A DNA stretch of 64,000 nt from Rhododendron vialii (taxonomy: Eukaryota; Streptophyta; Magnoliopsida; Ericales; Ericaceae): the NCBI RefSeq assembly GCF_030253575.1, contig NC_080561.1:35735564-35799563 (forward strand), written 5' to 3'. Positions 1-64,000 of the stretch are shown here, one piece after another; position 1 is the stretch's first letter, and the number at the start of each line of letters is the position of its first letter. The notes below the pieces were generated by a model, which saw only the letters and a list, made by a program, of their open reading frames with translations, was not told the DNA's origin and did not search any database. The position numbers and the translations under genes were made by a program.

Positions 1-244
1 GCTTTTTCTTCTACCATGGAATCCGTCGTACGTGAAATCGTCTCCTGTTCCGTCCTCTGCCGAACTCACGTCCCAGGTCAAGAGCCAGATCACGTCCAAT
101 AACTGCCGCAGCCTCGTGCAAAAAGTCACGCCTGATTACGTCGAGGAATTAATTCCGCCTGACGTCGTCCTCGAATTCTTCCGCCTGATCAGTAGCATCA
201 TATTTTATAGTTTATATTGTAGGGTTTTAACTTTTAAGTCCTAA
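1..244 (+). other. unassigned GC-richer open stretch at window edge
   Basis: One plus-strand frame is open from the window edge to a stop at about 244 and has no ATG of its own. Its last third reads like a short helical segment (SLVQKVTPDYVEELIPPDVV). It is richer in GC than the following DNA, so it could be the last exon of a gene starting left of the window. I recognise no family. A chance open frame is equally possible. Confidence 0.2.
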
Positions 245-689
245 ATTACATTAAGCTCCTTTGGACTTTGGATAATAATAGATTAATTATGCAACTTTTA
301 GACAATCTGCACTATGACCCCAAGCTTCTTTTAATCTTCTTATTACTCAATCCAATTTGCACATTTTCGCACCCATCAATCTTTGAGGCCTGCAAACACC
401 ATAAAATACTAAAACGAATCAAGTAACAGGGTAAACGGATAAACAATGCGTAAATTAAAAGGAGTAAATGGGTGCTTTTCAGCACCTATCAACTAATGTC
501 TAGCGCTCTAAAATACAAAATAATATTGATTTTCTTCCACTTCCTAAACAAACACTCTAGGAATAAATAAAAAATATATTACAACTCGATATTATGGGAT
601 ACACGCGAATATGTATTTTGTCGTGAAATTGCCAAATAAGACACACCACGAAATATGAATTTTACATATCCTCTTTGTCAATGTTTGTA
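245..689. other. AT-rich intergenic stretch
   Basis: I see no coding frame, terminal repeat or hairpin here, only AT-rich DNA. Confidence 0.4.
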
Positions 690-830
690 CTGATCAATGG
701 CTCCCCTTTCCAAGAATTCCAGCCACAGAGGGGCCTTAGACAAGGTGATCACTTATCACCCTTCTTGTTCAAATGTGGTTTCAAAACCACTTAATCTATT
801 GTTTGAAAGGGCTAGAATAAGGTGTTGAAC
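690..830 (+). mobile_element. LINE (L1-type) reverse transcriptase remnant
   Basis: The plus strand translates to [19 protein letters not shown] followed by HLSPFLF, which is the conserved RT palm block of plant L1-like LINEs (usual form GLRQGDPLSPFLF). A second piece, LNLLFERAR, follows in another frame, so the copy is frameshifted. Only about 140 bp are recognisable and the rest of the ORF is missing. It is a dead fragment. Confidence 0.7.
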
Positions 831-1009
831 TAAGGGAATCCAAATGAGAAATATTAATCCGATTCAAACGTTCTTTCCCTCAACAAAAACCTCTTTTAGT
901 TCTTGTAGCAATTTTCCCATTTTCTTCATCTCCATGGTCTACACGAGTAGTGGGCAGTTAATGAGAAATTGTGAATTGCACCACTGCCTAATGTATTAGG
1001 AAAAGTCAA

Positions 1010-1354
1010 GCCGCTTTCCTATGATTGATGTTGGGCCAGCATCCACATTTGTGAAAACAAATTCAATAGGTTTAGGTACGCTCCTAAACAAATTTTCCTT
1101 CGTAGTGATTTATTCGGATTTGCACATGTGGAAGCACAGGAAATTGGCTTGGGCATGTCTAATTTGTCAATTATACGAGGGAGAAGTGATGGTAGGAGCC
1201 TACCTAAACCTATTGAATTTGTTTTCACAAATGTGGATGCTGGCCCAACATCGATCATAGGAAAGCGGTTTGACAAATTAGATATGCCCAAGCCAATTTC
1301 CAGTGCTTCCACTTTCACATGTGCAAATCCGAATAAATCACTACGACGAAAAAT
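1010..1354. repeat. interleaved inverted repeat (order A-B-A'-B')
   Basis: Segment A (about 1010-1086) is reverse-complemented at about 1192-1268. Segment B (about 1091-1169) is reverse-complemented at about 1271-1354. The arms are therefore interleaved rather than nested. Each pair is about 75-80 bp and over 85% matched by eye. Open frames on both strands here are by-products of the repeat. I could not assign a transposon family. Confidence 0.75.
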
Positions 1355-1559
1355 TATTCGGTGCATATCACTTCACTTGAATTTTAATTAATCGGGCCTT
1401 CCTCCCAATCACAAAATTAATGTGGCTCGTTAATTTCAGCCCAAGAAACTTATAAATATCGGCCCAATTTAATTAATATATCTAATTAAATGACCCTCCA
1501 GTGCTAGCCCAAAGTTTAATGCGAAAAACAGGTGTAAATAGTAATACAAAGTGTTTCGA

Positions 1560-2409
1560 CACTACTACAAAAATAGATAAAGATCTCGGTCATTTGGTGT
1601 GATTTTTCACTTTTAATCTCGCATTCAAAACCGTGGTCTATCAAGGTGTAACTAAAAGTCTTTATCTTTTAACCATAGGATAAAAATCGTGATTAAAACT
1701 CATTTAAACCGTGACTAAAAACATAAAAACTATGATTAAATTGATAAAACCGTGACCTTTAATAGCTTAACATCTCAGTTTTATTATAAAACTGTGGTTG
1801 TTTAGAGAGAAATAATCTCAGTTTTTGAAAAAACTGAGATTAAAAGTGGTGTTTTCCTAAGGGAAAAAATTCTACTCTATTTCTCCTGTTGGGTTTTGAA
1901 CCCAAGTCTCTTGAGTTTTATATAGAAGCTTTAACCAACTACACCACTCACACTTTTCAATATATAATTGAAATATTTAATATATAACATATGCGTTTAA
2001 CTTACGATCTCAGTTTTTAGATGACTGAGATTAAAGATTTTTTTTATCTCAGTTTTTCTTAAATGAGATATATTCTTTCATATACAATCTCAGTTTTTCA
2101 AAAACGAGATCTATTCTTTAAGTTACAATCTCGCTTTTAAATTACTGAGATTAAAAAATTTTTTCATCTCAGTTTTTTTCGAAACGAGATATATTCTTTC
2201 ATATATAATCTCAGATTTTTGAGAATGAGATCTATTCTTCAAGTTACGATCTCACTTTTTAGATTACTGAGATTAAAAAATCTTTCCATCTCAGTTTTTT
2301 CGTATAACTGAGATGAAAACTATAGTCTATAACATTTTACTACGCTTTTACAAAAAGTGAGATCTTTTTAATTTTTGTACCGTGATCTTTATATCATTTT
2401 GTAGTAGTG
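1560..2409. mobile_element. CACTA (En/Spm) non-autonomous element
   Basis: The element starts CACTACTACAAAAA and ends TTTTGTAGTAGTG, giving 12-13 bp CACTA-type terminal inverted repeats. It is flanked on both sides by the 3-bp duplication CGA (1557-1559 and 2410-2412). At 850 bp it is far shorter than autonomous CACTA elements and has no transposase. The interior holds many sub-terminal copies of ATCTCAGTTTTT and its complement, the usual arrangement of transposase-binding sites in this superfamily. The intact ends and duplication suggest a fairly recent insertion. Confidence 0.9.
1886..1952 (-). repeat. tRNA-like sequence inside the CACTA element
   Basis: The minus strand reads TGGTGTAGTTGGTTAAAGC, then about 30 bp later GGGTTCAAAACCC. 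These resemble the A box and B box of a tRNA gene. The arms needed for a full cloverleaf are not evident, so I read this as a tRNA or SINE relic captured by the transposon, not a working tRNA gene. Confidence 0.45.
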
Positions 2410-2626
2410 CGAACTGATTTGCACTGACCTCGAATTAATCCCTACCGCCCCTCACACATCTATCACTCTATAAATTGCCACCGGCCCACCAATCTATGCG
2501 TGCAGTTGGGTCCGTCTCTCAATCCCTTTCTATGACCAAGCCATGCACTAGTTCTTTGTGGATGAGTAACTAATGGTTTGATATGCAAGTATAATTCCAC
2601 TTAGGTGTGACGTGGAATCCCCTAAT

Positions 2627-3431
2627 TAGGGATGGCAATGGGGAGGGTCGGGGGTGGATACCACTATCCCCGTCCTCGATCCCCAAACTCAAATTCCTCC
2701 CTATCCCCGGTGGGGATTTATTTTTACCCTCCATCCCCGCCCCAAACGGAGAACGGGGATCCCCATGGGGAATCGGAGATCCAAAAATCCCAAAATTTTT
2801 AAAAAAAAAGTCACCTGCCATAAAATACGAACCAAGAAACTAAATTCAAAAAAAAAAGAAAAAGAAAAACAATCTACGCTAACATTACAAACCAAATGCC
2901 AAGGAAAATAGCCACAGTTGCTGCCATAGTGCCATTACGAATCAAATCAAAATGAAAACAGTCACATATGCTGCCGTAGTGCCATTATAAACCAAATTCA
3001 AATTAAAACAGTCACATAGTTGCTGCCATAGTGTATTACAAACCAAATTGAAATAAAAACAGTTTCAAACAAACAAGACGAGTAGGCTAGTGGGGCTGGG
3101 GATTGGAGACGTAAGTATCTAGAGTGGCGACTGGGAAATGGGAAAACCCTAACTTATCTATATATATAGTAGGCTAGTGGGGCTGGGGCGGGGATCAAGA
3201 ACCCTAAGTCCCTAACTTATGTATATATATAATTATGTATTATATATAGTAGGCTAGTGGGGCGGGGATCGGGCGGGTACTACCTCATATCCACCCCCTA
3301 CCCGTTCCCCACTTTTTTTAAAAAATTATCCCCAAACCCTACCCGATCCCCAAATAATCCCCGAATCCTCTACCCATTTGGGTCGGAGAACGGGGCGGGT
3401 TGGGTCGGGGCAGCCGGAATTGCCATCCCTA
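2627..3431. mobile_element. hAT-type non-autonomous element
   Basis: The terminal inverted repeats are TAGGGATGGCAAT and its complement ATTGCCATCCCTA. They are flanked by a perfect 8-bp duplication CCCCTAAT (2619-2626 and 3432-3439), diagnostic of hAT insertion. The 805-bp body carries GC-rich sub-terminal repeats (CGGGGAT, GGGGCGGG) and several direct repeats (GTCACATA..GCTGCC near 2915-3030, and AGTAGGCTAGTGGGGC three times near 3080-3260). There is no transposase ORF. Confidence 0.9.
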
Positions 3432-3589
3432 CCCCTAATGGGAGGCTAATCTATATATATGGTAATGGAGGAACAACCATACAGTCAAGCCACTATATGA
3501 ACCCGACTGTGCAATCCAAACCTCCGAGGAACTAGCGCGGTCACACCAATTATAGCCTCCTACTTACTTCAGGATAATATTCACTCGGT

Positions 3590-3664
3590 GGGGAATTGAA
3601 CCCTAGACATTGAGGAGTACTCCCAAAGTCTGGGTATCCGCTCGAACCACTGGGGCAACCCCTG
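3590..3664 (-). repeat. tRNA-like / SINE-like sequence
   Basis: The minus strand begins GGGGTTGCCCCAGTGGTTCG and ends with a B-box-like GGGTTCAATTCCCC, resembling a tRNA with a long variable arm. The short distance between boxes and the poor acceptor stem argue against a functional tRNA. It is probably the head of a tRNA-derived SINE. Confidence 0.4.
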
Positions 3665-3702
3665 AGTGTGTGGGAGGCTAATATTCAACCCGACTGCAAG
3701 AT

Positions 3703-3725
3703 CACACACACACACACACACACAT

Positions 3726-3759
<34 letters not shown>
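3703..3759. repeat. compound (CA)n(TA)n microsatellite
   Basis: A CA run (about 3703-3724) passes into a TA run (about 3731-3759). Confidence 0.9.
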
Positions 3760-3761
<2 letters not shown>

Positions 3762-3767
<6 letters not shown>

Positions 3768-3946
3768 AAATCTTTTAATGGCAGAGCCGATTGTTTACGG
3801 AGTCAATCGCGATCATCCAAAAAGTTACTTTTTCTTGAAAAAAATTCATTAAAATTCAGACCGTCCAGAACACTTTTGAATCATCGCGATTGGTTACTGA
3901 TGTAAAGAACTTGTTCACGGCTGAACCGTGAATAAGCTTTTCTCTA
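3762..3946. mobile_element. MITE, 'TTATTCACGG' family, copy 1
   Basis: The terminal inverted repeats are imperfect: AGAGAAAATCTTTTAATGGC at the left, and the complement of AGAGAAAAGCTTATTCACGG at the right. The same ends occur at 32464-32591 and about 57497-57727, so this is one family. It has no coding capacity. Confidence 0.55.
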
Positions 3947-4805
3947 TATATTGACATACATACTCATTTTTCTAATTAATTTCCTCCAAATCAATTACAT
4001 TGCGCCACGTTGCAAAACAATGGTCCCAATCAATAAAATATGGCGACATGGCACAATACAATTGATTTGGAGAAAACAAATGGTTATACCGGCGGTGTAA
4101 AGAATTTAATCTCAAAACAAAAGAGAATATCCTTAAGTTTTGTCCAAAAATCATTCCATTTGATAACTGCAAAAAGAAAATATTGAAAATTGGATAGGTG
4201 TTTTGGTAACTTCACACACTAAAAACAAAAGAGGGAATGTGGTTAGTAAAAAGGGTGGTGCGCTCTCCAAATATTAATAATAGACAGATTCGATATGAAT
4301 GGTGGCATTATCCCATCCCATTTACCCCGTAGCAATCTGGACAAGCAGAGATCTTGAATAAATTTCTTGAAGTCTAAAAGAGATTTTGACAATCTTGATG
4401 AATCACATAACTTTCCTTTTTTGCTGCAGTTGTTACTCTATAGAACACGTTATTTAATAATACTGCATTAAATAACTTCTTATAAACAATATTCTAAAAT
4501 ATGCAGATATTGAAAGTAAAGCTCCATGCTCATTTTACGCGCGTACAAATTACTTTTATACATTCTTGGGGTAGATGTTGTGCACGCCTATCTTGTTGTG
4601 CACTCAAAAAGAGTTTAATTCCAAGCTTGAAAACGTGACCGAGACAATATATTGTGCTCTAGAAGGGAGTGTAAATTTGTTATTTATATTTTTAACTTTA
4701 ATATATTTGGTTCATGTATATTATTTATCACATACAGGTGATATATAGTAGTGGTATGCAAGAGTTAAGTAACATCAGAGACGTGGAGTTGTTTTTATTT
4801 CCCCT

Positions 4806-5290
4806 TTGTTGAGTTAGCTAGTCTCCTATTTTCAAAAATAATTAGGAGAGTTTCAAGTATAATAAATTATTTTTATCTATTAGGAGACTTCAAACTCTTG
4901 AACTGTTATCTATAAATAAAGTCCTGAACATATTTGAGATACATACAAGAAAGAGTTTGAGTTCCATCTCTCATTCTCCTCTAGAAAATATTCTCCTGTC
5001 AAAATCTTCTCTCTATAGGTTTTCATCCATGAACCGTAGGATTTGTGGTGTGGATATTAAAAGCAAACTTTAGTAGTCTTCTCTACTCAGTGAGAATAGA
5101 AGACGGCGTTCGTATTCGTGTTTGAGCTTGTAGAGCGAGTCTCGGTTCATATAAATATTGAAAAGCTCGAAGTATTCCGCTACGCTTCATTATGTAAGTA
5201 ACTAAGTATTATGTGATTTACATGCTTTCTATAGTGTTTACTGTTACAAATAAAATCCCACTGGTCTTAGAAGTTGGTTATAACTATTAC
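4806..5290 (+). mobile_element. possible degraded solo LTR
   Basis: The segment begins TGTTGAG and ends ATTACA. It has a TATA-like TATAAATAAAG near 4912 and a pyrimidine-rich leader, which resembles a short Copia-type LTR. I found no matching duplication at the ends and no internal region. It is a weak call for an old fossil. Confidence 0.25.
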
Positions 5291-5299
5291 AGTATATAT

Positions 5300-5950
5300 C
5301 GTTGTGGTGTTTACTACTTTCCTCAAAAAGTGCATTAATTTATCCACTGACTTTCTTTACATCAGAGTTTACTCCTCTTCTTCTCCTTCACACACAAAAT
5401 GATTGTGCTCCACTATATCTTCGTAATCCACTAATATATGTTCGGCTAGCTATAGTATTAATCCATCACAGTTTCAGAATATATTTGCTACCGATTTTCA
5501 CACAATCTTGAGTGTCGGAAAACTATTAGTTCACAAATTTAATTCGTTGCATAAAAAATAACTCGAAAGCCATTGCAGCTCGGGAAAAAAGCACCATTCA
5601 TCCCCGTACAGAAGTGGATGTATCCTTCCCATGGAGAGAGCATGATTCGCAGTAGGTCTCAACCACCTCACGGACTAATAAAAACCTCTTATTCATGTTC
5701 ATATATTGTTTGCTTAATTATTTTGGTTCACGGTTATTATTATTTTTTCAAAAATTCCTGGTGCATAAATTTTCTCCAACGTAATTTTCGGTGCTTTTGT
5801 AATGGTAGTTTTCTGTTGCTTCAAGTGGGGTGTAACGGGTGAGAGATGATTTGCCGAAAGGTCAGAGAAAGTGGGGGGTTTGGTGGGAATATAGATCAGT
5901 CTCTCTGTAATATTTTCTTGATGCAGCACTAACTCAGGGAAATGATGAAG
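5300..5950. other. peroxidase upstream region
   Basis: No coding sequence is recognised. The stretch lies directly upstream of the peroxidase TATA box and probably contains its promoter. Confidence 0.35.
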
Positions 5951-5958
5951 ACCGGCTC

Positions 5959-5966
5959 TATATAAA
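5959..5966 (+). promoter_or_regulatory. TATA box of the peroxidase gene
   Basis: TATATAAA lies 101 bp upstream of the peroxidase start codon. That spacing leaves room for a transcription start near 5990 and a leader of about 75 bases. Confidence 0.6.
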
Positions 5967-6066
5967 GGCTTAAATTGTATCGATATCACATAAACAAACA
6001 AAAAGCAGAGACAAAAGAAAGTGTCAAAGCTAGCCAAGGAAGATCAGACCAGACCAGACCAGAGAA

Positions 6067-9000
6067 ATGGCTAACAAGCATCGATTTGGCCCAATCTTCT
6101 TCATCTTTCTGTCGTTGTTGCCCTTACTCTTGCAGTTTTCTTCTGGTACCAGCTTCTTACCTATTTTGACGCTCTCTTTTGAATAACCCACTATGTATAA
6201 ATGTAAAATAGAAGTTTTTTATTTATAATTCAGGTGTCGTGTCTAGGCCAGCTTACGTGCATTCCATTACTCTAATATAGTAGAAGATATTGACCATTGC
6301 ATAACCACCTAGACTTCCGTAGTTCATATAGGACGGAACACGCGATCTTGCTCCATAGCTAGTTGCAAAATGTCACAACTTCTTTTGGAAGTGGAATATA
6401 TACGCCATTAATATCGATGAATGGATCTGAGGGATCAATAATCCCACCAACTGATGTGAAGGTAATTTGTGATTTGTGTTTGAAAGCTCCCAAATTAAGC
6501 TTCGACGTGTTCCTACACGAGCACACATTGGTAAGTTCAGTTTTATATTGCCTCGTGATTTGAAAGTAGAACCGGTTTATATATGCCTCGATTACTATCA
6601 CTAATGCACTTGTCAATTGCACCATGCATAATGAGATTCAGACCTCATTGTGCATGCGACAAGAAATGTTTTGAGAAAGAGATTCTAAGATATTCGAGGA
6701 CATCTCAATGCAACCGAAACTAGTCATTCCGTTACAAAGAGTAAAAGACTTGCACAAATATGTGTTGAGACGTGGGTAGCGGGGCATGGCCTAACAATAC
6801 GGAAGAACTTTCCCGATTGAAAACTTATGCGCGAACAAATATACACAAATATATACATAGCAAAATGAGAATTTTACAATAGGAAATTAATTCACCATAA
6901 AAAAGGCCGGCAGATTCCTCATGTTTCATATATATGAGTAGTACTCCATATATAATTCATTTACAGAGTCATTTTAAAGACTGTATTTAGGGATGACAAT
7001 CGGCCATGCCCCGCCTATTAAAAAAAATCAATCGGCCATGCTCCGCGCTGAACCTAACCCTATCCCCGACCTGGTTGGGCGAGTTTTCATCAAATTTTCG
7101 GGCATCAGGGCGGGTATGAATCATACTGCTAGTGTGAAATAAAATTAGTGGTAGTTGGCAAGGTTGATATTTGGAAGAGTTCATATATACCTCCAAAATT
7201 TAGCACACTAACTTCCATGTAATCTTTTCACTAGCTACAGGCGATCTCCAATTGGATTACTATAATGATAGTTGCCCAAGAGCTGAAGAAATCATCAAAG
7301 AACAAGTCAACAACCTCTACCACAAGCATGGAAACACTGCGGTTTCATGGATCAGAAATCTCTTCCATGATTGCATCGTTAAGGTAAAATAAAAAAATAA
7401 AATTATCAAATATTATTACAACCTACACAACATACTTGTCTTCTTCTTCTTTTTTTGGCAATGCAAGGGTGTCCCGGGCCAGCTTGTATGCACCTCGGTC
7501 TAATCCCTATAGCCCCTCCCACGACTATTTCACATGCTTGCACGTGGGGCAAGGAGAATCAAATCTGAAACTTTTGTCAACCGATTCAACCCCTAAGGGT
7601 TGATAGGTTGACATACTTCTTGTTGCTTTTCCTACGTAAGAATTTTGTTTGTATATATCGTTTTCGATTAGGTATGTATACTCCTATTAACTTTTTTATT
7701 CATGTACTTAGTCGTGCGATGCATCACTGCTGCTGGAGACGAAATATGGCATACTCTCGGAGCAGAGTTCAGAGAAGAGTTTCGGGATGAGAAATTTTAA
7801 ATACATCGTCACCATCAAAGAGGCTCTCGAGAGCGAGTGCCCCTTGGCCGTTTCTTGTGCTGATATCGTTGCTCTTTCTGCTAGAGACGGTGTTGCCCTG
7901 GTACGTACATTTTTTGCGTGTTGAGAATACAAATAATATAGTTGTTTTATGACACGACTCGAATAAAATTACAGGACTAGGGCAGAGCCAGAACTATATA
8001 CCTGCCAGAAGTATGCCGATCCAAGGGGCATATTTTTTTAAAAAAAATGCACTCCTTAGATAATCATACGTGAGCGCGTGTTGTTCTTACTTCTTATTAT
8101 GGGTTATTTTTGGAATTTTGTGAAGCTGGGAGGGCCACAGATTGCAATGAAAACAGGGAGGAAGGACAGCAAAGAAAGTTATGCTGCAGAGGTGGAAGAG
8201 CTCATCCCTAACCACAACGATACCATGTCTTCGGTTCTGTCGCGATTTCAATCCGTTGGCATCGATACTGAAGGGACAGTTGCACTTTTAGGTAAACATT
8301 TCACTCTATCTCCCGAGGCTAACACGATAATCGCATTCTTGAAACTACCACGCGATGTAAGTATTCGGTTTGGAAAAGAAAGAATCATAATTTGTCAGTT
8401 GGGGGATATAATTAGTACAAATATTATGCACATCGAAAAAAGCGGAGTGTTATATTTCACGTGCATATAAGATCTGAAAAAATGTCACGTGTTGTGGTGC
8501 TTCCGGTCAATGAAACTTCAAATTTGAAAAATAGATAAAACCGATTTTATCTCCCACCCACCCGACCGACTAGGGACATGTAGATCGTGTCGCAACCATA
8601 TTCAAGTCAAATTGTGTTGAATTGAGCCCAGTACTGAGCCCTCTTAAGATTGGGTATACCATGCTCTTTTCCACTACAAAATTACGATAGCAAACTCTAA
8701 TTGATTCCTTTTATATGCAGGGGCACACTCAGTGGGGAGAACCCATTGCACAAACCTTGTAGACAGGCTCTACCCAACAGTGGATCCTAGCTTGGACCCT
8801 GGCCATGCTGAATACCTAAAACGTCGATGCCCTTCACCGTATCCCGATATGGAGGCCGTGGAATACTCGCGGAACGACCTAAAAACGCCGATGGTGTTGG
8901 ACAACATGTATCACAAGAACCTATTGAGCCACAAGGGGCTGTTATCGGTTGATCAGCAACTGGCTTCCGATCCTGCAACGTTGCCTTTTGTGGAGAAAAT

Positions 9001-9127
9001 GGCGTCCGACAACGGCTACTTCCTTGAGCAGTTTTCCAGGGCAATGGTCGTGCTATCGGAGAACAATCCGATTACTGGAGATGAAGGAGAGATAAGGCGG
9101 GATTGTCGTTACGTGAACCGGGATTAA
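6067..9127 (+). CDS. PER21: class III secretory peroxidase, PER21-like
   Basis: Secreted heme peroxidase that oxidises phenolic and other donors with H2O2 in the cell wall or vacuole. I place five exons at 6067-6145, 7241-7383, 7712-7900, 8126-8291 and 8721-9127. All splice sites are GT-AG and all phases agree, giving 327 residues, the family's usual size. Residues 1-25 form a signal peptide (MANKHRFGPIFFIFLSLLPL). The distal heme pocket is in WIRNLFHDC (Arg and His present). SCDASLLLE is a calcium-site motif and LLGAHSVGRTHC carries the proximal His. CRYVN near the C terminus supplies a disulfide Cys. The sequence closely follows what I recall of Arabidopsis At2g37130. Nothing catalytic is missing, so it looks functional. 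Introns 1 and 2 hold transposon pieces. An AATAAA signal lies at 9157. Confidence 0.93.
6236..6276 (-). mobile_element. Au-like SINE 3' fragment in peroxidase intron 1
   Basis: The minus strand reads GCACGTAAGCTGGCCTAGAC, matching the conserved 3' end (GCAAGCTGGCCCGGACACC type) of the fuller SINE copies in this window. The rest is lost. Confidence 0.35.
6988..7120. mobile_element. hAT end fragment in peroxidase intron 1
   Basis: It starts TAGGGATGACAATCGGCC, nearly the same terminus as the complete hAT at 2627. A GC-rich body follows (CCCCGCC, CGGGCATCAGGGCGGG). I found no opposite end, so it is truncated. Confidence 0.5.
7157..7162 (-). other. no separate feature; intron 1 tail
   Basis: The end of intron 1 (7121-7240) is AT-rich and contains nothing I recognise apart from the acceptor ending CTACAG at 7240. 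Confidence 0.3.
7157..7200. other. AT-rich end of peroxidase intron 1
   Basis: Plain intron sequence without repeat or coding signal. Confidence 0.3.
7465..7602 (-). mobile_element. Au-like tRNA-derived SINE in peroxidase intron 2
   Basis: On the minus strand it runs from CCCTTAGGGGTTGAATCGG through GGAGGGGCTATAGGGATTAG to GAGGTGCATACAAGCTGGCC and a final GGGACACCC. This is the pattern of plant Au-type SINEs, shared with copies at 44713, 56806 and 62575. It lies antisense to the host gene and fills much of the 328-bp intron. Confidence 0.65.
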
Positions 9128-9399
9128 ATTGCGAAAATCGTCATGCGCTATGGGGCAATAAAATTGTGTCCGCAAATTACTATTAAGGAATGATTCGAGA
9201 ATTAGTACCAAATTGCTAGTGACATTATAGAAGAATACTCAGATTAAAGATTTTTCTCTCTGTTTTAAGTCCAAATGAGCAACATAAAATCAACTAAACA
9301 GCAGAACACAATTCCTAGCCTTCTTGAGCTGGCCATCTCAAATGGAAAAGACTTGTAAGCTCGAATATGAGTTTGAGCTATATTTAACTTCAATCCAAG

Positions 9400-9596
9400 T
9401 AAATTTTTTTTTTTTTTAAACTGGTCAATGTCATATATCATTCAAAGCCGGAAGGCATTAATTACAGAAATCGTCAAAAGATTATGAGAGAATCAAAACT
9501 ACCTAATCCTAGATACAGGCCACCTACTGCAAATGCAGGCCGACAAAATGTCGGAACATAATAACCAATCACAAAGGAGGTAGTAGAGAAACCAAC
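9400..9596 (-). repeat. poly-T-headed retrosequence
   Basis: A T run at about 9402-9417 precedes a unique segment, as expected of the poly(A) tail of a minus-strand retrocopy (LINE 3' end or similar). The body is not recognisable. It appears to resume after the hAT element inserted at 9600. Confidence 0.35.
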
Positions 9597-9599
9597 AGG

Positions 9600-9998
9600 C
9601 AAGGGCGGAACCAGAAATCTAATCTTCCCTGGGCTAACACAAAATTTATATACATGAACTAAGGAGAGTTTTATAATTAATGTCCTGCAAACTTGTACAT
9701 AGATACGTAAATGTTCAAAAAAAACATGAAAGAAAAAATACAAGAAATCATACATTATTGAATTTGTACCCTACTGAAATTGTGCCCTACGATGTTTCAA
9801 TGAGTAGGGATCATTTATTATCAAAATCTAAATCGATGTCTTTAACAAGTTCTCTTTCAATACAGATAATTATAGAATGCGCAAGAAAGTGAGGTGGGCT
9901 AAAATTGATGAGCAAAAATTTTACATTTAAATTTGTTTGTTTTTCTTAAGTTCACCTGGGCTATAGCCTAGTCTAGCCCAGCCTTGGTTCCACCCTTG
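9600..9998. mobile_element. hAT-type MITE
   Basis: The terminal repeats CAAGGGCGGAACCA and TGGTTCCACCCTTG differ at one position. The flanking duplication CCAACAGG is a perfect 8 bp (9592-9599 and 9999-10006), as for hAT elements. A sub-terminal CTGGGCTATAGCC-type motif is present near the right end. It is 399 bp long with no transposase. Confidence 0.88.
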
Positions 9999-10210
9999 CC
10001 AACAGGGATCCCCAGTTCAAAACTTAGGAGCGCGCATAAGAAATCTGGGCTAGCTTCGCAAATGACACATCTTTTATCTTATTGCAGGTCAACCTATCAA
10101 TGGATGATGATCCAGCCCAAATTGGTGGAGTCCATTCAAGAAAATAATTTCCACACCCCATGTTTTTGCAGACGTGTTGTAAATTTTACCTTTTATTGAT
10201 TCAAATTAAG

Positions 10211-10575
10211 GTAAATTTTAGAAATAGTCCATCTAGTTTCAACCCAGTCTCAGTTTCGTCCCCCTAGTATCAATTGCAGAGCTTTTAACGCCGCAGTTTG
10301 GTCAAAGTCCTATTACGTCCAATAGATGACATCGCTTCTCAAATTGACGGAAAAAGTGCCTAATGAAAGGCAGTTTCAACATTTCAGGGTATTTTCCCAT
10401 GTCTTTCAATTTCAACTCCTTAACCTTATCTCTCAATATTCAACTCCTTAATTAGTCATTTTTCTGTCATTTTGGAAAGCAAACGTTATCTATTGGGTAT
10501 AATAGGTACATTGACCTAACTTTGGAGTTAAAAGCGTTGCAATTGATACTAGGGTACAAAACTTTATAGACATGA
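10211..10575. mobile_element. long-TIR (Mutator-like) MITE
   Basis: Arms at about 10247-10350 and 10463-10565 form a long inverted repeat. Its core CCCTAGTATCAATTGCA pairs perfectly with TGCAATTGATACTAGGG. The left end GGTAAATTTTAGAAATAGTC resembles the termini of Mutator-type MITEs. A related but diverged end in inverse orientation lies at about 11765-11812, so the original element may have been larger. I found no convincing 9-bp duplication. Confidence 0.5.
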
Positions 10576-10578
10576 AAG

Positions 10579-11060
10579 ATGTTTTTTTTTTTTTTTTTAT
10601 AGCCATACCACTACATTTACTAAAAAGACCTCATACTCGGTGGATGGTATAAGCACTTATGTATTTCAAGTCACAAATTCGTAAACTACCACAAAAATCA
10701 AGTAATTGAACATCCAAATTTTTTGTTATTGGATCACAAAAGTTTATAAACACCACAACAAAAATTGATAAACAATCACAAAAATTAGTAAACACCATCA
10801 CAGCAATTGATATCTTTGACTCGTCTTTTTGACCTTGCGAGTTGGGACGTCTTTTTTACCACAAAATTTGTAAACAACACGACAAAATTTCATTAACAAC
10901 ACCACCAAAATTCATAAATAAACCATAAAAAAAAATTACGTACTGAGAAACAAAATTGTAAAGGGTGTATCGAACACCAAAATATAAAAACAAGTCACAA
11001 AAGTTCGTAAAACGAATTTGTACTGAATACTTATCCAAGAGCAAAATACTACTGTAGTAT
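10579..11060. repeat. poly-T tract then simple-sequence-like repeats
   Basis: A T run (about 10580-10597) is followed by many diverged copies of a motif like ACCACAAAAATTCGTAAAC, roughly 25-30 bp apart. It looks like an old degenerate tandem array. It has no coding potential. Confidence 0.4.
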
Positions 11061-11880
11061 TACCTTTCTATGGGGTACGAGCAAATATTCCGAATGAGAA
11101 CAAAAAGGGTATGGGCTCACAGTAAATAAATATCTACTTGATATTTATTTTTGTTTTTGAACAGAAAATATCTACTAGATATTATAACAAAGTACAGTAG
11201 CTTATAGTGAAATGCACTCAAAAGGTGATGGGGCGGCGGCCCATGACCAACTCTCCACTACTAGACTATTTGCCCCATTCGTGCCTAACTTTTTTGCGAC
11301 CTTTTGTCTTTTTTGGTATGGTTTTTTGTTATTTTATCTTAAATTTTATAAGATTCTAAACAAAATTTTATATCATATTTTTTTGTTTCGATAAGAGGAA
11401 TAGAGAAAATATAAAAATATAACCAAAAGTTTAAAATATTCATATATGATGACTAGAAAGACCAAAAGATAATATTCATATGTGATGACCAAAAATTATA
11501 TCCCAATGTAATAAAAATTATGAAAAAATCAAAATTACCATGCCAAAAAAAATGCCAAGAATTTAGGGAAAAGGGGGCCCATAGAACGTGGACCCTGGTT
11601 TTGGCGTGGGGAGAGAGAGAGCGGAGTTTTTGAGGGAGTGAAATGGCAAATCTACCTCCATTTGCCGTTCAAAAAACAAACGGCATCCAATACATGGATG
11701 ACATTGAAACCAATTTCAAAATGCAAGTATATATTTTTCCAAATTGAAATGTAAAGGACCAGAGTGAATTTTGCTTAAAGTCGAAGGGATATGACAGAAA
11801 TTTTCCCTTTTAAATCAAAAGATCATTCTCCTTTTATATCATTCATAGGACTAGCTGGTAATTGATTATAGGAAAAGGCA
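11061..11880. other. AT-rich intergenic stretch
   Basis: No gene is seen. The only structured part is the Mutator-like end near 11765-11812 noted under the 10.2-kb element. Confidence 0.35.
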
Positions 11881-11901
11881 ACATATTTAAATGGTGTGTT
11901 T

Positions 11902-12083
11902 TTTTTTTTTTTTTGATAGACAACAAAATTTTAGTAAAACTCGATAAAGAGTACATCGAGGGGAGACAAATTATGGATCACAGAAGATGAGGTACCATAA
12001 GAGGCCTACAAAAGAATAAAAAACTACATTCGATGGACATTGAATGAGCCACAAAATGGCTCGGAAAAAAAAAAAAAAAAAAA
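11902..12083. repeat. segment bounded by poly-T and poly-A
   Basis: A T run near 11902-11915 and an A run at about 12066-12083 bound a segment of about 150 bp. It could be two retrocopy tails or unrelated homopolymers. The body is unrecognised. Confidence 0.3.
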
Positions 12084-12098
12084 GGCCTCAAATATCAG

Positions 12099-12248
12099 CA
12101 CTTCCAATCCAGTTGAAACAATCAATGGCAGCATCATAAAGCCTCCAATTCAGGGAAGACTTCAAGCCTCAAAGCACTTCCAATATCCAGTTGAAACAGT
12201 CAATGGCAGCAACATAAAGCCTCCAATTCAGGGAAGACTTCAATCATC
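12099..12248. repeat. two-copy 76-bp direct repeat
   Basis: CTTCCAAT at 12101 recurs at 12177. Between them the unit contains AGTTGAAACA, ATGGCAGCA and CCTCCAATTCAGGGAAGACT. The copies differ at only a few positions. Confidence 0.8.
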
Positions 12249-12337
12249 TTAAGAATTCAAGCCTCATCTCTTAACTGTGTCCATCCATATCATAAGAAAC
12301 AGCATGCGTAATCAAGGTACGAAAAAGCAGACCATGA

Positions 12338-12482
12338 TATCCAGCAGTTGAAACAGGCTGAAGATTTTATGCAGCAGTTGAAACAGGCTGAAGATATACG
12401 CAGCAGTTGATGAAACAGGCTGAAGATATACGCAGAAGATATACGCAGCAGTTGATGAAACAGGCTAAAGATATATGCAGTG
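12338..12482. repeat. minisatellite, about 30-bp unit
   Basis: Four or five tandem copies of a unit of the form CAGCAGTTG(ATG)AAACAGGCTGAAGATATACG. Some copies gain an ATG triplet or part of the unit. On the plus strand one frame stays open across it (MKQAEDIRRRYTQQL-like), but I see no gene around it. Confidence 0.8.
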
Positions 12483-12838
12483 TCGGATACCGAATGGAAA
12501 ACAGCTTAAGAGTCGACATCAGGATTAGAATAGAACGAAAAACTTCATCCTCGCCATCATCTTCACAAGGATACCAACACAAAATGATAGCACAATGTTG
12601 ATATCAGATCAAAACTTCTAGCCCTCCAAATTTCAGAATTGAAAGAGCCAAGAGTTGATTAGCCCTCCATATAGTTTGGAGTTGAAGAGTATCAGGCACA
12701 GCACAATAAACCTTAACACGCTCCCCATTCTCTCATTAGTTATAGAGAATGAGCTTCAATAACTTTCGAGTAGGGGTTGTCTTCGTATACGCACATCTTG
12801 CCCTTCAAGCCATGGATTAGACAGAGCATATATATAAT

Positions 12839-12843
12839 ATATG
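12839..12843. repeat. target-site duplication, left copy (ATATG)
   Basis: Identical to 26920-26924 on the other side of the LTR element. Confidence 0.9.
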
Positions 12844-14374
12844 TGTTTCTCCACAAAAATGTGTTGAAACCAAATTGGCTTGGAATGCGAGGGCGTGCTA
12901 GGACAAGTCTGTCCGAATTGCTTTTAAGGCCTTCGTGCCTCAAAATCTGACTTCTATCGAGTGATCGTGCTCGGCCTAAAGGGTAAGGCCTCGTGATGGT
13001 TCGTTGGTTGCCTTGTCGGGCTAAGGACTTAAAGTATTTCTCCCTTGTTGTTAGAACAATGGAAAGAAAGACAATGCAGTAAAAAGGATCAAACGAACTC
13101 CATTAATCGATTCAATGAAGCTTGGGTACAAGAAATGTGATAAAACTTAAACTACTTTGAAGTGAATACATGAAATGCTTGAAAGAAATGGGAATATAGG
13201 TGCATAAGCTGTGAGCTTTTGAGGTCGTGGACCTTTTGCAAGGCCTCAAAAACTGAGAATTATAGGGACTACAGGCCTTGAGCTGCTTCGAAATGCTCCA
13301 ATGCATGGCTGCCAAGTGGCCTTCTAGCAAAGGCTTGGGCTTGAGCAGCTTCAAAATGCTCCAATGAGGGGTTTGCCTCCTGAACAAAACGTGCCTTACA
13401 CTCCAAGAATATGGCAAAGGCCTGAGGAGTCCTCCTTCTCTGTGCAAATCTTCTGAAAAAGCAAAAAGAATTTCAAGCCCTGCAGTACCCAGACCATGTT
13501 GAGCTGCTTGGACACTCAAGCTAATGCTTGTATGGCTATCTTCCGGGCCCACCATAGCTGCAGGGGAAAAAATACCCCAGGCCCCCCTTTATTTCATTGG
13601 GCCTTCAACTCCTCGTGGGTCCCAAAAAACCCTTTGAACCTAATTCTTTACGGAAGAAGGATCGAGAAAAAGATTAAGCAGGCCTGGGAGAGCTGCTTGT
13701 GAGCAGCTTGCTTAGGCCTGCAGAAGTCACTCACTAGAATCTCCAGGGGCTGCATGCATGCCACTTGTTGCTGGTCTCTGCTTCATCCTGAAGAACGGGG
13801 TCCCACCACTACAGACCTTGAGCTGCTTGTGAGCAGCTTACCCAGTCTTGTTCCAGCAAGAATATTCTAGGCCTTTGAGCTGCTTGTGAGCAGTTTCGAG
13901 GCCTTTGAGCTGCTTGTGAGCAGCTTCGAGGCCTTTGAGCTCCTTGTGAGCAGCTTTCGAGGCCTTAGAGCTGCTTGTGAGCTTTTGACGATGTTTTCTT
14001 AAAGTAATGGGCCTATTTCTTGGTCGAGCCTGAACTTTGTTTGGTAAGTCATGGGCTTTTTGCCCCATTGTAAGCCTTCTGAGCCCAAGTTTGGCGAGCA
14101 CGAATCAGGGTTTCTATCAACTCAGGCTTATTCCGTGGGCTTTGCTACTCTTAGGCACTTGGATTAGGCCTGAATGAATCAAATGGATTAATCTAATCCT
14201 TGGGCCTTTTAACTGATTTGGGCCATGATGGAAGGCCCATCATTTCTTAAGAACCGGCCCTAATTCGTGGGCAACTGGTCGTAAGGTCTCTCAAGGCTAG
14301 GGCCTCGACCCTCGAGGCTACCTTTTAACCCGTAAATTCATTTCCTGATTTTTGGCCAAAAATGGGTGTAAACA
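12844..14374 (-). repeat. 3' LTR of the Tat element
   Basis: Same length as the LTR at 25389-26919 and about 99.3% identical by eye. It has the TG...CA ends and contains a hairpin-forming tandem array (13863-13990) and at least twelve AGGCCT sites. Open frames inside it occur identically in both LTRs and have no recognisable product. Confidence 0.95.
13685..13992. repeat. LTR hairpin array (left LTR)
   Basis: About six copies of AGCTGCT-TGTG-AGCAGCT or near variants, each a 7-bp stem with a 4-base loop. Four are in tandem with a spacing of about 30 bp, separated by TCGAGGCCTTTG. Confidence 0.8.
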
Positions 14375-14395
14375 TTGCCCCCCCACGCCTTGATT
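14375..14395 (-). other. polypurine tract of the Tat element
   Basis: On the minus strand GGCGTGGGGGGGCAA directly abuts the 3' LTR. A G-rich tract here is the expected plus-strand primer. Confidence 0.7.
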
Positions 14396-14872
14396 TTGTT
14401 TAAAAATTTAAGGCGTGTGCCTGTTCCATTTTGGCCCCCCAATAGCTGTCTGGAAAAACCTAGACACAACAGTGGCAATTCTGGTGTTCTCGTGGCACCT
14501 GATTAATTTCCAAGGAGTCTTGTAACTCTCAATTTTAAATCAGCCGCCCTTTTTAACACTTGTCTTTCCTAGGCACCACTTTTATCTCAGAATCGGAGAG
14601 AGAGAGAGAAACATACCCTAGAAAAGAGGGATGATAATTACCCACATGGGCCTTCCCTTTTCCCGAGGATGAAGGGGTAATGGGCGGTTATGAGCATCCT
14701 CCCACTAACTCCTTCCATAACTCCCTATCTTTATTTTCAACAAAATCCAACTCACCTTCTTCTTCCCCACGACCGAGAGCGGTTACAGTCCTTCCGTAGT
14801 CTCTCCTTCTCCTTCGTCTTCTCCGTCACACTGTGAGAGAAACAAGAACCCTAACTCTTTGCTGAGCTTTCC

Positions 14873-17800
14873 ATGGCCCCCAAGAAAAGCCCAAAAGCAG
14901 CGAGTCTCGCTACCCAAGTGGCGCAGATCCTCGAAGGAGAAGAAACCCCTGTTCACACCGAGGTCCTGATTCTGCAAGAGGAAGCAAAATCGGGAATGGC
15001 CCTCGGTCCTGCTCTTGACAGTGAGTTTCCTCCTTCTCTATTTGCTTACTATCCCCTTGCTGAGGACTCCTTGCCTTTTGACTCGGTGGAACCCCTCTGG
15101 GGCTGTTATCACAAACCAAACCCTAATCGGCTATGGCCTCGGCCTGATAAAGAATACATTGCTTGGTTGGACCGAGTTGCCGAGGCCAAGGGCGATTTGT
15201 GGGAAATAATAGGTATTCATGATGCCATTATGCTCAGTAGGTGTTCCATAAATATGGACAAAGCCCTCTTCTTTGCCGCGGCCCAGTTTTGGTCCATAAC
15301 TTCTAACAGCTTTCACTTTAGAGTTGGGATGATGGGTCCAACCCTTCAAGATGTCTGTTTCCTTACCGGCCTCCGCGTTCACGGAGTCGAGGCTGATTGT
15401 TTCTTGAGCCAAGCGACTCCTGTCTTTGATTACCCTGCATCAGAATACTTGGCCTATACTCGCTTCGTTTCTCTCTTCCACGGAAAAGGGGAAGTCACCG
15501 ACGAGGAGCATGTAGCCTTCCTAATTTATTGGCTCAATAAATTCATCTTCTGTGTTTCTTCGAGTCGAATCACTAAAGACTTTACGGATTTGGCCAAAGC
15601 CTTGGCCTCGGGCAAAGAGATAGCCATGGCCCCCCTAGTGTTGGCCTATGTTTATAGAGGCATGCATGACCTTCTAGAAAATCAATATGTTTTTGCTGCC
15701 GGGCCTCTATGGGTCATGACTTTATGGTTGTGGGCCTACTTTCCTTCCTTAGGCCCTATCTTGGACAAGATTCCCGATAACACCTGTTATGGCCTTCACT
15801 ATCGTGACTTATCCCCCCGAGACCATACTTTTGAGGCCTGCTTTAAGTACTTTTATTCTGACTTTGTTTCGATGGGTGAGGGCTGGATGCCTTTCGAAAG
15901 GGACACGGTCCCAGCTTGGCTTAAGGCCTCCCCCGGAGAGGCCGAAGAGGGGGATAATGATCATAAGGAGATTTGGGCAAACTTTTTAACTTCTAGAGAC
16001 TTATTGTTCGGTTTGAGTGCCCAATCGAGGAATGATAAGGTTGGAGTTGAATTCTATAATGCCGCCCAGTTTGCACGACAATTCGGCCTACTTCAACTCA
16101 TCCCCCTCCCTCCTTACAAATCACTTAACGCCAACTTCACACCGAGGCCTGTTATTGATCTGAAACTCCTGGAGAAGGTGAGAAACGATTCTGACAAAGC
16201 CAAAGCTGATTTTGACTTCAAGCCTTACTCCGAATTTCCTGAGAAATCAAATGAATTTGCTACCTGGTGGAAGGGCTACATCAAGCCTCTTCTGTCCAAG
16301 CCTGTGGGAAAAGTTTTGAAAGACCTTGCTCTCCCACCTCCTCCTGAATCGAAAAAGGGCATTTTCAAGGCCAAGACAACCTCGGCTACCTCTTCTAAAA
16401 GGAAAGGTAAGATTATGTTTGCATTGCCTCCGTCCGTCTCTCTTGCTGATTTGTTTACTGACCAATTGCCTTTTACACAGATCTTGATGAAGATGAAGAG
16501 GTGGAACAAAAGCAAGCCTCCAAAAAGGCAAAGAAACCCCCCGTTCCGGCCCCGAAGGCCACCATTGGGAAACAACAACCTTCAAAGGTATCCTTTCTTC
16601 CCAGAGTTTTCATTTTTGTAGGCTTTCAGGCCTTGTACTTACAGGGTCCACGGTGCTTTGCCTAGGTTATTAAGACCACCATCGCTGATCGAACGCGGGC
16701 TAGTGCGTCTAAGATTCAAGAAGAAGAATCTCCATCCACGACGGTAACTTCTTGCCATTGTTGGCTTACAATCTGCCCCCCAGTTGCATAATCGTGCGTA
16801 ATCATGCCTTACCTATTTACTTTTATTGGCTCAGGCCTTGGGTAAGAGTAGCAGCAGCAAGGGCACGAAACCCGCCACGGCCAAGACAAAAAAGTTGCAG
16901 GTAACTTTGGCTCGAAAGACACAAAGCACTGCCTCTCTCGAGGGGACAGATTCTAGCACCCCTTTTGTTCATGTAAGGATTTATTTCACTTAGCCCTCTT
17001 ATCGCGGTCCAGGCTAATATTGATCCTTCATCGGTCTTGGCAGGAACTCGATGAATTTGGTTCTTCAAGTGAGTCCGGGGGTTCTGAGCCTGATTCTAAA
17101 ACCTCTAGGGAGGTTAAGACTACCTCTCTTTCTTTGGGAACCCCAAAAACTCAGCCATCTGTCGAAAAGAAACCAATCCTTCTTGATCTTGACGATGAGT
17201 CTTTCGACAAGTTTTTCCAAACCGTGGAAGAATTAGTGAATCCTACTGCCTCAGGGACCTCTGGTAGCGGAATTGGGTCATCAACCCCAGTATCATTCCC
17301 ACCCGAGGAGATTCAGCAAGCCAAGGAAAACCTGAAAGTAGCTCTAGGCCTGGGTGTTGAGTCCGCCTTTCACCCAGACCATTATCCTGCAATCCGCAAA
17401 TCGGTGAACACTTTGGTTAAATCCCAGGCCTTAGGGGGAAGCGCTGATCCTGTCTTACAAACTTTTCTCAGGGATCTTCCGAACCTAAAGAAGTCCTTCG
17501 AGTCGGCCACTGAGAAGCGTACACTTGCTGCCTCCAAGCTCACCAAGATCGATGCCTTGCAGCAGGAATTGAAGCAAGGGCTTGAGGCACGGAACCAGCT
17601 CAAAGCAGACATTGGAGCGGCCAAAATAAGGCGCATAGAGCTTCTTTCAACCATCCAGGCCTTAGAACAACAGCTGGTCGACTCCCGTCAGCAATTAGCA
17701 GACCATGGACAGTACGAAGCACTGCTGGCCCAGCGAAGGCAGGAATTCGTCGATGCTGCTCAAGGCCCTCTGGATGCCCTTCAGACTTTGATGGTCAAAA

Positions 17801-17901
17801 AGCCAACAATCGAGGCCTCGAGGGATCGAGCAGAGGTGTTGATTAATGATGCCGTCATGGCCTGGTCAAGCCTCAAGACCAGCCTGGAAAATGAACTTTA
17901 A
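14873..17901 (+). CDS. accessory antisense gene with plant mobile domain, inside the Tat element
   Basis: This plus-strand gene lies antisense to gag-pol, between integrase and the 3' LTR. Its first and longest piece (from the ATG at 14873 to about 16.4 kb) carries a plant mobile domain (PF10536 type): HFRVGMMGPTLQDVCFLTGL, then FLIYWLNKFIF, then APLVLAYVYRGMHDL, then WVMTLWLWAYFP. The last piece (about 17.04-17.90 kb) is acidic and Ser-rich, then a long coiled coil (roughly KIDALQQELKQGLEARNQ onward). Several short Lys/Pro-rich segments lie between, bounded by GT and AG, so introns are likely. Antisense extra genes are known in Tat elements. The function is unknown. Host mobile-domain proteins MAIN and MAIL1 act in silencing and genome stability, so chromatin action is only a guess. 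Confidence 0.75.
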
Positions 17902-18091
17902 ACATCACAAAAAATGTAATAACCGTAGCCCAGCACCTTTTAAACCTTGCTCGCGATAGCCTGGCCTAAAACTCTTTTATCAGGCCTGAGGCTAGTCTGT
18001 TTTGTTTTTGGTGTGGCCTACTACTTCCTAGGCCTTTTTTACTGTTTAAACGCGGCCGAAGGGCTTCACCCTTGGCCTTTAGCTTTTCTGC

Positions 18092-21000
18092 TTATGCGCT
18101 TATATTTTGAGATGGCAGTTTCTCATTAAAATCCCCCATCTCCCATACGGTAGGATAATAATGTTTTAAAAACTTGCCATTAATGGTGTGCTTATGGACT
18201 TTACCATCCAAGTCCGTAAGGAGATACACGTTACCCCTAAAGACCTGGCAGATCTGGTAGGGCCCTTCCCACGTCGGAGACCATTTCCCATACTTGGCAG
18301 TCTTCGTACCTAAAGGTAATACGGTTTGCCAGATCAAATCTCCTTCTGAGAAGCTTTTCCTTCTGACCCTCTTGTCGTAGGCCCTGGCCACCCGTTGTTT
18401 TTGGACCACCATATGGTCGAAGGCTGCTAACCTTATTTCGTCTAAATCTTCCAATTCCATGAGCATGGCCTGGGAATATTCTGCTGGGGCAAGGCCATTC
18501 TGGTAAGCCCACCTTGTTGACCTAACGGTGACCTCCATCGGTAGTATTGCGTCATGGCCATACACTAACATATAAGGAGTAACGTTAGTGGCCTCCCTCT
18601 TGGACGTCCTATAGGCCCATAAGGCCTCGGACAGAAGCTCATGCCATACTCTCGGTTTCTCCTCAACCATTTTCTCTACTATCTTAATCAAGGTTTTGTT
18701 GGTAGATTCCGCTTGGCCGTTTCCTTGAGCATAGTAGGGGGTGGAATGGGATAGGTTAATGTGGTATTGGCTACAAAAAGCCTGGACCTCCTTTCCGAAG
18801 AAAACCGATCCTCTATCGGCCACCAAGTGTTGGGGAATGCCGAATCGATGAATGATCCTCTCCCTTATGGCCTTAATGACATCCTGCTGGTTCACAGTCT
18901 TTAATGGGATGGCCTCGGCCCATTTAGTAAAGTAATCCGTGGCCACTAAAATAAAAGTATGGTTTTTAGACGACGGCGGGTGTATCATCCCTATTAGATC
19001 CACTGCCCATCCCCTAAAAGGCCATGGCTTAATCACGGCCTGGAAGTTGGCTGCTGGCACGTGTTGAACCTGGCCATGGGCCTGGCAGGCCTGGCATCCT
19101 TTAGCATACCGGATGCAATCTTCAAGGATCCGTGGCCAATAATATCCATACCTCCTAATCAACCATCTCATTTTGACACCTGATTGGTGAGCACCACAAA
19201 CACCCTCGTGTACCTCACCCATCACTCTCAAAGCTTCCACCCCGTCAAGGCATTTAAGGAGTAAATCGTCCTCTAGACTCTTTTTGTACAGGTCATCTCC
19301 TATCAAAAGATAGCTAATGGCCCTCCTCCTAGTCTTTTTTGTTACCTTGGTACACGGATTTTTGAGGAACGAAATGATGGGATCACGCCAACCACTCTGC
19401 TGTGGCCCATCTTCTCGTTGAATATCCTCGATCGTTGGCTCGAGTGGCTCTACTATAAACGCTGGCAGACCTAACCCTCTCCTTCGGACAGAGGGCAACA
19501 ATTTCTTTTGGACCGTCACGGCCCTAGACAAGGTGCCTGGAAAAAGCTTCAGGCCTGTTGAGGCCTGAGCTAAACTATTAGCCTCCTCGTTCATTCTCCT
19601 TGGTACGTGCCTTACCGTCACATCGTCAAAATCGTGTACAAGTTGCATTGCGGCCATATAGTACGGCGCCAAATCTTCGCTATAACATTTGAACGTGCCT
19701 GCTATATGGTTTATCACAAGGCTTGAGTCTCCTATTACTTCAATGGTTCCGGCCCCTAATTCTCTCAAAATCTCAAGGCCTATCACCACTGCCTCGTACT
19801 CGGCCTGATTATTCGTGCACTGAAAATCGAATTGGAAGGAACATTCAGTTTTCAGGCCTTCAGGAGAAATTATTATAATCCCACATCCTGACACCTCTTG
19901 CGTTTTGGATCCGTCAAAAAGTAACTTCCAAGGTTTTACAGATACCTCCATCACGTCCAAGCCTGGGCTGATTTCATCATTGACCTCCAAACATGGGTGA
20001 TCAACTAGGAAATCTGCCAAGGCCTGGCCTTTCACCGCTTTTTGAGGAACGTAACAAAAACTAAATTCCATTAAGGCCAAGGACCACTTGCCAATTCGGC
20101 CTCTTAAGATAGGCCGAGTTAACAAGTATTTGATTAAGTCCGTTTTACTCATGATGTAAACAGAAACGGGCAACATGTAGTGCCTCAATTTTATTGCTGA
20201 AAAGTACAAGGCAAGACATAATTTTTCGATAGGAGAATATCGTTTTTCACAGGGAGTCAACAATCTACTCAAATAATAAACCGCTTGCTCCATGCCTTGC
20301 TCATTGTCTTGGGCCAGCAAACTTCCAACCGAATCCTCAGCCGCAGAAATATATAATTTCAATGGCCTATCCTTAATTGGAGGCATCAAAACCGGGGTCC
20401 GCGCTAGATACCCTTTAATTGCTTCGAAGGCCTCCTGATGACAGGCCTCCCAAATGAAATCCTCTTGGTCCTTTATCTTTAGTAATGGAGAAAATGCCTT
20501 GACTCTCCCTGCTAAGTTCGAAATGAACCTCCTCAAGTAGTTTAGGGATCCGTGGAGCTGCTGCAACTCCTTCTTTGTTGACGGAGGTTTTGCTTCCATC
20601 AAGGCCTTCGACTTGTTCTTGTCGACCTCAATTCCTCGCTGATGAACCAAAAATCCGAGAAAGTTTCCCGCGGATACCCCAAAGGCACATTTCAAAGGGT
20701 TCATCTTTAAATCGAACTCTTTCATTCTTTGAAAAGCCTTTCGGAGATGTTCCAAATGCTCCTCGTCGGATTGAGATTTTACCACCACGTCATCAATGTA
20801 GACTTCCATGAAACGGCCGATAAAGTCATGGAAAATGGCGTTCATGGCCCGTTGATATGTGGCTCCCGCATTTTTCAGGCCGAATGCCATCACCACCCAC
20901 TCAAATGTCCCTAAAGCCCCTGGACACCTAAATGCTGTTTTGGCGGTATCGGCCTCGTTGATGAAGATCTGGTTGTAACCCGAATGCCCATCCATAAAAG

Positions 21001-21739
21001 ACAACAACTTATGCTTTGCCGCTCCATCAACCATCAAGTCGGCCAATGGCATCGGGTATTCATCTTTTGGCGAAGCAAGGTTCAAATTTCTAAAATCTAT
21101 GCAAACTCGAATCTTGCCATTCTTTTTGACCACTGGGACAATATTAGAAAGCCAAGTCACGTACCTTGCCGTTTGAATGAAGCCAGCCTTAAGAAGCCTC
21201 TCGATCTCCTCCTTGACCTTGAGCTCCACTTCACTTGACATCCTCCTTGGAGGTTGCTTGAACGGCGTGAATCCCGGTTGTATTGGCAGCTTGTGCTCGA
21301 CCAAATTCCTTGGGAGGCCTGGCATCTCATCATAATCCCATGCAAAGCAAACTTTGAATTCCGTCACGAGACGAATGAGTTTTTCTTTTACCTCATCGGG
21401 CCAGAGCTGGTTGATGTACACAGGCCTGGGGTTCTCGGAATCTCCCAAGTTGATTTCTTGCAAAGGATCCTGAACGTCGGCCTTCAAATCGTCCATCTTA
21501 GCTGGGGCTGCGTCTAAGTCCTCCATTTGTATCACGTCAGGGCCTTTTGCAAGGCCTTCGTCTTCATAGATGAATTCCGCTGCTCCTATCGGTGAGGGAC
21601 CTTCTTCTTCACATGACCTATACATTCTTTCCTCCATTAAGTAAGACCTGAATCGTGCAATCATGGCCTGTAGGGCCATGTCCTCATCTTGGTCAATCGG
21701 TCGTACTGACATTGGAAATGGCTTGAGTCGTGGGAGCAA
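18092..21739 (-). CDS. Tat element pol region: RT, RNase H, aRNase H, integrase
   Basis: One frame of about 1215 codons. In order: reverse transcriptase (MPLADLMVDGAAKH, LLSFMDGHSGYNQI, active site YIDD); a first RNase H with the tether region; a second, archaeal-type RNase H (LFDGSKTQEVSGCG, NNQAEYEAV, IGDSSLV); integrase with the HHCC zinc finger (HEGVCGAHQS..., CQACQAHG) and DDE core (AVDLIGMIHPP, PYYAQGNGQAESTNKTL); and a C-terminal GPY-like segment. The dual RNase H is the mark of the Tat lineage. These enzymes copy the element RNA into DNA and insert it. Part of the fossil element described above. Confidence 0.9.
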   Translation of the reverse strand: MLPRLKPFPMSVRPIDQDEDMALQAMIARFRSYLMEERMYRSCEEEGPSPIGAAEFIYEDEGLAKGPDVIQMEDLDAAPAKMDDLKADVQDPLQEINLGDSENPRPVYINQLWPDEVKEKLIRLVTEFKVCFAWDYDEMPGLPRNLVEHKLPIQPGFTPFKQPPRRMSSEVELKVKEEIERLLKAGFIQTARYVTWLSNIVPVVKKNGKIRVCIDFRNLNLASPKDEYPMPLADLMVDGAAKHKLLSFMDGHSGYNQIFINEADTAKTAFRCPGALGTFEWVVMAFGLKNAGATYQRAMNAIFHDFIGRFMEVYIDDVVVKSQSDEEHLEHLRKAFQRMKEFDLKMNPLKCAFGVSAGNFLGFLVHQRGIEVDKNKSKALMEAKPPSTKKELQQLHGSLNYLRRFISNLAGRVKAFSPLLKIKDQEDFIWEACHQEAFEAIKGYLARTPVLMPPIKDRPLKLYISAAEDSVGSLLAQDNEQGMEQAVYYLSRLLTPCEKRYSPIEKLCLALYFSAIKLRHYMLPVSVYIMSKTDLIKYLLTRPILRGRIGKWSLALMEFSFCYVPQKAVKGQALADFLVDHPCLEVNDEISPGLDVMEVSVKPWKLLFDGSKTQEVSGCGIIIISPEGLKTECSFQFDFQCTNNQAEYEAVVIGLEILRELGAGTIEVIGDSSLVINHIAGTFKCYSEDLAPYYMAAMQLVHDFDDVTVRHVPRRMNEEANSLAQASTGLKLFPGTLSRAVTVQKKLLPSVRRRGLGLPAFIVEPLEPTIEDIQREDGPQQSGWRDPIISFLKNPCTKVTKKTRRRAISYLLIGDDLYKKSLEDDLLLKCLDGVEALRVMGEVHEGVCGAHQSGVKMRWLIRRYGYYWPRILEDCIRYAKGCQACQAHGQVQHVPAANFQAVIKPWPFRGWAVDLIGMIHPPSSKNHTFILVATDYFTKWAEAIPLKTVNQQDVIKAIRERIIHRFGIPQHLVADRGSVFFGKEVQAFCSQYHINLSHSTPYYAQGNGQAESTNKTLIKIVEKMVEEKPRVWHELLSEALWAYRTSKREATNVTPYMLVYGHDAILPMEVTVRSTRWAYQNGLAPAEYSQAMLMELEDLDEIRLAAFDHMVVQKQRVARAYDKRVRRKSFSEGDLIWQTVLPLGTKTAKYGKWSPTWEGPYQICQVFRGNVYLLTDLDGKVHKHTINGKFLKHYYPTVWEMGDFNEKLPSQNISA

Positions 21740-24700
21740 TCGGCCTGTGATTATCCGGGCCGACTAGCTCTTGGAACAGCTTTCTTAACTCATCTACGGA
21801 GGCTTGTGGGGAGATGGAAACCGTTTTGTGGCGGCCATACTTGTCCAGGCCTGCTATCTTCATTGGGCCAATGTCTGGGTCATACAACATTGCTTCCGCA
21901 TGGTTTGTGGAAGCAAGAAAAGGCCTACGATCTGCCCATACTACCTCGACGTCATCTTGGTTCCAAAACACTATGCATTGATGTAAGGTCGAAGGGATTG
22001 CCATGCAGGCGTGGATCCAGTCTCTCCCCAACAGGACGTTGTACGATGCCCGAGAATCGACCACAAAGAAAGGAGTGGTGAGCGTCTTGGACCCAACCGT
22101 CAACTTCATGATCAAGATACCTTGGCAAGTGGTGACGCCCCCGGTGAAGTCAGTCAAGCTTGCACTGGAAGCGATGAGGTCTTGATCGGTCTTTCCTAAC
22201 TTGTACATCATGGACTTAGGGATCAAGTTGGCAACCGAACCATTATCTACAAGCAAACAATTAACCGGCATCCCATCCAAACATCCTGAGATGTACAAGG
22301 GTTTAATGTGGTTGGCCGCTTTTGAAGTTGGTTTTTCAAAAATGGCACAAGCGGCCTGTTCGGCCTGCTCCTTCTCAGCCTTCTCTTTCAATATAATCAC
22401 CGACGAGACAGCTTCCACAGGTCTGGAAGACTGTCCTAAGATCTGTGCCATCTCCCCCAACTCCTCTATGTCACCTTCCATGACAGAAATTTGGTGCTCT
22501 TTGGCCATCGCCTCTTCTGGCAAAATGAAAACCATGTTGCAAGGCTTCGAAAGGCCTTGAGAGGGCCTAAATTCTTTGGCTAATGGGTTCAAGGCTCGCT
22601 TGCCCCCCTAGGCCGATCGATCACCCAGCTTTGGAATAGGAGTATTGGCTACCGGTGCAGCCCTTTGAAGGATTCTTACTTGGCGTGGAGGCTCAGTAGG
22701 ATCCTCCTTTACCATTCTTTCTTTAGGCTTGCGTTCTCTTCTAGGCCTAGATGTCTCGTCCTCCTCGGAACAAGAAAGACTCCTTCGAAATAGGACCTTC
22801 TCCTTCCCCTTTTTACTGCTCTCGAGGCCTTCATCTCCGCTAAAATTCATCTCCATGTTTCCTTGCTTCAAAGCTTCCAGGTCTTCTAAAGGACCTTCCT
22901 CAGGCCTATCTTCCAAATCCATTCCTTCTTCTGCCCTCCGGGCGGCCTGCCTAAACCTTTGGTAACGCCGCTTCTGCGACCTGGACAAAGGTGGCCTTTC
23001 TGCGGGAAACTTAGGATGTTCAACTTTGGACCACTCGTTTAGAGGAGTGTTTTTGGGTTTCACGGTCCTAGGCCTCCTCTCTGCCGAAGAAAAGGCCTCA
23101 AATTCATAGTCGCGCCTCGCCTCACTTCCGTGGCCAGACCGAAGACGTGAGAAAACGGATGAACGCTTGTGTGTTTCTGGTCTGTGATCAGGCCTAAACT
23201 CTGGAGGTCTCACCACCATGCTCTTCAGCTGTGGTTTGGATGGCTCGACCGTCTGTCCGCACTCGTTACAGACCAGCGAGCACCTTGGCGTGAAGAACTT
23301 CTTGATTTCTGACGCTGGCCTGCTCCACCGGGATGGCCGCTGTTCAGTCTGTCTCACTCGACGAGGTCTTCATAAGTAGGCCTTCGTGCTTGCCTAGATG
23401 GTTCTCCTAAGCTGACTTTGGGCCTTGGAGAACTATTCGGCATTCCCCTCATGTTGAAGGACACCATGTTGGTACTCAGGCCCGTCGGGAATGGATTTGC
23501 ATCCACACCCATGGCCTTCTTATCTTTCGACTCAAACTTGAACTCTCCACGTTCGATCTTATCTTGAATATCATTTCGGAAGACCATACAGTTGTTGGTG
23601 GTATGGCTCCACGAATTATGATATTTGCAATATTCTCTGCCCTTCAAATCCATCGTTGGAGGAAGCTTATGGCCTGGATGAAGCTTCACAAGCTTGTCGG
23701 CCATGAGCTGATCAAAGATTGCCTCGGCCTTCGTAATGTCGAATGTGTAGACCCGGTTCGACTTGCCTGAAGGTGATGCAAAGTCTGCCTTTTCCAACCT
23801 GCCAGCTTTCAAGAAATAAGGCTTCTTGTTAATCAACTCCGCGACAGCCACCTCTGCTTCGTACCCAGGCTCCACTGCGGCCACCTCATAATTGGGGTCT
23901 CTATAATAGGTTCCCTTCGAGGCGGCCATGCGGTCTTGTTCCTGCCTCAAGATCCGCTCATATCTTGCTGCTTTGGCTGATAACTCAAAAAGATCCCTAA
24001 ACTCCGCCTCGTAGAACTTCTTTTTCAACTCAAAGTTTAGGCCATTTAACGCCAAGCTCACGTACTCCTTCTCGGGCAGGGAGACCTTACACTTAAATCG
24101 AGCCTTCTTGAATCTGGCCAAATAAGTCTCCACTCCTTCGTCTGGGAGCTAGCACAAGCTTGAAAGGTCAGCCATTGTGACCTCTGGCTCCACCCTATAA
24201 AACTGTTGGTGGAATGCATCCTCCATTTGTCGCCAGGTCTGGATGGAGTTAGGAGATAGATTGATGTACCACGTAAAGGCGATGGCAGTCAAGGAGTTGG
24301 GAAACAACCTCAACTTCCACTCGTCCTTAGTCCCTGCTTCCCCACATTGGACTTGGAACCGGGCTACGTGTTCCACCGTTGATTCCTTCGCGTCTTCCCC
24401 AGAAAAAGTATGGAACTCTGGTACTCGAAAGCCTTTCGGGAACAGTAGCTGGTCAACCTCGTCTGAGTGAGGCTTCGTATAAATAGGCCTCCCCATAGGC
24501 CTAAATTCTGGCCCTAACTGCTCCTGGAGCAGCGCTATGATCTGGTCTCTACCGGGTACCTGCTCGAGGGGGGGAGGCCTTGCATACTCCTGGGGCGGCG
24601 GCCTGACTTGTACAGCGTTAACTGGCTGTCACTGGCCGTGCCATGCCCCCCGAGTATCTTGCTGCACGAATCCCATGTGGGGCGCCACGTGGGGAATATG

Positions 24701-25351
24701 GCCTCCTCCCATCGGATGAGGCCCGCCATTTTGGTTCCCAAAAGTAGGACGTGGAGTGGGGCTACCCCCCATCATGAAACGCCTATCCAGATTCTCGACA
24801 GGCCTTAACGGGTTTTGACCTGTCGGGTCTTGAGTTTGATGATGTGTTCCGCCGTTGGCCCATCCCCCACCTAAACTAGAAGCCTGGAATCCATGTGGTT
24901 GTGGCAAAGCATAACTCCCGTGGGGTGGACGTTCAGAGAAACCATTAAACACCCCAAAGTGCGGCATCAAAGGTGTTTGAGGGGGAAGGTCAGGAAGGCC
25001 TTTTTCCTTCCTTTCTTCCTTCATCATAGCCACCAAGTCACCCACGGATGCGGACACCGCATTTACGTTGGTTGTGAGTGACCCCATAGAGGCTGCGAGG
25101 TGCAGGTTTGAATCTCGGATCTCTGTCATTGCTGAACCAACATACTGAGAAATTTCTTGTGACATCTCACGGTTGGTCTCCAGCATATAGTTTCGTACAC
25201 TGCCCATAGACCCGTTCAGGTCTTGGACGCTGAGGAGAGGCTGTTCAAGGCCTCTTCCTAGCTCGTCATGAGTTGGTTGTTGGAGGATTGGGTCCTCCGG
25301 AGAATCAGAAGCTGAAACGCCTTTCTGGTTGTCTTTCTTCGCCATGGTCAC
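21693..25351 (-). pseudogene. Tat element gag and protease region (interrupted)
   Basis: The region begins with a gag leader (MAKKDNQKGVSASDSPEDP). It continues with a Retrotrans_gag capsid domain (FTWYINLSPNSIQTWRQMEDAF) and a Lys/Arg/Glu-rich stretch. It ends in a retropepsin-like domain (INCLLVDNGS-type core, then VLLGRDWIHA). It is interrupted about four or five times, so it probably makes no full polyprotein. Some Tat elements use splicing between protease and RT, so not every frame change need be damage. Confidence 0.75.
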
Positions 25352-25388
25352 CCTTTAACGATAAGAGGTCCCATCGGGCGTGCCAAAA
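25352..25388 (-). other. primer-binding site region of the Tat element
   Basis: Directly after the 5' LTR the minus strand reads TTTTGGCACGCCCGATGGGA. The TGG that follows the LTR end after a short gap is typical of a plant tRNA primer site. I did not assign the tRNA. Confidence 0.5.
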
Positions 25389-26919
25389 TGTTTCTCCACA
25401 AAAATGTGTTAAAACCAAATTGGCTTGGAATGCGAGGGCGTGCCAGGACAAGTCTGTCCGAATTGCTTTTAAGGCCTTCGTGCCTCAAAATCTGACTTCT
25501 ATCGAGTGATCGTGCTCGGCCTAAAGGGTAAGGCCTCGTGATGGTTCGTTGGTTGCCTTGTCGGGCTAAGGACTTAAAGTATTTCTCCCTTGTTGTTAGA
25601 ACAATGGAAAGAAAGACAATGCAGTAAAAAGGATCAAACGAACTCCATTAATCGATTCAATGAAGCTTGGGTACAAGAAATGTGATAAAACTTAAACTAC
25701 TTTGAAGTGAATACATGAAATGCTTGAAAGAAATGGGAATATAGGTGCATAAGCTGTGAGCTTTTGAGGTCGTGGACCTTTTGCAAGGCCTCAAAAACTG
25801 AGAATTATAGGGATTACAGGCCTTGAGCTGCTTCGAAATGCTCCAATGCATGGCTGCCAAGTGGCCTTCTAGCAAAGGCTTGGGCTTGAGCAGCTTCAAA
25901 ATGCTCCAATGAGGGGTTTGCCTCCTGAACAAAACGTGCCTTACACTCCAAGAATATGGCAAAGGCCTGAGGAGTCCTCCTTCTCTGTGCAAATCTTCTG
26001 AAAAAGCAAAAAGAATTTCAAGCCCTGCAGTACCCAGACCATGTTGAGCTGCTTGGACACTCAAGCTAATGCTTGTATGGCTATCTTCCGGGCCCACCAT
26101 AGCTGCAGGGCAAAAAATACCCCAGGCCCCCCTTTATTTCATTGGGCCTTCAACTCCTCGTGGGTCCCAAAAAACCCTTTGAACCTAATTCTTTACGGAA
26201 GAAGGATCGAGAAAAAGATTAAGCAGGCCTGGGAGAGCTGCTTGTGAGCAGCTTGCTTAGGCCTGCAGAAGTCACTCACTAGAATCTCCAGGGGCTGCAT
26301 GCATGCCACTTGTTGCTGGTCTCTGCTTCATCCTGAAGAACGGGGTCCCACCACTACAGACCTTGAGCTGCTTGTGAGCAGCTTACCCAGTCTTGTTCCA
26401 GCAAGAATATTCTAGGCCTTTGAGCTGCTTGTGAGCAGCTTCGAGGCCTTTGAGCTGCTTGTGAGCAGCTTCGAGGCCTTTGAGCTCCTTGTGAGCAGCT
26501 TTCGAGGCCTTAGAGCTGCTTGTGAGCTTTTGACGATGTTTTCCTAAAGTAATGGGCCTATTTCCTGGTCGAGCCTGAACTTTGTTTGGTAAGTCATGGG
26601 CTTTTTGCCCCATTGTAAGCCTTCTGAGCCCAAGTCTGGCGAGCACGAACCAGGGTTTCTATCAACTCAGGCTTATTCCGTGGGCTTTGCTACTCTTAGG
26701 CACTTGGATTAGGCCTGAATGAATCAAATGGATTAATCTAATCCTTGGGCCTTTTAACTGATTTGGGCCATGATGGAAGGCCCATCATTTCTTAAGAATC
26801 GGCCCTAATTCGTGGGCAACTGGTCGTAAGGTCTCTCAAGGCTAGGGCCTCGACCCTCGAGGCTACCTTTTAACCTGTAAATTCATTTCCTGATTTTTGG
26901 CCAAAAATGGGTGTAAACA
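25389..26919 (-). repeat. 5' LTR of the Tat element
   Basis: It is the partner of 12844-14374. It should carry the element promoter, but I could not fix a TATA box with confidence. It contains the same hairpin array (26408-26535) and AGGCCT-rich sequence. Confidence 0.95.
26230..26535. repeat. LTR hairpin array (right LTR)
   Basis: Same AGCTGCT-TGTG-AGCAGCT array as in the left LTR, with slightly better preserved stems. Confidence 0.8.
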
Positions 26920-26924
26920 ATATG
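26920..26924. repeat. target-site duplication, right copy (ATATG)
   Basis: Pairs with 12839-12843. Confidence 0.9.
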
Positions 26925-27168
26925 TCAGCAAGCCATTAACCAGAAGTTGAAGGGGGTGTTTGACAGGTGGTTTTTCCCATTTTCCCGTTCCCATTTCTGC
27001 ATTATGGGTGTTCGGTACCTCATTCCCATAATGGATTTTGGCAAAATAGATTCACTGATTTTAACTAAAGAAAACAGAATGCAAAATGAGGTCCGAAGGA
27101 GCTTTTCCCATTTTCGGTCTGGAGGAGCTTTTCCAAACCCTTCAATTTTTTGTTATGGGGCTCTTTTA

Positions 27169-27435
27169 GGGCGCTCGTTGAAAGCCATAAAGCCAAAAAT
27201 TTATTATGACCATTTAAGATAAAATGATCAGAAAAATAAGATTTTCGCACTGGTTCAAACGGGTTGAAAATTGAAACACTTTACTTTTTAATCATGTTTT
27301 TTAATAAACAGTGCAAATAATTAAGTTTTTCAATTTTCAATCCGTTTGAACCAGTGAGAAGATCTTATTTTTCTGATCATTTTATCCTAAATGATCGTAA
27401 TATTTTTTTGGCTCTATAGCTTTCAACGAACACCC
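27169..27435. mobile_element. hairpin MITE (the family also found inside the 42.2-kb foldback)
   Basis: Nearly the whole 267 bp folds back on itself. The ends are GGGCGCTCGTTGAAAGC and the complement of GGGTGTTCGTTGAAAGC. The arms include GATAAAATGATCAGAAAAAT and GTTCAAACGGGTTGAAAATTG. The loop is AT-rich (around 27290-27320). The flanking bases are TTA on the left and TAA on the right. Confidence 0.8.
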
Positions 27436-27488
27436 TAAGATAGCCTTATAACCAAATAAAGAGGAGAAATATAAACAATATATACTTA

Positions 27489-27824
27489 GGGACTGTTTGG
27501 ACAAATAGTTAATAGTTAAGCTGGCTTTCCCTCCAAAAATGAGTCAAAAAGTCACAGTGGTTTGGCTAAACAAGCTAACCCCAAGAAGCCAGACTGCAGA
27601 TGAGTGAAATTATCAAAATGCCCTACCTATATGTCTTGCTCTGGCCTTCCCAACAAACCCTATCCTTTTCTCCACCGTAGTGGGTATTTTTGGAACACCG
27701 GGGTGGGGGCGGGAGAGACTGTGTGTGTCAGAAGGGGTTTCAGCAAATGGCTCTTTGGCAATAAGCCAATAAGCCTTAGCTTTTGGCGGGAAAGCCAGGT
27801 GGGATTTTTTGTCCGAACAAGGCC
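27489..27824. mobile_element. Tourist-like (PIF/Harbinger) MITE
   Basis: The ends are GGGACTGTTTGGACAAA and the complement of GGCCTTGTTCGGACAAA, flanked by the 3-bp duplication TTA (27486-27488 and 27825-27827). A TGGCTTTCCC/GGGAAAGCCA block adds to the inverted arms. It is 336 bp and non-coding. Confidence 0.65.
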
Positions 27825-27939
27825 TTATATGCTAGGAATCGATAAGAATATGAACCACATGAAAATCTTAATAATAAAGGCCAAGGGTAACTTTTAACAC
27901 AATAATAAAAGTCAAGGGCAACTTGGTAAAAAATCAACC

Positions 27940-28405
27940 CATAATACATTTTCAATATTCATTCACCAAACATTACTACAATTTCAAAATACATTATGCA
28001 CATATTTCTCAAACGCTATTCCTATTATACTCAAAATACATTCTAGCTATAATTCAAAAAATCAAAAAGCTGAAAATGAAAAGTCAGCTCCCAAGTACCC
28101 CGAAATCTGAAGCAAACCTCTTAGCCCTTCCAAACTTGGAGTTGGAAAGAGGTATCCAGCGCGAAAAGAGGTGTTCGATTACCCAACTTTTTGGCTTTTT
28201 GCATTTTGGTTATTGACTTTTTGACCTTGTGAATTTTGGTTAGAATATGTTTTGAATATGGTAGAATCTTTGAGAGATATATACAAAATGTATTTTGCAA
28301 CATGATTAGTGTTAGGAAGATATGTGCAAAATAAATTTTGTAGGTCTTTTTGTTAACCAAAATTTAAATTAAAAAAAAAGTAGAAAATGATAAGTCAAAA
28401 AGCTC
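27940..28405. mobile_element. long imperfect inverted repeat (MITE)
   Basis: The left arm (about 27965-28085, AAAATACATTATGCACATAT) pairs with the right arm (about 28200-28375, which contains ATATGTGCAAAATAAATTTT). The arms are diverged with indels. The exact ends are unclear. Confidence 0.45.
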
Positions 28406-29165
28406 ATCTCCCCCTACTTTATTACCTTCTCTTCTCCAAACCCGAAAACCAAATTACTCATTCTCCCATAGTCCCATAACTCATTTTAGGTACCTCCACC
28501 CAAACACCTAAACTTCAAAAATGCAAAACCAAAAATGCAAAAAACAGCTATCCAAACATCCTAAAAAACCAAATTATAATCCATTCTTCGGATTACTCCA
28601 AACACTGTCATTGATATCATAATTTATTCTATACAATCATGCAAACACTCTCACAAATTCTTAATTTATTCTAATCATAATTTAGAATCTAAAATTCACA
28701 ATCCAGAATCTACGATTCAAAAAATATTTTCAGAAATCAACAAAATAGTATAGAGAGAGGAAAGCTTAAATGATGGAGAGATCTAAGAATATGGGAATTG
28801 AACGTGTGTCGGGACTGACGATCGAAGAAACTGAGCAGTGAGAATTGCAGTAGAAAACAGTAGGTTCATTTCGGAAAATAACTTATGGAAGATTTAAGAG
28901 TAAGTTATTTTCATCCAATTGATGGAAAATGTTTTACATGTAAAATATTTTTTTAATTTTTTACACAACTAAACACCAAAAATAGATAAAACATTTTACC
29001 GGAAAATATTTTACGCCCAAACAAACGGAGCCTGAGTTCCAAACAAATCCTAAATGGACAAAGTTGAATGAACAAAGTTGTAGGATTTTTTTTAGATGGA
29101 TGGAGTAAAGTAAAAAAAAAAAATGGTGACCGTTTGAGGCGGTAATCTATTGATCTCTAAAGAAA
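28406..29165. other. AT-rich intergenic stretch with an old transposon end
   Basis: No gene is seen. Around 28985-29030 the sequence TTTTACGCCCAAACAAACGG resembles the end of a dispersed plant DNA transposon. I could not find its partner end. Confidence 0.35.
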
Positions 29166-29311
29166 AATTCTAACACCACACTCATTTACACACTCACACT
29201 CACAATAAGGGTGGGGCCCACACACACCGGGTGTGTAGTGTGTGTGGGCTCCACCTTTGTTGTTAATGTGGGTGTGTAATTGTGTGTATAAATGGGTGTA
29301 GTACTAGAATG
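29166..29311. mobile_element. small hairpin MITE
   Basis: A palindrome of about 146 bp centred at GGGCCCACACACACCGGGTG. The arms run ATTCTAACACCACACTCATT ... AATGGGTGTAGTACTAGAAT. No clear target duplication. Confidence 0.7.
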
Positions 29312-29336
29312 ATTGATCGCTAAATAACCGTTAATG

Positions 29337-29487
29337 GGCTCTAGTTCAATTGATATGTCCTGGCCTTTTCCATGCGGGAAGTTAGGATTCGAGCTCCGTC
29401 CGTCATGAACTTTTGGAATTCAAAACTATGAATATCGTGTGAAACCTACCATGGACTATTAAGTCCCGTTCTAGAGTGCAAAAAAAA
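29337..29487 (+). mobile_element. tRNA-derived SINE
   Basis: An A-box-like TAGTTCAATTGATATG is followed about 35 bp later by a B-box GGATTCGAGCTCC. The segment ends in an A run (GTGCAAAAAAA). Size and structure fit a plant tRNA-derived SINE, of a family different from the Au-like copies. Confidence 0.55.
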
Positions 29488-29705
29488 GTCTTTATTTTTT
29501 AAGAAGATAATTTCAAGTTCAAAAATTATGAGTTTATTAAAATTTAAAAATATATAATACGAATCTTATTTGAAAGATAGATTTTATTGAGATCTTTTAT
29601 ACGATGCAAAAAAAATTAAAAAATTATTTTCGTTTATATTATTTTTATTAAGTATAAAAATATGAAGTAAACTATTTATTTTTTAAAAAAATTTCTGGAA
29701 TTACT
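29488..29705. mobile_element. AT-rich dispersed MITE, copy 1
   Basis: It contains ATCTTATTTGAAAGATAG, TATTGAGATCTTTTATACGA and ends TTATTTTTTAAAAAAATTTC. Parallel copies lie at about 38180-38410 and form the outer element at 39447-40196. The ends are uncertain. Confidence 0.4.
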
Positions 29706-29959
29706 TGGGGGCTCACATACTCCTGCAATATTGGGCCAAAAAATATACTCTGTAAATTGATTCGAGGCTTGACGTAGATTCCACCTCACCAAACAGTGGG
29801 TCCCGCGCTCTGATGAACACACAGACATCCGTTTGCGGAATAATTACTCACGTGGGTACAGACTAGCAAACATGACATTCGCAGCTTCCTTTCTTCAATC
29901 GGGATTTATGCAATCCCCACCCCTTCTTTTTCACTTTATTTTCCGTTTTCCATATTTCC

Positions 29960-30195
29960 TCCGTCGTTATTCTTTAGTCTTTTTTTAGAATTCGAACCTT
30001 TTTTTAATTGATTATATCTTCTAATTCATAAATTTTTAGCTAATTTTAAAAACATCATTTAAAAAATGCTTATTAAGATCTATCAAACAAGATTCATATT
30101 GCATATAAATAGTATTATCAATTATAAGTTATAATTAATTTTTTTATCCCGTTGAAATAAGACGAAGGACAAAAAAATAGGAACAGAGAAGAGTA
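29960..30195. mobile_element. Stowaway-like MITE, degenerate
   Basis: Left end TTTCCTCCGTCGTTATTCTT and right end GAAATAAGACGAAGGACAAA are imperfect complements of the 'CTCCNTCCGT' type. The interior shares ATCTATCAAACAAGATTCAT with other AT-rich copies in this window. Confidence 0.45.
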
Positions 30196-30491
30196 GATAT
30201 TTCCCCTCTTTTTTCCCAGAGATAAAACCAAATAGAAAGAGTTTGCTACAGTATTACTCTAGTACTTCTAAAATTCATGTGGAAGCAATCTTTCTAACCA
30301 TGTATTTCCTACGGAGATTGAGAACCAACGGTAGGGACTACGGAGTCCAACTTTGAAAATAAAAATAAAAATAATAATGCTATAGTAATATGTTTAGAAT
30401 AATTACGAACGCCGACTCAACACAATGCACATGGAACCCAATACGCATAACTTTTACAAAAGAGATTCTATACAACCGTGGTATTTGCGGA

Positions 30492-30832
30492 GATAATCTC
30501 GCACATATCTTGCACATATATTTTTATGGGGCTTATATTGGGGTCACATAAAATGATCCGAACAGCTCATTTTTTTTAAAATATTTTTTGAAAGGTTTTT
30601 GAAAAAAAATCAGCTCCAAAATGCTTTTTCAAAATTCGCAGGGCAAAACAGAATTATTCGTCTTATGATTTCTGATAAAACTCTTACCGATATCCGTTGA
30701 AGCTGATTTTTTTACAGGAACCCTCCAAAAAAATATTTTAAAAAAAGATGAACGGTTCGGATCATTTTGTGGGACATCGATATGGGCCCCACGTATGTGC
30801 AAAATATATGCAAAATTATTTGTGTGAGAATC
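30492..30832. mobile_element. hairpin MITE
   Basis: The long inverted arms include ACATAAAATGATCCGAAC on the left and GTTCGGATCATTTTGTGG on the right, with AAAAAATCAGCTCC / GAAGCTGATTTTTT nearer the loop. The inner AAATCAGCTCC and ACCGATATCCGTTG blocks are shared with the MITE at 35433. Confidence 0.65.
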
Positions 30833-30850
30833 ATTACTGAATTCCATATT

Positions 30851-31160
30851 CTCCTTCGGTTCAAATTTAATAGTTCTTTTTGAGAATTCGTGACATTTTT
30901 CAATCAATTATATATTGTAATTTATAATGGTTTATGTAATTTTAAAAATATTATTTTATAAAATTAATTGAGATGTAATCAATTATATATTGTAATTTAT
31001 AATGGTTTATGTAATTTTAAAAATATTGTCTTATAGAATTAATTGAGATCTCTCAAATAAGATCCATATTAGATATAAAATTCATTCCAATTTAAGGGTA
31101 TAATTCATTTTTTATTCAATTAGAATTGAACGAAGAATTACTAAATCCAAACGGAAGGAG
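30851..31160. mobile_element. Stowaway-like MITE with internal 75-bp duplication
   Basis: The ends CTCCTTCGGTTCAAATTTAATAG and ACGGAAGGAG are complementary in type. A 75-bp unit starting ATCAATTATATATTGTAATT (30903) is repeated in tandem at 30978 with about three differences. Confidence 0.6.
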
Positions 31161-31782
31161 TAATTCAGGTAAAACCCAAATTAATCTCTAGTTCTTTATA
31201 AGTGTAATCTAAAACTTGCATGTTGTCCCTAAGAGACTGTTCCCATATAAGTCGTCCATACTCAGCTCATATTTCATTTCAACCGAACAGATTTCGGTCG
31301 TCCACCGAGATGAAATTTAAACCATCTATTATCGAGCACGGGCGGCTCAGAAATCCCGGATTCTTCAAAATTGTGTTGTGTAGCTTAAAGAAAAATTCTA
31401 ACTTTCGCCCATTAAGCGAAAGATAATCGGTAGAAAACGTATCGATATTCAAAGAAAAAGGATATCGATATTCAGACATATTATTTGTCATTATATTCTT
31501 ATTATCTTCGGCTTAATAGGAAAAATTACTTTTAGAGTAGATTTATAAAAATATATGGAGGGAAAAAGATTATTTTCTTTCATAAAGATATTTTATTTCT
31601 TTCTACCTCAGCAAAGCGACGACGACTGTTGGAAAGGCAAAAAGCTTCTTTCCCACTGAGAGATAATATTACCGTTACACGGACACGTGCCAACCCATCC
31701 ACCTGTCGTCGTCACTTTCCTTTGGATCCTCTCTCGCTCCCCCAATACTCCTTCCTTCCGCTTACAAGGAAAAGCATACAAT

Positions 31783-31804
31783 CACTCTCTCTCTCTCTCT
31801 CTCT
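31783..31804 (+). promoter_or_regulatory. (CT)n tract in the lectin kinase leader
   Basis: A CT run of about 22 bases ends about 100 bp before the start codon. Such tracts are common in plant 5' leaders and bind GAGA-type factors. Confidence 0.5.
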
Positions 31805-31902
31805 AAAACCCCGTGATTAAAATCCAGCGAAAAAGGAAAATTCCATACTTCAGACAACAAACCCATCACAAATTCCTTCATGGGTATTACCAAAGCCCAG
31901 CA

Positions 31903-34322
31903 ATGACGTCACTTCCCGGCAATTTCTCCTGCTATCTCTTCCTTCTCATAGAATTCCTTCTGCTGCTCTGTTTTTCCGATAATGTCACCGGGGACACATC
32001 GTTCGACTTCGGCACCCTCACCCTGTCCAGCCTGAAGCTCCTCGGCGACGCCCGCCTGAACAACGGGAGCGTGGCGCTCACCCGCGACCTCGCCGTCCCC
32101 AACTCCGGCGCCGGCAGGGCCTTCTACTCCAAACCCGTCGCCTTCCGGCGACCCGGGACCCGCGCGCCGGCCAGCTTCTCGACCTTCTTCTCCTTCTCCG
32201 TCTCCAACCTCAACCCCTCCTCCATCGGCGGCGGCCTCGCCTTCGTCATCTCCCCGGACGACACCTCCGTCGGCGCCCCCGGCGGATACCTCGGCCTCAT
32301 CACCCCCACCGGCGCCCCGAACGGCACCGTTGCGATAGAATTCGATACCCTTATGGACGTGGAGTTCAACGACGTTAACGGAAATCACGTCGGTTTTGAT
32401 CTGGACTCAATGGAGTCGACTCAGGTGATTCATTTTGTTTTGTCCAAGATATTTGTTACGTAACAAGAGAATAACTGGAGCTCAATGGTGGAGTTCGATC
32501 TTGGCCCTCCAAAATGCTTTTGTACGATCGAGATTGAACACCTCCATGAATAATTTATTCACTACTCTTCCGTGAATAAGTTATTCTCTTGTAATAAACT
32601 TCGTAATGTAAATGCTGTCTAGTTATTAATATAATTTTCTTCATTATGTCAAAAAAAAAAATGATGTCGGCTCAGGTGGGCGATTTGGACACGATTGGAG
32701 TGGATCTGAAAAGCGGTGACCAGGTCAACTCGTGGGTCGACTACTCCGGGTCGACTCAGGTGCTCAACGTCTCGGTATCGTACTCCAACCTCAAGCCCAA
32801 GACCCCGCTCCTGTCCTTCCCTCTCGATCTCGGCGAGTACGTGGGGGATTCCATGTTCGTCGGGTTCTCCGGGTCGACTCAGGGGAGTACCGAGTCGCAC
32901 AGCATCGAGTGGTGGAGTTTTACTTCCTCTTTCGATGTGGACTCGAAGGCCGAGTCGTCATCGCCACCTTCGTCATTGCCCAGCCCGCCCTCGCCACCGG
33001 CTACTTTGTTGAACCCGACGGCTGATATTGTCAACCCGCCGCCGCCTTCTCTGACGCCAACTGAGTCAAACAGTAGTACTAACTCGGTAACCGTAGAGAA
33101 AAACACCAAATGTCATAGCCAATTGTGCAAACAGGGCCCAGGAGCAGTGGTTGGGGTAGTGACAGCCGGGGCGTTCTTTCTAGCCTTGTTTGCTGTTCTT
33201 CTCATCTGGGTTTACTCCAAGAAGTTCAAACACGTGAGAAAACCCGATTCGTTCGGATCGGAAATCATCAAGATCCCGAAAGAATTCAGCTACAAGGAGC
33301 TCAGATTGGCCACCAAGTGCTTCAGTTCATCCCGAATCATCGGTCACGGCGCGTTCGGGACCGTCTACAAGGGTATATTACCGGAAAGTGGCGACATTGT
33401 TGCAGTTAAAAGGTGTAGTCACAATGGGCAGGGGAAAGCAGAGTTCTTATCCGAATTGTCGATAATTGGAACGCTCAGGCATAGAAATCTCGTTAGGCTT
33501 CAAGGCTGGTGTCACGAAAAGGGGGAAATTCTATTGGTTTATGACTTGATGCCTAACGGGAGCCTCGATAAGGCCTTGTTCGAATCAAGAATGCCATTGC
33601 CCTGGTCCCACAGGCGAAAAATCCTGATGGGCGTGGCCTCTGCCCTGGCATACTTGCACCAAGAATGCGAAAACCAGGTGATCCACCGGGACATAAAGAC
33701 CAGCAACATAATGCTGGACGAAAGGTTCAACGCGAAGCTGGGCGATTTCGGCCTGGCGAGGCAGGTCGAGCACGACAAGTCGCCGGACGCGACCGTGGCG
33801 GCCGGGACGATGGGGTACCTGGCCCCGGAGTACTTGCTGACCGGGAGGGCCACCGAGAAGACCGATGTCTTCAGCTTCGGGGCGGTGGCGCTCGAGGTTG
33901 CCAGCGGGAGGAGGCCTATCGAGAAAGAGAGTGCTGCTGTGGGGAAAAAAGAGGGTGGAAGCAGTAATTTGGTGGAGTGGGTTTGGGGTTTGCATAGGGA
34001 TGGGAGGCTGATGATGGCTGTGGATTCGAGGCTTGGTGGGGAGTTTGATGAGTTGGAAATGAGGAAAGTGATTCTGGTTGGGCTGGCCTGCTCGCACCCT
34101 GACCCTATGGCTAGGCCGAGCATGAGGGGTGTGGTCCAGATGCTTGTGGGTGAGGCTGAGGTCCCTGTGGTCCCCAAGGCTAGGCCCTGCTTGAGTTTCA
34201 GCACTTCTCATTTGTTACTCAACTTGCAAGATAGTGTGTCCGATTTGAATGCCATGATCAGTCTCTCCACCTCCTCCTCCTCTTCCGACCGCAGCTACGA
34301 TGGCGGTGTGGGCATGGTCTGA
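31903..34322 (+). CDS. L-type lectin receptor kinase, clade VIII
   Basis: Plasma-membrane receptor kinase of the LECRK-VIII group. I place exon 1 at 31903-32424 and exon 2 at 32676-34322 (722 residues; relatives have about 710). The ATG at 31903 is chosen because a signal peptide (FLLIEFLLLLCFS) follows at once; an in-frame ATG at 31813 would add 30 polar residues. The legume-lectin domain covers residues 30-270 (FDFGTLTL, NPSSIGGGLAFVIS, VAIEFDTLMDVEFNDVNGNHVG, FVGFSGSTQGS). A Pro-rich linker and one membrane segment (AVVGVVTAGAFFLALFAVLL) follow, then a Ser/Thr kinase: GHGAFGTVYKG, VAVKR, HRDIKTSNIMLD, DFGLAR, TMGYLAPEY. All catalytic residues are present. Across the splice junction the protein aligns without gaps to Arabidopsis LECRK81/82, which as I recall have no intron here. 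Confidence 0.92.
32425..32675 (+). other. single 251-bp intron of the lectin kinase
   Basis: The donor is CAG|GTGATT and the acceptor CTCAG|GTGGGC. The 19 bases over the donor (32409-32427) and over the acceptor (32660-32678) match at 16 positions and lie exactly one intron length apart. The intron carries the MITE at 32464. Unspliced RNA would end in the intron. Confidence 0.85.
32464..32591. mobile_element. MITE, 'TTATTCACGG' family, copy 2 (Tourist-like, in intron)
   Basis: 128 bp with ends CAAGAGAATAACT and AGTTATTCTCTTG, a near-perfect 13-bp inverted repeat (the right copy reads GTTATTCTCTTG). It is flanked by TAA on both sides (32461-32463 and 32592-32594), the PIF/Harbinger target. 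It makes up half of the intron. Confidence 0.8.
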
Positions 34323-35087
34323 TTCGGCGCCCGCGATCCTCCGTTCTCAAATTTTCCTGTCTCCCACATCCAACCGCATGTTTGTTTTTCAAGAGATTCG
34401 CGGGTTTTTTTTCTCTTTCTTCTAAGTTATCAACACGTTGTGGTGAACATGAGTGCATTGCGACACGGAGGCAAAAGATGTGAAAGTCTGCTTCAAGCCT
34501 GCGGTTGTTGAGACATCATAACCTTGTTTTGTTAAGTTAACTTGTAGTTACATTTGTTTATTAAAGTATGTATGTAGAACACAATAACATGGGAATTACT
34601 GGAAGCATATTTAAAGTCTTGGGATTTGGAGATCAGTTTTGGGTTACTTTTATTACAAAGGTGCAATTGTTTATTGTGAGATCACCATCTCCACCTTTTT
34701 CTTATGGCACTTGTTTACTTTGAGTGTAGAGCACATAACTTGGCATTGCTGTAAGCATAGAATATTGGGACTTGGGGACCAATTTTGGGTTTGTTTTTGC
34801 CATGATTACATTTGTTTGCTGTGATCACCATCACCACCTCTTTATCAGAAACACAGCTATCGCATTCCCTGTCTCTAACATTTTTTCCCACCTCTTTATC
34901 AGCAAGGCAATCAATGATCGAGAATCGTTCAGTACGAGATTAGATTCGAGCCATCCGATGCATAATCCGACAGTTCGGAGGTGTACAGCATGGTGCTGCG
35001 CACACCACTGCACAACATCATCTCCCAATTCGAAAATCACCACATTTTGCAATTATGAGTAACAATAGGTAGAGACAAATTCGGAAT
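34323..35087. other. lectin kinase 3' region, with a two-copy 120-bp repeat
   Basis: No gene is seen. GAACACAATAACATGGGAATTAC...TTGGGATTTGGAGATCAGTTTTGGG (34577-34641) recurs at about 34728-34790 as AGCACATAACTTGGCATTGC...TTGGGACTTGGGGACCAATTTTGGG, an old tandem duplication with a period of about 150 bp. Confidence 0.5.
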
Positions 35088-35275
35088 TTGATGGATTAGG
35101 GTTGGCAATTGTACCCGCCCCGTCCAGCAGATTGGGAATTTATGGATTTTTTCGGGGATCAGATGTGTGATTTGGAGATTGATTTAAAAAAATATTCAAG
35201 GATGAGTCATAGGCGGTTTTACTTATCTCGGCCGGGATGCCTGCCCCTTATCCCCCGTTTTATTTTGTTAGGATG
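35088..35275. mobile_element. hAT end fragment
   Basis: It starts TAGGGTTGGCAATTGTACCC, of the same type as the hAT at 2627, then CCGCCCCGTCC and CGGGGATCAG sub-terminal motifs. The other end is not seen. Confidence 0.4.
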
Positions 35276-35432
35276 AATTGTAAATACATGTATATAAACA
35301 CAGTATAAAAAATTCCTCTGTTTATGTCAGTTTATTTGTTTGTGGAACCCTAACAGGGGAAGGTAGAGGCTTTTTCTTTTCTTTTTAGAGTTTGGATCCG
35401 CATTTCCCGTTTGGAGATACAATGAGTCTAGG

Positions 35433-35773
35433 TACACTACCTCCAACCACTACACCATCTATTATATTTTTTGTAGGGCCCATCTCGAGTCCAAAAAAAT
35501 ACAGAAAAATGTTCATAAATTTTAAAATTGTATATTATGGGGCCCTGTAAAAAATCAGCTCCAACAAATATCGATAAGTATTATTTCTTGATTCGTAGGG
35601 AAAAAACTGTACAGTTGAGCAGTTTCGCCCCTACAAATCAAGAAATAATATTTACCGATATCCGTTGGAACTGATTTTTTACAGGGCCCCTTATTCTAAA
35701 ATTTATGGACATTTTTCTGTATTTTTTTGGGACTCAGGATGAGCCTCACAAAGATGTAGTGGATGGTAGTGTA
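35433..35773. mobile_element. hairpin MITE
   Basis: The arms fold over almost all of 341 bp: TACACTACC at the left pairs with GGTAGTGTA at the right. Further in, AAAAAAATACAGAAAAATGT pairs with ACATTTTTCTGTATTTTTTT, and GGGGCCCTGTAAAAAATCAG pairs with its complement. The stem is over 90% matched near the loop. Confidence 0.8.
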
Positions 35774-37317
35774 TGTAACATTTCTGAGATATGCTCTGGG
35801 ATGGAGATATTATCTCCACCCTGCCCGTTGTCATTCCTAAGTTTGAAATTAAATAGGCTAATCTTTTTTTTTTTGGCCAAGGAAATTAGATTGGCTAATC
35901 AGCCCAAAAGAAAATGGTCGGTCTAATCCTAACCAGTGGTTGAGACTTCCTCATAATCTTCTGTACTTAATACTTAATTACGTTTGTTTGGTACCAACCT
36001 CGCAATATCATTGAGTCACTATTTGCATGGGACTTGGGATCATCTTTGAGGAAACGGAGATGGTGCTCTGCCAGGAGGTGCACAATACCGTACTGAAAAC
36101 CATCCAAGCCGTCCATTCGACAATCTAATAGTCCAGATTTCATTCCATTTCTGGCATGGCATTATTATCCACCCTACTTCAATTGGTTTAGGACCTTTTA
36201 GGTGGCTCATGCTACCAGCAGGAGACAGATGATAATGGTGGGAGTCATTTTCTTGCATTGGGGGTTGGATGGATAGGCTTAATTGTTTGCTCAATTTACT
36301 TGTGGAGAGCTGTGTTTGTTGATTTCACAAGTAACCTCTCATTAGTCAAAAGCAGGCATTAAGAGTTAGAGTAGAGGTTTGGTAAAGTAAAGTGACAAAA
36401 GTAGTGCATATTTCTTGTCGGTCTTTAATTTTGTTGTACTTCTTCATGGTAATGAAGCAAACAAATGAATGGATTTTTTTTTTTTTTTGTTATTATTGAT
36501 TACTTACTATTGTTATTTGTTTTCCCTTAACTATTGCCGTTCCTTGTGCCCATGAGCTGAATGAGTTTTCTAGTATTTTTAGGGTTCTACGAAACGACCG
36601 ACTCATAAATTAGACGGAAGGATTTTTTTTATTTTTTTTTGGTCTTTCGTAGAATATTAGATGAGAAAATATGTTCGTTTTGCAGAAGTATCTTTGTTTC
36701 CACTGAGCTTTCCAAAGCCATGGCGATTCTTTTACAGACAGTCTATTTGGTAGCACTTCCAATTTTCTATTTTTAGTGAAGATTTGACAACCGGTTTTGA
36801 CATTTCGAAATAAGCGAAAGAGAGTTTTGGCTACTTTCTAAAATCTACCGTCTTACCCTTCTGTGTTTTAAAAAAAAAAATTATGACAATTCTGAAAGTG
36901 AAAACAGAAGACAAAGATGGTTACCAAAAAGACCATTTACGGTTCAAAGTTTCCTGCTGAAACTTCAAACTAAAACTAGGAGAATTTGATAGTCAACCAT
37001 GTAACAGTGTTTTCATTTTTATTGTGTTGTGGGGTAAATGATGGAGAAATTTGGCTCTTCTAAACCTCGATCTCTTGGATCTTGTAGTAGAATCTAATGT
37101 TTGGTTGGCACATGGGACCTCCTCCACATAATGCGTATTATCCAGCACCTTCTGCCCCTACAAATTGAAAAACTAATCAACCCCAACCGTTAATTTGGCC
37201 TAGCGTCAACTTTTGGGACTCAGCTTCTGTACTAAGGTCTCGGGTTTGAAACTCCTGATCATGTGTAATGAATGTTTGAGTATCTTCGATCCATTTCTAT
37301 TTGGGCACCAAAACTCT
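35774..37317. other. gene-free AT-rich stretch
   Basis: I see no coding frame with family signal, no intact transposon ends and no array. T runs occur near 35866, 36477 and 36627. Confidence 0.4.
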
Positions 37318-37822
37318 ATTTTGGAGAATCCATGCCTCCAACCCATCTTCATTTCTCTAGTTCTCTAATATTCTATTTACTTTTTTGCTAAAATTTTGTC
37401 AATTACATATAACTTTTACATTACGTATCTTTTTTCTACAAAATTGGTATTACTAGAAAGACAATAATAATACCTTCAAAATGAGTCTAATATTAAGTAT
37501 ATGTAAATGCATTTTGAAATAACATCAAATGTAAATTCAAACCATTTAAACTCATAATATTATTTTTTCTCATTTACATCATCCTATTATTGTATTGGTA
37601 TGAAGAATGAGCTGAAATGAGAACAAAGCATGCATCTAATGAAAAGAGGGGGGAAAAAAAAAAAACAATATCGAACAAGAAGAATTGAGGAGAGTTTTGG
37701 AGGTGAAAAATAGAGAATTGGGTTGGAGTTGTCTATTCTCCAAAATTACTTTTTGAATAAAATATATTTTTTTCAGTCTTCAAAATGGAGAAATAGTGAG
37801 AGATGGATTGGAGATGCTCTTA
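37318..37822. mobile_element. MITE with 'GAGCATCTCCAA' type ends
   Basis: The left end has CATGCCTCCAACCCATCTTC. The right end has GAGAGATGGATTGGAGATGC. These are imperfect complements of a terminus very common among plant MITEs. The interior is AT-rich and non-coding. Confidence 0.45.
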
Positions 37823-37994
37823 GCGGCCAGTCATACCGAGAAAAATTGACACCCAAAGAGGATGGTGGGATGGTACGTTTACAAGATTAATCGACGTATG
37901 TGTAAACTGACCCGAACAACTGAGATATCGGAAAAAATTAAAACACTAATCCGCCCACGCAAGAAGGTACGTAGGCTTTTAATGATGATTATTC

Positions 37995-38048
37995 GGTTAG
38001 CGGAAAAATAAAGATGGAAATAAAACCATCTTTATTTTTCGGTTAACA
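37995..38048. repeat. short perfect-stem hairpin
   Basis: CGGAAAAATAAAGATGG and CCATCTTTATTTTTCG form a 16-17 bp stem around an 8-base loop. It is extended by GTTA/TAAC. Confidence 0.7.
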
Positions 38049-38179
38049 TGTCAATGTTGTACTCTTATTGGATAGCGTTGGCTTTCGAGAGTTGGCCCAA
38101 GGCTATGAGAACCTTTTTTAAATCAGTATTAAATGCTTAGAAAAGTGACAACCAAACATAGAGCTAGTGAGTGCACCGT

Positions 38180-38412
38180 TCCAAATTCTCAGAAAAAGTA
38201 ATTATTTTTTTAAGGACTTTTTTTAAAATTTAAAAATAATAGGTTTATAAAAATAAATTTTTAATTCTTTTTTTTAAGGTTTGATAGATCTTATTGAGAT
38301 CTATAAAATTAGATCTATATTGCATTTTTTTTTACTTCAATAAGCCTATTATTTTTAAATTTAAAAATTATAAATAAATACTTATTTTTGAAAGGATAAT
38401 CCGGAAAGTGCC
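38180..38412. mobile_element. AT-rich dispersed MITE, copy 2
   Basis: It shares TTGATAGATCTTATTGAGATC and the AAGTACTTATTTTT-like ends with 29488 and the outer part of 39447-40196. It contains inverted blocks AATAATAGGTTTATAAAA / AATAAGCCTATTATTTTT. Confidence 0.45.
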
Positions 38413-38745
38413 AACCGCACATAGAATGAAGATGAGAACTAGAGCTAGCTAGTGAATTCGGAAGTTTTTACTATCCCTAACCATGGGCCTATATGACAAA
38501 GATATGTGGCTCTTGCCTCTTTGCACATGGGGTGATACCTTTACGTTTCTAAAAAGGAGGTTTGATGTTCGAGTTTATGGAGTATGGAGAAATTCAAACT
38601 TTCGTTAGCTCACTTTTACTTACTTTTTTCGTCTCCATTCTTTAGTTTCAATTAACACTTTTTTTCGTTCCAAAAAGATTGTCCCATATGATAACTAAAT
38701 GGGTAATAGATAAGGAATTTTCTCTTTTACCCTTTCATTTTTTTA

Positions 38746-38982
38746 CTCCTTCCGTCCTAATTTACTTGCCCCTCGTTCTATTCTAACTATATAAAAAATT
38801 AGTTATATTTTTAAATTGGTAATGAATTTTATATCTAATATAGATCTTATTTGATAGATCTTTATTTTTTCTATAATACAATATTTTTAAAAATCACATA
38901 AAATATTATAAATCATAAGATATCATCAATTAAAAAGTAGTACGAACTTTCAAAAGTGACAATTAAATTAGGACAGATGGAG
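38746..38982. mobile_element. Stowaway-type MITE
   Basis: The ends CTCCTTCCGTCCTAATTTA and TAAATTAGGACAGATGGAG lie between TA dinucleotides (38744-38745 and 38983-38984). 237 bp, AT-rich, non-coding: the Tc1/mariner-derived Stowaway pattern. Confidence 0.8.
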
Positions 38983-39446
38983 TAATTAGTAGTACTAAAA
39001 AATTAAGAAAACGTAATGATTGAAGAATAAAATGAGAAAAATAATTTTTCAAAAGGGTAATGATTGTATCCCTTAATTAGTTGGAATCCCCAGAAGAAAG
39101 TAAAGGAAGGAGACGAATGGAGTATTGTTTTGGCTAATTTCTTTTACACATGGACTCACCCTCTAATCCTCTGTGGATGCATACAATGTTGAAAATGGAA
39201 AAGTTTAAGAACACAAGAAGTTGTACAACATTGTCCACAACATTCATGCAAGTGGCACTATTTTATCGAGAATGCTAGGGATTAAGAAACATTATCCCGA
39301 AAAGTACCCAACAAAAAAAAAAAAAACTAATAGTTGAAATTCACTTTGATATATGAGACCCAATCATCAAAACGAATAATCTCAACTACTAATTGCTTTT
39401 TTCAATGCACTTTCTGGATAATTGTCTATTTGCAACATGGTTAAGG

Positions 39447-40196
39447 GCCCATTCCAGAACCGAAATAAGAACTTATTTTTTGTCTAATAAGAAGCCTTGT
39501 TCCGGAAAATAAGAAAGTTTGTACTTATTTTGGAAGAATTTATATAGGTACCGACCGACCGGGGAGAGAAATCGTACAGATGGTCCCGCCGGGCCTTCTC
39601 CAGCCACCGGACAGCCAATCCGAGCCGTCTAAAAATTTTATAAAAAAAGACCGAGGGGGCTTGCGCGGGAATCAACGGCATCTGAGGTGTGTAGGGTGCT
39701 TGATCCGAGTACCCCTTTTTCGTGTGAAATCATATACACGAAAAATGGGTGCTCGGATCAAGCACCCTACACACCTCGGATGCCGTTAATTCCCACACCA
39801 GCCCCCTCGATTTTTTTTTATAGAATTTTTGGACGGCTCGGATTGGCCGTCCAGTGGCCGGAGACGGCCCGGCGCAGCCGTCGGTACGATTTCCCTCCGC
39901 CGGCGCCCATTCTAATAGCAACAGTCTTATTTTTTGTATAAGACAACTTCAAGCTCAAAAATCATGTGTTTACGCAAATAATTTTCTTATCATTATGAAT
40001 CTTGTTTGATAAATCTCATTGAGATCTTTAATATGGTGCAAAAAATTTGAATTTTTTTTTCATTTACATTATTTTTGAATTTGAAAATGTGAAAGAAACT
40101 TCTTATTTGGGTTTTATGGAATGACCCTTCTTATTTTTGAATGAAAAGTTTCAAAATAAATACTTATTTTTTAAAAAAAATTTCGGAACGGAGCCT
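39447..40196. mobile_element. outer MITE interrupted by a GC-rich hairpin
   Basis: The left end GGGCCCATTCCAGAACCGAA and the complement of the right end (GGCTCCGTTCCGAAATTTTT) match in type, and both are followed by AATAAGNACTTATTTT-like sequence. The middle holds the hairpin element 39547-39910, so this is a nested insertion. Confidence 0.55.
39547..39910. mobile_element. GC-rich foldback MITE
   Basis: A palindrome of about 364 bp. The inner stem GGTGTGTAGGGTGCTTGATC pairs with GATCAAGCACCCTACACACC almost perfectly. The outer stem pairs GAAATCGTACAGATGG with CCGTCGGTACGATTTC. It is much richer in GC than its surroundings. Confidence 0.85.
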
Positions 40197-40542
40197 AAGT
40201 CGCAAAACAAAACTTATGGCATACGAGGAATTTAATACTTAAAAAAAAAATTTCCTATATGACATGTGAGGTTATGTATCATGGGGAGATGGGCCATTCC
40301 AGGCTCTCAGTACTACGGCATGTCAGAATTAATAGTGGTATGAAATTTTGTACTACTACCAAATTTATTTATTGCTATCATTATCATGTGGATTGTCAAA
40401 ACAGTGTCGTAATTGCGAAAGAAAATAGAATCATTATGACATTATTCTTAAATACGGACTACGTGAATTGAAAATTATAAACTCTCCATGCTGATAAAAA
40501 AAAATATAAAAAAATGTTGAAGATAGAGCCAAAAAAGTAATA

Positions 40543-40775
40543 CTCCGTTCATTCTAAATTGTTGGTCTTATACAATAAGACGTGTAATTATTAGATAAAA
40601 AATTAAAATACTTTCGTGCATAATTTTTAAATTTTTTTTACACCAAATTAGAGATCCTAATTAGTTTTTTAATTTGGTGTCAAGGAACTTAAAAAATTAT
40701 GCACGATGGTTCTTGATTTTTTTAATTAAAAAATTGCACTTTTTTTTTATAGAACCAATAATTTAGAACAAGGGG
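40543..40775. mobile_element. Stowaway-type MITE
   Basis: The left end CTCCGTTCATTCTAAATTGT and right end ATAATTTAGAACAAGGGG lie between TA dinucleotides (40541-40542 and 40776-40777). The interior is palindromic around ACCAAATTAGAGATCC. Confidence 0.7.
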
Positions 40776-40796
40776 TACTATAAACAAGGCAAATGA

Positions 40797-40918
40797 TTTT
40801 GGCACTTCATTTTTTTTATAATAGCACTCTAAAATTTGTCTTTTAGTATATAAATTATACATAGCAAGGCACATTAACAAATTTTAAAGTGTCATCATAA
40901 AAAAGTGAAGTGCCAAAA
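40797..40918. mobile_element. 122-bp hairpin MITE
   Basis: TTTTGGCACTTCATTTTTTT pairs with its complement at the other end, and GCACTCTAAAATTTGT pairs with ACAAATTTTAAAGTGT. The stem is about 50 bp with a short loop, of pre-miRNA size. Confidence 0.75.
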
Positions 40919-40921
40919 TTG

Positions 40922-41441
40922 TTTTCCTATAAATAATTGCCAACTTGGCACATTGAGAATGGGCACAACTGAGATGCATTTTTTCCAATGAGGAGCGAAG
41001 GAATATTCTTGAAGTGGTTGAAATATTTTATTGCACCTGCCAAATCATACAACACATGCACACAACACCCAAGCTTATAAATAAAGGTGGGTTGGTTGAG
41101 AAAAATGAAAAATATTAAATAGGTTCGGAATCTCAGGCGCTATTAATTTTTTTGGGATCAATTCATTTAAATTGCGAGCACTGCAGGTGGGCGGTGGGAT
41201 CGATTTGTATCCCAAAATTAGTCGAAAAGCTAGTATGGAAATCTAAGTTATATAAAAAAAAAAAGAATGAAAATCTTAAATAACTTGGTAAATATGCAAG
41301 GTTTTTATATTGGGTCATTCACATGCTCTATGGTTTTGGAGCTACTCGTGTGATGGAACTGGGCCCTGGGCCTCACTCACTCAAGTTCTCTTGGCACATG
41401 GGTGGAAGACCTACCTATGAGTCCAAATCAGGAATTGGAAA
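40922..41441. other. gene-free stretch
   Basis: No recognisable gene or complete repeat. Confidence 0.35.
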
Positions 41442-41653
41442 ATCCTGTAGTACAAGACCTACAAGGTATTCTGTAGGGGCCCATACGAGCTATCAATTTT
41501 GACAATGAATGATTGAGATATGAATTTTAATTATGACCAGTAAGAATCATTCATTACCGGTCATAATTGATTTTTGATGTGGACCGTTGATTGATGAAAT
41601 TAACGACTGTGTGCTGCACTACAATCCCTATAGGGCACTCCGCTGTACAGGAT
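41442..41653. mobile_element. MITE with imperfect terminal repeats
   Basis: ATCCTGTAGTACAAGACC and the complement of ATCCTGTACAGCGGAGTGCC form the ends. An inner stem ATGACCAGTAAGAATCATTC / GAATG...CCGGTCAT gives a hairpin core. A related but poorer copy may lie at about 63040-63250. Confidence 0.45.
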
Positions 41654-41890
41654 CCCCGGGTCCCCAAATCAGTCATTATCACATACTAGGAAGATTTTAC
41701 GTCTAAACTGTTGATTAGTTTGCACATAAGAAAGAAAAAAACATAGGGTGTTGCACAGGAGTATCGACGCTTGGTTTTCAAATTCTTTTCACAATCACAC
41801 GTTTTGTTGAATTGTGGAAGATATTGGAACAATACGTTGGCGCTATATCAATAGCACTATCACGTGGGATTCGGAAAACAATATTCCATC

Positions 41891-42047
41891 CGTTCCTGAA
41901 TTTTTTGACACCAAATTAAAGAACTAATTGAGAGCTTTAATTTGTTTTCAAGAAATTTAAAAAATGATGCATTGAAAGTGCTTTATTTCATATTTTTTTT
42001 AAATTATTCGTCTTTTCTAGTGGGACTATTATACAAGAATGGAGGAA
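41891..42047. mobile_element. degenerate Stowaway-like MITE
   Basis: It starts TTCCATCCGTTCCTGAATTT and ends GAATGGAGGAAGTA. Interior ACCAAATTAAAGAACTAATT resembles that of 40543 and 61165. Confidence 0.45.
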
Positions 42048-42183
42048 GTAGTTGATAGAAAAAGCGGCGGATCCTATCCAATCCCAAAAAGGGCTTGTAC
42101 TCTATTGCGCAATTGAGCCAATTTGGGCCTTTTCTCAGCCCGCATAGATCATCGAAATTGTCACTTTTAGAATTCGTCAAGAA

Positions 42184-43432
42184 GGGAAAATTTCACTTAG
42201 GCACCCGATCTTTCACACAAATCACACATAAATACTTGACTTTTCTTAAATTTCATATAAACACCTAAGCTTTCTAAAAACTCATCAATTCAACACCTGA
42301 CGTTACCTCTTCGTCTAAAACCAAACGGAAAAAAAGTTAAGTGCTCCAATTTTTTATTTGTTTGAACATGTGCAAAGATTTTTTCTAATCATTTTATCCT
42401 AAAGAATCATAATTAATTTTTGACTCTAAAGTTCTGTTAGTCAGCCCTAAGAAAGTCGTAGAATTAAATATCTCTTAGGACTAATTAACGAGAGCCTTAG
42501 AATCAAAAATTAACTATGATTTTTTAGGATAAAATGATTAGAGAAATAAGATCTTCATACAGGTTTAAACGGATTGAAAATTAGAGCACTTAATTTTTTA
42601 ACCTTATTTTTTAATATATAAACGATCTATACATGATTGAAAAATTAATTGCTCCAATTTTCAATTCGTTTGAACCGATATGAAGATCTTATTTCTCTAA
42701 TCATTTTATTCTAAAGGGTAATAATTAATTTTTGACTCTAAGGTTTTCGTTAGTTAGCCTTAAGAGATATTTGATTCTACGATTTTCTTAAGGTTGACTA
42801 ACGAGAGCTTTAGAGTCAAAAATTAATTATGATTTTTTAGGATAAAATAATCAGAGAAATAAGATTTTCGCACTGGTTTAAACGGATTGAAAATTGGAGC
42901 ACCTCATTTTTTAACCATATTTTTTAATATATAAATGGTCTATACATAGTTGAAAAATTAATTACTCCAATTTCAATCCGTTTAAATCAGTGTAAAGATT
43001 TTATTTTTCTGATAATTTTATCCTAAAGAATCATAATTAATTTTTGACTCTAAGGCTCTCGTTAGTTAGCCCTAAGAGATATTTGATTCTACGATTTTCT
43101 TAGGGCTGACTAGCGAGAGCTTTAGAGTCAAAAATTAATTATGATTCTTTAGGATAAAATGATTAAAAAAATAAGATCTTAGCACTGGTTCAAACAAATA
43201 AAAAATTGGAGTACTTAACTTTTTTTCCGTTTTGTTTTAGACGGAGGAATGACGACAGGTGTTGAATTGATGAGTTTTTAGAAAGCTCAGGTGTTTATAT
43301 GAAATTTAAGAAAGGTCAGATGTTGAATTGATAAGTTTTTAGAAAGCTCAGATGTTTATATGAAATTTAAGAAAGGTCAGGTGTTTATGAGTGATTTGTG
43401 TGAAAGGTCAGGTGCCTACGTGAAATTTTCCC
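42184..43432. mobile_element. Mutator-type foldback element with a MITE array inside
   Basis: The ends GGGAAAATTTCAC and GTGAAATTTTCCC are perfect complements. The flanks CGTCAAGAA (42175-42183) and CTTCAAGAA (43433-43441) match at 8 of 9 positions, the 9-bp duplication expected of Mutator-like elements. The outer arms (about 42184-42350 and 43200-43432) pair through GGCACC, CACACAAATCAC and AGCTTTCTAAAAACTCAT. The right arm carries a 60-bp tandem duplication. The interior (about 42340-43215) is a tandem array of the hairpin MITE seen alone at 27169: two complete copies and two half copies, with a period of about 315-320 bp. Confidence 0.85.
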
Positions 43433-43441
43433 CTTCAAGAA

Positions 43442-44200
43442 TATTGATCTTCCTAAAAATCATATTGATAAGATCATGATTACTATGAATGAAATAGAAA
43501 ATTTATCCTGGTATTTTGATCAATAATTAGAAGTTTCGGACCTAAACTTAGCTATTATTCCGAGAAGTTAGGGTATCACTCTATTTTTTGAAAATTCTTG
43601 CCACTTTTCAATTACTTATATCTCGTATTGTATACTTCTTTATGTGATTTTAAAAAATATTTTCTAATAAAATTAATTGAGATATATCAACAAAATTTAT
43701 ATTGCATATAGTAAAATTTCCTACAAATGTAAAATTTTGGAAAATGATAATAATAGGCCAATAGGCTATCAATAAAGTTAGAAAATGACCCCAAAAAAAA
43801 AAAATACAACTTCCTACGTGTTGAAGTACCTTGGAAATTGTTGAAACTGTATTGAAAATTGTGTTTTTTGGCATTCTTCTCGCCTCAGTGGCAATTCAAT
43901 AGACTGTCAATTGTATAGTCGTAAAAATAAATTTTTTTTTCTAGTTGGGATAGAATGAGTGACTATGGTTTCGACGGTTAAGATGTCCGGCCAACTCACA
44001 CGAATCTCGACTAATTTTTTTCCGACTTGTTAAAAATAAATCATCCATATCGATTTTAAAAAATTTACAATAAATTACTTTTTTACTGTCTTCAAAAATC
44101 GAATCTTGTCGTTCGTGCGGCGACCAAACTCACAAACAAACCGAACGACCAGCGGACCCAATAAAAGCGAGTCCACTGTCACCAGCACTCTCACCGAATA
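43442..44200. other. gene-free stretch upstream of S1FA
   Basis: A piece of the AT-rich dispersed repeat (ATTAATTGAGATATATCAAC, 43674-43710) lies here. The last 250 bp before the S1FA start become GC-richer and probably hold its promoter. Confidence 0.4.
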
Positions 44201-44306
44201 GACAGATCGATCGATCAACTACGTCGCTCGTGTTCAACTCTCGAGCTCTATACACTACGAAGCCGAGGTAGCTGATCACACTCCGGCGACTCCGCCGTCC
44301 GTTCGC

Positions 44307-47300
44307 ATGGTATGCTCAATGAGACTTCAAAAATCTGTATCTCAATTTGGAATTTTTGATTTGTGGTATCTGTCTTGTTTGATCCGGGCTTTAACATATC
44401 TCGTTCTCCATGATCTAGGGTTTGTGTATACGTACGTTTGAGGTGTTATTTGTGCTTGAATTGGTTGATGGATTTGGAAAAAAAGGAGACTAATTTAGAA
44501 CCTGGTTTGGTGCTTCCTGGAGAAATACAGATGCCTAATTACTGATAGTTTGAAAATTTGGGTTGATTTAGCATGTTTAATTTGCGAGATAAGTATTATT
44601 TGAACAGAATACAGGATACAGCTTTAGCGAAACCCGGAACTAGGGGTCGTAGTGAGCAGAAACTAAGTACCTCGGTTATTTATACGAAGGCAGAGATTGA
44701 TACTTTTCTTTTGATCACTCGCACTGTCCGAGCTAGGTTACACGCACATCGACCAATTCCTGGGACTGGCTCCACCAGACTACAAGAGTTTGCAGTACAT
44801 AAGTGGTCTCGAACGTGAGACCTAGGTGTGATCACCAGGCCAACCCCTTGGGGTTAAGGGGGGAGATAGGTTCTGATTTATCCATATAATTTAAGCATGG
44901 TGAGCTATGTGTAGGACTGCATCTGTTGTATCATGTTTATTGTAATATTTAGAGGGGCAATGATGCAGGACAACTGTTAGATTATGTCTATTTTTTAGAA
45001 TGCTGGTGAGTGGTGAACTAAGAGATCAAGTGATTATTAAATTGCCTACAGTCGAGAAGTTAATGGTAGGATAGATATCATAGATTTGTGGTAGAACGAG
45101 CAAGGACACTCTAGGAACATACAAATTCATAAGATGGCAGAACTAGAAGTAACCCCCTTGGCTAGTAAGTAGTAAGGCTAAAACAATATCCAATGAATCT
45201 AGTATGCTTTCATCAAACTAACCTAATGACAGCAAGAAGACACACAAAGTTTAACACTAGATCACAACATGTTCAAACTTTGCATCCTTTTTTTTTCCCT
45301 GGTGAATACAATGAACCATGCAGAATAAAATTCAATTTAACTCATTGTTTGATAGGCTTGGACTCTTTTGTTACCCTGGTGTACCCACTCCTTATATACC
45401 ATGGGCTAACGTATGGAATGCATGTCCAGTGCGTGCTTCCAAATCAGACTGGATCCCCTAATTATTATGATATTCGGAGAAGAAGAAGCGTACATTTGCT
45501 AATGAAGAGGGATTCTAGATTCTCACGTGAATGGGATAGAGAAATTCCATTTTCGAGTTAAGTCCTGTCCCATTTAATTTGGATTACATCCTTAAATGAC
45601 GTCAACATCCTAAATCCAAATTTTATCCAGTACACAATCGCAATAGATTCATGTGTTTAAGAAGGTTCATGGTTTCGTACCCAACTTTTGACTAAATATC
45701 CTTCTTCCCTAAACTTTAGTAGTTAGGTAGTTTCTGATAACTAGGCATGTATCCACACGCACTGCTTATACCCAGGTACTTGTAAAATAGGATATGATTA
45801 TCCATTGCATATTTTTGTGTTTAACTCGTCAAAGGTCATGTATGGTAGAATCCTTTCTGTTCAAATTGCTGTCCCTGTGAAGCATGACTTGTACATTTGC
45901 AGTTTAGTTGATGACATTACTAATTCTAGATTTATTGGCTTTTAGAAGTTTCATGGTCTCAGCAGTGCATTTAATTTTAGGCATTTAGGTAATCCTCTAG
46001 CTCTGTGACCAACAACTGACTCTTACTATACAAGTGTACTTTGGGTTTCTTGTTCTGCCCACTTTTTCAAGCAACATGAGTCAAACACATGACCTTTACT
46101 ACATGACTAACCAGACAATATACAGTCTTGGCAGTTTCACGATTTCAGTACAATATCTACCTCGTTCTATATTTTGGAAAACAGACTTTTGAAGCTCAAT
46201 TAATTATTTAGGTATTTGTTTATTGTTCTTTGCTGACCTCTCTCTGAAAGTTATGCCTCTACTAAAATCTTTTGATGCCAAAAGAAAACTACTCAAAACA
46301 GTGGGCATTGAGTTGCTATTTATGAGTAATTGCTGACCGGATTCTATATCAGTGATTTCGCATCATACAATTTATGGTTAGCCCAATACTCTTTACATGC
46401 ATTTGGGAGGTTGTATGTAGCTACATGTCCGGGGAAGGAAACAATATAGTTATTAGCTTTAAACACTGCATCCTAAGAATTGCATCCCACATCCATGATT
46501 GTTAGAAAAGTCTTTGAAAAACTATGTGCCCGGCTCTTGACGTCATGACTTGCTTTGGATCATAACCAATTGTTTGTGTTTTCTCGTAGTTTGATTATTG
46601 TTTGTTTTATTGGCTCAATGTCTATTATTTGGTAAAGACCACCAACACCAACAGTGATCTGTGCTTGATGAAAGTCGCATTTACAATAGTTGTACCAGCA
46701 TCTCTGGGTGTCAAATTGTGACATTAGACTTGGAAAATGCCTCCAAATCTTCATATTTCAAGCTCTGTAGAAAGCTCATTAATTAGAATATGGGGGTTCA
46801 CTTTAATGTGAGCATAAAGCAAATAGCCTTTATTAGATCGTGTTGAAGTATCTCTGGGTGTCAAACTGGGACAGGAGAGGTTAATTTTGCCTCCAAATTT
46901 TCCATTTCGAGCTTTATAGAAAGTTCATTTATTGGTGTTTTGGGTGCCCTTTGTTGTGACTAGTGAGCAACCTTCAGCTGTTGGTAGCTAGCTGTTATTT
47001 GTTACATATTGGTTGCTAAGCCCCCATTCGTAACAGTCTTTAGGAAGTTTGTTGACAAGAAAACATCATGTTACGCGTCCACTTTGAAGTCACAAATGCT
47101 CAACTATTTTGTCTGTCAAATTGACCTGTTGAAATCATTACAGAGAGCATGGTGATTGTGCGAGTAGTTGGTAGCTTCTACGTGCATTGATGGTTGAATG
47201 TTGATCCATCTATTTGACAATGTCATGGTAATTGCATTTGTGCGGGATTTTAAGTAGTAGCTGAATGAGTATCTTATCTTTCTCAGTTTCTCTTAGTTTT

Positions 47301-47575
47301 GGGCCATTTAGTTTTAGAGATGTGAGACGGATACATTTGTCACCCAATTTGTTGAACAGGAAAACGTGGAAAAGGATCCTGAAGTCAAAGGGTTTAACCC
47401 AGGTTTGATAGTCTTGCTTCTTGTTGGTGGCCTGCTATTAACGTTTCTGGTTGGAAACTACTTACTTTATCTTTATGCGCAAAAGACCGTTCCTCCAAAG
47501 AAAAAGAAACCGGTCTCCAAAAAGAAGATGAAGAAGGAGAGATTGAAGCAAGGTGTTTCAGCACCCGGAGAATAG
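44307..47575 (+). CDS. S1FA: S1FA-type small basic nuclear protein
   Basis: S1FA proteins are plant-specific, 70-90 residues, first described as factors binding the S1F site in the plastid ribosomal rps1 promoter. I place exon 1 as the ATG at 44307-44309 and exon 2 at 47360-47575, joined by a 3050-bp GT-AG intron. The product has 72 residues: an acidic start ([15 protein letters not shown]), one strongly hydrophobic segment ([26 protein letters not shown]) and a Lys-rich tail ([20 protein letters not shown]) ending GVSAPGE. The tail is both the nuclear signal and the proposed DNA-binding region. The hydrophobic segment looks like a membrane anchor, which sits oddly with a transcription factor. 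The alternative is that exon 1 is longer upstream with another start; I saw no better in-frame ATG. Confidence 0.85.
44713..44858 (-). mobile_element. Au-like SINE in the S1FA intron
   Basis: On the minus strand it starts CCCCAAGGGGTTGGCCTGG, contains a B-box-like ACGTTCGAGACC and ends CTAGCTCGGACAGTGCG. It lies antisense to the host gene. Confidence 0.7.
44859..46687 (+). other. S1FA intron, unremarkable part
   Basis: Intron sequence. An open frame of 122 codons at 45193-45561 shows no family signal and no splice context. Confidence 0.5.
46688..46985. repeat. two-copy direct repeat in the S1FA intron
   Basis: ATCTCTGGGTGTCAAATTG (46700) recurs as ATCTCTGGGTGTCAAACTG (46850). Both are followed by TGCCTCCAAAT, TTTC(A/G)AGCT and TAGAAAG(C/T)TCATT. 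The period is about 150 bp and identity about 75%. Confidence 0.65.
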
Positions 47576-47907
47576 GCTTTTTCAACTGTAATATCATCTA
47601 CTGTTTATGTTGAGATGGTGCGTTCAAAATACAAATATCACTCTCCGTGTCTGTTGCCATTTTTCGTGTCCGAGTGATGTTCTCTTCTATTTTCACTCAT
47701 CTTACTGGATAGACATTTAGCATCACAATTAGATATTCACCCTCACAGTGGTATGCTCGGTGATTAGAAAGTAAAACACTGTTTTTTTGGTCTTTCAGGT
47801 CTTGTTCAATGTTCTTTTACGCTCTTCTTTACCATTAGGTAAGGTTATCGGCAAAATTGTGGCCACTCTTGTAAACATTTATAGCAGCTGATAACAAATA
47901 TTCAGGC

Positions 47908-48094
47908 TGGGTTTCCCCTAAACGGAATAAATGGCTTCCCCTGTTGTCTAAACGGACTAAGTGGGTTAAAGTCAACAAAAACACAAATTCTGAGTCAGGT
48001 TATTCTCCTCACATACATCAATTAAAAGTCTATTTAGCGGGAACAACTCGTCTAAACCCCTCAAGCTATAGACAAACTTTTTAGGGGAAACCCA
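47908..48094. mobile_element. small MITE with 15-bp perfect ends
   Basis: TGGGTTTCCCCTAAA and TTTAGGGGAAACCCA bound 187 bp. Inner GTCTAAACGG / GTCTAAACCC pieces are also arranged inversely. No target duplication is clear. Confidence 0.6.
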
Positions 48095-48485
48095 CCCGTC
48101 CCCTAATTAACTACCATTGAAGTGACTGAATACTGGGGAGATTTATATAGGTCGAAGATTATTTTCGCGAATGTGGTTGGGGAGTAGGATGCTGGGACCT
48201 TGAAAAGGGCTGCTTTACTCTTGGAGGGGCTCATAAATTAATTTAGCAAGTTATTACCTCTTTGGTTTATATCTCGCTGTTCGCCATCTTAGTAATTTAT
48301 ATGCTTCCTGTTTCAGTATATGACTCTGCTCTGTGATCACCTTGGATTCATGTGTGATATATTGCCATGGCTACCTTCTTGTTTCTATTATGCCTTTTTG
48401 GGATAGAAATATTGAGCAGCCACTTTACTTTTAAAACTTTTGCTAAGCAAAAAAATAGAGGGGGCGACTAGGCGTAGTTGCTCCA

Positions 48486-48623
48486 CCATAGGGCTCTAGA
48501 CTCACTGAGCACCCCTTGAAGGAGACCCGAAAACCATAGGTGCGTGCTACCCTCCCCATAGGGCTGTAGACTCACGGAGCACCCCCCGAAGGAGACTTGA
48601 AAACCATAGGTGCGCACAAACTG
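48486..48623. repeat. two-copy 70-bp tandem repeat
   Basis: CCATAGGGCTCTAGACTCAC at 48486 recurs at 48556 with one change. The unit continues GAGCACCCC..GAAGGAGAC..GAAAACCATAGGTGCG. It lies between S1FA and the PLAC8 genes. Confidence 0.8.
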
Positions 48624-48824
48624 AGTGCATCACAAAGTTGACATGAAGCATGACCCATCAGAGTAAATGTAATTTTGAAGAAAAAATCCATAGGATAACC
48701 ATCTTTTAATTTGCATTCATCAATCCCTTCCATACTCAATAGGCGCAGACTCAGATAACGTACTATGCACATAAATTACTCAAGAAATTTGAAGTAGTCA
48801 GTTATCAATTCATTTGTCAGGCCA

Positions 48825-48848
48825 TATATATATATATATATATATATA
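48825..48848. repeat. (TA)n microsatellite
   Basis: About twelve TA units in the 3' flank of the first PLAC8 gene. Confidence 0.9.
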
Positions 48849-48889
48849 GTGGGCAATCTGAGAACTGCCAATGCTGAGGCAGAAGCCTC

Positions 48890-51800
48890 TCAGACCCCAT
48901 CACGGCCCATGGCCTGACCTCCAGGTGGGAACATAACCAAGACTCGAGGTTGGTCCTTAAACCCAGGATGGGGAAGCCTACGACGAAGCTCGCGAGCTTC
49001 CTGGCAAAGCGCACACGCATGACAGAAGATATGAGTTGCCCTGTCGCATAACGACTCACATTCCTCATCATCCACAAAACTTCCGCAGCTGCCCTGTTTG
49101 TTCAACCAAAAAACAAGAACAAATTTTCAGCATAGAAACAACAGCAAAGCTCAGGCTGTAATGCTTTTCTTCAAAAAAACATGTTTGGTGCACCATGTAT
49201 TTAAAAGCTTGTGTCCAAATCAAGTAAGAGGGTGGCTGTAGAATTGTCTGGAGTTAACAAGCAAATGCTCCTTGATAAAGGAAACAAAAACTTCACCTGA
49301 CAGTCTATATGAAAAGTGTGTAACCAAGTCTCCAGAAGAAAGACAGCAGGAGTCGCTTGTCTACAGATGACCCCCCGAAAGTGGCGAGTGGGGGAAAGGA
49401 AAAGAAAAGAGAAAAACAACAACAAAAAGTAGTATCTCGATTGGCTGCCAATTGAAAATTCGAAACCCGCTCGAGAGGGCTTCATTACCTAAAAGGAAGT
49501 CGAGAAAAAGCCGAGTCATAGGCCAGTTGAGCCAGGAAAAGGCCGAGAGAGAAACGTGAACAAAAGCAAAGTTACCCTAACTAGAGAGAGGAAAAAAATG
49601 CTCTAGACTAACCCAAGCTTCAACTGTCCCTAGTGGCATATGGATCATGGGGATATACCTCAGTAGCAGGATCCTTCTGAAATGGGTGCGCTCCCTAGAC
49701 GGGAGCTCGAATTGGCGCTCCCAAGACGGGAGCTTAACGGGTGGGAGCTTATCGGGTGTTAATGCAATTATTCTGTTACTTTTAAGGGAGTTATGCCATT
49801 ATGGAAATAAGAATATGAGAATCATATTAGTCAAAAAAATTTCCAAATTGAGAAAGGATGGACGTTGAGAATATAAAACTTCCAATAATTACACTTTAAG
49901 ATCGGAATTTTTTTTAATAAGTTTCACTTTTCCTTTAATGGTTAAGTATTTAAAGATATTTTATATACATATTTTTCTATAAGCTATATACACTTCTTGG
50001 GCGCTTCCAACCTTAGGAGCTTCTAGGTGCCTCGCTCCCCCGCACCCGCCCCGCTTCATGCTACTAAGGGTTATACAGTTCCAACTCTACCACTCTTGAA
50101 TCTGAGCACTTTAGCATTCGAGGGTATGCAGCTTCTACCGGAAAAAAGATATGGAACATATATAATACAAGTGGTAAGTGACTCTTGAAGTAACCAAGAA
50201 TCTCCTCAAGGGCGGGCGCAATCCTCGTTTTTCCAACTGTAACCTGGTACAGTGTAGGGACTAGAGAGCTACTGGCCTAATGCAATTGTCGTGATTCAGC
50301 ACACTCCTTTGTTAGGGGAATAAGGTTGCAGACAAGCGGGCAGCCATCGGAGTTCACCAGGAGGTGCACATCGTAACTGTAGACACACCTCTGGATGAAG
50401 TCGCATACCTTTTTGCTGCTGACCTTGCCGGGATTGCCTTTGGAAGACATTTTTAATTGTCTTAGTTTATCTTTCATTGTTTTTCTCGTCTTGCGCAGGG
50501 GACCCGAAAAAAGGACTAGGGACAGTGTCCTCATAGATCGCCATGGTTACTAAACAAGCAAAGATACATTTACAGGTATGAAAGGACGCAAACATTTCAA
50601 CTCGCAATTTTCAAAAAATCAAGACATAAGGCGGCTGGGACACAGTAACAAACTATCATATGAGAATCAAGCTCTATCATTATACGTACCATTTGATCGC
50701 AATAATACTTCGTGGTAATAGGAGAAAATATAAATCACAACATAGACGAAAAAGAGAATGGTAGACGAAAGCTGAAAGGTGCGTCAACTTAGATACCATC
50801 ACTCTGAATTTAACCGGCCAGCCACTACTAGTTAACTCGAAAATGGAAGAATAACTTGCCTCTAGGTTAAATGTGTGGCGTATAGCAGTACGGCTGGGGT
50901 ATGAAAACCAGGGTGCCAAAACATTCGCGCCAAACAAGGAGTTCCCAATCAAGTATGCACCAGCGTAACGCAAGCAGTGACTGGAAAAAGTCCCAGGAAC
51001 AGAGCCAAGTCTCTCAACATTGCTTCCATACAGGACACACGGAGCCACACTTCCAAGGAGGCCTGCCAAATGCCAAGGTGACTGTAAGAGTACAGATAAA
51101 TCCACAATTGAAAACTCTGAGACCAGAATAAATGCAGAAAGATGACCAGACGAAGCACAGGCAACGTATCGACTAATAGTTTCTGGAGCATTCAAATCGC
51201 AATATCGAATCATCATGAAGGATCACTAGTCAACTTTTGATTTGATCGATCTTCTGTAACATATGTGATTAGTCTGGGAAACATCAACCAGTCAACCACC
51301 GTTAAATTATACTACTCCCTCCGTTCGCCTTTGTTGGTCCATTTTGGGAATTCTAACTTATTAAGGGAACAAAATAATGCTGCTTTTGTAAGATAAATTT
51401 TCTTTTTTGCCCTTCAATTAAAAATTTGGCTCAAAACTGAAATTTTAAATATTGACATGACTTCACAAAAAAGGAAGGGTAAGAAAGGAAATCCATTCTC
51501 TTTTGCACATTGATGTGACTACATGGATAATCTTTGTAGGACTTAAAAAAACATGTTTGTGGACTAACAAATGCGAACGGAGGGAGTACGAAATATGAAA
51601 GTAGACACAAACACACGTACAACTGAACCTGGGGACTCTACTGTCCCTTAAATTATACTACTACCAAATATGAAAGTAGATCTGTTCGGCCAAGATGAAA
51701 TTTGAGCCATCTATTGCCGAGCATGGACGGCTCAGGTGGGCCTCATTTCTACGCGTGTACTTTCCTTGATCTTAAAATGCAGGTGCAACTAATTGTTGAG

Positions 51801-53290
51801 AGCCCCCAAAAGTATGATACTTGTCTGATAGTGATAACAATGGATTGAACTGTTTGAAACATATACTATCTTGCATGACAACATACCAAACCAGATACAG
51901 AGAGACATTGCCGTGCAAATTAAATTACACCGGACTCATTATATACTGGTGAATTTAATGAACAATCTGTCTCTTTATAAAAACACACACACAATTAGGG
52001 TATCTTGCCATTCACCAAATCCTTCATCAAAGGGGAAAAGGGCACAAGATGAGCTCCAAACATTTCTCCAATCTGTATCCAATTACGGAATAACCTCGTT
52101 TATCAAGGATATATATAGACATTTTCTTTGCCAGATTTGGTATTAAAAAACCAGAAGAAGAAGCTTTTAGGACAATTTCGAATTTTTCAAAAAGATTTGA
52201 TGAGAAAGAAAAAAAAAAAAGAAGGATTGGATAATCCATTTTCATAAAAATGGGTTAGGAGGAATTTTGGGGATACGTGCAGAAACCTTCCCAAAACAAA
52301 AAACCAAATGAACAACCATTGGAGTTGGTTAATATCAAACCAAGCTTTTTACCAAATGTGTTACTCAAATTTGATAAATACATAAAAATGAATAACGTAA
52401 AGATTGGAGATGGACTTCTACATCTATTATTAGTATTATAAAGGGAACGTCAATTTTGAGACTGATGCACATTTTAGTTTCTTAAACTACCAAGAAGTAA
52501 ATAAAAAATGTTATCATTTTCTTCTCCCCTCTTTTCTGCTTTCACATCTCAAATTTCATCACAGATCAATCTCAATTAAAGATTTTCCTCTATATCTCTT
52601 TTGCATAATACGATTTGCAAACAAATGGTGCGCCCGGGCGTTTAGTGCCTATGCAAATACACATTCATAATTCTCTATTTGTTTCACCCAAAGTCACATA
52701 ATGCACGTCTGGGCGCGGGTGCAAGAGCACAAGCGCGAGTATGAAAGCATCTTTCAAAAAACTCCCAAGAAGCTAGAATTTGTGAGTGCGAAAATTGAAA
52801 GCGCGAGCGCAGAGCGAGAATTGAGAGCGGCAGTGAAAGCTATTTTGAAGGTTTCACCCCCACAACAGAAAAAATATAACGACTACCAATGCCCCCATTA
52901 AAATTGAGCGTCAATTAAGAGATCAGATTTTAAATAAAAGAAAAAAGGAAAACGAGACTCACAAACTTCGACATCGCTGCTACAGAACTCATCGTTACGT
53001 CCAAGGCAATCGAAGAGGCCGGAGCTCCACCCGGCCCGACACACTGGCTCCCCCACGGCGCTGCCCCGCCCAAGCGGCACTCCATCCGCCATCCACCCGT
53101 AGGTGGGGCCGAAAGGTCCCTTTGGCGGGAGCGGAGGCGGTGAAGGAGACTGTTTTATCGTAACAGAAACGGCAGGCGGGGGAGGAGGAGGAGGAGCGGA
53201 GGCGGTTTTCCTGGGTTCCTTCTCCTTGTCATGGTGTGGTGCGTCTGATTGAGGTCCTAGAAGGGGGCTGGATTCCTCCAAATCCGCCAT
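48890..53290 (-). CDS. PLAC8 / cell number regulator protein (copy A)
   Basis: Cys-rich PLAC8 family protein. Relatives control organ cell number or act in Ca2+ and heavy-metal transport at the plasma membrane. I place exons at 53290-52963, 51062-50860 and 49093-48890 (phases agree; 244 residues). The N terminus is acidic and then Pro-rich (SAPPPPPPPAVSV). The family core follows: WSSGLFDCLGRNDEFCSSD, CLLGSVAPCVLYGSNVERLG, LAPWFSYPSRTAIR, CHACALCQEARELRRR, GFKDQPRVLVM, ending PPGGQAMGRDGV. Intron 1 is GT-AG. Intron 2 uses a GC donor (GAG|GCAAGT) and a CAG acceptor. After the second intron about ten residues (FEALNRSCGC in relatives) are missing without loss of frame, apparently a small deletion at the exon 3 start. 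It closely matches what I recall of Arabidopsis At2g37110. Copy B lies 690 bp upstream. Confidence 0.88.
51315..51586. mobile_element. Stowaway-type MITE in PLAC8 copy A intron 1
   Basis: The ends CTCCCTCCGTTCGCCTTTGT and ACAAATGCGAACGGAGGGAG lie between TA dinucleotides (51313-51314 and 51587-51588). 272 bp, very well preserved, so probably a recent insertion. Confidence 0.9.
52680..52870 (-). repeat. intron segment shared by both PLAC8 copies
   Basis: The stretch from CACGTCTGGGCGCGGGTGCA through TAGAATTTGTGAGTGCG resembles 56640-56770 in intron 1 of copy B (CACGTGCG..., AAAATTTGAGGATGAGAA). The shared intron sequence shows that the tandem duplication included introns. Confidence 0.6.
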
Positions 53291-53317
53291 TTAGAAGGAG
53301 AACGAAACCCTGTGAAG

Positions 53318-53322
<5 letters not shown>

Positions 53323-53366
<44 letters not shown>
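53323..53366 (-). promoter_or_regulatory. (GA)22 tract in PLAC8 copy A leader
   Basis: An unbroken GA run 33 bp upstream of the start codon reads as (TC)n on the gene's strand. It is a likely leader or GAGA-factor site and probably length-variable. Confidence 0.65.
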
Positions 53367-53369
<3 letters not shown>

Positions 53370-53979
53370 GTTTCTTTGGTTGGGTTCTCTCACCCAAAAC
53401 AAACAACAGGGGCAATCGAGGCGAGCAGAGTTTGCGGAAGTTTTTTAATAGTAGTTCATGCATTGCATGCGGTGCTAATTATGGGGTTTGTTTATTTGCA
53501 TGACGCCCTCACCAAAAATGGAAAATGCTCTGGACACGAAGATGAGGGAAAATTAGTCTATTGCCTTTGGGGCAACGCCACCAGGTGCTGAAGACCCCCT
53601 TTTCACTACGCGTTATTGTGGGGCACGAGGTAAAGTGTGTAGATCGCATCACACCATGCGTAGCAGTGTGATTATTGGAGCACCGCCCGCAGAATGTTCC
53701 AAGAGTTTTTTTCACTACAAAATAAGTGCTCGAGGTACATTGTTCATCACAAAATCATTGGTGTGGATTCCACCCGTGAAAACATGAACTCTTTTGGCAG
53801 AATGTTGGAAACATCAACTCTAACTGTCTAACTTCTGAGTCAAATCAGCTGCTGCATCAGCCTAGCTACTGTGCTCGTAATATTTACAAGTAATGAAACA
53901 AATGTTTCATTTCACTCTCCCTTTCGAAAACACAGAAATAGCTGCTCCCACTCTACTTCCTCCTCATTTTGTCCCCCTC

Positions 53980-56900
53980 TCAAACACCATCGCGACCCAT
54001 GGTCTGCTGTCCGGGCGGGATCGTAACCAAGAGAGGTTGGGAATTAAACCCAGGATCGGGAAACCTACAATGAAGTTCACGAGCTTCCTGGCAAAGCGCA
54101 CACGCATGACAGAATAAATGAATGAAGATGTCATAACATTCCTCTTGCTCCAAACAGCATTTCCAGCATCCATAGGACCTGTTCAATGCCTCACAACCAC
54201 CCTGTTTGTTTAAAAAATTAACCCGTAAACTCCAAGTAACAGCAAAATTGAAGATTTGACAATTATTATAATTGGACAATAGTATAAATCATAACCTCTA
54301 TCTGAAAAGGCAAACATACAAACTAGAAGTATTACGTTTTTGGAGTTCTTATAACTAGGAACAAAAAGGAAAATGAGTTAATACGTAAAAATGTACATGT
54401 TTTCGGTTTTAATCATGGGCTCCCACACTTTTGCAATGTGTAATATGCATGTTTAAGTGACTGATCACAAGCGTGCTCCCAAAGAGTGAGGTTTTGCAAA
54501 ATACCGAAAGACTAGTTCGAAGCTTCTAAATGTCATAATGAATAGGACATGGGGAAAATAACCAAACTATATTCACAACGAGGTTGATTCAGGACTGTGC
54601 CTTAGGGGAAGGGAATCTCCTGTGCCATAGGGTGCAATCACCAAATAAAGGAGATTTAACGAACGGCAAAGCAAGGAACAAGGAACAATTGCCGCTTCAT
54701 TACCAAAGATTAGAACAAAGTTCAGAGATCAGAGCACAAGTCCCTCCAATCAATTGATTTAGGCCCTACCTTCATACACAACTGCAGAACTATTTCGTGG
54801 AAATAACAAAAGATAAAGCCAAAACATAGATGTACAAAACAGAAGAACTACAGATGTGCATATAAACAATTATAAGCCATGCAATACGCTGATCAATTGA
54901 CTTGCCTCTATGTTGAACTTTTCGTGGATATCCCTACGGGAATGAAATGTAATCAAGCCAGGATATGCACCCAGGAATAAGGGGCTGGGGTTTCTGACAC
55001 AAGTGACAATCTGCATCAAGAGCATAAAACAGTAGTAGAGGCAGTGCTCTACAAAAATCCAACGACCTGAGTAAAGTCTCTCAGCATTCCTCCCATAAGG
55101 CACACATGGGGCCACACTTCCAAGGAGGCCTATCAAATGCCGCTTCATCAGAGATAGAGAGAAGCAAAAGCAGAAGCGGAATGGTAATAAAAGAGAAAGG
55201 TAAATTCGCAATTAAAAGCTCAAGACCATTAAGAAAAAAAAAAAAAAAAATCAGCTAATAGGTTGTGGAGCATAGTCCATTGTACACAGCAGTACACCCT
55301 GAAGGGGTAGATTAGTCAGTACGCAACTACTCCTAAGAAAGTGAACTCATGCGTTCAACTCCTTTCAACTTTTCGGTCACATGCACCAGATAACCATGGT
55401 TCTTTTGAGTCTTGACTTTGCCATGGCTATATGTGGTGGGTTGTAAATAAAGCAGGGGTTACCTATTGTCATCAAAGGCAGAAAAATAATAATAAAAACA
55501 AAGAGCTTACACTTTAATCAATATGAAAACCCTATTGCTGATGGATAACTAACTGAATAAATTTGTCAACTCAGAGAGGGCCTACATGCCAACCTAAATT
55601 TTTTGTCATATAAGAATTTAGAACGTAGAATAAAAACACAAGTGATTGGTTTGACTTTAGTAAATCCAGTTCTGAGTATGAGTTACAGTAGTTCATTTTC
55701 GGGCATAAACAGCCAACTTTGCAACGGAAGTTGAAAAAAAGGAAAGAAGAACTTGGTATAAAAACATGTAACAGATGGAGTAGATCCATGGCTATCAAAA
55801 GTAATAAGCTTTTGGTCCAACACATTCACCCAAATAAAAATTGAATTAAGCTGGGGTATACTGTAGAATAAGTGCTAGATAATTATCACAATCACCAAAT
55901 GCAATAGAATTACTTTATGTTTTCACCACGTAGAAAGGCAAGGAATCAATTGATGTGTCATAGTTCTTGTATATTTGGAAAGATTGATTTGTGATTATTC
56001 ATATACATTTCACATAATTTTAGAGTATATAAAGTACTACATATTTACATAATACAGTCATATTGGTATCTTTTAACTGGCCTAATTTCGTTTATTGGTA
56101 TCTTTTAATTGGCTTTGGCAAATACAATATCCAGTGCACTTTTTTATAATCATGAATTTCTTTCCCTCTAAAACAAGAAGGGAAAAAAAACACCATTAGA
56201 GCAGTTTCAACCAAGAACCTCTAAAGAACTGAATAAAAAATGGTTTCAAAGCCCCAAGAAATTGACAAACATAGACACTTGCATATCCTAAGGTACCCTT
56301 GGGGCTAAATTTATGGGGTCTAGTGGTTATTTTCTCTTAATTTTTACTAGATTTGGATAAAAAATTTTGAAAGTAATTGTTTGTCTTGACGAAAGGCATC
56401 TAAGTAAAATTACTACCAAAACTCGTGAAAAAATCACTAATACGAAAAAAGTTTCAGTGTTTTTAGCGTCACCTTATATAAACTTTTTGTCAACTTTGGT
56501 CTATATTTTTATGCTTTTTTTAATTGTTCTCGTCAAGATATGATGAAACAAAATTACAACGAGAAGATAAAGAAAAGGTCATTACAAGTAAAATAATACC
56601 AACCTTCTTTAAAAGGTACAAACACAACCTGAGTCAGGCAATGGACGTGCGTGCATGTGCATGAGAAAACAGAAGTGCGAAGGTGAAAGCGTATCACGAA
56701 AACATGCCAAAACTAATAAAATTTGAGGATGAGAACGGACACGTAAAGCGAGGTTTGAGCACCGGAGCAACGAGTACTGTTGGAGGATTATGTGACCGAG
56801 TGCATAACCCCAAGGGGTTGGCTTAGTGGTCAATGCTCAGAACTTAGAGGTTTGCTCCCTCCTAAAATCTCATGTTCGAAATCATTTAGATATTATCAAC

Positions 56901-57377
56901 TCCTTTGGGCCAGTTCCTTCAAAGCTTTGCTATGCTGTAATTGGGACTTCCATAAGTGAGCGGTGGAATTGGTCCCCCATAATCAGAATTAGTAAGGTGT
57001 GACCCGGACACCTTAGTTTTTTTTTATAAATGCGACCTAGTGCATAAGAACTATTTTCACATAACTCAATTACTTAACATATAACTTTAGCCGACCCCAC
57101 AAGGACCACAACAGATCAATTAACAATCAATTATGAAATACAAAAACCAAGACATAGTCAATGCCAATCTTCTTTATTAGTAAGCCTCAATTAAAAGGTG
57201 ACGTTTAGAAAGGGAAAGAAACTCACAAACTTGACGATCGCTAGTACTGAACTTGTCGTTCCGTCCGATGCAATCGAAGAGGCCGGTGTTCCAACGGGCC
57301 CGACGAGGCGTCAGCTTCTCCTCCCCTGCTTCAGCTGCCCAGCCGGCGGCGTCGTTGTTGTAGTCCGAATTCGACAT
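53980..57377 (-). CDS. PLAC8 / cell number regulator protein (copy B)
   Basis: Tandem paralogue of copy A. Exons are 57377-57227, 55129-54906 and 54201-53980 (phases agree; 198 residues). The Pro-rich N terminus of copy A is absent. Core motifs remain: NTGLFDCIGRNDKFSTSD, CLLGSVAPCVPYGRNAERL, EALNRSYGCWKCC, CHACALCQEARELH, PPGQQTMGRDGV. Exon 2 is strongly changed (CLYYCFMLLMQIVTCVRNP replaces the usual GTFSSHCL...GWNCLAPWFSYPSR) and is seven codons longer. Exon 3 keeps the segment that copy A has lost. Intron 2 has the same GC donor (GAG|GCAAGT). All frames are open, so it may be a working divergent copy or an early stage of decay. Intron 1 holds an Au-like SINE. Confidence 0.8.
55130..56629 (-). 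other. PLAC8 copy B intron 1, plain part
   Basis: AT-rich intron sequence with an A run near 55234. I see no intact repeat. Confidence 0.45.
56806..57026 (+). mobile_element. Au-like tRNA-derived SINE (most complete copy)
   Basis: It begins CCCCAAGGGGTTGGCTTAGT, an A-box-like head, with a B-box-like CATGTTCGAAATC about 50 bp on. It ends GGACACCTTAG followed by a T run of nine. About 220 bp, antisense to PLAC8 copy B, whose intron 1 it occupies. Confidence 0.75.
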
Positions 57378-57496
57378 ATATAGAGAATTTGATGGAGACT
57401 AGAGAGGGAGAATGCGAGAGAGTGTATTATGTGTACTAGCAGTAGTAGTCGTACTAGTAGCCCATTAAAATTAGGGCTTTTTTCAACTTCACAAAT

Positions 57497-57727
57497 GGGA
57501 AGAAATTTTATTCACGGAGGTTCCGTAAATAATGTTTACGGAGGTTAATCTTGGCTGTCTAAAAGTGTTGTGAACGATTCATAGACAAACTATTAACGGT
57601 AAAAGATATTTATTGCCGGTCAAAAATTAAAAACATATCTCAACCGTTAATTGTCGAAACGAACAGATAAAATTGTGCGCTTTTCGTGAACAGCTTATTC
57701 ACGCACTGTGAATAAATTTTTCTCCTT
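57497..57727. mobile_element. MITE, 'TTATTCACGG' family, copy 3
   Basis: The ends GAAATTTTATTCACGG and GTGAATAAATTTTTCTCC match the family ends at 3762 and 32464. An inner AAGTGTTGTGAACGATTC block resembles copy 1 (ACACTTTTGAATCATCGC, inverted). It lies about 120 bp upstream of the PLAC8 copy B start. Confidence 0.6.
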
Positions 57728-58397
57728 ACGAATTCCTTTCAAATTAAGATGATCAATACATCGGTGGTAAACAAGTGAACTAGTAATAAAAGTTACATAA
57801 AATTTCTGAGCTTGATTTTTAACTTGTGAAACTAATATGAAAAATAAGATTAGGATTCCAAAAATGCGTCAGAAGACCAAAAAACGAGAAGAAGAAGGAA
57901 AGGAAAGAAAAAAAAAAAAAGCGACTTCAAAAAGGAGAAAGAAGAAGAAATCCAACCAAAAAAGAAAAAGTGACATTTTTATTTTGGGATGTATATAAAA
58001 TTGTAGTATAATTATATTCTCCATAAACGGATAAGGTGGTTGGTGAAACTAACTAATTTCAAAAAGATATACCTATGAGTTGTCAAATCTTTCACACAAA
58101 ATTATTTGTATTTGAGAGTATTGACTCTTAACGTCCTAAAATAAAGTCACACGAGTATCTACCTTATGTGAAAAGACGATGCCCATTTGGTCAGTGGGTT
58201 ATACCCATCTGATATGTTACAGGGCTATTCAACGCATTGTGCTTTACAAAGTATACGAGACCAGAACCGAGCCGATCGACAAAAAAAATTGGTTAGCACT
58301 CGCACACACTTTATAGGAATATGGCCTATAGATCTCACACACTCGCCCTCTCTCTCAAAGCTTCAATCTTTGCATAAATTGGGAGAGTACCTATACA
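57728..58397. other. gene-free AT-rich stretch
   Basis: A purine-rich tract (about 57870-57970, AGAAGAAGGAAAGGAAAG type) is the only notable structure. Confidence 0.4.
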
Positions 58398-58405
58398 CCC
58401 AAGGG

Positions 58406-58595
58406 TAGGGCTGCAAACGATCCGAGCTGCTCGCGAGCCGCTCAAAGCTCGGCTCGATAACGGCTCGGCTCGGTTCGAGACACAAACGAACGAGCTCGAG
58501 CTCAAGTCCTGGGCTCGTTTCGTAAACGAGCCGAGCTCGAGCTAGTCGAAACTCGACTCGAATTGGCTCGCGAGCTCAACTATATTATATATATT

Positions 58596-58632
<37 letters not shown>

Positions 58633-58833
58633 ATATATTTTACATATTTATATTTATTTATATATATTTGTTTTATAAACGAGCCGAGCTCGAGCTCTGT
58701 AAATACTTCTTGTGCCGAGCTCGAGCTCGAGTCCTGCAGCTCGTCACGAGCTCGAGCCAACTAAATTTTTGACAAGCCGAGCTCGAACACTCTAAAATTC
58801 GGCTCGGCTCGACTCGGTTCGTTTGCAGCCCTA
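58406..58833. mobile_element. hAT-type element rich in GAGCTCG, with AT core
   Basis: The ends TAGGGCTGCAAACGA and CGTTTGCAGCCCTA lie between perfect 8-bp duplications CCCAAGGG (58398-58405 and 58834-58841), as for hAT. Sub-terminal regions repeat GAGCCGAGCTCGAGCT-like motifs many times in both orientations. The centre (58583-58670) is nearly pure AT. 428 bp, non-coding. The intact ends suggest recent insertion. Confidence 0.92.
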
Positions 58834-58841
58834 CCCAAGGG

Positions 58842-59701
58842 TTACGCCTCGCCTCTTGAGGATTAAAACGCCTCGCAATGCGCATTTGCCTTTTTTGAAA
58901 CTTGGGTAGGAACTAGGTCCACTGGCCTAAGTTTTCTGGTTCCCGAAAAGGTCAGCAAATGAACAGTTTTAGTTGCATGTATCTATCATTCATAAAATTT
59001 CAAAGGCTTAAAGCCCTGCACATTACATGTGTGCGTGGGACACATGCATGAGACCATGAATGGATAGCCTGTCGATTTCTATGTTTGTGTCATCCAATTT
59101 AGATGTTCAACCACTGGAATACTTTCAAACTCTTAGGGGTGTCTAGTTCAGTTATACGAAAATGATAGAAAAATCAATTTTCTCGTCACTTTTAGTACGT
59201 TCAGTCACCTAAAAATATTTAAGTTGCGGGATCCGTGACTTCAACTTTTCCAAAACAAAGGAATTGATTTAATTTTGAGGCTTTCGTTGGTGAAGAAGGG
59301 TCTCAGAACGCGTAAAGCAATCATATAATTTTAACGAAAACACATAATTAAAAAAAAAAAAAGTTATCTCTTCAGTTAGTACTTCTTAATTTGTTAACCC
59401 AACATGAAAAGACCGAAAGCTTCTTCCACTTCATTCTCTTTTATCTTCTTTTTAAAAATCAAAATCGCCATACAGCATAAAATGGCAGGCATTGTTAAGC
59501 GATTTGAGACAACAATAAAGTGGAGGACCAGTCCCCGAAGTGGTTTTTCTTAAATAAAAAATAAAAATAAAAATAAAAAAGAGTTTTGATTACCTAGGTT
59601 GTGTAAATGTTACACCAAACTAGTAAGGATTTTTGGAAAACATCGTCATTGTTGGTATGCATATCCCAACTAACACCAGCCTTTTTAACTTGCTAAAAGA
59701 C
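58842..59701. other. gene-free stretch
   Basis: No coding frame or intact repeat. A-rich runs lie near 59350 and 59560. Confidence 0.4.
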
Positions 59702-59972
59702 GGACCTTCCTTTTTCTGATCAAATTTGATGATCCGAACCATTCAATGCATTCAGAGCGTGATTTTAAGGATCCATGAAAGAAATCGGCAAAAAATAAGA
59801 TCGGCAAGGACTTGATTTGAGCAGTTTTTTATTGAACCGTTCAATGAAAACTGCTCAGATGAAGTACTTCCCGATCATACTTTTTGCTGATTTGCGAAGA
59901 CCTTTAAAATCATTTTCTGATCATATTGAACGGCTCGGATCATCGAAATTTAATCGGAAAGGAAGAGGTCCA
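59702..59972. mobile_element. hairpin MITE
   Basis: GGACCTTCCTTTTTCTGATC at the left pairs with GGAAAGGAAGAGGTCC at the right. TGATGATCCGAACCATTCA pairs with TGAACGGCTCGGATCATC, and AAAATAAGATCGGCAA / CCCGATCATACTTTTTGC continue the stem. Confidence 0.75.
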
Positions 59973-60434
59973 TATTTTGCTGAATAAGATCGCCTTTATA
60001 GGAAGGGAACTGTCCGAACTAAATTGACACATACTCTAGCTTTGTAAAAGCTTTCTTGGTTATTGTTCATTTCATTGGAAACCTATATCCCCATCATTTT
60101 TCACTCAATAACTTTGTACCAGTCGGCGGACAAATCACATCGTTATCAGGGGGATCCAATTCAACCTATGGCTGTTGCTATGGATTGACCCAACACAAAA
60201 ATTGATAAAACGTCGGAGAGAGTCCGACCGCTAAATAAAGCTTCTTGTGGCTTCTTATTGTCCACTTTCAGTGAAAGGGTAGCATTTGTTGCCATCAAAA
60301 TCATTAAGGTTCAATTCAGAAAGGTAGGAGTAACAAATTATGTTTGGTCTTTTAGCTTCTGTCAATGAGCAAGAATTTTGCGGGCCATATTATAAACAGA
60401 GGATTTGCTAGGTCTTCTCTTAACAAAATTTAAT

Positions 60435-60588
60435 CGGATCCTCTCCGTCCTTATTTAGGACTGAAGTAGATGATCATCCAAATCTAGATCATCCATTTCT
60501 GAGTAAACCCGAACCATTGATACTCCCATTGTATGGTTCAGATTTGGACAATCTCGTCAAGTCCAAAACTTAGACCGGAGAGGTTCCA
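60435..60588. mobile_element. short MITE, copy 1 of a pair
   Basis: GGATCCTCTCCGTCCTTATT and the complement of GGAACCTCTCCGGTCTAAGT form the ends. The inner ATCCAAATCTAGATC / CAGATTTGGACAAT pairs too. A relative is at 63571. Confidence 0.5.
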
Positions 60589-61164
60589 GACCCTAACAAA
60601 ATAATGAAAAGATATCTAACAGATACCATTTCCAAGTTTTCTCAACGCTAATGCTATCCCTGTCCCATCCATCAAACCATTATCCAAATTTTGCTAATCC
60701 TTTCTTGATTTTGTAAAGCTATGATGCATGGTATTCCATTACAATAATCAGAGGTGCAAACAAGCCTTATCAGCTTCTTCTTACATTGATTCATATAAAT
60801 AAAACTATAAATAAAACAGGATTTAAGACTATTCATTAATTGGATTCTTTTAATCCTTTTCACTCTCTACACAACAACTAAAACTCAAGGGAATCAACAT
60901 AAGGGTAACAACATTTTGACCAAAGCAATACCAACACTTCCTTTCCAAACTCCTTTATCCATGAATTCTGTTGCCCTATAAAACCAAAAAAAAAAATTGA
61001 AAAAATAGATATTAAAAAAATAAAGTGGTATAGAATTAGAAGAAACTAGTCATTATGCTGCTGCCGTAGTTCAAAAATAAAATGGTTCGGATCTGCATCA
61101 GTCCTTGTCTTGGACCTATCAACAAATCCAACTCATTGATTGCTGAGATAGATAGCTGATATTA
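60589..61164. other. gene-free stretch
   Basis: No recognisable gene or repeat. Confidence 0.4.
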
Positions 61165-61388
61165 CTTCATCTGTTCCAAAAATATTTTTCACCAGGAAAA
61201 TACATGCAAATTTTGAATTAAAAGATATAGTTTTCTCGTGCATAATTTTTTAAATTTCTTTGCACCAATTTGAAGAACTAATTCAGATCTTTAAATTAGT
61301 ACGAAAAATTTTTAAAAAAAAATGCACAAAGTACTTTATTTTTTTTCTAAAAATTTTATATTTTTCAGAATGGTGGGTCGACGGAGGG
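61165..61388. mobile_element. Stowaway-like MITE
   Basis: Left CTTCATCTGTTCCAAAAATA and right TCGACGGAGGGAG are imperfect complements. Interior CACCAATTTGAAGAACTAATT and its inverse copy form the palindrome core. Confidence 0.5.
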
Positions 61389-61389
61389 A

Positions 61390-61688
61390 GAATGAAACCT
61401 CACATTTTGTGGGTAATCAGCAGTTTTTTCTTCCGAAGTCCAAACTTAGACAAGATATATGGGGATAAAATAAGTATCTTACAGTTGCTCCATTCCCAGC
61501 TCTTAAAGCTTTGGTTTTACGATGTCTCATGGCAGGCTCGTGAATGGATCTATTTGGCGGAGGACCGTATGAATGGGTCTCTGGACCTCTGTAATCGATA
61601 TCGTAAATCCCCGAATCCGAAACTTCCTTTCCCCCTGCGCAAAATCAACAACTCATCACACACTAATTTGATCATGTTGTTCATCTAG
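61390..61688 (+). other. open stretch of unknown origin
   Basis: About 100 codons stay open after the MITE (PHILWVISSFFFRSPNLDKI ... DLCNRYRKSPNPKL). I recognise no family. The frame begins inside the MITE, so it is not a gene as it stands. It may be a gene remnant. Confidence 0.15.
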
Positions 61689-62159
61689 AATCAGTTTTCA
61701 TTCGCACTCGTTGGAATTGTTTTTGAAGAATTATTTGAATTGAACCAGTTTCTAAGGAAACACCAAAAGTTGTTACTAGGTACCGGTAACAACTTGTATC
61801 GCCTTGAATTTATAATTTACTTTATAAATTTGGACATGTGCGATATGCACCACTTGTATCGCCTTGAATTTATAAATTTACTTTCTATTAGTACATTTCA
61901 TAAAATTTGGACATAAATCCATAACGTTAGTATCTTATGAATTTTTGTATTGATGCATGTTATGAATTCATGTGTTGGTGTTAATGTTCGTACAAATTTA
62001 TACATAATGTTCTGAATTCCTATACCAAATGTATGAATTCAAAGCGATTCAAGGGATACACACCGTGCATACTAAGTATACATCGTGCATTTACCGTAGC
62101 GACAGTAGCGTATTCTTAGAGAACGAGTTTTTCAAAAAACTCATTCTGAAACACAAGAG
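61689..62159. other. gene-free stretch with a short direct repeat
   Basis: CACTTGTATCGCCTTGAATT near 61850 repeats AACTTGTATCGCCTTGAATT near 61792. Otherwise plain AT-rich sequence. Confidence 0.4.
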
Positions 62160-62162
62160 GAG

Positions 62163-62384
62163 GTGCTAACCTTTCAAAAAACAAGCCGGGCCGAGGAGGA
62201 GGAAGAGGAAGAGGAAGAGAAGAAAGATGGTGATGATTCTGGGCTTGAACTCCATGGCAGCACTCCAAAGCTCAGTGGTCACAAGCTAATTTTGCTGGTG
62301 ATTTGTGGAGGAGGGAAGAAGTATGTCATGAGCAGATCAGGGAGAAGAACCAGTATGGCAGATCAGAAAAAGGAAGAAGATTAA
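62163..62384 (+). other. Glu-rich open stretch, unassigned
   Basis: The frame is open with a run of Glu (from a GAG/GAA purine tract), then GLELHGSTPKLSGHKLILLV and a basic-acidic tail ending KKEED. There is no ATG at its head, so it could be a last exon. I recognise no family and rate it doubtful. Confidence 0.2.
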
Positions 62385-62574
62385 TTCAGGTTTTTGGCAA
62401 TGGAAACTGTCGCAATCGACAAAGCAATTAGGTTGCAAGGGATTGATGTGGATGTGCTGGGCTGGAACATTTATGTATGCAACCATACCTAAAGCTTAGT
62501 GTGGATCCAAAAAGAAATTAAAAAAAAACACACTAAAGTTTGGTTGATCATTCCTTCCCAAAATCTTTTTTATG

Positions 62575-62682
62575 AGTGTTCGGGCCAACTTACACGCACC
62601 TCGATTTAATCTGGGAGATCAATCACACTTCCCACTTGAGGGGAACTCTATATGGACTAGCCCAAAAGAATTGATATAGCAC
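62575..62682 (-). mobile_element. Au-like SINE, 3' half
   Basis: The minus strand contains CGAGGTGCGTGTAAGTTGGC followed by CCGAACACTCAT and a short A/T-rich tail, the conserved 3' end of the family. The 5' half is missing. Confidence 0.5.
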
Positions 62683-63570
62683 CTAGGAAACGTCGTGTAA
62701 GTTTGGGAATAAAAATAATTTTTCGTTGTATCAAGTTAAAGATCTCAATCGGATTTTCGAAGTCTTGGAAAAAATTTAAAAAATTATGCGTAAAAGTACT
62801 TTATCTTCTACTAATCCGAAAATTGCACTTCTCGTTGTGGACTAAATTTTCAGTACGGACAGAGTGTTGTTTTTGTTTTCGTTTTTAGCTTTTTTGTTGA
62901 TTTTTTTTTTCCTTTGGTTATTTGTTTTTCCTGTGGACAGTCCATGTGTGTATTATTGAAGATGTCCAAGAGAGACATATCCCATTTGGCTCTCCATTGG
63001 CTGGAATTCACAATTCTCACACTACCCTCGTTTTCGGATTGGGAAATCCTATAGTGCAAAATCCTGCAAGGCAACATATAGAGCGCACAAGGGCCATCGA
63101 TCTTTACAATAAATGGTTGAATATAATCCGAGCTTCTACAAATCCTACTTGTCCATTGTTTGGATAAAAATCCGAACCGTTCATTGTCAAGATGAACGGT
63201 CGGATTAACCTTACTATACATGTGGTGCAGGAGGTGCACTACAGCACCCCAGGTCCCTCTTTTTCCTCTCTGTTTATTTCTGTCCCTAAAAGGCATTGGA
63301 TACACATTTCATGAGTACTCAGCTACATCTTGTCATGAAACAAAATCATTGGATGAAAGATGGGCTCATTTCTTCTTGTTTGGAACTGACTTGACAGCAA
63401 AAAGGGCATTAGGGCAATTGGTATTCTGAGACCAAGGGATGGGGGTACAGTTTTGCAGCCTACAAATCAATCTGCTTATTATACAAATATATAGTATGTA
63501 CTTTAGTACTGCAACAAAAAACCTAGTATTTTAAAAGAATAGAATCCTCATCGGTCCTTAAATTGGGTTC
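62683..63570. other. gene-free stretch
   Basis: Possible remnants of a Stowaway-like MITE (62700-62870) and of the family at 41442 (about 63040-63250). The 151-codon open frame on the minus strand (62850-63305) shows no family signal. Confidence 0.35.
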
Positions 63571-63698
63571 GGATTCTCCGTAGTCCTTATCGGTAAGAGT
63601 TTTTGAGTAAATCCAAAATTGAATCGTTAATTAATACAAATGTATGATTCAGACTTAGACTGTCCCGTCTAATCCGAAACTTGGACTTGATAGGATCC
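63571..63698. mobile_element. short MITE, copy 2 of a pair
   Basis: GGATTCTCCGTAGTCCTTAT pairs imperfectly with the complement of the right end (GGATCCTATCAAGTCCAAGT). The interior TGAGTAAATCCAAAATTGAA parallels the copy at 60435. Confidence 0.45.
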
Positions 63699-64000
63699 AA
63701 ACGCTAGTTTAAACATGTGAAGTCTTGAGCTTTTCAGCGAAAGAACTTTTGGTAGTAAATGTTTGTGTTTGTTGTGCATGTACCTATGAAGGAAAACAAT
63801 GAAAGATTCTCACACTTAACCTCAGATACATTATCATATCTATTGGCTTAAAGCCTTAAACTGCAACTTCTTGATTGATGGATTAAGAAGTTAATTGTGG
63901 AAGAGAATTGCACAAAGAGGCATTAGAGGAACCGCATAGGCCCCTGCCACTGGATTTTTTTTTCTTTCACAATTGGTTTGACTCATGGTGGCTCACAAAT
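63699..64000. other. gene-free end of window
   Basis: No coding signal or repeat recognised. Confidence 0.4.

Follow-up and report, generated by a model that had tools for sequence, protein, structure and literature searches.

Introns derived from mobile elements

Intron gain by insertion of a transposon is a described route: a 2012 review (PMC3443670) lists 35 such events, found in Oryza, Drosophila, Oikopleura and Zea. In the AGGT insertion model presented in that review, the duplicated AGGT provides both the donor and the acceptor, and the coding sequence is left unchanged. An intron of the rice catalase A gene is attributed to the insertion of a SINE (Iwamoto et al. 1998, as cited in PMC2394776 and PMC3443670). 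Intron 3 of Dsec GM26034 comes from the retrotransposon Doc1053 and is 98.4% similar to this element (PMC3296678). Introners, which are families of mobile elements carried by many introns, also recruit splice sites from the target-site duplication; a 2022 survey (PMC9860276) found none of these families in land plants.

The locus described here is a further case of this known route, and an unusually legible one. It is found in a window of 64,000 nucleotides of Rhododendron vialii (C5:35735564-35799563); the genome searched was that of the window itself (assembly of 532.6 Mb in 13 sequences). In a lectin receptor kinase gene, the intron very probably arose by the sense insertion of a 5′-truncated poly(A) retroposon into the coding sequence of the lectin domain, with a target-site duplication containing AG|GT; a MITE was inserted later. 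The intron is made of mobile-element sequence, AG|GT is duplicated at both junctions and the intron is absent from the relatives compared (24 of 29 paralogous loci, the other 5 having no alignment across the site, and a published table of Solanaceous genes).

The likeness to rice catalase A, as this case is summarised in the papers that cite it, is that a SINE-type retroposon in a plant coding sequence led to an intron. The gene, the element and the lineage are different, and here the element is a 5′-truncated tail that contains a nested DNA-type element. As in Dsec GM26034, an insertion of a retrotransposon alone formed the intron and is recognised by its target-site duplications. In the account given in PMC3296678, however, these duplications lie at the 5′ end of the intron and 15 nt downstream, and the mRNA keeps extra bases; at the present locus the gain is an old one, donor and acceptor junctions both fall inside the duplication and the length is restored. 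From the AGGT insertion model as worded in PMC3443670 there is no difference in principle: the locus exemplifies the model in a land plant, with a second insertion in addition. With introners, as they are described in PMC9860276, it shares the making of an intron by a mobile element and splice sites recruited from the target-site duplication, but introners are families found in many introns whereas a single intron is known for the retroposon family found here.

The host gene and its spliced product

The gene is found at 31903-34322 (forward strand). Joining position 32424 to position 32676 leads to 722 codons without stop, which encode an intact lectin receptor kinase of 722 amino acids with one full lectin domain and a kinase domain. 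Exon 1 (31903-32424, forward strand; 174 codons of the spliced translation) extends from the start codon to the first 60% of the legume-lectin domain and includes a putative signal peptide. Exon 2 (32676-34322, forward strand) is open in frame and encodes the remainder of the lectin domain, a hydrophobic (transmembrane-like) segment and the kinase domain, up to the stop codon. Both the domains (L-lectin, transmembrane segment and kinase) and the length fit clade VIII of the LecRKs, whose proteins have about 709-721 amino acids; AtLecRK-VIII.1/2 are presumably the closest described relatives.

The inferred intron (32425-32675, forward strand; 251 nt) is delimited by the open spliced frame, the domain scores and the base composition. 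In Pfam profile searches, Lectin_legB matches the spliced protein with E=2.4e-62 versus 2e-34 (left) and 7.4e-23 (right) for the unspliced readings, the left one (31903-32460) covering profile positions 2-150 of 250. Pkinase matches the spliced protein with E=7.5e-50. The G+C content is 33% in the intron versus 62% and 55% in the exons; an intron G+C content that is low relative to that of the exons suits plant splicing. Splicing at 32424/32676 in the plant is predicted from the open frame and the single lectin domain.

Among the best 80 of 2921 candidates scored in the same genome, the nearest protein shows 43% identity across the whole length, or 63% across the kinase alone. No relative was found when a 141-residue part of exon 2 was used to scan contigs of prokaryotes and viruses.

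The 19-base repeat at the junctions

The upstream copy of the repeat (32409-32427, forward strand) carries the donor, CAG|GTG at 32424/32425, and the downstream copy (32660-32678, forward strand) carries the acceptor, CTCAG|GTG at 32675/32676. The copies match at 16 of 19 bases with an offset of 251, and the 8-nt CTCAGGTG is identical in both; the repeat given by the sequence-only reading is therefore confirmed. For a fixed pair centred on AGGT, agreement at 12 or more of the 15 other positions has a probability of about 1.4e-5. The best local segment of the pair (13 nt, one mismatch) gives P=0.005 when compared with mismatched flank pairs of the retroposon family. Pairs matching at 16/19 or better at lags of 60-600 are nevertheless frequent: 1286 are found in the window (3.7e-5 per pair). 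Twelve pairs of this quality lie inside the gene, and a single different coding repeat, at lag 123, gives 11 of them; its motif is also matched at 15/19 by the upstream copy (lags 335 and 458). Taken alone, the repeat is therefore not decisive. What is decisive is the retroposon found between the copies, together with its exact register.

The best reading of the repeat, with its AG|GT, is a target-site duplication left by a 5′-truncated poly(A) retroposon. The poly(A) run of the retroposon directly abuts the downstream copy. A poly(A) that abuts the downstream duplicate is the pattern left by target-primed reverse transcription. At the 5′ edge of the retroposon, most family copies read TAGATGATT and the window reads CAGGTGATT; due to this microhomology, the right edge of the upstream copy, and hence the 5′ edge of the retroposon, is ambiguous by a few nucleotides. 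Microhomology is common at the truncated 5′ ends of retroposons.

A tandem duplication of a coding segment containing AG|GT, the resulting intron being filled or replaced later by mobile elements, would also place a 19-base repeat with AG|GT at both junctions, and it is the route with the most events (188) in Table 1 of PMC3443670. But the retroposon and the MITE account for every base between the copies, the poly(A) run leaves no gap before the downstream one and the match at lag 251 stops at the 19 bases, with no extension beyond. Such a start for this intron is very improbable, and tandem duplication was rejected as the source of the repeat, since the two elements fill all that lies between its copies. 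The proposal that the intron was born by duplication of an AG|GT-containing site thus holds in that the duplicated site is the likely source of both donor and acceptor; the duplication itself is ascribed to insertion of the retroposon, not to a tandem event or to the MITE.

The retroposon family

The 5′ part of the retroposon (32428-32466, forward strand) ends with the left duplication of the MITE (32453-32466: TTGT, a 5-nt insertion TACGT, and AACAA). The 3′ part (32589-32659, forward strand) includes the right duplication of the MITE, TTGTAATAA (32589-32597), then a conserved tail and 9 of the 11 A residues that form the poly(A) run. In a DNA search, the stretch to the right of the MITE was found at 11 other places in the genome (E<=1.3e-6), 9 of which have a match to the left arm, in some cases weak, directly upstream of the right arm. 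As both arms are adjacent in other copies, they belong to one element, which was split by the MITE.

In a wider set of 37 family copies, the left arm is matched in 26 at p<0.05 and in 19 at p<0.01. The control taken far upstream is matched in 7 of 37 at p<0.05, which is above the nominal rate. Some copies count against this assignment: the left arm is unmatched at p<0.05 in 11 of the 37, other sequence lies between the arms in L015 and the left arm is absent from its place in L012.

The motif made of the tail and the following A residues is found, with at most three mismatches, at 85 places including the window; the reversed pattern, used as a control, gives none. The copies share a common 3′ end with poly(A) and have staggered 5′ ends, at about -100 to -695. 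The longest ones start near a CT-rich AAAACCCTAG, about 0.7 kb from the end. Flanking duplications above the 95% null are carried by 8 of 36 copies, including that of the window (about 1.8 expected); the other 28 have none, which is expected for old copies and is still a weakness. The family thus shows the poly(A) 3′ end, the variable 5′ truncation and the target-site duplications of a non-LTR-type (poly(A)) retroposon. No reverse transcriptase ORF, as an autonomous LINE would have, was found: the longest copies have about 0.7 kb and the longest stop-free frame upstream of 30 loci has 183 codons. The family is probably non-autonomous.

For these counts, L056 and L063 (3′ end motif absent), L059 and L065 (no usable 5′ boundary), L070 (overlapping L060) and L016 (the same copy as L051) were set aside, as was one of 38 rows for its length. 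In the test of flanking duplications, the junction was entered by hand as the 5′ boundary of the window copy, in place of a BLAST boundary. Rfam gave no match on three family loci. The copies other than that of the window have 35 flank peptides of at least 65 residues; 9 of these, chosen by hand, were compared with Pfam, and the only match is the kinesin exon beside L067; three further flank peptides gave no match. This exon encodes part of the kinesin motor domain (E=3e-24) and lies just downstream of the L067 copy, which may therefore be located in a kinesin intron.

The 5′ leader of the lectin receptor kinase gene, at about 31783-31815, contains (CT)n followed by TAAAACCCC. It resembles the (CT)n-AAAACCCTAG start of the longest retroposon copies; this may be due to chance.

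The nested MITE

The MITE (32467-32588; 122 nt) has inverted ends and terminates in GAGAATAAC. It makes up 122 of the 251 nt of the intron, about half, as had been stated from the letters alone. At least 35 similar stretches, also ending in GAGAATAAC, are found at no fewer than 31 other places in the genome. Both MITE ends were found in 12 of 27 loci. In these 12, the identity of the 9-bp flanks is 0.722 versus 0.342 for mismatched flanks, and that of the 3-bp flanks is 0.389 versus 0.338. The 9-bp flanks agree at 8-9 positions in 7 loci (three of which share their flanks and represent one insertion), at 6-7 in 2 loci and at 2-3 in 3 loci. The family thus makes 9-bp duplications, which by their length identify it as Mutator-like and not as Tourist. 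A Tourist (PIF/Harbinger) element with a 3-bp TAA/TTA duplication, the identity first given to this MITE, was ruled out, as the 3-bp flanks are near the mismatched level. In a literature search on Mutator-like MITEs, the match listed is on Prunus.

In the window, the script found no pair of MITE ends, owing to the shortness of the left inverted end. On inspection by eye, the flanks agree at 8/9 if the 5-nt insertion is set aside and at 6/9 otherwise. The flank on the right, TTGTAATAA, is what the retroposon itself carries at this point, and that on the left is TTGT-TACGT-AACAA. The MITE therefore lies inside retroposon sequence and came second. The alternative in which insertion of the MITE made the intron, the duplication arising with it, draws on the share of the intron that the element occupies. 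It is extremely improbable: the retroposon sequence in which the MITE lies is uninterrupted in other copies, distances of 39 and 71 nt separate the MITE ends from the copies of the repeat, and the MITE family makes duplications of 9 bp, not 19. The nesting and the 9-bp duplications also led to its rejection as the source of the repeat. Of the two possibilities left by the sequence-only reading, a duplication arising with the MITE is thus discarded and a later landing of the MITE is retained, its target being the retroposon.

At the left junction of the MITE (32453-32466) there is a perfect palindrome of 14 nt, TTGTTACGTAACAA, which results from the 5-nt insertion in the MITE duplication. Two more matches to the terminal sequence of the family are found at 3926-3944 and 57706-57724; the window contains four in total, versus 0.02 expected by chance.

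Make-up of the intron and splice signals

The intron begins with the GTG (3 nt) that belongs to the upstream duplicate, continues with 39 nt of retroposon (32428-32466), the 122 nt of the MITE (32467-32588) and 71 nt of retroposon (32589-32659), and ends with 16 nt of the downstream duplicate (32660-32675), which gives 3+39+122+71+16=251 nt. Nothing is left for an older intron. Without the MITE, it corresponds to the last 86 nt or so of a non-LTR-type retroposon and to its poly(A).

The putative branch point is the A at 32629, in the branch-point-like TTATTAAT (32623-32630, forward strand); its function here is presumed. Downstream of TTATTAAT lies a U-rich stretch, and the next AG is that of the acceptor at 32674-32675, 46 nt further on. 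In 37 of 38 family members, including the window copy, YTNAY occurs within the final 30 nt and the remainder of the element after it is free of AG. This motif is loose, and its conservation in the retroposon tails is suggestive only. Just upstream of the acceptor there is poly(A) and not pyrimidine, and position +5 of the donor is T; by the splice-site consensus, the sites are therefore not strong. The predicted RNA fold of the intron is stable (z=-4.0), which says little beyond the palindrome of the MITE.

The following scheme is proposed. A severely 5′-truncated, poly(A)-tailed retroposon of non-LTR type would have been inserted, in sense orientation, into the coding sequence of the lectin domain, and an AG|GT-containing target of about 19 bp would have been duplicated. 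The spliceosome would use the upstream duplicate as donor and the downstream duplicate as acceptor, so that the whole insert and one duplicate would be removed and the ancestral reading frame would be recovered: as donor and acceptor are two copies of one site, removal of 251 nt restores the frame that preceded the insertion. The tail of the retroposon may supply the branch-point-like TTATTAAT, the U-rich tract and the AG-free stretch up to the acceptor. The later insertion of the Mutator-like MITE into the retroposon would have doubled the length of the intron.

Gain, age and retention of the intron

Among 29 paralogous loci retrieved from the same genome, 24 are uninterrupted across the site in one alignment and 5 have no alignment spanning it. 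L048 and L049 are apparently a single locus that was duplicated, and two loci hold a stop elsewhere. Distant clade VIII genes had been proposed as a check of the gain; the six Solanaceous ones given in Table 1 of PMC4623685 (709-721 aa) all lack introns, in agreement with it. In the same source, introns are reported in 6 of 45 Arabidopsis LecRKs. They are not rare in the wider L-type LecRK family, since 100 of 248 wheat genes contain introns, according to the figures quoted from PMC12196811. Among the matches listed by literature searches, no title deals with LecRK structure in Rhododendron, and none of those on intron gain deals, by title, with Ericales.

For the retroposon copy of the window, the terminal branch has a length of about 0.22 substitutions per site versus a median of 0.098 for the others (86 sites), and the two copies of the duplicated site differ at 3 of 19 positions. 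The rate, r = 0.65/(2 x 78 My), was computed here from the Ks peak of azalea and the date that are given in PMC7572368. With this rate, a crude age of about 20-50 My, with an error of at least twofold, is estimated for the intron. The description of the gain as apparently recent is thus unsupported by the branch length, the three differences and this age.

The retroposon may also have destroyed the gene, the insert remaining unspliced and the locus being either a pseudogene or the source of a truncated half-lectin of 186 residues. The unspliced reading indeed meets a TAA at 32461-32463, after 186 codons, and the weakness of the splice sites would suit this outcome. However, 722 codons are still open although the insert has diverged by about 0.1-0.2 per site; the probability that neutral exons stay stop-free is 0.004 at 0.09 and 0.0007 at 0.15 substitutions per site (indels not counted). 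No near-identical copy able to take over the function was seen among the best 80 of 2921 candidates, and use of the AG|GT in both duplicates gives the frame back. Loss of the gene is therefore considered unlikely. For an intron born from the retroposon and spliced, the divergence suggests retention over tens of millions of years.

Other features of the window

Two features lie upstream of the gene, at 30493-30819 and 30902-31049: an inverted repeat that resembles a MITE, and a tandem duplication of 73 nt (96%). A MITE-like hairpin lies 1.2 kb downstream of the gene (35491-35730); in its inverted repeat, 85-nt arms are 85% complementary and 38-nt arms 95%. Two ORFs at 18095-22592 (reverse strand) encode gag-asp protease (weak), reverse transcriptase, RNase H and integrase domains, in the order known from Ty3/gypsy-type LTR retrotransposons. 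This LTR element is adjoined by an ORF of 582 aa (14873-16621, forward strand) that encodes a Plant mobile domain (PMD, E=2.8e-42). An ORF of 178 aa at 50683-51216 (reverse strand) has a weak PLAC8 match (27.2 bits, under the Pfam cut-off of 34.4).

Significance

The 3′ end of the retroposon could by chance be a near-complete 3′ splice region, in which case the family would be a land-plant counterpart of introners. With a tail carrying the conserved TTATTAAT, the U-rich tract and no AG, any sense insertion with an AGGT duplication could be an intron from birth. Five tails of the strict pattern with an AGGT 10-40 nt downstream are found in the genome, and only that of the window lies in a recognised exon. 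The flanks of the other four (L012, L064, L071 and L101, the last of which shares flanking sequence with L071) have frames of at most 82 codons, whereas those next to the window copy have 149 on either side, and Pfam gave no match on three peptides from these flanks. As the other strict-pattern tails with AGGT are outside recognised exons, there is among such tails no sign of an introner-like family, and this view of the retroposon is decidedly unlikely. If it were true, further introns would be expected in this and other Ericaceae genomes.

There are few gained introns for which the source of every base can be established. Here, a single locus displays the origin of the intron, the likely source of its splice sites, the restoration of the frame and a later second insertion. 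The nesting gives the order of events, the retroposon and then the MITE. On a tree of relatives, the repeat and the retroposon would thus be expected to appear together, and the MITE later.
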